Shown here: one piece after another, positions 1 through 33,617 of the stretch
Layout of the letters: every line of letters starts with the position of its first letter
How positions within the stretch are numbered: position 1 is the stretch's first letter
NCBI GenBank assembly: GCA_036403155.1
Contig: DASWRM010000010.1
Location: 1 to 33,617, forward strand
Direction: 5' to 3'
From: Gaiellales bacterium
Lineage (GTDB): Bacteria > Actinomycetota > Thermoleophilia > Gaiellales > JAICJC01
DNA length: 33,617 nt
Notes under the pieces: model-generated
Told to the model about the DNA's origin: nothing
Seen by the model: only the letters and a program-made list of their open reading frames with translations
Database searches by the model: none
Made by a program: the position numbers and the translations under genes

Positions 1-1292
1 CGATCGCCGAGCACAAGAAGGAGCCGGAGTGGATGCGCAAGTTCCGGCACCGCTCGCTCGACTACTTCTTCGCGCGGCCGATGCCGCAGTGGGGCGGGAA
101 CCTGAACGAGATCGACTTCGAGAACATCTACTACTACATCAAGCCGACCGAGAAGCAGGCCGACTCGTGGGAGGACCTGCCCGCCGAGATCAAGGACACC
201 TGGGACAAGCTCGGGATCCCCGAGGCCGAGAAGAACTACCTGGCCGGCGTCGGCGCGCAGTACGAGTCCGAGGTCGTGTACCACAAGCTCCAGGAGCACC
301 TGACCGCGCAGGGCGTGATCTTCCTGGACATGGACACGGCGCTGCGCGAGCACGAGGACATCGTCAAGCAGCACATGGGGACGATCATCCCGCAGAACGA
401 CAACAAGTTCGCGGCGCTGAACTCCGCGGTCTGGTCGGGCGGCTCGTTCATCTACGTGCCGCCGGGCGTGAAGATCGAGATGCCGCTCCAGGCCTACTTC
501 CGCATCAACGCCGAGAACATGGGTCAGTTCGAGCGCACGCTGATCATCGTCGACGAGGGCGCGTACGTGCACTACGTCGAGGGCTGCACGGCGCCGATCT
601 ACTCGACCGATTCGCTGCACTCGGCCGTGGTCGAGATCCACGTCGCCGAGGGCGGGCGGTGCCGCTACACGACCATCCAGAACTGGTCGACGAACGTCTA
701 CAACCTCGTCACCAAGCGCGCCGTCGCCGAGCGGAACGCCACCATGGAGTGGGTCGACGGCAACCTCGGCTCGCAGATCACCATGAAGTATCCGGCCGTG
801 ATCCTGAATGGTGAGGGCGCCCACGGCGAGGTGCTGTCGATCGCATTCGCCGGCAAGGGCCAGCACCAGGACGCGGGCGGAAAGATCACGCATGCCGCGC
901 CCAACACCAGCTCGGTCATCACGTCCAAGTCGATCTCGAAGGACGGCGGGCGAAGCTCGTACCGCGGTCTGCTGCAGGTCAACGAGGGCGCGGTCGGCTC
1001 GAAGTCCAAGGTGGTCTGCGACGCGCTGATCATCGACGAGGACAGCCGCACCGACACCTATCCGTACATCAACATCGACGAGAACGACGTCGACATCGGG
1101 CACGAGGCGACCGTCTCGAAGATCGGTGAGGAGCAGCTGTTCTACCTGATGAGCCGCGGGCTGTCCGAGGAGGAGGCCGCCGCGATGATCGTCTCTGGCT
1201 TCGTCGAGCCGATCACCAAGGAGCTGCCGCTCGAGTATGCGGTCGAGCTGAACCGGCTGATCCAGCTGCAGATGGAGGGCTCAGTCGGATGA
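1..1292 (+). CDS. sufB: Fe-S cluster assembly scaffold SufB (5' partial)
   Basis: SufB is the core scaffold of the SufBCD complex that builds Fe-S clusters in the cytoplasm. The reading frame is open from base 3 and reads [11 protein letters not shown] before the first ATG at 33, a typical internal SufB stretch, so the real start lies upstream of the window. Conserved SufB features follow: the C-terminal beta-helix core with the [15 protein letters not shown] segment, a cysteine in [12 protein letters not shown] that sits where the family's proposed persulfide-accepting Cys lies, and [20 protein letters not shown] near the C terminus. The stop overlaps the sufD start (ATGA at 1289-1292), so the two are translationally coupled. 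sufC, absent here, is probably upstream. Identification is very secure; the N-terminal length is unknown. Confidence 0.96.
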
Positions 1293-2455
1293 CCCGGACG
1301 GTGTCCGAGCCCGCCTGGCTGGCCGGCCGGCGGGCGGCGGCGCGTGAGCGCTACGCCGAGCTGCCGGTTCCGACCAATCGGGAGGAGGCGTGGCGCTACA
1401 CCAGCCTGCGGGGGTTCGACCCGGACGTGTACGAGGTGCAGGATGCCGGGCTCCAGCTGACCGAGGCGGAGCTTCCCGAAGGCGTCGTGTTCGGCAGCCT
1501 TGCGGAGCTGGCGGCCGAACGCCCGGAGCTGGTCGAGCGGCACTACGGCACGGTCGTCGGCTCGGACGAGAAGTTCGCGGCTGGCAATGGATCAGCCTGG
1601 CTGGACGGCGCGTTCCTGTACGTGCCGGAGAACGTCGAGGTGACCACTCCGCTGCTGGCGACCATGCAGGTGGCCGGCGATGGGCAGGCGCTCGTTCACC
1701 GCACGCTGGTCGTGCTCGAGCGAAATGCACGCGCGACGTTCGCGGAGGACTACTCCTCGACGGCCGCCGGCTACGTGAACACGGTGGTCGAGCTCGTCGT
1801 CGGCGACGGCGCCCGGCTGGAGTACGTGACCACCCAGCGGCATCACCCCGGGACGCGCCAGTTCGGCACGCACAGAGCGACGATTGGGCGTGACGGCGAG
1901 ATCGACTGGGTGGTGCTCGGCCTCGGCGGCACGCGGGCGAAGTCGCGGATCGAGAGCTACCTGGCCGCGCCGGGGGCGACGGCGAAGGTGACCGGCGCGT
2001 ACTTCCTCACGGGCAGCGAGCATGCCGACTTCGACACGACGCAGGAGCACGCCGCCCCGAACACGACATCGGATCTGTTCTTCAAGGGTGTGCTGGCCGA
2101 TCACGCGCGCGCCGTGTGGCGAGGCGTCATCCGGGTCGACAAGGGCGCACAGAAGACGGATGCCTATCAGGAGAACCGCAACCTCCTGCTGTCGCATGAC
2201 GCCCGTGCCGACTCGATTCCCGGTCTCGAGATCGAGGCCAACGACGTGCGGTGCACCCACGGCGCGACCATCGGCCAGATCGACAAGCTGCAGCTGTTCT
2301 ACCTGATGAGCCGCGGGCTCACACGTGGCGACGCCGAGCAGCTGATCGTGCGCGGCTTCTTCCAGCCGATTCTCGACCGGATCAACTCCGGCGAGGTGCG
2401 CGACACGCTGACCGCAGAGCTGGAGGCTCGGATGGCCTCGAGCGCGGGGCGCTGA
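1289..2455 (+). CDS. sufD: Fe-S cluster assembly protein SufD
   Basis: SufD is the partner of SufB in the SufBCD scaffold and is needed for iron entry during cluster assembly. The 388-residue product has a divergent helical N terminus and a C-terminal beta-helix with [15 protein letters not shown], a conserved [10 protein letters not shown] segment (the histidine matches the position implicated in cluster building in the family) and [17 protein letters not shown], which parallels the SufB C terminus. The ATG start overlaps the sufB stop by ATGA. The stop (TGA 2453-2455) overlaps a CTG that may start the next gene. Length and position are normal for sufBD. Confidence 0.95.
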
Positions 2456-3612
2456 CCGACACCGCCGCGCACCCCGACCCGCTCGCGGGCGTGGTCGCGC
2501 CGCTCGCAGACGAGCTCGCGCACCTGCGCCCCGGCGGAGCGGAGGTGATCGACGTCCACACGCACCTGGGCCTGGACGAGGACGGGATGTCGCTCGACCC
2601 GGCCGGGCTGATCGCAATGCTCGACGCGGCCGATGCCGGGAGGGCCGTCACGTTCCCGCTCCACGACCCCGAGCGCGATCCCGCCTACCGTGTCCCGAAC
2701 GACCGCGTGCTGGCGTGGGCTGCCGAGAGCGGCGGGCGGTTGATCCCGCTGTGCCGGCTCGACCCCCAGCAGAGCCCGGTGGCCGAGGCGGAGCGATGCC
2801 TCGCGAAGGGTGCCCGGGGCATCAAGCTGCACCCTCGGGCCCAGGCGTTCGGGCTCACGGGACTGTGCGAGCCGATCTTCGCGCTCGCCGAAGAGGCCGG
2901 CGTCCCCATTCTGATTCACGCCGGCCGTGGCCTTCCGGAGGCATTCGGCCGCGAGCTGGTGGAGCTCGGCCAGCGCCACCCCGGGGCGCCGTTGATCATG
3001 GCGCACGTCGGCGTGGCCGACCAGGGAACGCTCGCCGACGGGCTGCGCGGCCATCCCGCCGCGGTGTTCGACACCTCGTGGATGAACGTGCTGGACACCA
3101 TGGCGCTGTTCGCGCGCGTGCCGGCCGAGCGAATCGTGTTCGGCTCGGATCCACCGTACGGGCGGACGTTCGTCGGCCTCTTCCTGATCCTCCGCGTGCT
3201 CGCGTGCCTGGGCGTGGACGCGGACACGCGGCGCCATGTCGTCGGCGACGGAACGGCGCGGCTGCTTGCCGGAGAGCCGCTGGCCGCGCCGTCTGCGCCG
3301 CGCGCGGCGCAGCAGCTGCACCTGGACGCGAAGCTCGCACGCCTGCACGCCAACCTGATGCTCGTGCTCGGAGCGGTGCTGGCCGGGGCGCCGGACCGCG
3401 CCCGGGACATGGTGTGGCTGTCGCAGATGACGTGCCGCGACCCCGATCCCGGTCCGGCCGGTGCCGCGCTCGAGCGGATCGCCCCGCTGCTCGACGCCTG
3501 CCACGCCGCCCTGCTCGAGCATCCCGACCAGCCGCGGCTGGCGGGTCCGCCGCTCGTGCTGGCGATGGCGATCGCGGCCACCGAGGTGTCGCAGTCCGCC
3601 GACCCCCGATGA
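2452..3612 (+). CDS. Amidohydrolase-2 family metal-dependent hydrolase inside the suf operon
   Basis: A TIM-barrel hydrolase of the amidohydrolase-2 type. In order it shows the metal-binding HxH motif in VIDVHTHLG, a lysine in GIKLHPRAQAFGL, a histidine in ILIHAGRG, a histidine in IMAHVGVAD and the catalytic-type aspartate in VFGSDPPYG, followed by an alpha-helical extension of about 120 residues with no recognised motif. The substrate cannot be told from sequence. Start choice: CTG at 2452 overlaps the sufD stop as CTGA, matching the ATGA overlap upstream, and gives 386 aa. GTG at 2491 is the alternative (373 aa). Neither has a clear ribosome-binding site. It lies between sufD and sufS, so co-expression with iron-sulfur assembly is likely, but a role there is not established. 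Confidence 0.8.
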   Translation: MTDTAAHPDPLAGVVAPLADELAHLRPGGAEVIDVHTHLGLDEDGMSLDPAGLIAMLDAADAGRAVTFPLHDPERDPAYRVPNDRVLAWAAESGGRLIPLCRLDPQQSPVAEAERCLAKGARGIKLHPRAQAFGLTGLCEPIFALAEEAGVPILIHAGRGLPEAFGRELVELGQRHPGAPLIMAHVGVADQGTLADGLRGHPAAVFDTSWMNVLDTMALFARVPAERIVFGSDPPYGRTFVGLFLILRVLACLGVDADTRRHVVGDGTARLLAGEPLAAPSAPRAAQQLHLDAKLARLHANLMLVLGAVLAGAPDRARDMVWLSQMTCRDPDPGPAGAALERIAPLLDACHAALLEHPDQPRLAGPPLVLAMAIAATEVSQSADPR

Positions 3613-3787
3613 AGGGGGTCAAACCCCTGCGACGGGCGCTGTGGCGACGCTGCCACCACTTTGCGACGAACGCCGGGATGGTTGGGCGGCACCAATCATT
3701 GGAGTCAAACCCCTCATGAGTGGGTGGGGGGAATCGACACGCGGGCGTGAGCGATCGTTGCGTCCCTGCGGCCGGCCCGTTCGACGT
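3613..3787. other. Gene-free gap between amidohydrolase and sufS
   Basis: No convincing ORF. It holds a near-palindrome GGGGTCAAACCCC (3615-3627) three bases after the stop codon, which may act as a weak terminator, and a 58-bp element at 3685-3742 that is related to one near the far end of the window (separate entry). Confidence 0.5.
3685..3742 (+). repeat. Dispersed intergenic repeat, copy 1
   Basis: This 58-bp segment aligns over its whole length, at roughly 75-80% by eye, with the reverse complement of 32153-32210. Shared landmarks in order are ATTGG, GTCAAA, GTGGGTG and GAATCG. It starts next to an imperfect inverted repeat (ATGGTTGG ... CCAATCAT). Both copies lie between genes. It could be a REP-like element of this lineage. 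Confidence 0.45.
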
Positions 3788-3816
3788 GGGAAGCGCTTCC
3801 CGGCCGCATCTACACT
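3788..3816 (+). promoter_or_regulatory. sufS promoter overlapped by a LacI-type palindrome
   Basis: A perfect 14-bp palindrome GGGAAGCGCTTCCC (3788-3801) has the central CG and AAGCGCTT core typical of LacI-family operators. It is followed by a -10-like TACACT (3811-3816), which ends 6 nt before the sufS ATG, so the transcript may be leaderless. The palindrome covers the expected -35 and spacer, so a bound protein would block RNA polymerase. The palindrome is seen directly; its regulator is unknown. Confidence 0.55.
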
Positions 3817-3822
3817 GCGGGA

Positions 3823-5070
3823 ATGGCCGTCACCGAGTTCACCACACCGCTCGATCTGGAAGCGATCCGTGCCGACTTCCCGATCCTGAAGACGACCGTG
3901 AACGGCAAGCGGCTGGTGTTCCTCGACTCGGCCGCGTCCAGCCAGAAGCCGCGTCAGGTGATCGACACGCTCGTCGACGTCTACGAAACCTCGTACGCGA
4001 ACGTCCACCGCGGGGTGTACCACCTCGGCGCGGTTGCCACGGAGCGCTACGAGGGGGCCCGCGACATCATGGCGCGGTTCGTCAACGCGTCCAGCCGCAG
4101 CGAGGTGGTGTTCGTGCGCGAGGCGACCGAGGCGTTGAACCTGGTCGCCTACGCCTACGGCCGGACGTTCGTCAAGGAGGGCGACGCGATCGTCGCCACC
4201 GAGATGGAGCACCACTCGAACCTGGTGCCATGGCAGTACCTCGCACAGCAGACCGGCGCGACGCTCCACTACCTGCGCATGACCGACGACGGACGGCTCG
4301 ATCCCGAGTCGCTCCATCGGCTGGACGACGTCGAGAACGTCAAGCTGGTCACCGCTGGCCACGTCTCGAACTCGCTGGGCACGATCAACGACATCCCCGC
4401 GCTCGCCGACTGGGCGCACGCGCGCGATGCGGTGCTCGTCGTCGACGGCGCGCAGGCGGCGCCGCACCGGCCGGTCGACGTCCGGGCGCTCGGCTGCGAC
4501 TTCTACGCGATCTCCGGCCACAAGATGTGCGGCCCGGGCGCGGGCATCCTGTGGGGGCGTGAGGAGCTGCTCGACCGCATGCCGCCGTTCCTGACCGGCG
4601 GCGAGATGATCCGCACCGTCCAGCTCGAGCGCACGACGTGGAACGACCTGCCATGGAAGTTCGAGGCCGGTACGCCGGCGATCGCCGAGTCGATCGCGCT
4701 CGGCGCCGCTGCCGAGTATCTCCAGGGCATCGGGCTCGAGGCGATCGAGGCGCACGAGCATGCGCTGGTCGCGTACGCGTACGAGGTGCTCGAGGGCATC
4801 GACGGCGTCACGCAGTACGGGCCCAAGCCGCCCGACCGGGCCGGCATCCTCAGCTTCAACGTCGGCGACATCCACCCCCACGACGTGGCCCAGGTGCTCG
4901 ACGCCGAGGGCATCGCCGTCCGGGCCGGCCACCACTGCACCCAGCCGCTGATGCGGCGCTTCGATCTGACCGCCACCACACGCGCCAGTGTGTACCTCTA
5001 CAACGGGCGCGACGACGTCGACGCGCTCGCCGAGGGCATCGACAAGGTCAAGCGCACCTTCGGCGTCTGA
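3823..5070 (+). CDS. sufS: Cysteine desulfurase SufS
   Basis: A PLP-dependent group II cysteine desulfurase of 415 aa that takes sulfur from L-cysteine as an enzyme persulfide and passes it to SufU for cluster assembly. Family marks in order: the N-terminal LDLEAIRADFPIL start, an EHHSNLVPWQ segment, the PLP-binding lysine in ISGHKMCGPGAGIL, and the catalytic cysteine in the loop RAGHHCTQPLMRRF. ATG at 3823 is chosen because it gives the expected N terminus and lies 6 nt after a TACACT box. It has its own promoter apart from sufBD. sufU follows 43 bp downstream, as usual in Gram-positive suf loci. Confidence 0.96.
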   Translation: MAVTEFTTPLDLEAIRADFPILKTTVNGKRLVFLDSAASSQKPRQVIDTLVDVYETSYANVHRGVYHLGAVATERYEGARDIMARFVNASSRSEVVFVREATEALNLVAYAYGRTFVKEGDAIVATEMEHHSNLVPWQYLAQQTGATLHYLRMTDDGRLDPESLHRLDDVENVKLVTAGHVSNSLGTINDIPALADWAHARDAVLVVDGAQAAPHRPVDVRALGCDFYAISGHKMCGPGAGILWGREELLDRMPPFLTGGEMIRTVQLERTTWNDLPWKFEAGTPAIAESIALGAAAEYLQGIGLEAIEAHEHALVAYAYEVLEGIDGVTQYGPKPPDRAGILSFNVGDIHPHDVAQVLDAEGIAVRAGHHCTQPLMRRFDLTATTRASVYLYNGRDDVDALAEGIDKVKRTFGV

Positions 5071-5100
5071 CCGGTCTGAGGCCCGCCGAGCGCCCACCGG

Positions 5101-5106
5101 TACACT
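5101..5106 (+). promoter_or_regulatory. -10 box of sufU (leaderless-type)
   Basis: TACACT ends 7 nt before the sufU ATG at 5114. It is identical to the sufS -10 box. No good -35 is seen at 17 nt. The spacing predicts transcription starting at or next to the start codon. Confidence 0.45.
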
Positions 5107-5113
5107 TCCTGTG

Positions 5114-5542
5114 ATGGACGACTTCTACCGAGAGAACATTCTCGACCATTACAAGAACCCGCGGAACCACGGCCACGTCGAGCACCCGACGGCGACCGCC
5201 GAGGGCGTCAACCCGCTCTGCGGTGACGAGCTTGCGGTGGAGCTGGAGGTGCAGGACGGCGTCGTCACCGACATCCGCTACAACGGCCGCGGCTGCGCGA
5301 TCAGCCAGGCGGCCGCGTCGATGCTGTCCGACGTCGTCAAGGGCAAGCGCGTCGAGGACCTCGCCGGCATCGGCAAGGAAGACGTGCTCGAGGAGCTCGG
5401 AATCCCGCTCACCCCGATCCGGCTGAAGTGCGCGATGCTGTCGGTCGGCGTGCTCAAGGTCGCTCTCAGCGAGCTGACCGGAGATGCGCTGCCCGACGAG
5501 TGGGCCGACCCCTCCACCGGGATCGAGTGGAAGTCCGCGTAG
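5114..5542 (+). CDS. sufU: SufU, zinc-dependent sulfur acceptor for SufS
   Basis: A 142-aa IscU-like protein of the SufU type, which receives sulfur from SufS in Gram-positive SUF systems. The three cysteines and aspartate of the family are present: NPLCGD (Cys and Asp), GRGCAISQ and LKCAMLSV. The SufU-specific insertion between the second and third Cys is present (DVVKGKRVEDLAGIGKEDV...), which separates it from IscU. The start at ATG 5114 gives the classic MDDFYRENILDHYKNPRN opening. The stop is overlapped by the downstream Rieske gene. Confidence 0.95.
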   Translation: MDDFYRENILDHYKNPRNHGHVEHPTATAEGVNPLCGDELAVELEVQDGVVTDIRYNGRGCAISQAAASMLSDVVKGKRVEDLAGIGKEDVLEELGIPLTPIRLKCAMLSVGVLKVALSELTGDALPDEWADPSTGIEWKSA

Positions 5543-5829
5543 CCGCCGAGGGGGAGATCCCCGACGGTGGCGTCAAGATCGTCCAGGCAGGCTCGCTGTT
5601 CCTCGGCGTCTACCTGATCGACGGCGCGTACTACGCCATCGAGGACCGGTGCAGCCACGACGACGGCCCGCTCTGCGAGGGCGACCGCGAGGGCTTCTGC
5701 GTCGAGTGTCCACGCCACGGGGCGAGGTTCGATCTCCGCACCGGCGATGCGTTGTCGCTCCCGGCAACCCAGGGCGTCGACGTCTATCCGGTCTCCGTTC
5801 GCGGCGGCGAGGTCTTCGTCGACGCTTGA
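5527..5829 (+). CDS. Rieske [2Fe-2S] ferredoxin, SUF-associated
   Basis: A 100-aa non-heme Rieske ferredoxin. The two cluster-binding motifs are clear: DRCSHDDGPLCEG (Cys-X-His) and VECPRHGARFDL (Cys-X2-His), in the spacing used by bacterial ferredoxin components. The protein has no signal peptide or membrane segment, so it is cytoplasmic. The start is taken as GTG 5527, inside the last codons of sufU, a 16-nt overlap that implies coupled translation; the frame upstream lies within sufU. Its position directly after sufU suggests an electron-transfer role linked to Fe-S assembly, as seen with Rieske genes in other suf loci, but the partner is not visible. Confidence 0.9.
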   Translation: MEVRVAAEGEIPDGGVKIVQAGSLFLGVYLIDGAYYAIEDRCSHDDGPLCEGDREGFCVECPRHGARFDLRTGDALSLPATQGVDVYPVSVRGGEVFVDA

Positions 5830-5839
5830 CCGCGTGAAC

Positions 5840-5845
5840 TAGGAT
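5840..5845 (+). promoter_or_regulatory. -10 box of the DtxR-type regulator gene
   Basis: TAGGAT ends 6 nt before ATG 5852, the leaderless arrangement seen repeatedly in this window. No convincing -35 at 17 nt. Confidence 0.4.
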
Positions 5846-5851
5846 GGCGCC

Positions 5852-6589
5852 ATGGAGTCGCTGTCCGAGGCCACGCAGGAGTACCTCGAGAGCATCTACT
5901 GGCTCTATGAGGCGGGCATCGAACGGACGCAGGCCAACCTCGCCCGCGCGCTCCAGGTCTCACAGCCCTCGGCGAGCGAGATGCTCAAGCGGATGGTCGA
6001 CGACGGGCTGGTCAGGCGCGACGAGCAGAAGCTGATCCACTTCACGGATCGCGGCCGCGAGGTGGCGGAGCGGATCGTCGCGCGCCACCGGTTGGTGGAG
6101 GCGTATCTGGTGAAGGTGATGGGGATCCCGTGGGACGACGTCCACGAGGAGGCGCATGCGATGGAGCACTCCATCTCCCCGCGCCTCGAGGCGAAGATGC
6201 TCGAGATGATCGGCGACGTCAAGACGTGCCCGCACGGCCATCCCATCGGCGACTATCCACGCGAGCCTGGCGAACCGCTGCCGGCGGTTCCGAGTGGCAG
6301 CACGGTGGTCGTCCTGCGGCTCGAGAACGAGGCCGAGGAGATGCTGCACTACATGAAGCGCAGCAGCATCGAGCCGGGATTCCGGTACACCGTCGGCGAG
6401 CGGCGCGGCGAGGGCGACGAGGCCGAAACGGAGCTCGTTGCCGAATCAGGCGACAGTGCCTGGGTGCAGGACGCGCTCGCCCGGACGGTGTCCGTACGGG
6501 TGGAGGAGCGCGGCGACGGCGCGGTGTCGGCGCTCGGCGCGGCGGCTGCGGAGCTGCAGCTGGTCGGGCCGGACCGCTGGGGGATGTAG
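5852..6589 (+). CDS. DtxR/IdeR/MntR-family metal-dependent transcriptional regulator
   Basis: A 245-aa iron- or manganese-sensing repressor. Residues 5-60 form the winged helix (TQANLARALQVSQPSASEMLKRMVDDGLVRR), 65-140 the metal-binding and dimerisation domain, and about 148-245 an SH3-like FeoA-type domain. It aligns with IdeR/DtxR numbering without gaps: His79, Glu83, His98, Glu105 and His106 are all present. Two primary-site ligands differ: position 10 is Glu instead of Met, and position 102 is His instead of Cys. The metal preference may therefore not be that of IdeR. It lies at the end of the suf cluster, 22 bp after the Rieske gene, so it plausibly couples metal status to Fe-S assembly. 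No DtxR-type operator was recognised by eye. Confidence 0.9.
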   Translation: MESLSEATQEYLESIYWLYEAGIERTQANLARALQVSQPSASEMLKRMVDDGLVRRDEQKLIHFTDRGREVAERIVARHRLVEAYLVKVMGIPWDDVHEEAHAMEHSISPRLEAKMLEMIGDVKTCPHGHPIGDYPREPGEPLPAVPSGSTVVVLRLENEAEEMLHYMKRSSIEPGFRYTVGERRGEGDEAETELVAESGDSAWVQDALARTVSVRVEERGDGAVSALGAAAAELQLVGPDRWGM

Positions 6590-6606
6590 CCCGCCTGCTT
6601 AACGCA

Positions 6607-6640
6607 CTGAGGGCGCGCCGGGTACCCGGCGCGCCCTCAG
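6607..6640. terminator. Perfect 34-bp palindromic terminator between convergent transcripts
   Basis: The two halves are exact reverse complements with no spacer; each arm is CTGAGGGCGCGCCGGGT or its complement. It lies 17 bp after the regulator's stop codon. There is no T tract on either strand. Being symmetric, it could end both the suf-side transcript and the minus-strand transcript that arrives from 6823. Confidence 0.75.
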
Positions 6641-6823
6641 ACGGCGTATCGCGTGGATTAGGTAGCGGCGATTGCGTGCCTGCTCACCCCGAGGGTGGCG
6701 GCGGCTGTCCCAACGCCGGCTGTCGCGATTCCCCGTAGGTCCAGGGACTCGCCTCTACCCGCGAGCACCTCCACTCGCCCGTCTTGAACCATCCAACAAG
6801 TCGGACCACCTCCTTTCCGTGGT
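6641..6823 (-). ncRNA. Putative short minus-strand transcript with extended Shine-Dalgarno (sRNA or small-ORF mRNA)
   Basis: A predicted start near 6823 lies 7 nt after a -10 box, and the 34-bp palindrome closes the unit, giving about 180-215 nt. Nine bases in is AAAGGAGGTGGTCC (6816-6803), an almost full complement of the 16S rRNA 3' end. Three small readings follow and none is clearly right: TTG at 6799 with ideal spacing but only 14 codons; ATG at 6792 with 45 aa but 16 nt from the SD; and an uninterrupted frame from GTG 6809 of 41 codons. Third-position GC is about 72-76% in the two longer frames, low for this window. The RNA can also fold: CTTG/CAAG and GCGAG/CTCGC hairpins inside a GGTCC/GGACC closing stem. 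I could not decide between coding and structural roles. Confidence 0.4.
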
Positions 6824-6829
6824 GATTCG

Positions 6830-6858
6830 AGTGTAGCAACGGTGCTCGACGCCGCCAA
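6830..6858 (-). promoter_or_regulatory. Promoter of the 6641-6823 minus-strand transcript
   Basis: On the minus strand TTGGCG (6858-6853), a spacer of exactly 17 nt and TACACT (6835-6830). This is among the best-formed promoters in the window, and it begins 8 bp after the stop codon of the epimerase gene. Confidence 0.55.
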
Positions 6859-6865
6859 GAATCCG

Positions 6866-7738
6866 TCAGCGGGTGTACGCCTCGGCGATCGAGGCGGGCT
6901 CGATCCCGAGCTGCGACCGCATGGCGCCGAGCTCGCACTCCGTCCCGGCGAGCAGCATCACGATCTGCTCCTTCGTCACCTTCAGCGGCGGCGGGAGGTG
7001 TCGCAGCACGACGGTCTGGGCCTTCACCAGCCCGGCCGGCGCGTGCAGCTTCCGCCGCGGCGCCCGGCCCGTCACCCGCGCCAGCTCGTCCAGCAGCTCG
7101 TCGAAGGTGAACGCCTGCGGCCCGCCCAGCGGTATCACCGCGCCGGCCGTCTCGGGCCGCTCCAGCGCGCGCACGAACGCGGTTGCCACGTCGCCCACCC
7201 AGACCGGCTGGTGGCGGTAGCGGCCGTTCCCGATCACCGGGGCGACCGGCAGCTTGATCAGGCTCTCGAATGCCTTCAGCGCGCCGCCGTTGCGGCCGAA
7301 CACGAAGCTCGGCTCCATCGCCGTCCAGTCGAGGCCGCTCTCCATGACCGCGCGCTTGCCCTCGTACTTCGTCCCCCAGTAGCGCGTCAGCGGCGCATGC
7401 TCCTCACTGACGCCGAGCGCGCTCATGTGGAGGATCCGACGGATCCCGTTCGCCTTCGCGGCCTCCACCGCGTTTCGCGGCCCGCCCGCGTTGACCGCGT
7501 GGAACTCCGCATCCGACCCGTCCAGGATGGCGACCAGGTGGACGATCGCCTCGCACCCGGCTGCCGCCGATATGAACGACCCCGCGTCGGTGACGTCGCC
7601 TTCCACGTGCTCCACGCCGCTCGATGGCGTTGCGTGCGGGCGACGCACCAGCGCGCGGACATCGTGTCCGGCGGAGACGAGGGACGCCACCACCTCGCGG
7701 CCGACGTATCCGCTGCCGCCCGTGACGAGGACCTTCAC
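6866..7738 (-). CDS. NAD(P)-dependent epimerase/dehydratase, NDUFA9-like atypical SDR
   Basis: A 290-aa Rossmann-fold protein. The N terminus VKVLVTGGSGYVGREVVASL holds the GxxGxxG nucleotide motif, and YWGTK fits the YxxxK catalytic pair of extended SDRs. The rest resembles the NDUFA9-like atypical SDR group, with MEPSFVFGRNGG and the late GGPQAFTFDELLDELA segment. Substrate unknown. The GTG start at 7738 overlaps the dcd stop as GTGA, so the two are coupled; longer in-frame extensions upstream only shadow dcd. A linkage to dCTP deaminase has no obvious metabolic reason. Confidence 0.85.
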   Translation of the reverse strand: MKVLVTGGSGYVGREVVASLVSAGHDVRALVRRPHATPSSGVEHVEGDVTDAGSFISAAAGCEAIVHLVAILDGSDAEFHAVNAGGPRNAVEAAKANGIRRILHMSALGVSEEHAPLTRYWGTKYEGKRAVMESGLDWTAMEPSFVFGRNGGALKAFESLIKLPVAPVIGNGRYRHQPVWVGDVATAFVRALERPETAGAVIPLGGPQAFTFDELLDELARVTGRAPRRKLHAPAGLVKAQTVVLRHLPPPLKVTKEQIVMLLAGTECELGAMRSQLGIEPASIAEAYTR

Positions 7739-8310
7739 GGGCGCTCGGCGAAGTTGAGGTAGTAGCGGCTTGGTGTCGGCTCCGCCTGTCCCTGGTACTT
7801 GCTGCCCAGCGTGCCCGAGCCGTACGGGTTGTCGGCGGGCGTCGTCAGCGTCATGAAGCTGAGCTGGGCGATCCGCATGCCGGGGTAGACGGTGATCGGC
7901 AGGTTCGCGACGTTCGCCAGCTCGAGCGTGATGTGGCCGTCGAACCCGGCGTCGATCACGCCCGCCGTCTGGTGCACGACCAGCCCCAGCCGGCCGAGCG
8001 AGCTCTTGCCGTCGAGCGTCGCGACGATGTCGTCGGGCAGCGCGACGCGTTGTGCCACGACGCCGAGCACGAACTCGCCGGGGTGCAGGATGAAGGGCTC
8101 GTCGGGACCGACGCGCACGAGCTCCGTGAGGTCCTCCATCTCCCGCTTTACGTCGATATAGGGATACCGGGCGTTTCGGAACACCCGGAAGCTGTCCCCG
8201 ACCGTTACGTCGACGCTGCACGGCTGCACCATCGCGTCGTCGAACGGGTCGATCACCAGCCTGCCGGCTGCGATCTCCTCGCGGATCGAGTGGTCGGAGA
8301 GCACCATCAA
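7735..8310 (-). CDS. dcd: dCTP deaminase (probably bifunctional dCTP deaminase/dUTPase)
   Basis: Makes deoxyuridine nucleotides from dCTP for thymidylate synthesis. The 190-residue product matches the Mycobacterium-type enzyme throughout: LVIDPFDDAMVQPCSVDV, the nucleotide-binding GKSSLGRLGL, the catalytic-glutamate segment GHITLELANVANLPI and the C-terminal GSKYQGQAEPTPSR. The HQTAGVIDAGF stretch resembles the Mycobacterium bifunctional enzyme (HSTAGFIDPGF) rather than E. coli Dcd (HVTAHRIDPGW), which suggests dCTP goes directly to dUMP. Start: TTG 8310 lies 6 nt after a TAGAAT box and ATG 8307 lies 9 nt after it; either is possible. It is divergent from the aminotransferase gene. Confidence 0.93.
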   Translation of the reverse strand: MMVLSDHSIREEIAAGRLVIDPFDDAMVQPCSVDVTVGDSFRVFRNARYPYIDVKREMEDLTELVRVGPDEPFILHPGEFVLGVVAQRVALPDDIVATLDGKSSLGRLGLVVHQTAGVIDAGFDGHITLELANVANLPITVYPGMRIAQLSFMTLTTPADNPYGSGTLGSKYQGQAEPTPSRYYLNFAERP

Positions 8311-8316
8311 GCGGGG

Positions 8317-8322
8317 ATTCTA
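8317..8322 (-). promoter_or_regulatory. -10 box of dcd (leaderless-type)
   Basis: TAGAAT on the minus strand, 6 nt before TTG 8310 and 9 nt before ATG 8307. It is the closest to consensus of the start-adjacent boxes in this window. Confidence 0.55.
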
Positions 8323-8330
8323 CGCACACC

Positions 8331-8393
8331 TTCAGCGAAGCCCCGGGCACTGGTATCCTCTAAAAGTTTGCGGCCGGTGGATCCACCCCGGCC
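8331..8393 (+). promoter_or_regulatory. Promoter and 5'-UTR palindrome of the aminotransferase gene
   Basis: TTCAGC (8331-8336), 17-nt spacer, TATCCT (8354-8359). Between the predicted start point and the ribosome-binding site is a perfect palindrome GGTGGATCCACC (8376-8387) bracketed by GGCC on both sides. It could be an operator or an RNA hairpin in the leader. Confidence 0.4.
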
Positions 8394-8410
8394 CGATGGA
8401 GGGAGGCCGT

Positions 8411-9766
8411 ATGGCGAAGACGATCGACCTGCGCACCGAGGTGCCCGGGCCCACGTCGCGCGTGATCCTGGCCCGCAAGGAGCGGGTGATCGCCGATGCG
8501 AAGAGCATCTACCTGCCGATCGTGATCGACCACGCCCACGGCGCGGCGGTCACCGACGTCGACGGGAACACCTTCCTCGACTGGACGGGCGGGATCGGCT
8601 GCCTCAACGTCGGGCACACCAACGAAGCCGTTTCCGCCGCCCTCCACGCCCAGGTCGACCGCTTCCTGCACACGGACTTCACGATGGTGCCGTACGAGTC
8701 GTACATCGAGCTGGCGGAGCGGCTGCTCGATCGCACCCCGATCGCCGGGCCGAAGAAGGCCGCGTTCTTCAACTCCGGGGCCGAGGCGGTCGAGAACGCG
8801 GTCAAGTTCGCGAAGCTCGCGACCGGCCGGTCGGCCGTGATCTGCTTCGACCGCGCGTTCCACGGCCGCACGCAGATGGCCATGTCGCTGACCTCCAAGC
8901 AGCACCCCTACAAGGCCGGCCTCGGGCCCTTCGTGCCCGAGGTCTACCGCGCCCCCTATCCCTACCCCTACCGTGACGACGTGGCCGACCCGGCCGAGCA
9001 CGCGCTCGACGCGCTGCGCGACATGTTCGTCACCCACGTCGCCGCCGAGAACGTCGCTGCGATCATCTTCGAGCCGGTCCAGGGCGAGGGCGGGTTCGTC
9101 GTGCCGCCTGCCGAGTGGGTGCAGGGGCTGCGGCAGATCGCCGACGAGCACGGCATCGTGCTGATCGCCGACGAGGTGCAGTCGGGTATGGGCCGCACCG
9201 GCCGGATGTTCGCAATCGAGCACTTCGGCGTGGAGCCCGACCTGATCACGATCGCGAAGTCGATGGCGGCCGGCGTCCCGATCTCGGGCGTGCTGGGCAA
9301 GGCCGCGGTGATCGACGCCGCCGGCGACTCGACCATCGGCGGCACCTATGTCGGCTCGCCGCTGGGGTGCGTCGCGGGCATCGCCGTGCTCGACGAGATC
9401 GAGCAGCGTGACCTGCTCGGCCGCGGCCGGGCGATCGGCGAGCGCATGCGCGCGCGCTTCGAGGCCGTGCAGGCGCGGCATCCGCGCCTGGGCGACGTCC
9501 GGGGGCTGGGGCCGATGCTCGCCGTGGAGTTCGTCCGCGACCCGGCCACGAGGACGCCCACCCCGGAGGTGGCCACGGCCGTCGCCGAGGCCGCGATGCA
9601 CCGCGGCCTGTTGATCCTGAAGGCCGGCATCTACGGCAACTGCCTGCGCGTGCTGGTCAGCCTGGTCGCGACCGACGCGCAGATCGACGAGTCGCTCGAC
9701 GTCTTCGATGAGGCGGTCGATTCGGTGCTTGCCGAGACGCCGGCCATGCGGGCGACCGGGCGCTGA
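8411..9766 (+). CDS. gabT: Class III aminotransferase, GabT-like (4-aminobutyrate aminotransferase)
   Basis: A PLP enzyme of 451 aa that moves an omega-amino group, most likely from 4-aminobutyrate to 2-oxoglutarate. Class III marks in order: NTFLDWTGGIGCLNVGH, the cofactor-phosphate segment FFNSGAEAVENAVKFAK, FDRAFHGRTQMAMSLTSK, EPVQGEGGFVVPP, the aspartate in LIADEVQSGMGRTG, and the Schiff-base lysine in LITIAKSMAAGVPISGV. GGTYVGSPLGCVAG and the C-terminal GIYGNCLRVLVSL are typical of GabT. ATG 8411 is preferred to ATG 8396 because GGAGGGAGG (8398-8406) is well placed for it. Exact substrate is by homology; a related amine or amino-acid substrate remains possible. Confidence 0.88.
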   Translation: MAKTIDLRTEVPGPTSRVILARKERVIADAKSIYLPIVIDHAHGAAVTDVDGNTFLDWTGGIGCLNVGHTNEAVSAALHAQVDRFLHTDFTMVPYESYIELAERLLDRTPIAGPKKAAFFNSGAEAVENAVKFAKLATGRSAVICFDRAFHGRTQMAMSLTSKQHPYKAGLGPFVPEVYRAPYPYPYRDDVADPAEHALDALRDMFVTHVAAENVAAIIFEPVQGEGGFVVPPAEWVQGLRQIADEHGIVLIADEVQSGMGRTGRMFAIEHFGVEPDLITIAKSMAAGVPISGVLGKAAVIDAAGDSTIGGTYVGSPLGCVAGIAVLDEIEQRDLLGRGRAIGERMRARFEAVQARHPRLGDVRGLGPMLAVEFVRDPATRTPTPEVATAVAEAAMHRGLLILKAGIYGNCLRVLVSLVATDAQIDESLDVFDEAVDSVLAETPAMRATGR

Positions 9767-9808
9767 CGACGCGCTTGCGACCGTTGCACCCGTAAAGACC
9801 TTGTAAGA

Positions 9809-9841
9809 ACCGGTCGATACCGGTCTCGCGTGCTCTAGCAT
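9809..9841 (+). promoter_or_regulatory. Inverted repeat and -10 box upstream of the CAP-domain gene
   Basis: ACCGGT, CGAT, ACCGGT (9809-9824) forms an inverted repeat that covers the expected -35 of a -10-like TAGCAT (9836-9841). Transcription would start near 9848, leaving a 30-nt leader with a strong ribosome-binding site. Confidence 0.35.
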
Positions 9842-9877
9842 CGCGCTCAGCACCGCCTTGGAGGGAGGGAGAAACCA

Positions 9878-10351
9878 CTGAAGGCGAAGCTCACCGTATG
9901 CTTGCTCGGGGTCGTTCTGCTCGCGGCACTGCCGGCGCCCGCGCTCGGGTTCTCGGCGGCCACGTGGCGGCACGCCCTGCTGCACCGGATCAACCATTAC
10001 CGCCACTCGCACGGGCTGCACCGCCTTACGTCGGGGCCGCGGCTGCACCGCGCGGCGACCGCGCACAGCCTCAACATGGCCACGCACCACATGCTCAGCC
10101 ACAGCTCGTGGTCGGGCACGGACTGGCTGACGCGGATCCGGGCGTACGGGTTCAAGGGCGACTGGGCGGGCGAGAACCTGGCCGTCGGCCGGTGGACGGC
10201 GCGCAAGACGATGCGCGCGTGGAGGGCCAGTCCGGCGCACAACGCGAACCTGCTGAACGGGCACTTCCGCGTGGTCGGTATCGGGATCGTCCGGGGGGTG
10301 TGGTCGGGCCACACGGCCTACTACATCACGGCCGATTTCGGGGGCCCCTGA
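9878..10351 (+). CDS. Secreted CAP-domain (SCP/PR1-like) protein, CTG start
   Basis: A 157-aa exported protein with a single CAP/SCP domain. Domain marks: INHYRHSHGLHRL, HSLNMATHHMLSH, GENLAVGRWTARKTMRAW, SPAHNANLLNGHFRVVGIG and a C-terminal YYITADFGG; the family's histidines and glutamate are present. Start choice: the first TTG (9902) would remove the basic end of the signal peptide and has no ribosome-binding site. CTG 9878 lies 6 nt after GGAGGGAGGGAG and gives MKAKLTVCLLGVVLLAALP, a textbook signal peptide with likely cleavage after PALG. CTG initiation is therefore likely. Function of bacterial CAP proteins is mostly unknown. Confidence 0.82.
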   Translation: MKAKLTVCLLGVVLLAALPAPALGFSAATWRHALLHRINHYRHSHGLHRLTSGPRLHRAATAHSLNMATHHMLSHSSWSGTDWLTRIRAYGFKGDWAGENLAVGRWTARKTMRAWRASPAHNANLLNGHFRVVGIGIVRGVWSGHTAYYITADFGGP

Positions 10352-10441
10352 CCGCTTCTGCGGTTCTTGCAGGATGCTCGCATGGCGTAGTCGCTTTTGC
10401 CCCTCAAGAAGTGGGGCGCCGCGCCCGATATCTCCGGGCGT

Positions 10442-10870
10442 ATGGGCGAGTTCCACGTCAAGAGGATCGTGCTTCCGAGCGGCAAGACCGTCGAGATCGT
10501 CTACTACCAGGCGAGCGGCGGCGGCGAGCCTGTGATCTCGGACGTGCACGAGATCCAGGAGGGCGCCGCGCTCCAGGTGCGCCGGATCGAGCTGTGCTCC
10601 GACTGCGGCGGCGACCGCGTCCATCCGACCGAGTGGAACGAGGTGGAGGACATGCGCTGGCAGCTCGCCCTCCGCTGCCCCGACTGCGAGTGGCGCCACA
10701 CTGATACCTACGAGGCGCACGAGGTCGAGCGCTTCGACGACGTCCTCAACGATGCGACCGACCGCATCATCGAGGAGCTCGACCGCGTCACCCGCGAGAA
10801 CATGAACGAGGCGGCCGACCGCTTCCGCGCCGCGCTCGACAGCGACGGCATCACGCCGTTCGACTTCTAG
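10442..10870 (+). CDS. Small zinc-ribbon protein of unknown function
   Basis: A 142-aa cytoplasmic protein I cannot assign to a named family. An N-terminal strand-rich part (MGEFHVKRIVLPSGKTVEIVYY) leads to two CxxC knuckles 30-40 residues apart, LCSDCGG and RCPDCEWRH, which likely bind one zinc. The acidic C-terminal half is predicted helical (ERFDDVLNDATDRIIEELDRVTRENMNEAADRF). ATG 10442 is chosen over an in-frame upstream start at 10397 because the intervening residues look non-coding and a TATCTC box (10429-10434) ends 7 nt before it. A nucleic-acid or protein-binding adaptor role is possible but unproven. Confidence 0.7.
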   Translation: MGEFHVKRIVLPSGKTVEIVYYQASGGGEPVISDVHEIQEGAALQVRRIELCSDCGGDRVHPTEWNEVEDMRWQLALRCPDCEWRHTDTYEAHEVERFDDVLNDATDRIIEELDRVTRENMNEAADRFRAALDSDGITPFDF

Positions 10871-11208
10871 CCGGGACCGCTGGACGCCCCGCACCGCGTG
10901 GCAGCCGGCGTGACGGGTTCGCCACCGCCACGTATGTGACGACGTCCTGACGGCGGCGCATCGCCCTCCGTGACGGTGTCGGACACCCGGCAGGTCGGCG
11001 TGACGCGGCCGTGACACGCCCGTGAGCGGCCTCACGGCCTGGTTGGGCGGCGGCGTCGGGCACCCCCTCCCCGGGGTGTCCAACACCGGCCGGGTGGCTG
11101 CGACACGGGCGTTGGGGAGACGTGACGCATGCGTCCCTCGCCTCGGCGTCACGACGGGCGCACGGCCCCTGGCACATGGCCCGCGGAGCGGTGGACGGTC
11201 GGGCCGTC
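10871..11208. repeat. Gene-free, palindrome-rich intergenic region
   Basis: About 340 bp without a credible gene. It holds several short palindromes: GGTGTCGGACACC (10975-10987, perfect 6-bp arms), CCGTGAG/CTCACGG with loop CGGC (11020-11037), CACCCC/GGGGTG (11061-11078) and GGTGTCCAACACC (11075-11087). GTGACG recurs at 10910, 10936, 10970, 11000 and 11121. GGTTGGGCGGC at 11041 also occurs at the 3685 repeat. The CCGTGAG hairpin may serve as terminator for the zinc-ribbon gene. Confidence 0.5.
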
Positions 11209-11214
11209 TACCCT
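11209..11214 (+). promoter_or_regulatory. -10 box of the threonine-dehydratase-like gene (leaderless-type)
   Basis: TACCCT ends 7 nt before GTG 11222, and this spacing supports that GTG as the start. No ribosome-binding site is present upstream of the GTG. Confidence 0.45.
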
Positions 11215-11221
11215 CTTGGGC

Positions 11222-12220
11222 GTGATCTCGCTCGACGACGTGCGCGGTGCTGCGGCGGGGCTCGACGGCGTCGCGCACCGCACTCCCGTCCTCACCTCGC
11301 GGACGCTGGACGAGCTGACGGGGTCGGCGGTGCATTGCAAGGCGGAATGCTTCCAGCGCGGCGGCGCCTTCAAGTTCCGCGGCGCCTACACGATGATCTC
11401 TCGGCTGCCCGAAGCGGAGCGGGCTTGCGGCGTCGCGGCCTTCTCCTCCGGCAACCATGCCCAGGCCGTCGCCATCGCGGCGGGGCTGACCGGCGCTCCG
11501 GCCGTGATCCTGATGCCGTCCGACGCGCCGCGCGTGAAGGTGGAGGCGACCCGCGGGTACGCCGCCGAGGTGATCGCGTACGACCGGTACACCGAGGATC
11601 GCGAGCGCCTCGGGGCCGAGCTTGCCGAGCGGCGCGGGCTCGTGCTGGTGCCCCCCTACGAGCACAGCGACGTCATGAGCGGGCAGGGCACCGCCGCGCT
11701 GGAGCTGCTCGAGGACGTCCCGGATCTCGACGCCCTGCTCGTGCCGGTCGGGGGCGGCGGCCTGATCGCGGGCTGTGCGACCGCCGCGAAGGCCCTGCGC
11801 CCCGGCATCTCGGTGATCGGCGTCGAGCCGGAGGCGGGCGACGACACGCGCCGCTCGCTCGCCGCCGGCGAGCGCATCCGCATCGGCGTGCCGCGGACGA
11901 TCGCCGACGGGCAGCAGGCCGAGATTCCGGGCAGCCTGACGTTCGAGGTGAACCGCCGGTTGGTGGACGCGGTCGAGGTCGTCTCGGATGCGGAGATCGT
12001 GGACGCCATGCGGTTCGCCTTCGACCGCATGAAGACGGTGCTCGAGCCGAGCGGTGCGAGCGCGCTGGCGGCGCTGCTGGCCGGGCGCGTGCGGCTGCCC
12101 GGCGCGCGCGTCGGCATCGTCCTCTCCGGCGGCAACGTCGGTGCCGACCGCTTCGCGGACCTGATCCGCGGGGCGCCGGGCACCGCGCCTGCGATGCCCG
12201 GCGCGCGCTCGGTCAGCTGA
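11222..12220 (+). CDS. PLP-dependent threonine/serine ammonia-lyase-like enzyme (fold type II)
   Basis: A 332-aa enzyme of the threonine dehydratase / serine racemase group. The PLP lysine is in GGAFKFRGAYTMI; SSGNHAQAVAIAAG is the substrate loop; VPVGGGGLIAG is the glycine-rich phosphate-binding loop; and LSGGNVGADRF is the C-terminal cofactor loop. There is no ACT regulatory domain, so it resembles catabolic or short forms rather than allosteric biosynthetic IlvA. L-threonine deamination is the likeliest reaction; serine racemase or hydroxyaspartate ammonia-lyase activity cannot be excluded. GTG 11222 is preferred because earlier in-frame codons lie in repeat-rich non-coding sequence. It overlaps the convergent downstream gene by 8 bp. 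Confidence 0.88.
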   Translation: MISLDDVRGAAAGLDGVAHRTPVLTSRTLDELTGSAVHCKAECFQRGGAFKFRGAYTMISRLPEAERACGVAAFSSGNHAQAVAIAAGLTGAPAVILMPSDAPRVKVEATRGYAAEVIAYDRYTEDRERLGAELAERRGLVLVPPYEHSDVMSGQGTAALELLEDVPDLDALLVPVGGGGLIAGCATAAKALRPGISVIGVEPEAGDDTRRSLAAGERIRIGVPRTIADGQQAEIPGSLTFEVNRRLVDAVEVVSDAEIVDAMRFAFDRMKTVLEPSGASALAALLAGRVRLPGARVGIVLSGGNVGADRFADLIRGAPGTAPAMPGARSVS

Positions 12221-13499
12221 TCGTGAGCATCGCGGCGTCGTGCGCCGGCACGGTGATCTGCGTGACCGCCTGGCGGTCGACGGTCAGGTACGTGCCGGGG
12301 AGCGTCACGGCGATGGGCGCCGTGCCGGTGTTCACCAGCACCTCGCCGTTCGTGAACGTTCGCGTGTAGACGCCGCCGTGCAGGTAGCCCGCGACGGATG
12401 CGTACGTCTCGGTCGGCGTGCCGAGCGCCAGGTGGTACAGCGCCGAGTCGTCCGACCAGGCGACCTGCGTCTTGGTGGGCGAGAACTCGAAGGTGGCGTG
12501 CCCCTGGTTCCCGATCAGGAACGACCCGAGGCTGAACCGCCGCCACTGCTCGAGCTGCGCGGCCGTTCCCGCGGTCCACGTCTTGACCGTCGCGTTCACC
12601 CCGCGATCGAGCGTGCTCGAGTCGCTCAGCATCTGCACCTCGTACCTCCAGCCGGCGTCGGTCGGGAACGAGGTGAGCGCCTGTGCCGGCGAGCGCAGCC
12701 ACACCTCCGCGTCGCCGGCCGTGGCGAAGTCGAACAAGAGCCGGCTCGGCCCGAAGCCGGTGCCGAAGTACCGCCGGCCGCTTCCGATGCCGTTTGCGAT
12801 CACCGGGTGGCCGGTGAACCGCTCGACCCGGTCGCCGATCGGCCCTGTGATCTCGTCGTACCATGCGGTGGCGGTGAACGGCGTTCCCGAAGCGTCGGCC
12901 GCCGGAACGGCGCCGCCGACGTTGTACGAGGCGTTGAGCGGCGCCGACCCCAGCATGTCGACGAAGCAGCCGTCCGCCGCTCCGGGGCCCGCGGCCGTCA
13001 GCTGGGACTGACACCGGTGGGCGACCCAGTCGGCCCAGCCTGCGTAGGTCTCACCGCCGCTGGTGTAGGGCACCGTCGACCGCGGGTCCATCAGGTAGTT
13101 GCCGTATCCGGCGGACTGGATCCTGCTCCCGTCCTTGGCGCGCATGTACCAACTGCTCGGGAACGTGCCACCCTGCGATTTCCCGGCGTACATGCCGTTC
13201 AGGTACAGGAAGATGCGCAGGTTCGGGTTCGCCTGCTTCATCGCGGCGCCGTAGCCGTTCAGCTGTGCCGGCCCCAGCGAGATGGTGGTGTGCGAGACGG
13301 CGATCCGCTGTGCCGTCGCAAGGTCCGGGATGCGGCCCCCGTACATCTGCATCGACAGACCCTGGTTGATGCCGCTCGCAGTCGGTGCCAGCACCTGACT
13401 GGCGGTGAAGAGCGGTGTCGCCTGTGCGGGCACCGCCGAGACCAGCACGGTGGCGGCCGCGAGCAGGCCCATGACGCGCCGTGGCGCTCGAGTGCGCAT
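12213..13499 (-). CDS. Secreted putative glycoside hydrolase-like protein (GHL15-type)
   Basis: A 428-aa exported protein. A signal peptide is evident (basic MRTRAPRRV, hydrophobic GLLAAATVLVSAVPA, likely cut after AQA). The body looks like a TIM-barrel glycosidase relative: early QMYGGRIPDLATAQRIA, NLRIFLYLNGMYAGK, YLMDPRS, CFVDMLG with a candidate acidic residue, VIANGIGSGRRYFG, LLFDFATAGDAEVWL, and a C-terminal beta-sandwich-like tail (EVLVNTGTAPIAVTLPG). This pattern recalls the hypothetical glycosyl hydrolase 15-like group; activity and substrate are unproven. ATG 13499 has GGGGGA a few bases upstream. It converges with the threonine-dehydratase-like gene, the 3' ends overlapping by 8 bp. 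Confidence 0.65.
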   Translation of the reverse strand: MRTRAPRRVMGLLAAATVLVSAVPAQATPLFTASQVLAPTASGINQGLSMQMYGGRIPDLATAQRIAVSHTTISLGPAQLNGYGAAMKQANPNLRIFLYLNGMYAGKSQGGTFPSSWYMRAKDGSRIQSAGYGNYLMDPRSTVPYTSGGETYAGWADWVAHRCQSQLTAAGPGAADGCFVDMLGSAPLNASYNVGGAVPAADASGTPFTATAWYDEITGPIGDRVERFTGHPVIANGIGSGRRYFGTGFGPSRLLFDFATAGDAEVWLRSPAQALTSFPTDAGWRYEVQMLSDSSTLDRGVNATVKTWTAGTAAQLEQWRRFSLGSFLIGNQGHATFEFSPTKTQVAWSDDSALYHLALGTPTETYASVAGYLHGGVYTRTFTNGEVLVNTGTAPIAVTLPGTYLTVDRQAVTQITVPAHDAAMLTIS

Positions 13500-13645
13500 T
13501 CGGATTCCCCCTGTGACTCCCTGCCGCGGCCCCCCCGGCCGTGGTCAACAGGGTGATCGGGCGCGCTCGCATGTCCCGGGCGACTCCACAGAGGGACGCG
13601 GCATCCCCGATTCGGCGTAGTTCACCGCGATCCCGCGGGCGGCGG

Positions 13646-14911
13646 TCAGGCGACCGAGCGGAGCGGCTCGTCGGCCGCGCCGGGCACGTCGCGGAGCCGC
13701 ATGACCGGCGACGGAATCAGCCACAGCACGCCGGCGAGGGCGCCCACCGTGGCGATCCAGAGCGCCGGCCGCAGCCCGAGCGCGCTTCCGAGCAGCCCGC
13801 CTGCGATGGATCCGAGCGGCCGCACCCCGTAGTTCACGACCATGTAGGCCCCCGCGACACGCGAACGCAGCCTGTCGGGCACGAGCGCCGCGGAGATGAC
13901 GCCGCCCGTGATGTCGAGCATCATCACGCCCAGCCCCGAGCCGAACTCGGCCAGGAAGAGCAGCGACAGGATCAGCGGGTCGGGCCCACCCGCGAGCGGC
14001 ACCAGCACGAGCGGCGCCGGAAAGAGCAGGCAGCCGAGCGCGAAGGCGGGCCCGATGCCGATCGACCGCTGCGTGCGCGCGGTGACCAGTGAGCCGAGCA
14101 GGCTGCCGACCGCTCCCGCCCCGAGCACGACGCCGAGCGTTCCCGGCGAAACGCCGAGCGACCTCGTGGCGAACAGGATGAACAGCGCGAAGAACATGAA
14201 GTTGAACAGGTTGATCGTGGCCGTCGCCCCCAGCGACGCGCGCATGACCGGGTCGCTCGCGATGAACCGCAGCCCTTCCAGCACGCCTGTGTCGCCATCG
14301 TCGTCCGGCTGCGGCTCTCGCGGGTCGATCGTCCGCAGCATCGCGGCGCAGGCCACGAACGAGATCGCATCCACGGCCACCGCGAACGGCGCGGTCAGCG
14401 CCTGCACGAGCAGCCCCCCGATGCTCGATCCGGCCATGAACGACACCGCCCGGCTGCCGTTCAGCAGCGACCCGCCGGTGACGTAGTCGTCACGGGGCAG
14501 CAGCGAGACGAACAGGGTGTTGTACGAGACCCAGAACACGACGCTGAGCGATCCGGTCAGGAAGGCGACGGCGTAGAGCTGCGCCATGGACAGGGCGCCG
14601 ACGGCGTACGCGACGGGGATCGACGCGAGCAGGACGGCCCGTCCGAGGTCCGTCGCGATCATCAGCGACCGCCGTCCGCCACGGCGGTCCGCCCATGCGC
14701 CGGCATGGAGTGAGAACAGCAGGTTCGGGATCAGGTTGGCCGCGGTGAGGTACCCCATGTCGGCCGGCCCGGCACCGAGCGTGAGCACCGCGACCAGCGG
14801 GAGCGCGAGCAGCGAGATCTGATCGCCCACCAGCGATGTCGTCTCGGCGATCCAGAAGACGCGGAACGGCCGGTTGCGGCGCAGGAGGTCGGGCAGCAGC
14901 GGGCGGGGCAT
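13646..14911 (-). CDS. MFS transporter (EntS/MFS_3-like exporter)
   Basis: A 421-aa polytopic membrane protein with about 12 hydrophobic helices. The N terminus RNRPFRVFWIAETTSLVGDQISLLALPLVAV and the loop AGAWADRRGGRRSLMIATDLGRAVLLA are typical of the MFS group that includes the enterobactin exporter EntS and macrolide-type exporters. A short charged central loop (IDPREPQPDDDGDTG) splits the two halves. The ATG lies 7 nt after the stop of the ArsR-type regulator gene, so the two form an operon, which suggests a ligand-induced efflux pump. Substrate unknown. Confidence 0.85.
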   Translation of the reverse strand: MPRPLLPDLLRRNRPFRVFWIAETTSLVGDQISLLALPLVAVLTLGAGPADMGYLTAANLIPNLLFSLHAGAWADRRGGRRSLMIATDLGRAVLLASIPVAYAVGALSMAQLYAVAFLTGSLSVVFWVSYNTLFVSLLPRDDYVTGGSLLNGSRAVSFMAGSSIGGLLVQALTAPFAVAVDAISFVACAAMLRTIDPREPQPDDDGDTGVLEGLRFIASDPVMRASLGATATINLFNFMFFALFILFATRSLGVSPGTLGVVLGAGAVGSLLGSLVTARTQRSIGIGPAFALGCLLFPAPLVLVPLAGGPDPLILSLLFLAEFGSGLGVMMLDITGGVISAALVPDRLRSRVAGAYMVVNYGVRPLGSIAGGLLGSALGLRPALWIATVGALAGVLWLIPSPVMRLRDVPGAADEPLRSVA

Positions 14912-14918
14912 CCGCAGG

Positions 14919-15503
14919 TCAGCGGGCGTCGGGGGCGGCGATCGGGAACCCGAGCTGGATCAGCGTGACCAGGCGCGAGCCCTCGGGGCGGGCCGAAGCA
15001 TCGGCGGCACGCTCGAGATAGGGCGCCACGACGCGGCTCAGCTGCTCGCCGATCGCCTTCAGCTCGTCAGCGGTCACGTACAGCGGCATGTCGCCGAAGA
15101 CGGCGGCGTCCTGCCATTCGATCGGCTCGCCGGCCTTCTCGTCCAGCCAGTGCAGCACCTGCTCCATGTAGCGCTCCACCACCACGGTGCTGAGCAGCTG
15201 GTCGGCTGCCGCCATCGCCGGCTCGGCGCCGACGGCCGACCAGCTGGTGAAGCTGGCGGTTGCCTGCCACGGCCGCTCGCGGCCGCGCCCACCGAGGGCC
15301 TCCTCGACCAGCCCGTACTTCGCGAGCTGGCGAAGGTGGAACGACGCGCTCGCCGGCACCTCGCCGAGCAGCGCGCCGGCCTGGGTCGCGGTGAGCGGCC
15401 CCCTCGTTCGCAGGAGGCCGACCAGCTTCACCCGCGTGGGATGGGCGAGCGCGCGCAGCGCGCGGGGATCGGTGAGCGTGACGGTGCGCTTGGGATCGGG
15501 CAC
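14919..15503 (-). CDS. ArsR-type winged-helix transcriptional regulator
   Basis: A 194-aa regulator. The N-terminal winged helix reads DPRALRALAHPTRVKLVGLL, then TATQAGALLGEVPASASFHLRQLAKYGLVEEA, an ArsR/HTH_20-like domain. The C-terminal 100 residues are predicted helical (ADQLLSTVVVERYMEQVLHWLDEKAG...ELKAIGEQLSRVVAPYLERA) and may bind a ligand or dimerise. No ArsR metal-binding ELCVCDL-type motif is present, so it is unlikely to sense metal through that site. GTG 15503 lies 7 nt after an excellent promoter, so the mRNA is probably leaderless. It likely represses itself and the co-transcribed MFS exporter. Confidence 0.85.
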   Translation of the reverse strand: MPDPKRTVTLTDPRALRALAHPTRVKLVGLLRTRGPLTATQAGALLGEVPASASFHLRQLAKYGLVEEALGGRGRERPWQATASFTSWSAVGAEPAMAAADQLLSTVVVERYMEQVLHWLDEKAGEPIEWQDAAVFGDMPLYVTADELKAIGEQLSRVVAPYLERAADASARPEGSRLVTLIQLGFPIAAPDAR

Positions 15504-15508
15504 GCATG

Positions 15509-15539
15509 GAAAGATAGCTTTCGAAAGGGTCGTTGTAAA
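15509..15539 (-). promoter_or_regulatory. Promoter and probable operator of the regulator-exporter operon
   Basis: On the minus strand TTTACA (15539-15534), 17-nt spacer, TATCTT (15516-15511), then 7 nt to GTG. Two overlapping inverted repeats cover it: GAAAG/CTTTC with a 4-nt centre (15509-15522) and the perfect CTTTCGAAAG (15518-15527). They sit on the -10 and spacer, where an autorepressor would act. Confidence 0.65.
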
Positions 15540-15571
15540 GGGGGCGGCGGGAGGCTCGGTGCCGGCCTGCC

Positions 15572-15599
15572 GGGTCAGCCCCCATGCGGGGGCAGACCC
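15572..15599 (-). terminator. Hairpin downstream of ddl
   Basis: Arms GGGTCAGCCCCC and GGGGGCAGACCC pair at 11 of 12 positions around an ATGC loop. It starts 6 nt after the ddl stop, at the end of the long envelope operon. No T tract follows on the minus strand. It also fits the GGGGTC-type palindromes found elsewhere between genes here. Confidence 0.6.
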
Positions 15600-15604
15600 C
15601 AGAC

Positions 15605-16684
15605 TCAGTACTCGTACTGCTGTGCGTCCGCGTGGCGCTCGAGCGCCAGCTGGATCAGGCGGTCGAGCAGCTCCGCGTAGCCGATCCCGGACGCCTCGAA
15701 CAGCTTCGCGTAGACACTCGTGGCCGTGAATCCCGGGATCGTGTTGATCTCGTTCAGCACCACCCGGTACTCCGGCGTGACGAAGAAGTCGATCCGCGCC
15801 ATGCCGGCGCACTCGCATGCCTCGAACGCCCGCAGCGCCGTCTCCTGCAGCTCATGCCCGACCGCCTCGGGCACGTCCGGCGGCACCCGCAGCTCCATGC
15901 CGCCCTCGTCGTACTTGGCCGAGTAGTCGTACCAGTCGGAATCGTTCGCGATCACGATCTCGCCCGGCAGGCTCGCCACCGCGTCGCTGTTGCCGAGCAC
16001 CCCGCACTCCACCTCGCGCCCGTGGATCATCTCCTCGACGAGCACCTTCGCGTCGTGGCGGAAGGCCAGCTCGACCGCGTCGCGCAGCCCCGCCGGCTCG
16101 GTCACCTTCGTGATGCCGACGCTCGAGCCCAGGTTCGCTGGCTTGACGAAGCAGGGATACCCGAGCTCCTCCACCGCCGCCACGGCGTCCGCCTCGAAGC
16201 GGCGGTTGCGAAACACGACGTGGCGCGCGACCGCGATGCCGACGCTGCGCAGCACGTGCTTGACGACGTCCTTGTCCATCGTCAGCGCCGAGCCCAGCAC
16301 CCCCGAGCCGACGTACGGCAGCCCGCCGATCTCCAGGAACCCCTGCAGCTTGCCGTCCTCGCCGAAGGGGCCGTGCAGGATCGGCAGCACGACGTCGATC
16401 GGGCCGGCTCCTGCAACGGCCGCAACGCCGCCCTCACCCGTCGCTGCGGGAAGCGGCCGGGGCGCGGACGGGATGAGGGCGTTCGCCGCGCCGCCCGGCT
16501 CCAGCGAGAGTCGCGACGACGCCTCGATCTGCCATGCGCCTGCCCGGTCGATCTGAACGGGCACCACCTCGTAGCGCTCGGGGTCGAGCGCGGCGACGAC
16601 GGACGCCGCCGATCTCAGCGAAATCTCGTGTTCGGAGCTGCGCCCCCCGGCGAGCACGGCGACGCGGATCTTCCCCCCGGTCAC
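15605..16684 (-). CDS. ddl: D-alanine--D-alanine ligase
   Basis: An ATP-grasp enzyme that joins two D-alanines for the peptidoglycan stem peptide. The 359-aa product shows the N-terminal VAVLAGGRSSEHEISLRSA, HGPFGEDGKLQGFLEI, the ATP-grasp KPANLGSSVGITKV, the metal-ligand stretch MARIDFFVTPEYRVVLNEINTIPGFT and YAELLDRLI near the end. GTG 16684 overlaps the stop of the PASTA kinase as GTGA and gives the standard N terminus; longer upstream frames are shadows. It is the last gene of the envelope operon, which ties precursor supply to PBP/RodA and kinase expression. ddl is not normally part of the mycobacterial version of this cluster. Confidence 0.95.
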   Translation of the reverse strand: MTGGKIRVAVLAGGRSSEHEISLRSAASVVAALDPERYEVVPVQIDRAGAWQIEASSRLSLEPGGAANALIPSAPRPLPAATGEGGVAAVAGAGPIDVVLPILHGPFGEDGKLQGFLEIGGLPYVGSGVLGSALTMDKDVVKHVLRSVGIAVARHVVFRNRRFEADAVAAVEELGYPCFVKPANLGSSVGITKVTEPAGLRDAVELAFRHDAKVLVEEMIHGREVECGVLGNSDAVASLPGEIVIANDSDWYDYSAKYDEGGMELRVPPDVPEAVGHELQETALRAFEACECAGMARIDFFVTPEYRVVLNEINTIPGFTATSVYAKLFEASGIGYAELLDRLIQLALERHADAQQYEY

Positions 16685-18558
16685 GGGCAGGGCGTCGTTG
16701 CGGTCGAATCGGCGACGTACACCGTGACGGTGGAGTGAGGATCGACGCTCGAGCCCGGCGGCGGATCGGTGGCGACGACCGTGCCGTCCGGCGTTGACGC
16801 GTCGGGCGGGAGGCACGCGGAGGGCGAGGCCTTCAGCCCGGCGTCGCGCAGCTGCTTCCGCGCGGAGGGATAGTCGCTGTTCGTCACGTCAGGGACCTGC
16901 ACCTGCGACGGGCCGGTCGAGACCTGCAGCGTGACGGTGCTGCCCTGAGGCGCCTGGTCGCCGGCATTCGGGCTCTGCGCGAACACCTGCCCGGCCGGCG
17001 CGGTGTCGCTCGGCGCGTCCTGGCAGCTGGCCTGGAGATGCACCTTCGCGAGCGCGTCGGTGGCATCGGGGCAGGTCATGCCGACGACGCTGGGCACCTT
17101 GACGTTGCCGTTCGAGTAGTACAGGGTCACGGTGCTGCCAGGTTTCACCGGCCCGGGCTTCGGGGTGGTGCGCGCCACCAGCCCCGAGTCGAGCTTGGAG
17201 GCTATCTGCACGGGATTCGCCTGGAGCCCGAGGTCCGACAGTTTCTGCAGCGCCTCGCTGAGCGGTGTGCCCCGCAGGTTCGGCAGGGTCACGCTCTTTG
17301 GGCCCGTGCTGAGCAGGATCGTCACCTGCGATCCCTTGTCCGCATCGCTGCCGGCCGCCGGGTCGGTCCCGATCACCGTCCCCGCATCGACGGTCTTGGA
17401 CGCGTGGCGCTCGGTCGTCGTCGTGAATCCAACCTGCTGCAGCTGCCGCTTGGCCTGCTGCTCGGTGAAGCCGCTGACGTCCGGCACCCTCACCTGGTCG
17501 CTCTGCAGCTGCTGGTAGACGATGTAGCCGACCACGGCGCTGGCGATCAGGAGCAGCAGCACGAGCACCCACGGGAGCGCGCTGCGGCGGGGCTGGGCCG
17601 GCGGCGGCGGTCTGCCCGCCGGGGGCATCACGGTCGTCGGCGCTCCGCCCATCACCTGGGTGGCCTGTGCGGCCTCGTAGGCGCCGATCACGCGGGTCGC
17701 CTGCTGGGTGTCCTGCGAGACGCCGAGTCCCCGCCGGGCGCGGTCGAGCTCGTCGGCCATCTCGCGTGCGGACCGGAACCGCAGAGCGGGGTCCTTCGCC
17801 AGCGCCCGCATCACGACCGCCTCCACCGCCGGCGAGATCAGCCGGTTCTTGCGGCTCGGCGGCACCGGTCGCTCATTCACCTGCTTCATCGCGATCTCGA
17901 CCGCCGAGGAGCCCGTGAACGGCACCTCGCCGGTCAGCAGCTCGTACAGGACGATGCCGAGCGAATAGATGTCCGACTGCGGCCCCACCGTCTGGCCGCG
18001 GGCCTGCTCGGGGGAGAGGTACTGCGCCGTGCCCACGATCGAGCCGACCTCGGTCATCTCCACCTGGTTCGCCGCGCGCGCGATCCCGAAGTCCGTGACC
18101 TTGAGCAGGCCGTCGGGGGTGACCATCATGTTGTGCGGCTTGATGTCGCGGTGGATGACGCCGCGCCGGTGCGCGAATTCGAGCGCCTGGAGCACCTGCT
18201 GGGCGTATCCGAGCGCCTCCGCCTCCGGCAGCGGGGCGCGCGCGTTGATCTCCTCCTTGAGCGTCGGCCCCTCGATGTACTCCATCGCGATGTAGTAGGT
18301 GCCGCCGGCCTCGCCGCGGTCGTAGATGGAGACGATGTTCGGGTGGTTCAGCCCTGCGGCGGCAGTTGCCTCGCGCCGGAACCGCTCGACGAATCCCTCG
18401 TCCTGCGTGTAGCGGTCGGCGAGGATCTTGATGGCCACCTGCCGGTGCAGCGTCTCGTCCTCGGCCAGGTAGACGTCCGCCATGCCGCCGGTGCCGATCC
18501 GGCGCTCCAGCCGGTAGCGGCCGTCGAACAGCTCCCCGATGATGTGATCTACGCCCAC
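16681..18558 (-). CDS. pknB: PASTA-domain Ser/Thr protein kinase PknB
   Basis: A 625-aa membrane kinase that senses peptidoglycan or lipid II and controls growth and division. Kinase domain about residues 12-275: glycine loop GTGGMADVYLAEDE, VAIKIL lysine, catalytic HRDIKPHNMMV, DFGIA, and the activation segment ending GTAQYLSPEQARG. A linker of about 55 residues leads to a single membrane helix (LPWVLVLLLLIASAVVGYIVY) near 330-350. The outside part carries four PASTA repeats, starting at VRVPDVSGFTEQQA, VTLPNLRGTPLSEA, VKVPSVVGMTCPDA and VQVPDVTNSDYPSA. GTG 18558 has GGAG 5 nt upstream. It follows pbpA by 19 bp and overlaps ddl. No separate PknA-like gene lies beside it. Confidence 0.96.
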   Translation of the reverse strand: MGVDHIIGELFDGRYRLERRIGTGGMADVYLAEDETLHRQVAIKILADRYTQDEGFVERFRREATAAAGLNHPNIVSIYDRGEAGGTYYIAMEYIEGPTLKEEINARAPLPEAEALGYAQQVLQALEFAHRRGVIHRDIKPHNMMVTPDGLLKVTDFGIARAANQVEMTEVGSIVGTAQYLSPEQARGQTVGPQSDIYSLGIVLYELLTGEVPFTGSSAVEIAMKQVNERPVPPSRKNRLISPAVEAVVMRALAKDPALRFRSAREMADELDRARRGLGVSQDTQQATRVIGAYEAAQATQVMGGAPTTVMPPAGRPPPPAQPRRSALPWVLVLLLLIASAVVGYIVYQQLQSDQVRVPDVSGFTEQQAKRQLQQVGFTTTTERHASKTVDAGTVIGTDPAAGSDADKGSQVTILLSTGPKSVTLPNLRGTPLSEALQKLSDLGLQANPVQIASKLDSGLVARTTPKPGPVKPGSTVTLYYSNGNVKVPSVVGMTCPDATDALAKVHLQASCQDAPSDTAPAGQVFAQSPNAGDQAPQGSTVTLQVSTGPSQVQVPDVTNSDYPSARKQLRDAGLKASPSACLPPDASTPDGTVVATDPPPGSSVDPHSTVTVYVADSTATTPCP

Positions 18559-18577
18559 GAAAGCTCCATCCTCGGAC

Positions 18578-20035
18578 CTACTTTGCCACGCCTGACCCCA
18601 GATACGCTTTGATCACCGAGGCGGCGATGGGCGCGGCGACGGTGCCGCCGAACTCGGGCGTGCGCTCGATCGTGACCGCAATTGCGATCTTCGGGTTCTC
18701 GGCTGGTGCGAACGCGATGAACCATGCGGTGTTCAATCCGGCGACGCCGGTCTCGGCGGTGCCGGTCTTGCCGGCGACCGACAGACCTCCAACATTCGCG
18801 GCCGTGCCCGTTCCCTCCTCCACGACACGCCGCATCATGTCTCGCAGCTCGTTCGCGGTCGCAGGTGACATGACCTGCTCGATCTCCTGCGGATGGCTGC
18901 TGGAGACCGTCCCCCCGCCGGGGCTCTGGACGCGGTCGATCAGCGACGGCCGCATGCGCACGCCGTGGTTGGCGATCGTGCCCACGACCTCGGCCATCTG
19001 CAGGGGCGTCACCCCCAGCCGTTCCTGGCCGATCGCCACCCGCGCCACGTCGACGGGCGCTCTGCGCCCCAGCAGGTGGCCGCGGCTGTAGAGCCCGCTC
19101 GGGTTCATCTGGTCGGACGGGTAGTCGAGCGGCGGATCGGCGAAGAAGCCGAACCGCTCCATCGTCGACTCGAGACGGCGCTGCCCGACCGCCTCGCCGA
19201 CCTGCGCGAACACGGTGTTGTACGAGAAGGTGAGGGCGTCGGACAGCGACACGACGCCGGCCGTCTCGCCGCCCGCGTTGCAGAGCGGCACCGTCTGCAC
19301 GGTGATGCAGCTGCCATGGCCGTCGATCGTGGTGTCCGGCGTGTACCTCCCGCTCTCCAGCGCAGCGGTGGTCGTGATCACCTTGAACGTCGAGCCGGGC
19401 GCATACAGCCCCTGGGTGGTGCGGTTCAGCAGCGGCGAGCCGCTGCGCCGGCTGAGCTTCGCGAAGCTCTCGGCCACGGTGTTCGGGTTGTAGGTCGGCG
19501 TCGACGCCATCGCGAGCACTCGGCCGGTGGCCGGCTCGAGCGCGAGCACGGCGCCCGTGTGGCCCGCCAGCCCCTGCATGGCGGCACGCTGCGCCGCCAG
19601 CGAGAGGCTGGTCACGAGGTTGTTCCCCGTCACCGTCTGGCCCTGCAGCTTGTCGCCGATCGTCCCCAGCACCGTCGAGAGATCGGCGTTCGAGGCGGTC
19701 AGATAGTCGTTCTCGGACTGCTCGAGCCCGGCCCGGCCGGAGCCGACCGTGTTGTAGCCGACCGGATCGGCGAACAGCGTGCCGAATGGATACCGGCGCA
19801 GGAAGATGTCCAGCCCGTTCTTGCGCCGTTCGACGTTTCGCGCAAGCACGGTGCGGCCGTTTGACGCGTAGATCAGGCCGCGCCGGATCTCGAGCTGCCG
19901 GTAGACCAGCCGGGCGTTGTCCCGGCGGGCGGCCAGCCCGGACGCCGCCCAGATCTGCCAGTAGGCCGTGAACGAGATCAGCAGCGCGAACCCGATCGCG
20001 CACATGGTGAACAGGCCGCCGATGCGCGGGTTCAC
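18578..20035 (-). CDS. pbpA: Class B penicillin-binding protein (transpeptidase) PbpA
   Basis: A 485-aa D,D-transpeptidase anchored by one N-terminal helix (GLFTMCAIGFALLISFTAYWQ) that cross-links peptidoglycan with the RodA/FtsW polymerase encoded just upstream. Active-site motifs: SxxK in APGSTFKVITTTAAL, SxN in FSYNTVF, and KTG in VAGKTGTAETG. The N-terminal dimerisation region is short, as in mycobacterial PbpA. GTG 20035 overlaps the rodA stop as GTGA, with GGAGG reading into it. Typical partner order rodA-pbpA-pknB. Confidence 0.95.
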   Translation of the reverse strand: MNPRIGGLFTMCAIGFALLISFTAYWQIWAASGLAARRDNARLVYRQLEIRRGLIYASNGRTVLARNVERRKNGLDIFLRRYPFGTLFADPVGYNTVGSGRAGLEQSENDYLTASNADLSTVLGTIGDKLQGQTVTGNNLVTSLSLAAQRAAMQGLAGHTGAVLALEPATGRVLAMASTPTYNPNTVAESFAKLSRRSGSPLLNRTTQGLYAPGSTFKVITTTAALESGRYTPDTTIDGHGSCITVQTVPLCNAGGETAGVVSLSDALTFSYNTVFAQVGEAVGQRRLESTMERFGFFADPPLDYPSDQMNPSGLYSRGHLLGRRAPVDVARVAIGQERLGVTPLQMAEVVGTIANHGVRMRPSLIDRVQSPGGGTVSSSHPQEIEQVMSPATANELRDMMRRVVEEGTGTAANVGGLSVAGKTGTAETGVAGLNTAWFIAFAPAENPKIAIAVTIERTPEFGGTVAAPIAASVIKAYLGSGVAK

Positions 20036-21318
20036 CTCCGCGCCCTCCCCGTGCGCGACGAGACCATCAGCAGCAGCGCCAGCAGCAGGAAGTTCGAGAC
20101 GATGGAGCTGCCGCCGTAGCTCATGAACGGGAGCGTGATGCCCGTCAGCGGGATCAGGCGGGTGATGCCGCCCACGATCAGGAACGCCTGCAGCGCGACG
20201 GTGAACGTGAGCCCGGTGGCGAGCAGCTTCGAGAAGCCGTCATCGGCCATGCTCGCGATCTTGAACCCGCGGTAGGCGAAGAGCAGATAGATCAGCAGCA
20301 GGCCGGCGGCGCCGGCAAGCCCGGTCTCGTTGGCCCAGACCGCGTAGATGCCGTCGGTCTGGGCCGCGGGGATCACGGACGCGCCGTTGTCGAACACCTG
20401 GAAGCTGCGCCCGAGGCCCGATCCGAAGATGCCGCCGTCGGCGATCGACTCGATGGACTGGATGATCTGGTAGCCCTCGGTGTGGGGGTGCTGCCAGGGA
20501 TCCAGCCAGACGCTGAAGCGCTCCTGCACGTGCGGCGTGACCTGGTAGACCGCGTAGGAGCCGACGGCGAACAGCAGCAGCCCGGCGATCGTGTACAGCT
20601 GACGCCCGGTCGCCACGTAGACCATCGCCAGCACGATCCCGTAGAGCAGCAGGGCGGTGCCCATGTCGTTCATCACGGCCACCACGCCGAGCGCGATGCC
20701 GGTCATCGCCAGGAGCGGCCCGAGGTGCCGGGCGGCGGGTAGCGCCACCCCGAGCACGCGGCGGTGCGCCATCGCCAGCAGCTCGCGCCGCTCCCGGAGG
20801 TAGCCGGCGAGGAACACCACGAGCAGCAGCTTGGCGAACTCGCCCGGCTGCACCTGCACGCCGCCCACGCGGATCCACAGCTTCGCCCCGTTGATCGTGG
20901 TGCCGACCACCATGGTCAGCAGCAGCAGGCCGACGGCGGCCGCGCCGAGCGTGTACTTGTAGGGCTCGAGCCGCCGGTGGTCGCCAACCACGAGGATCAG
21001 GCCGAGGAAGCCCGCCACGCCGACCACGATCCAGATCGACTGGTCGCGGGCAAGCAGCGGGTTCAGGCGGTAGATCTCGGTCAGCCCCATGGCCGTCATG
21101 AGGGCGGCCAGCGGGAGCAGCCAGGGATCCGCGTCAGGCAGGCCCGCGCGCAGGCCCAGGTGCGCGACGAAGTAGAGCGCCAGGAAGAACCCCGCGTAGA
21201 CCAGCGACGTGCTGGTGATCTCCTGCTGGCGCGCCGTGTACACGCTGAGGAAGCCGACGCCCGTGAGCAGGGCGACCGCGAGCAGGTTCGCGAGCTCGCG
21301 GAACCGCGCGGACCTCAC
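20032..21318 (-). CDS. rodA: SEDS glycosyltransferase RodA/FtsW
   Basis: A 428-aa polytopic membrane protein of the SEDS family that polymerises lipid II into glycan strands. About 10 to 12 helices. Family signatures: GAKLWIRVGGVQVQPGEFAKLLLVVFLAGYL (with the conserved QPGEFAK), MNDMGTALLLYG, the long outer loop with QIIQSIESIADGGIFGSGLG, and near the end IPLTGITLPFMSYGGSS, all close to RodA/FtsW consensus. The neighbour pbpA and the fha-pstP-pkn operon favour RodA rather than FtsW, which usually sits in the dcw cluster. GTG 21318 overlaps the phosphatase stop as GTGA. Confidence 0.94.
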   Translation of the reverse strand: MRSARFRELANLLAVALLTGVGFLSVYTARQQEITSTSLVYAGFFLALYFVAHLGLRAGLPDADPWLLPLAALMTAMGLTEIYRLNPLLARDQSIWIVVGVAGFLGLILVVGDHRRLEPYKYTLGAAAVGLLLLTMVVGTTINGAKLWIRVGGVQVQPGEFAKLLLVVFLAGYLRERRELLAMAHRRVLGVALPAARHLGPLLAMTGIALGVVAVMNDMGTALLLYGIVLAMVYVATGRQLYTIAGLLLFAVGSYAVYQVTPHVQERFSVWLDPWQHPHTEGYQIIQSIESIADGGIFGSGLGRSFQVFDNGASVIPAAQTDGIYAVWANETGLAGAAGLLLIYLLFAYRGFKIASMADDGFSKLLATGLTFTVALQAFLIVGGITRLIPLTGITLPFMSYGGSSIVSNFLLLALLLMVSSRTGRARR

Positions 21319-22433
21319 GGCTGCCCGTCACCCGCGTGCTGGGCGGCGGCGACGGCGCTCGACTTCGAGCGGATGGTGTGGTCGAAGAGCCGCTTGCGCG
21401 TCGCCTCGTCGAGCGATGCGTACGCGATCGGCGTGTCCTGCACCTCGTGGTACAGCTTGATGCCGGCGAACAGGTCGACCGGGAGCCCCTGGTAGACGGC
21501 CACGTGCCCGCTGCTCTCGTCCGCGCCGACGAAGTGCGCCCAGCGCAGGAAGGCGGCGGCGCCCGCCCCCAACGCGATCACGACGGCCAGCGTTGCCGCC
21601 ACGCGCAGCACGGTCCGCCGGGCGCTCCCGCCCGCGCTGTCGTCGCCCGGAGGCTCGAGGTCGGGATCCGACGTCAGCACCTGGCGCGACGTGGCGGCAT
21701 CATCGGCATCGCGCTCGCCGATGCGGAAGACCACGACCGTGACGTTGTCCTCGCCGCCGCCGGCGAGCGCCGCCCGGACGAGCTCGCGCGCGACCGTCCC
21801 GCAGTCGCCTTCGCCGGCCATGACCTTTGCGAGCTCGTCCTCCGGCACCATGTCCGTCAGCCCGTCGCTGCACAGCAGGATCAGGTCGCCGGCCTCGGCC
21901 TGCAGCCAGAAGGTGTCGACCTGCACGGATGCCTCGGCGCCGAGCACGCGCGTGACGACGTTGCGCTGCGGATGGGTGCCCGCCTCCTGCTCGGAGATCT
22001 GGCCCGTCGCGACCAGCTCTGCAACCACCGAGTGATCCTGCGTGAGCCGCCGCAGGCTTCCGTCGCGCAGGAGGTAGGCGCGGCTGTCGCCCACGTTCGC
22101 GAATGCGATCCGGCCGTCGCGCTCCACCAGCGCGGCGGTCACCGTCGTTCCCATCCCCGCCGCATCGGGGTCGCTGGCGGCGCGCTCGTGGATGCGCCCA
22201 TTCGCCGTCGTGACGGCACCGCGCAGGGCGTCGTCGCCCCGCGACCGGATCAGGTCGATCTCGGCGAACGCCTCCGTGCACATCGCCGAGGCCACCTCGC
22301 CGGCGGCGGCCCCGCCCATGCCGTCGGCGATCATGAAGAGGTCGCCGCGGATCAGGTACGAGTCCTCGTTGTTGTGGCGAACGTGGCCGACCTGCGTCAG
22401 CCCGGCCTCGTCGACGACGCCGAGCGGGCTCAT
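21315..22433 (-). CDS. pstP: PP2C-type Ser/Thr phosphatase PstP
   Basis: A 372-aa metal-dependent phosphatase that reverses Pkn-kinase phosphorylation. The catalytic domain (about 8-240) has the PP2C metal motifs: GHVRHNNEDSYLI, IADGMGGAAAGEVAS, ANVGDSRAYLL, LLCSDGLTDMV and GGEDNVTVVVFRIG. A single membrane helix (TVLRVAATLAVVIALGAGAAAFL) near 275-300 precedes a roughly 70-residue outside tail. The ATG overlaps the fhaB stop as ATGA. The order fhaA, fhaB, pstP, rodA, pbpA, pknB is that of the classic actinobacterial operon. Confidence 0.95.
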   Translation of the reverse strand: MSPLGVVDEAGLTQVGHVRHNNEDSYLIRGDLFMIADGMGGAAAGEVASAMCTEAFAEIDLIRSRGDDALRGAVTTANGRIHERAASDPDAAGMGTTVTAALVERDGRIAFANVGDSRAYLLRDGSLRRLTQDHSVVAELVATGQISEQEAGTHPQRNVVTRVLGAEASVQVDTFWLQAEAGDLILLCSDGLTDMVPEDELAKVMAGEGDCGTVARELVRAALAGGGEDNVTVVVFRIGERDADDAATSRQVLTSDPDLEPPGDDSAGGSARRTVLRVAATLAVVIALGAGAAAFLRWAHFVGADESSGHVAVYQGLPVDLFAGIKLYHEVQDTPIAYASLDEATRKRLFDHTIRSKSSAVAAAQHAGDGQP

Positions 22434-22888
22434 CTGGCCGCCTCGTAGGTCAGCTGCGTCTGGCCGATCGTGACGACGTCGCCCGGGTGCAGCGCCCGGC
22501 TGCCGTGCAGCCGCTCGCCGTTGACGAAGGTGCCGTTGGTCGAGTCGAGGTCCTCCACCATGTCCGCCTGGCCGCCGCGATGGAACCTGGCGTGCCGGCC
22601 CGAAGCGTACCCGTCGGCGGGTATCGCGATGTCGGCGGACGCCTCCCGGCCGGCGATCAGGTCGCGGGAGATCTCGAGCGTCGTGCCCTCGGCCAGCTCG
22701 GGGCTCTGCGTGACGACGAGGGCGCCGTACCCGCGCTGCACGGTCTCGACCGGCCGCGCGGGGGTCAGGATCATGCTCTCCTGGCCGACCGACAGATCGC
22801 GGGACGCCACGCGCACGACGCGCCAGATGAAGAGGTACAGGAGCACCACGAACGCGACCTGGAGGACCAGCAGGAGCTGCTCAACCAA
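22430..22888 (-). CDS. fhaB: FHA-domain membrane protein FhaB (FipA-like)
   Basis: A 152-aa protein with an N-terminal membrane helix (LLLVLQVAFVVLLYLFIWRVV, about residues 5-25), a linker, and a C-terminal FHA domain that reads phosphothreonine: LIAGREASADIAIP, GYASGRHARFHR and DLDSTNGTFVNGERL. It matches FhaB, a kinase-substrate and division scaffold beside pstP. The TTG start at 22888 overlaps the end of fhaA by 8 nt, so it is probably translated by coupling; no better start lies nearby. Confidence 0.9.
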   Translation of the reverse strand: MVEQLLLVLQVAFVVLLYLFIWRVVRVASRDLSVGQESMILTPARPVETVQRGYGALVVTQSPELAEGTTLEISRDLIAGREASADIAIPADGYASGRHARFHRGGQADMVEDLDSTNGTFVNGERLHGSRALHPGDVVTIGQTQLTYEAAR

Positions 22889-23720
22889 GGCGCCGCTCGA
22901 ACGTGATCCGGGTGGTTCCCACCGAGATCACGTCGCCGTTCATGAGCGCCGTCTCCTGAATCCGCTGGCCGTTCACCTCGGTGCCGTTCGTCGACCCGAG
23001 GTCGACCAGCGAGTATCCGTCGGCGATCCTCCGCACCTCGGCGTGACGTCGTGAGACGTTGGCGTCGTCGAGGTGCACGTCGCAGTCGCTCGACCGCCCG
23101 ATCACGATCACCCGCTGGTCGATGGTGTACGTGCCGCCCGACCACTCGAGCGTGGCCGTCTCCTCTCGCGGCTCGGGCTCGGGCGCCGGCGGAACCTCGT
23201 CCTGCGCGGGGGCGTAGATCATCGTGGCGCCCGCCGGCGGTGGGACCGGGGGCGCCGGCGGCGTGGCGGGGGCGGGCGGCAGGTCGACCGGCGGCAGGTC
23301 GGCGGGCGCCTGCGCCCGGGCAGGCGCCGGCGGCGGTTCCGCCGCAGAGCCCGGCGTCTGGGTCGAGACCGAGATCCCGAACGTCCCGACGGTGAGATCC
23401 GGCTCCGTCTCCAGCAGCACGAGCGGCCGGGCCGCAAGCGAGTAGCCCTCACGCCGTGCGTGCTCGACCAGGTACTCGGCCAGCTCGTTTCGCATCTGCG
23501 TCTCGTACGCGGCGAACTGCTCGCGGTCTGCCGGGTTGAGGTAGATCGTGTACTCGTCCGGGACGTAGACGCGGTGGATCGAGATGGTCTTGTGGTCGTC
23601 CATCTCCTTCGCCAGCTTGCGGGCGAGCTCGACCGGCTGCACGGTCGACCGGAAGGTGCGCGAGAACACGCCCTCGAAGAGGCCGCCGATGGTGCGCTCT
23701 ATGCTGCGAAGGACGCTCAG
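22881..23720 (-). CDS. fhaA: FHA-domain protein FhaA (DUF3662 N terminus), probable non-ATG start
   Basis: A signalling adaptor of about 279 aa. The N-terminal DUF3662 domain (about 1-125, including FSRTFRSTVQPVELARKLAKEM) is followed by a Pro/Ala-rich linker and a C-terminal FHA domain (VIVIGRSSDCDVHL, NVSRRHAEVRRI, DLGSTNGTEVNG). The first ATG/GTG/TTG in frame is GTG 23669, but the conserved FhaA beginning continues upstream as LSVLRSIERTIGGLFEGV, and no ATG, GTG or TTG exists in that frame back to the preceding stop. CTG at 23720 is the best candidate, so I annotate from there with caution. A TACAAC box lies just upstream at 23728-23723. In Mycobacterium FhaA binds MurJ and regulates wall synthesis. 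Confidence 0.85.
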   Translation of the reverse strand: MSVLRSIERTIGGLFEGVFSRTFRSTVQPVELARKLAKEMDDHKTISIHRVYVPDEYTIYLNPADREQFAAYETQMRNELAEYLVEHARREGYSLAARPLVLLETEPDLTVGTFGISVSTQTPGSAAEPPPAPARAQAPADLPPVDLPPAPATPPAPPVPPPAGATMIYAPAQDEVPPAPEPEPREETATLEWSGGTYTIDQRVIVIGRSSDCDVHLDDANVSRRHAEVRRIADGYSLVDLGSTNGTEVNGQRIQETALMNGDVISVGTTRITFERRLG

Positions 23721-23759
23721 CCGTTGTACCGGTCGCGAACGGGAACTGCCGACGGCCGA

Positions 23760-25418
23760 TTACCGGCCCAGCCGGATCCGGGGCGCAGCAACCGCCGAGG
23801 CGGCAGGCAGTATAGCCACGAGCGCGGCGGCTCCAGCCGCAGGAGCAAGCGCTTCCGGATGGTGCGCGAGCGCCGCCGGGAGCCCGGCGGTGACGAGCGC
23901 GAATCCGACGCCCCACAGCGAGAGCGCCTGCACCCGGCGGGGGCCGTGGTATTGCCATGCGATCGGCAGCAGCACGCTGAATCCGACGATCGCCGCCCAC
24001 ACCATCACGGTCGCCGGGGACGCGGCCAGCGCCCGCAGGTAGACCAGCGGGTTGTCCGCTCCCGGCAGGGTGCGTGCGGCCTCGTGGGAGATCAGCGGGC
24101 CGGTGACGATGGCCACCAGACCGCCCGCCGCCGCCTCCGCCGCGCGGCGGCGCATCGTCCCGGCGGTTGCCGCCACCAGCACGACGGCGGGACCGATGCC
24201 CACCAGCGTCAGCGGGATGGCCGTCAGCGGCACCAGCAGCCGCGGCCCCGCACGGCGGCCGGCCGCGATCCATGCGGCGGCGAGCGGCGCGTAGACCAGC
24301 GCGCCCGCCTGCGCGTAGTTCCAGAACGCCGGCACCATCAGCGCAGCGGCGGCGCCGGCCGCCACCGCCGGGCGCCGCCACGCCAGGAGGGCCACCACCG
24401 CGGCAAGGGGCAGCGTCCACGACGGCGGATACACCGGAAACAGGATCAGCATGACGCCGAGCGAGAATCCCGCGAGCCCTGCGACGGCGGGCCGCTCGAG
24501 GCGATCCGGCCGCGGCAGCTCGCGCGGCTCGCGCACGTGTGCGGCGCTGACGACGTCGTCGTCCTCGGGCTCGGGCCGCAGCGCGACGAGCAGCTGGTCC
24601 CGCAGCTCGGTTGCCGACGGGCGCCGGCGCGGGTCGCGGTGGAGCGCGCGCTGGATCGTGCGCGAGAGCGCGCGGGGGAGGTCCGGCCGATCGTGCGCCA
24701 GGGGCTTCGCGCCCTTGGCCAGGCGGTCGAGCAGGTCGTTGAGCGACTTGGTGCGGAAGGGGTTGTGGCCGGTGAGCGCCTCGTAGAGCGTCAGGGCGGC
24801 CGCCCACACGTCGGTGGCGCCGGTCGCCTGCTCCCCGGCCGCCTGTTCGGGCGCCATGTAGGAGAGCGTGCCGAGCACGCGCTCGTCCATCGTCTGATCG
24901 CGTGCGTCCTCATCCCGGGCGATCCCGAAATCCGTCAGGACGATCGCGCCGTCGTCGCCGACCAGGATGTTCGACGGCTTGACGTCGCGGTGAACGACGC
25001 CCCGGGCGTGCGCGTGTGCCAGCGCGTCGGCAACCGCCGCGATCGCGCGCACCGTCTCCTCGTCGGAGAGCTGCGAGCGGTCGAGCCGCTTCCCGACCAC
25101 GAGCCGCGAGATCAGGTACGCGTGATCCTCGTCCTCCTCGACGCCCAGACAGGAATGGATGTTCGGGTGGTCGAGCTTCGTCGCGGTGCGGGCCTCGCGC
25201 GCCGCGCGTGGGGCGAAGCCCTCGACACGGCTGAAGATCTTGACGGCCACGTCGCCGCCGCCGCGCAGGTCGCGTCCGGCATACACGGTCCCGAATCCGC
25301 CGCGGCCGAGCAGCTCCGTGAGCAGGTACCGGCCCGCGATCGTGCGGCCTGTCAGCTCGGGGGTCGGTGCTGCGGTTGCGGGCTGGGCCACGACGGTGTG
25401 ATTTGCCGGTCGCGGCAA
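23760..25418 (-). CDS. Ser/Thr protein kinase with polytopic membrane C-terminal domain
   Basis: A kinase of about 552 aa. Kinase domain at about 25-285: LLGRGGFGTVYAGRDL, VAVKIF, HRDVKPSNILVGDDG, DFGIA and GTLSYMAPEQAAGEQATGATDVW. After a short acidic linker (PEPEDDDVVSA) the remaining 250 residues form roughly eight to ten hydrophobic helices, with no PASTA repeats and no recognised outer domain. TTG 25418 is chosen: GGAGAAGGAG lies directly before it, whereas the longer upstream frame enters a divergent gene. It lies 39 bp upstream of fhaA and probably leads the envelope operon, in place of the usual PknA. The membrane part is unlike the single-helix anchor of PknA/PknB. Confidence 0.87.
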   Translation of the reverse strand: MPRPANHTVVAQPATAAPTPELTGRTIAGRYLLTELLGRGGFGTVYAGRDLRGGGDVAVKIFSRVEGFAPRAAREARTATKLDHPNIHSCLGVEEDEDHAYLISRLVVGKRLDRSQLSDEETVRAIAAVADALAHAHARGVVHRDVKPSNILVGDDGAIVLTDFGIARDEDARDQTMDERVLGTLSYMAPEQAAGEQATGATDVWAAALTLYEALTGHNPFRTKSLNDLLDRLAKGAKPLAHDRPDLPRALSRTIQRALHRDPRRRPSATELRDQLLVALRPEPEDDDVVSAAHVREPRELPRPDRLERPAVAGLAGFSLGVMLILFPVYPPSWTLPLAAVVALLAWRRPAVAAGAAAALMVPAFWNYAQAGALVYAPLAAAWIAAGRRAGPRLLVPLTAIPLTLVGIGPAVVLVAATAGTMRRRAAEAAAGGLVAIVTGPLISHEAARTLPGADNPLVYLRALAASPATVMVWAAIVGFSVLLPIAWQYHGPRRVQALSLWGVGFALVTAGLPAALAHHPEALAPAAGAAALVAILPAASAVAAPRIRLGR

Positions 25419-25471
25419 GACTCCTTCTCCAAACGCCGAACCACGCCGCAATCCGCATCTGCCCACGGTGA

Positions 25472-25477
25472 TAGGGT
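25472..25477 (+). promoter_or_regulatory. -10 box of the 25484 gene (leaderless-type)
   Basis: TAGGGT ends 6 nt before GTG 25484; no ribosome-binding site is visible. The 65-bp gap to the divergent kinase start must hold both promoters. Confidence 0.45.
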
Positions 25478-25483
25478 CCGCGC

Positions 25484-26692
25484 GTGCCGCCAGACGACTT
25501 CTTCGATGGCGAATGGGAGGAGCCGAGCCGCACCCAGGAAACAGCTCCAACGCGGCCGGTCGGCGATGACAGCGCCTCCCCTGAGCGCCCTGCCCGTCCG
25601 GGTCGCACCCGCCCACGCCGCCCGTCGCCCTCCTCCCGGCCCTCCATTCCCCGCCCACCGGGCATGCCCGCGGCGCTGGAGGGGCTCGAGTGGGCGCGGC
25701 TGGGAATGCTCGCCGCCGGCATCATCGTGGTTGTCCTGTTCCTCCTGCTGCTGACGAAGGCGTGCGGCGGCAGCAGTGCGGAGAGCAAGAACAAGGAGTT
25801 CTTCGGCCAGGTCGGTGCCGTGCTGCGCAAGTCGGACCAGGCGGGACAGCAGCTGCACGAGCTGCTGCACCCCACCCAGCCGGTCAAGCGCAAGGAGCTT
25901 CTGGGTGAGGTCGCGAAGATCGAGGGTGAGACGAAGGTCGCGCTGGACGAGGCCGCCGCCCTCAAGCCGACGAAGCAGGTGGAGAGCTATCAGCCGTATC
26001 TGGTGCAGACGCTGGCGTACCGGCACGACGGGCTCGATTGCCTGAGGCGCGGCCTGCCGCAGGCGCTCAAGTCGAAGCCCGCCACGACGGGTGGGGCGCT
26101 GCTCGTGCCCTGCACGAAGCTCCTGTTCGCGTCGGACGTGATCTACACGAACTCCTACTACGCGTCTGCAGGAAAGGCGCTGCAGAACGAGAGCATCGAG
26201 CTACAGGTGCCCACGTCCGCGTTCCTGCAGGGCGGCGACGCGAGCCTCCTGACGGCGGCCGGCATGGCGTCCGTGCTGGATCGGTGGAAGCCGGGCAGCG
26301 TCGCCCACGGGCTGCACGGGCTGACGCTGGGCACCGTCATCGCCAAGGACGGCGCCGGCCAGACGACGACGCTGCATGTCGGCACCGTCAACAAGGTGAA
26401 GGCGTCCGGCCTGACTTTCCTCGTCACCGCCACGAACGGCGGCCACTACACCGAGTTCAACATCCCGGTCGTCATCACGATCGGCAGCGGCAAGAACAAG
26501 ATCGTGAAGCAGGCGGTCATCAACCAGATCGCGAGAGGATCGAGCGAGACGGTCACGATCTCGGGCTTCAGCAGCGGCGGCATCCTGCCGTTTGCCCAGT
26601 CCGTGAAGATGCGCGTCCGGGTCACCCCGGTGCCGGGTGAGCGGACGGCGAGCAACAACTCCGCCACGTACGAGATCTCGTTCAGCCTGTGA
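25484..26692 (+). CDS. Single-pass membrane protein with outer beta domain, function unknown
   Basis: A 402-aa protein. Residues 1-65 are a Pro/Arg/Ser-rich disordered cytoplasmic part; a single membrane helix follows (LGMLAAGIIVVVLFLLLLTKAC, about 72-93), then a helical outer region (FFGQVGAVLRKSDQAGQQLHELLHP...) and, from about 290, an Ig/CARDB-like beta domain (LTFLVTATNGGHYTEFNIPVVITIG... SNNSATYEISFSL). Two cysteines at LDCLRR and VPCTKL may form a disulfide. It is divergent from the kinase operon and coupled (GTGA) to a DUF4446 gene. A role in envelope biology is suggested by the neighbours and topology only. I do not recognise a named family. Confidence 0.8.
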   Translation: MPPDDFFDGEWEEPSRTQETAPTRPVGDDSASPERPARPGRTRPRRPSPSSRPSIPRPPGMPAALEGLEWARLGMLAAGIIVVVLFLLLLTKACGGSSAESKNKEFFGQVGAVLRKSDQAGQQLHELLHPTQPVKRKELLGEVAKIEGETKVALDEAAALKPTKQVESYQPYLVQTLAYRHDGLDCLRRGLPQALKSKPATTGGALLVPCTKLLFASDVIYTNSYYASAGKALQNESIELQVPTSAFLQGGDASLLTAAGMASVLDRWKPGSVAHGLHGLTLGTVIAKDGAGQTTTLHVGTVNKVKASGLTFLVTATNGGHYTEFNIPVVITIGSGKNKIVKQAVINQIARGSSETVTISGFSSGGILPFAQSVKMRVRVTPVPGERTASNNSATYEISFSL

Positions 26693-27165
26693 GCCATGCC
26701 GATCTCGCACTGCTGGTCGGTGCCGTCGCCTGTGCGCTGGCGGCGCTGCTCGCCGCGGCCCTCGGGGTGCTCTGGATGCGGGTGCGCCGAATGCGGCAGG
26801 GGCAGAGGCTCGTGCTCGGCGCCGACCAGCACGACCTGGTCGAGTACGCGGTCGGCCTGCTGGCGCGCGTCGAGAACGTCGAGGCGCGGGCCGACGGCGT
26901 CGAGCGCCGCGTCAGGCAGGTGGAGGGCCGGCTGGACGGCGTCCTGCAGCGCTGGTCGCTGCTGCGCTACGACGCTCTCGAGGGGGCCGGCGGCCGGCAA
27001 TCGCTGTCGATGGCCATGCTCGACTCGGCGTCGAACGGCGTGGTGCTCACGGCAATCCAGGACCGTGAGTACGCCCGCATCTACATCAAGCAGATCGTCG
27101 ACGGGACAAGCGATCTGGAGCTGTCCCCCGAGGAGCGGCGGGCACTGGAGCAGGCGCAGGGCTGA
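26689..27165 (+). CDS. DUF4446-type membrane-anchored protein
   Basis: A 158-aa protein: N-terminal membrane helix (LALLVGAVACALAALLAAALGVLWM), a coiled-coil-like section (VENVEARADGVERRVRQVEGRLDGVLQ) and a C-terminal region RYDALEGAGGRQSLSMAML, SNGVVLTAIQDREYARIYIKQI and LSPEERRALEQA that matches the DUF4446 pattern. In Firmicutes DUF4446 proteins often lie near parB-type genes; the function is unknown. GTG 26689 overlaps the upstream stop as GTGA, so the two are co-translated. Confidence 0.8.
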   Translation: MSHADLALLVGAVACALAALLAAALGVLWMRVRRMRQGQRLVLGADQHDLVEYAVGLLARVENVEARADGVERRVRQVEGRLDGVLQRWSLLRYDALEGAGGRQSLSMAMLDSASNGVVLTAIQDREYARIYIKQIVDGTSDLELSPEERRALEQAQG

Positions 27166-27179
27166 CCGGCCGCCCGCCG

Positions 27180-27194
27180 AGCGGGGATCCCGCT
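27180..27194. terminator. Short hairpin between convergent genes
   Basis: AGCGGG and CCCGCT with a GAT loop, in the 27-bp gap between the DUF4446 gene and the CDF exporter gene. Symmetric, so possibly bidirectional. No T tract. Confidence 0.4.
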
Positions 27195-28116
27195 AGCCGC
27201 CGCGCCGGATCTGGAGCAGCGACCGCTCCGCGCCTTTGCGCTCCACCTGCAGCGTCGTGTGCTCGACGCCGAAGTGGTTGCGCAGCATCTCGGCCGTGCG
27301 CCTGCGTACCAGCGAGGGCTCCGCATCGGGCGCAACCGTCATGTGCGCCGCAACGGCCGGGAACCCGGACGTCACCGTCCAGACGTGGAGATCGTGCACC
27401 TCCACGACGCCGTCCACCTGTGCCATCGCATGACCCATGCTCTCCACGTCGAGGCCCGGGGGCGCGGCCTCGAGCAGCACGTCGACCGATTCTCGCACCA
27501 CGGACCAGGCCGAAAGCAGGATCAGGACGGCGATCGCCAAGCTTGCGACCGGGTCCGCCGACTCCCAGCCGAACGCCAGGATCGCGGCTGCTGCGAGGAT
27601 CACTCCGACCGACGAGGCGGCGTCGGCGAACACGTGCCGCGCTGCAGCTCGGACGTTCAGGCTGGAGCCGGCGCGGATCAGCACGGCACCCGAGGCCAGA
27701 TTGAACGCCAGCCCGAGTGCGGCGACGGCCAGTGTCACGCCGCCCGAAACGGGCGGCGGGTCGGCGAGCCGTCGTCCCGCCTCCACCATCGTCGCCGCCG
27801 CGATCAGCACGAGCACCACGCCGTTGATCAGCGCGGCCAGGATCTCGGCCCGCTGCCAGCCGAACGTGCGGCGGCCGCGTGCGGGCCGTCCGGCCATCCA
27901 GCCGGCCAGCAACGCGAGCCCGAGGGCGGCGACGTCGGTGAGCAGATGCGCTGCGTCGGCGAGCAGCGCGAGGCTACCCCCCGCGACGCCGCCTGCCACC
28001 TCGGCGCCGAACACCGCCGCCGTGAGGCCGAGCGCGATGAGCAGGCCGCGCTGCCCGCGATCACGGTCGTGGGCGTGCGCGTGGTGGTGGTGCGCGTGGC
28101 CGTGCGCGTGCGCCAT
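27193..28116 (-). CDS. Cation diffusion facilitator (zinc-type CDF) exporter
   Basis: A 307-aa inner-membrane metal/proton antiporter. The N terminus is a His-rich cytoplasmic tail (HAHGHAHHHHAHAHD) typical of Zn-transporting CDFs. Six helices follow, with the metal-site motif ALLADAAHLLTDVAALGLALLAG in TM2 (HxxxD) and HVFADAASSVGVIL in TM5 (the paired HxxxD), which is the ZitB/CzcD-type site. A C-terminal ferredoxin-like domain is present (VDGVVEVHDLHVWTVTSG, HMTV, HFGVEHTTLQVE). Start: ATG 28116 is preferred over a longer frame, since it begins at the His-rich tail and lies 8 nt after a TAACCT box. Confidence 0.92.
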   Translation of the reverse strand: MAHAHGHAHHHHAHAHDRDRGQRGLLIALGLTAAVFGAEVAGGVAGGSLALLADAAHLLTDVAALGLALLAGWMAGRPARGRRTFGWQRAEILAALINGVVLVLIAAATMVEAGRRLADPPPVSGGVTLAVAALGLAFNLASGAVLIRAGSSLNVRAAARHVFADAASSVGVILAAAAILAFGWESADPVASLAIAVLILLSAWSVVRESVDVLLEAAPPGLDVESMGHAMAQVDGVVEVHDLHVWTVTSGFPAVAAHMTVAPDAEPSLVRRRTAEMLRNHFGVEHTTLQVERKGAERSLLQIRRGG

Positions 28117-28124
28117 CTCAGCCG

Positions 28125-28130
28125 AGGTTA
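28125..28130 (-). promoter_or_regulatory. -10 box of the CDF exporter gene
   Basis: TAACCT on the minus strand, 8 nt before ATG 28116. Weak -35 (TTTCCG at 28153-28148). Confidence 0.4.
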
Positions 28131-28425
28131 CTGCGTGTCCGTCGAAACGGAAACGGGCGGCAGCGGTGTCAGGTTTCCCCACGGTTGTGGCCCGAGCTCG
28201 ATGGCGTACAGCCACGGCCACCAGTCACACCAGTTCGATCCCTGGGAGGTGGCGTTGCTGGCGCCGGTGGCGGGATCGATCGGGGTGGCGGTGATTCGCT
28301 CGTTCACAGCGGCGGGTTCAGTATCGGTTGCGCATCGGACGGCGTCCGATGCGGCAGGGAACGGATTGCTCCACGGGTAGACGCGGTACCGCGAAGCGGG
28401 GATGGCACTCCTTCGCCGCCGTTCG
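28131..28425. other. Divergent intergenic region with an inverted repeat and a doubtful small ORF
   Basis: About 295 bp between the CDF exporter and the HD-GYP gene. It contains a perfect inverted repeat, arms CGCATCGGAC and GTCCGATGCG around GGC (28331-28353), and a 59-codon plus-strand ORF from ATG 28201 to TAG 28380, which starts MAYSHGHQSHQFDPWEV, includes a weakly hydrophobic stretch and has about 78% GC at third positions. It has no ribosome-binding site or adjacent -10, so I do not call it a gene. Confidence 0.4.
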
Positions 28426-28431
28426 TAGGGT
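28426..28431 (+). promoter_or_regulatory. -10 box of the HD-GYP gene (leaderless-type)
   Basis: TAGGGT ends 7 nt before GTG 28439 and decides that start over two ATG codons further upstream in the same frame. Confidence 0.45.
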
Positions 28432-28438
28432 TCCTTCC

Positions 28439-30565
28439 GTGCCGCGCACCCGGGTCACCACATTCACCGCGCCCGCCCTCGCGCCGGCCTCCGGAGCCGG
28501 GCTTGCGGCGGCGCTGGCGGATCTCAGCGGGCAGCGCGACCGCGATGCGCTGCGCCGCGCGATCTGCGAGGCAGCCGGCCGGCTTCTGGGCCTCGATGCG
28601 GTGGCGCTGGTGCGCCTGTCGCCGGACGGGTTGGTGTGCGAGGCCCGCTGGGCGCGGGCCGGCGCGCGCCCCGGCCGGGTCGGCGAGGCGCGCATGGCGA
28701 TGGCCGCCGAGATGTGCCAGGAGGCGGACGGCGCGATGTCGCAGCGGGTGTTCGGCCGGCTGCAGCTGATCGCGGTGCCGATCGTCACGGAGGGGGCCGT
28801 CAGCCATCTGCTGGCTGCGACCGCCCGTCCGACACGCGTGCTGCAGGACGGCGACCGGGGCACCGCGGCCGCGCTCGCCGCACACGCGGGCTCGTGCATC
28901 GAGATGGTCGCGGCGCTGTCGGCCGCGCGCGAGTACCTCATGCTGGAGCGTTCCGTTGCTCAGGTCGACAACACACGCGGCGACCGCGCGCTCGAGCAGA
29001 TGCAGCTCGTGCAGTCGCTGTCGGCCGCGTTCACCGGAATGCGCTCGCTGCCCGAGGTGGGGCAGGTCGTGGTCAGCCAGCTGCGCACCTTGATCGAGTA
29101 CCACTCGTGCCGGTTCTACGTGATCTCGCCGGACGGCGAGATGCTCGAACCGGTGGCCCTGCTCGGTATTGGGAAGGCGTACGAGACCGACGCGGTGGAC
29201 GACCTGGTCTGCGCAGTCGGCGAGGGCATCACCGGGCGCGCCTTCGTCGACGGCATGCCGCTTCGGATCGCGGATGCGGCCAAGGTGACCCATGGCGTCG
29301 GTATCCCAGGCACCGAGCCGATGGAGGAGTCGATGCTGGTCGCGCCGATGATCGCGGATCGCGGGCCGGTCGGGGTGATCGTGCTGAGCAAGGAGGGCCT
29401 GAACCGGTTCGACGACGACGACCTGCGGCTGCTCGAGGTGATCGCGGCGCAGGCGGCGATCGCCTGCGAGAACATCCGCCTGATCGCCGAGCAGCGGGAG
29501 GCGGCCGAGGTGTCGGAGGCGCTGCTCGAGCTGGGCGCGGCGCTCGCGCTGCAGCAGAGCATCGACGGCATCGCTGCGATGCTCGCGACCGCCATCGACC
29601 GGCTGCTCGAGTGCGCCGCGATCTCGGTCTGGCGCCGCGACGGCGACCGCCTGCTGCCGGCCACCGCGGTCGGGTACACGCCGCGCGAACAGGCGCGGCT
29701 GATGGGCATCTCGCTGCAGACGGCCGCGGATCCCGTGGCGACCGCGCTCGCCGGCCGGCGGATCTCCTCGCTGCCGGTCGAGCAGCTGCCGGCGCTCACC
29801 GGGTGCCTGGACGCCGCGCCGTCGGGCACGACCTTCGCGGTCGTGGCGATCGGCGAGCGGGCGGCAAACCGGGGCGCCGTGATCGTCCAGCGCGGGCCGC
29901 GCCGAGGCCGCATCTCCGCCCGTGACGAGCAGCTCCTCCTGGGCGTCGCCGACCAGGCGCTGCTCGCGATCACCAACAGGGCGCTGTACGACGAGCTGGA
30001 GGACTCGTTCCTCGCGACGGTGCAGGCGCTCGGGAACGCGCTCGACCTCAAGGACACGTACACCAACGACCACGCCCAGGCGCTGGTCGGCCTCTGCACC
30101 GAGGTGGCCGAGCGGCTGGGCGTGGCGGGAGCCGAGCTGCGCGACGTGAGCTTCGCCGCGGCGCTGCACGACATCGGCAAGATCCGGATCCTCAACAAGC
30201 CGGGGCCGCTGACTCCCGACGAGGTGGCCGTGATGCAGACGCACCCCGCGCTCGGCGCGCGCATCCTCCAGCCGGTCGCCGCACTGGCCGGGGCCGCCGC
30301 GCTGGTGCTGGCCTGCCACGAGCACTGGGACGGCAGCGGGTATCCGGCGGGGCGGCGCGGCGACGAGATTCCGCTCGGCGCTCGCATCATCTTCGCGTGC
30401 GACGCCTTCGACGCGATGACGACCGACCGCTGCTACCGGCCGGGGATGACCGCTCAGGATGCGATCGCCGAGCTGCGGCGCTGCTCGGGAACCGACTTCG
30501 ATCCTCGCGTGGTCGACGTGCTGGTCGCGGTGGTGTCGGCGGGGATCGACGGCAGCGCGTCCTGA
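28439..30565 (+). CDS. GAF-domain HD-GYP signalling phosphodiesterase
   Basis: A 708-aa soluble protein. Three GAF-like sensor domains are predicted, at about 25-180, 190-345 (RFYVISPDGEMLEPVALLGIG... VAPMIADRGPVGVIVLSK) and 355-510. Residues 520-705 form an HD-GYP domain with the complete metal and GYP motifs: NDHAQALVG, ALHDIGKIRILNKPGPLT, TQTHP-like MQTHPALGARI, and HEHWDGSGYPAGRRGDEIP. Such domains hydrolyse c-di-GMP or related cyclic dinucleotides; that activity is inferred from the intact motifs. There is no membrane segment, so the signals sensed are cytoplasmic. It lies directly upstream of the glnA leader, on the same strand. Confidence 0.92.
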   Translation: MPRTRVTTFTAPALAPASGAGLAAALADLSGQRDRDALRRAICEAAGRLLGLDAVALVRLSPDGLVCEARWARAGARPGRVGEARMAMAAEMCQEADGAMSQRVFGRLQLIAVPIVTEGAVSHLLAATARPTRVLQDGDRGTAAALAAHAGSCIEMVAALSAAREYLMLERSVAQVDNTRGDRALEQMQLVQSLSAAFTGMRSLPEVGQVVVSQLRTLIEYHSCRFYVISPDGEMLEPVALLGIGKAYETDAVDDLVCAVGEGITGRAFVDGMPLRIADAAKVTHGVGIPGTEPMEESMLVAPMIADRGPVGVIVLSKEGLNRFDDDDLRLLEVIAAQAAIACENIRLIAEQREAAEVSEALLELGAALALQQSIDGIAAMLATAIDRLLECAAISVWRRDGDRLLPATAVGYTPREQARLMGISLQTAADPVATALAGRRISSLPVEQLPALTGCLDAAPSGTTFAVVAIGERAANRGAVIVQRGPRRGRISARDEQLLLGVADQALLAITNRALYDELEDSFLATVQALGNALDLKDTYTNDHAQALVGLCTEVAERLGVAGAELRDVSFAAALHDIGKIRILNKPGPLTPDEVAVMQTHPALGARILQPVAALAGAAALVLACHEHWDGSGYPAGRRGDEIPLGARIIFACDAFDAMTTDRCYRPGMTAQDAIAELRRCSGTDFDPRVVDVLVAVVSAGIDGSAS

Positions 30566-30591
30566 CGCAGCCGGGCGTCCGCCCGGTTGTG

Positions 30592-30597
30592 TACAGT
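30592..30597 (+). promoter_or_regulatory. Candidate -10 box of the glnA leader
   Basis: TACAGT; transcription would start near 30604, just before the first leader hairpin. No clear -35 at 17 nt, so confidence is limited. Confidence 0.4.
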
Positions 30598-30605
30598 TGC
30601 CGCAG

Positions 30606-30651
30606 CACCCCGGACGGCGACGGCGCCGGACGGGTGAGGCGACGACGCCTC
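30606..30651 (+). promoter_or_regulatory. Tandem-hairpin leader of glnA, guanidine-II (mini-ykkC)-like riboswitch candidate
   Basis: P1: CGGCG (30615-30619), loop ACGG, CGCCG (30624-30628), extended by tandem G-A mismatches, a G-C pair and CACCC/GGGTG (30606-30610 with 30632-30636). P2: GAGGCG (30636-30641), loop ACGA, CGCCTC (30646-30651). Both loops are ACGR closed by a G-C pair, and the cores are separated by 7 nt, as in guanidine-II riboswitches. The 3' arm of P2 is also the first part of the terminator that follows, so folding of P2 should prevent termination and switch glnA on. Alternative: an ANTAR-protein antitermination site, though those have six-base loops. Confidence 0.5.
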
Positions 30652-30690
30652 CAGGCGACTCCTGCGGGAGTGGCCTGGGGGCGTTTTTTT
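30646..30690 (+). terminator. Intrinsic terminator/attenuator in the glnA leader
   Basis: CGCCTCCAGGC (30646-30656) pairs with GCCTGGGGGCG (30673-30683) over 11 bp with one G-U pair; an inner ACTCC/GGAGT hairpin with a TGCG loop continues the stem. Seven T residues follow (30684-30690). It ends 28 nt before the glnA start, so it must be read through for expression. Confidence 0.88.
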
Positions 30691-30718
30691 GTGCCCGGAA
30701 CCGGACGAAGGGAGCGAG

Positions 30719-32086
30719 ATGTCGACGATCGAGACGAACGCCGCGGCGGCGGCGGTGGAGGCGCGCCAGACGGTGCTGCGCGAAGTCGCGCAGGCGGACA
30801 TCAAGTTCGTGCGCCTCTGGTTCACGGACGTGGTGGGACGGCTCAAGAGCTTTGCGATCACCCGCGACGAGCTCGAGTCGGCGCTCGACCACGGGATGGG
30901 GTTCGACGGGTCATCGGTGACCGGGTTCAACGCGATCGAGGAGTCGGACATGATCGCGATGCCGGATCCGACAACGTTTCGGATCATGCCGCCGGAATCG
31001 GGTGAGCAGTCCGTCGCGCGGATGTTCTGCGACATCCGCACCCCGGACGGCGACCCGTACGAGGCGGACTCCCGGCAGGTGCTGCGAAGCGCGCTCGATC
31101 GGATGCGCGGCCTTGGGTTCGACAGCTTCAAGATCGGGCCGGAGCTCGAGTTCTTCCTGTTCAGGATGGACGAGCAGGGCCGGCCGCACACGCTGGACGC
31201 GGGCGGCTACTTCGAGGACACGACGATGGACGCCGCCGTCGCGCTGCGCAAGGAGATCGTGCTCGCGCTCGAGGAGATGGGCATCCCGGTCGAGTACCTG
31301 CATCACGAGGTCGGGCCGAGCCAGCACGAGATCGACATCCGCTACGCGGACGCGCTCCAGATGGCCGACCACTGCATGACCTACCGCTCGCTGGTGAAGG
31401 AGGTCGCGCAGCGGCACGGGCTGCACGCGACGTTCATGCCGAAGCCGCTGTTCGGCGAGAACGGCTCGGGGATGCACACCCATCAGTCGCTCTTCGTCGG
31501 CGACTCGAACGCCTTCTTCGACGCATCTGACCCGTGGTACCTGTCCGACGTGGCGAAGAGCTTCATCGCGGGCCAGCTGCGCCACGCGCGCGAGATCTCG
31601 CTGCTCTTCGCCCAGTGGGTGAACAGCTACAAGCGACTGGTACCGGGCTACGAGGCCCCGGTGTACGTCGCGTGGTCGCGGCGCAACCGCTCGGCGCTGA
31701 TCCGGGTGCCGCTCTACCACCCTGGCAAGGAGAAGGCGACGCGGGCCGAGATCCGCTGCCCGGATCCCGCATGCAACCCGTACCTGGCGTTCGCAGGCCT
31801 CCTGCATGCGGGCCTCGAGGGGATCGAGCGGGGCTACGAGCTGCCCGACCCGATGGAGACCAACCTCTACGAGCTGACCGCGCCGGAGCGCCGCTCGCTC
31901 GGCATCGAGTCGCTTCCGGAGTCGCTCGGCGAGGCGATCGCCGCGGCAGACGAGTCCGAGGTCGTCGAGAAGGCGCTCGGCGCCGAGCTGAAGGATCGCC
32001 TGATCGCGCTCAAGCGTCGCGAATGGGATGAGTACCGCGTGCAGCTCTCGGCTTGGGAGCTAGAGCGCTACCTGCCGGTGCTCTGA
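30719..32086 (+). CDS. glnA: Glutamine synthetase type I
   Basis: A 455-aa ATP-dependent glutamine synthetase that assimilates ammonium. GSI marks: VRLWFTDVVGRLKSFAI, MGFDGSSVTGFNAIEESDM (substrate loop), the metal-ligand stretch FKIGPELEFFLF, VEYLHHEVGPSQHEID, GENGSGMHTHQSLF, YKRLVPGYEAP and the arginine-rich RNRSALIRVP. The adenylylation tyrosine segment of GSI-beta enzymes is not apparent at the C terminus, and the length is that of the shorter GSI-alpha type, which is controlled by other means. ATG 30719 has AAGGGAG upstream. The terminator-containing leader suggests control by attenuation. Confidence 0.95.
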   Translation: MSTIETNAAAAAVEARQTVLREVAQADIKFVRLWFTDVVGRLKSFAITRDELESALDHGMGFDGSSVTGFNAIEESDMIAMPDPTTFRIMPPESGEQSVARMFCDIRTPDGDPYEADSRQVLRSALDRMRGLGFDSFKIGPELEFFLFRMDEQGRPHTLDAGGYFEDTTMDAAVALRKEIVLALEEMGIPVEYLHHEVGPSQHEIDIRYADALQMADHCMTYRSLVKEVAQRHGLHATFMPKPLFGENGSGMHTHQSLFVGDSNAFFDASDPWYLSDVAKSFIAGQLRHAREISLLFAQWVNSYKRLVPGYEAPVYVAWSRRNRSALIRVPLYHPGKEKATRAEIRCPDPACNPYLAFAGLLHAGLEGIERGYELPDPMETNLYELTAPERRSLGIESLPESLGEAIAAADESEVVEKALGAELKDRLIALKRREWDEYRVQLSAWELERYLPVL

Positions 32087-32097
32087 GGACGCACGGC

Positions 32098-32125
32098 CGC
32101 CCGGGCGGGGTCACCCGCCCGGGCG
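32098..32125 (+). terminator. Strong hairpin downstream of glnA
   Basis: Perfect 12-bp stem, arms CGCCCGGGCGGG and CCCGCCCGGGCG around GTCA, 11 bp after the glnA stop. No T tract follows. Confidence 0.7.
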
Positions 32126-32152
32126 TGACCGCCCCACCAATCCGTCACGAAT

Positions 32153-32210
32153 GCGTCACGATTCGCCCTCACCCACCCGTCGGGGCTTTGACCCCAATGG
32201 TTGGGTCGCC
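32153..32210 (-). repeat. Dispersed intergenic repeat, copy 2
   Basis: Reverse-complement partner of 3685-3742 (see that entry). It contains the palindrome-like GGGGCTTTGACCCC (32182-32195), the counterpart of GGAGTCAAACCCC in copy 1. It lies between the 3' ends of convergent glnA and the phosphoesterase gene. Confidence 0.45.
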
Positions 32211-32239
32211 GATCTGCGGTATTGACACCGGCGGAGGCG

Positions 32240-33001
32240 TCACTCGGCCGACGGCGCCGACGGCGCGAACCGCGCCCCGTCCCAGACGCGAGGTTCGACC
32301 ACGACGCCGTTCCCACCGCCCAGGCGCACGACGTTGTAGGCGTTCGGCTGGCCCCGCCGCCGCCGTGAGATCGCCGTCCCGGCCTGCACGGAGAGCAGCC
32401 CCGGCCCGCCCTTCATGAGATCGGCGTAGCCGACGTGGAGGTGGCCGGCGAGCAGCAGCTCGACACCCGCCGAGCGGATCGCCGGAAGCGCCTCGCGCTG
32501 CCCGTGCACGACGATCGTCCGCGGCAGGTCGGCCGGCGGGATGAAGGGGTGGTGCGTGACGAGTACCCGGTGGGCGCCGGAGGCCGCCTGTGCGAAGCGC
32601 TCGGCGATCAGCGTGACCTGGCGCTGGGAGATCGACCCCTCCTTCCACCTCCACGGCCGGGTCGTGTTCAGCCCGAGCACGGCAAGGTCGTCATCGAGGT
32701 GAAACGGGTCGAGGGCACGCGTGATCATCCTCGTGTAGCGGCCCATGGGCGAGGCGATCCGGCGGCCGACGTCGTAGAGCGGGATGTCGTGATTTCCAGG
32801 CACGACCAGCAGCGGGCCGGGCAGCGCGTCCAGGTATCGCCGGGCGGCGGCGAACTGCGTTCGCCGTGCGCGCTGCGTGAGGTCGCCGCTGACGACGACC
32901 AGCCGGGGCGCGAGCCGGTGCAGCTCCTCGGCGAGCGTGACGGCGAGGTGCCGATCCTCAGTCCCGAAGTGCAGGTCCGAGATGTGCGCGAGCTCGATCA
33001 C
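32240..33001 (-). CDS. Calcineurin-like metallophosphoesterase
   Basis: A 253-aa dimetal phosphoesterase. The five signature blocks are present in order: HISDLHFG (DxH), VVSGDLTQRA (GDxxx), VPGNHDIPLYD (GNHD/E), LVTHHPFIPP (H) and LAGHLHVG (GHxH). No signal peptide, so cytoplasmic. The family includes cyclic-nucleotide, nucleotide and DNA phosphoesterases; the substrate is not evident. GTG 33001 overlaps the stop of the LigD-type polymerase gene as GTGA. The longer frame upstream is a shadow of that gene. Confidence 0.9.
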   Translation of the reverse strand: MIELAHISDLHFGTEDRHLAVTLAEELHRLAPRLVVVSGDLTQRARRTQFAAARRYLDALPGPLLVVPGNHDIPLYDVGRRIASPMGRYTRMITRALDPFHLDDDLAVLGLNTTRPWRWKEGSISQRQVTLIAERFAQAASGAHRVLVTHHPFIPPADLPRTIVVHGQREALPAIRSAGVELLLAGHLHVGYADLMKGGPGLLSVQAGTAISRRRRGQPNAYNVVRLGGGNGVVVEPRVWDGARFAPSAPSAE

Positions 33002-33617
33002 GCCCGCGGCAGCCGCTGGCGCACCCGCAGCACCGGCGCGAACAGGTCGCCGTGCCGGTCGACCCGCTCCAGCGCCGCCTTCCAGTCGAACACGAGCTGT
33101 GTCGGGTCGCCTTCGTTCGCCGCCCGCTCGACCTCCTTCCACGTCACCGGCGTCGACACCGTCGGCTGCTCCCGGGCGCGCAGCGAGTACACGTTCACGG
33201 TCGTTCGCATCAGTCCGTTCTGGCTCCAGTCGACCAGGACGCGACCCTCACGCACTTCTTTCCGGATGTTCGACACGACCAGGTCGGGGTGCTCCTGCTC
33301 CAGGCGCAGGGCGACGGCGTGGGCGAATTCCTTGGTGCGGTCATAGCCGACCCGGCCGTTCAGCGGGGCGTAGAGCTGGAGCCCCTTCGAGCCGGACGTC
33401 TTCGGCCAGAACTCCAGGCCGGCCGCCTCCCCGAGCGAGCGAAGGAGCAGGGCAACCTGGCAGCACTCGACCACGGTCGCCGGCGTGCCCGGATCGAGGT
33501 CGAACACCAGCGCGGTCGGGCGGTCGACCGACGTGGCGCGCGCCAGCGACGTGTGCAGTTCGAGATCGGCGAGGTTCGCGAGCCAGACCAGCGTCGGCAG
33601 ACCGGTCACGACGACGA
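32998..33617 (-). CDS. LigD-type polymerase/primase domain protein (5' partial)
   Basis: The last 206 residues or so of an archaeo-eukaryotic-primase-like polymerase of the LigD PolDom family, used in bacterial non-homologous end joining. Conserved marks: VWLANLADLELHTSL, the metal-binding VFDLDPG, WPKTSGSKGLQLYAPL, VSNIRKEVREGRVLVDWSQNG and TVNVYSLRAREQPTVSTPVTWKEV. The frame is open to the window edge (VVVTGLPT), so the N terminus and any fused ligase or nuclease domain upstream are not visible. No ligase domain follows on the C-terminal side; instead a metallophosphoesterase gene is coupled by GTGA. Confidence 0.92.
   Translation of the reverse strand, partial: VVVTGLPTLVWLANLADLELHTSLARATSVDRPTALVFDLDPGTPATVVECCQVALLLRSLGEAAGLEFWPKTSGSKGLQLYAPLNGRVGYDRTKEFAHAVALRLEQEHPDLVVSNIRKEVREGRVLVDWSQNGLMRTTVNVYSLRAREQPTVSTPVTWKEVERAANEGDPTQLVFDWKAALERVDRHGDLFAPVLRVRQRLPRA

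Follow-up and report, generated by a model that had tools for sequence, protein, structure and literature searches.

ANTAR target RNAs have been defined by two hexaloop hairpins joined by a short linker, with a G at loop position 4 (G4) and a second hairpin, P2, that overlaps a terminator (PMC3369931, PMC8934654). Published targets include P-II, ammonium transporter, and glutamine synthase genes (PMC3369931). The best-described example is the set of EutV-controlled eut leaders of Enterococcus faecalis, where G4 makes the only base-specific contact in the structure, a single hexaloop is the smallest unit bound, and both hairpins are required in vivo (PMC8934654). In actinobacterial ANTAR-target sets, A1 and G4 are kept in >50% only (PMC8164766). 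In contrast to the leader described below, many of these RNAs extend over ribosome sites or start codons, few lie before terminators, and the text consulted names no nitrogen assimilation genes among their targets. In the openly licensed literature, actinobacterial ANTAR targets had been linked chiefly to processes other than ammonium assimilation, and most of them had no terminator. Within that literature we know of no earlier description of leaders like these, which may exist elsewhere.

We analyzed a 33,617-nucleotide stretch of DNA from a Gaiellales bacterium (the window), in which glnA (30719–32086) and all leader features given here lie on the forward strand. Its 455-aa product is a glutamine synthetase by Pfam (Gln-synt_C, E 7e-126; Gln-synt_N, E 5e-28), and this is the gene that the leader would control. 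Read from the sequence, a -10-like box, TACAGT, lies at 30592–30597 and a ribosome-binding site, AAGGGAG, at 30708–30714; a simple scan found no sigma-70 promoter pair at the leader. Between them, folding of the growing transcript and covariation in relatives place hairpin P1 at 30609–30634, with the core CGGC/GCCG at 30615–30628 around the hexaloop GACGGC (30619–30624). Hairpin P2, the putative antiterminator, is conserved in relatives and spans 30636–30651, with GAGGC/GCCTC around the hexaloop GACGAC (30641–30646). The two cores are 7 nt apart, which confirms the tandem hairpins, their spacing, and their position between the -10-like box and glnA as first described in a sequence-only reading. 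That reading drew the loops as G-ACGR-C tetraloops; the loop letters are identical, and we fold them as six-base loops in which the inner G-C pair is left open. An intrinsic terminator, supported by folding and covariation, follows at 30644–30690, with a lower stem of 13 pairs (30644–30656/30673–30685), an inner stem of 5 pairs, and a U-run at 30684–30690 that corresponds to the seven T residues already noticed. A simple terminator scan of the leader gave no match; the terminator stem contains a 1x1 mismatch. Terminator and P2 have GCCTC in common, so the 3' arm of P2 is shared as had been proposed, while its six bases are not strictly the first six of the terminator's 5' arm, as the predicted stem starts two bases earlier, at 30644. 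Immediately 5' of the leader, at 28328–30565, is a gene for a GAF and HD-GYP-type (HD_5) protein.

The region 30600–30700 folds at -66.4 kcal/mol, compared with -45.9 +/- 3.4 for shuffled sequences (z = -6.0). In stepwise folding of the growing transcript, P1 and P2 are the earliest to form, and P2 has a probability of 0.97 in an RNA ending at 30660. The terminator overtakes P2 only after 30685 has been transcribed, at which point the P2 probability falls to 1e-6 and the terminator state lies 9.9 kcal/mol below the state with P1 and P2. An attenuator with termination as its predicted default is thus well supported. Folding likewise bears out the proposal that P2 and the terminator of this glnA attenuator are mutually exclusive, and the expected ligand-on behavior carries over as a factor-on logic.

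The leader fits the published description of an ANTAR target in most respects. P1 and P2 are two six-base-loop hairpins whose 7-nt linker falls within the 2–25 nt allowed, both loops carry G at position 4, P2 overlaps an intrinsic terminator, and the genome encodes ANTAR protein. The strict Firmicute/Proteobacterial consensus also has A at loop position 1, where both window loops have G, and we therefore class the leader as a variant and not as a strict member. Compared with the eut leaders, it shares the two hexaloop hairpins, the short linker, the G4 of each loop, the overlap of P2 with the terminator, and an accompanying histidine kinase and REC-ANTAR protein; it differs in loop G1, in its target glnA, and in its actinobacterial host, while glnA leaders of a sister family differ further in having a single hexaloop. 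With the actinobacterial ANTAR-target RNAs (PMC8164766) it has in common the phylum, a partly kept A1/G4, and a regulator related to Rv1626/PdtaR.

To follow the element through relatives, we compared orthologous glnA leaders and built two covariance models. All five P2 pairs are kept in 17 of 17 glnA leaders of relatives, and the P2 loop consensus over 38 orthologous leaders is RAYGNN. Loop base 4 is G in all 38 of these loops and in 14 of 14 P2 loops before other genes, a count to be read with the fact that the initial search pattern already asked in part for G4; P1 was checked again without this condition. Base 2 is A in 36 of the 38, base 3 is a pyrimidine (C or T), and bases 5 and 6 are unconstrained; base 1 is A in 8 of the 38 glnA loops and 10 of the 14 others. 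Every element used includes a terminator; in relatives 93.6% of its cells are paired, and its covariation exceeds all 500 shuffles. For the P1 helix, both sides change in 5 of 7 pairs of a 13-element alignment, with a covariation score reached by no shuffle; the P2 stem is almost invariant and hence covaries weakly by itself. A TANNNT box stands at a similar position before the relatives' elements, 11–17 nt 5' of single hairpins and 27–45 nt 5' of P2 in dual-hairpin elements.

Model R1, built on 17 glnA leaders of two families and searched against 299 genomes from the window's class (Thermoleophilia), gave strong matches (E < 1e-6, the E-values of both models being rough) only within the window's order, and among 80 named orthologous loci the element before glnA is likewise confined to one part of the class. 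Second R1 matches in genomes of the order precede another glutamine synthetase (~40% identical to the window's glnA product), a P-II gene with amt behind it, or an amt gene, so that the relatives' set of sites is nitrogen assimilation (glnA1, glnA2, glnK-amt, and amt). Model R3 was made from the 13 elements of the P1 alignment, which precede glnA2, glnK, or amt in a family other than the window's and include no glnA1 leader. Across the entire 3.2 Mb window genome, its sole clear match was the window leader (E = 1e-5, again a rough value), with the next at E = 0.77. Because the terminator and P1 covary, and because R3 recovers this leader although neither it nor its orthologues were among the training elements, sequence comparison confirms the leader as more than a chance arrangement. 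No second element was seen before glnA2 in the window genome, and no ammonium transporter (PF00909) was found in it (assembly 98% complete); the family was present in all 14 control genomes.

A potential regulator is encoded just past the window end on the same contig, where a GAF-HisKA_2-HATPase kinase (35964–37055) and a REC-ANTAR protein (37040–37627) have overlapping reading frames. The pair starts 3.9 kb downstream of glnA. The window genome encodes four ANTAR proteins, one of them from a gene 5.4 kb beyond the glnA stop, which leaves the identity of the regulatory partner uncertain; ANTAR proteins are encoded in all 22 of the relatives-search genomes that are at least 90% complete. Ten further genomes carry the same kinase/REC-ANTAR pair 3' of glnA, in each case on the glnA strand and 0.07–3.1 kb away: the kinase begins <100 bases after glnA in three (G002, G004, and G027), and the distance is 0.45–3.1 kb in the other seven. 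Among those of the 80 loci with enough right flank, the element and an ANTAR gene downstream occurred together in 9; the element stood alone in 2, the ANTAR gene stood alone in 2, and 32 lacked both (Fisher p = 3e-6, with no correction for kinship). Orthologous glnA genes without the element thus mostly lack the ANTAR pair too, and the contigs of both element-only loci end <5 kb behind glnA. Loci L135 and L139 have an ANTAR gene behind glnA and no hexaloop element before it. The best solved relatives of the window's regulator are Rv1626/PdtaR (1s8n, E 5e-53) and EutV (6wsh/6ww6, E 8e-38); as read from the alignment, it departs from EutV at several residues of the alpha7-alpha8 RNA contact loop.

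We consider it very probable, from the sequence evidence, that this leader works as an antitermination switch of the ANTAR type, placing glnA under a nitrogen-related signal. RNA polymerase would start just 5' of P1. In the default state, the terminator (30644–30690) would displace P2 and end transcription ahead of glnA. Under a signal that may reflect nitrogen status, the downstream-encoded GAF-domain histidine kinase would phosphorylate its REC-ANTAR partner, and an ANTAR dimer could then bind the P1 and P2 hexaloops on the nascent RNA and keep P2 closed. With P2 closed, the terminator would be without its 5' arm, and binding would in this way activate transcription of glnA. Weighing against this reading are the G at position 1 of both loops, the EutV contact residues that the regulator does not share, the presence of four ANTAR proteins as possible partners, and the two loci (L135 and L139) that have an ANTAR gene but no element.

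The sequence-only reading had instead seen a guanidine-II (mini-ykkC) riboswitch, in which guanidine binds paired ACGR loops and blocks terminator formation. The likeness is real in the window genome alone, where two small hairpins carry loops reading ACGG and ACGA closed by G-C. The proposed check with the Rfam mini-ykkC model (RF01068) gave no match in the leader, either at the gathering score or up to E<=10 with permissive filters, and the wider Rfam scan over the same range returned no informative family. Aligning leaders from relatives, also proposed, gave clear covariation for P1 in the elements before glnA2, glnK, or amt; in the glnA leaders, P2 covaried weakly and G4 was the only constant base in place of invariant ACGR loops. 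Homologous leaders without conserved ACGR loops had been named as the finding that would speak against guanidine-II, and the orthologous cores are ATGT, ACGT, ACGC, and ATGG. Since base 3 is C or T in orthologues, bases 5 and 6 are free, and only G4 is constant, the ACGR motif with its closing G-C is, on this alignment, an accident of the window genome. Most orthologues have a single hairpin only, with P1 absent from the glnA1 leaders of the sister family; the target genes serve ammonium assimilation rather than the export or degradation of guanidine; and a protein partner is at hand. Guanidine-II membership is accordingly hardly credible.

The nitrogen-gene targets and conserved loops would also suit a protein-free RNA with the same hairpins that senses another metabolite, such as glutamine or ammonium. 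This is very unlikely, given that the hairpins are minimal, loop base 4 alone is invariant with no further conserved pocket, and the presence of the element follows the ANTAR pair. We give an equally low probability to an unregulated partial terminator, or control by another RNA-binding protein, with the hairpins as G+C-rich by-products. In favor of this view, the P2 stem scarcely varies and its covariation is weak alone; against it, the P2 5' arm and loop G4 are conserved though they lie outside the terminator, P1 covaries strongly, and there is the ANTAR synteny.

Under ANTAR-type antitermination, the number of hexaloops differs between leaders of the order. P1 is present in 4 of 4 leaders of the window's family. 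In the glnA1 leaders of sister family f3, P2 begins just 11–17 nt after the -10 box, so with start sites inferred from that box alone the transcript has no room for P1. A P1-like hairpin occurs in 1 of 37 such leaders, as chance expects (0.03 per leader), and that locus was probably read on the wrong strand. Before the other nitrogen genes of f3, P2 lies 27–40 nt after the -10 box, and 15 of 16 such leaders have P1. We lean toward ANTAR antitermination of f3 glnA through a single hexaloop at the transcript 5' end, alongside dual leaders for glnA2 and glnK-amt. Loss of ANTAR control from the single-hexaloop leaders is less favored, because the loop and the 5' arm outside the terminator are unbrokenly conserved.

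If the proposed switch is right, core ammonium assimilation (glnA, glnK-amt) would be under an RNA-binding two-component system in widespread, mostly uncultured soil actinobacteria. The f3 leaders, if read correctly, would offer a natural single-hexaloop ANTAR antiterminator, unforeseen by the EutV model in which both hairpins are needed in vivo. Matched single and dual leaders within one family would make the question raised in PMC8934654, whether one hexaloop suffices, directly testable.

Two further groups of elements were observed. A single-hexaloop element with a terminator (L105, G033:C54:12638-12686) lies 2.2 kb before a glnA1 element; it precedes a possible 41-codon membrane-protein frame, and in another genome (G015, L007) a frame resembling it ends 5' of glnA1. 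Five leaders upstream of a second glnA type, family f2 (L024, L025, L026, L028, and L030), have two adjacent hexaloop hairpins with loops of the AAYGG type and GACGNN. These lack a U-run, are followed by a strong hairpin immediately 5' of the ribosome site, and are possibly a translational ANTAR switch.
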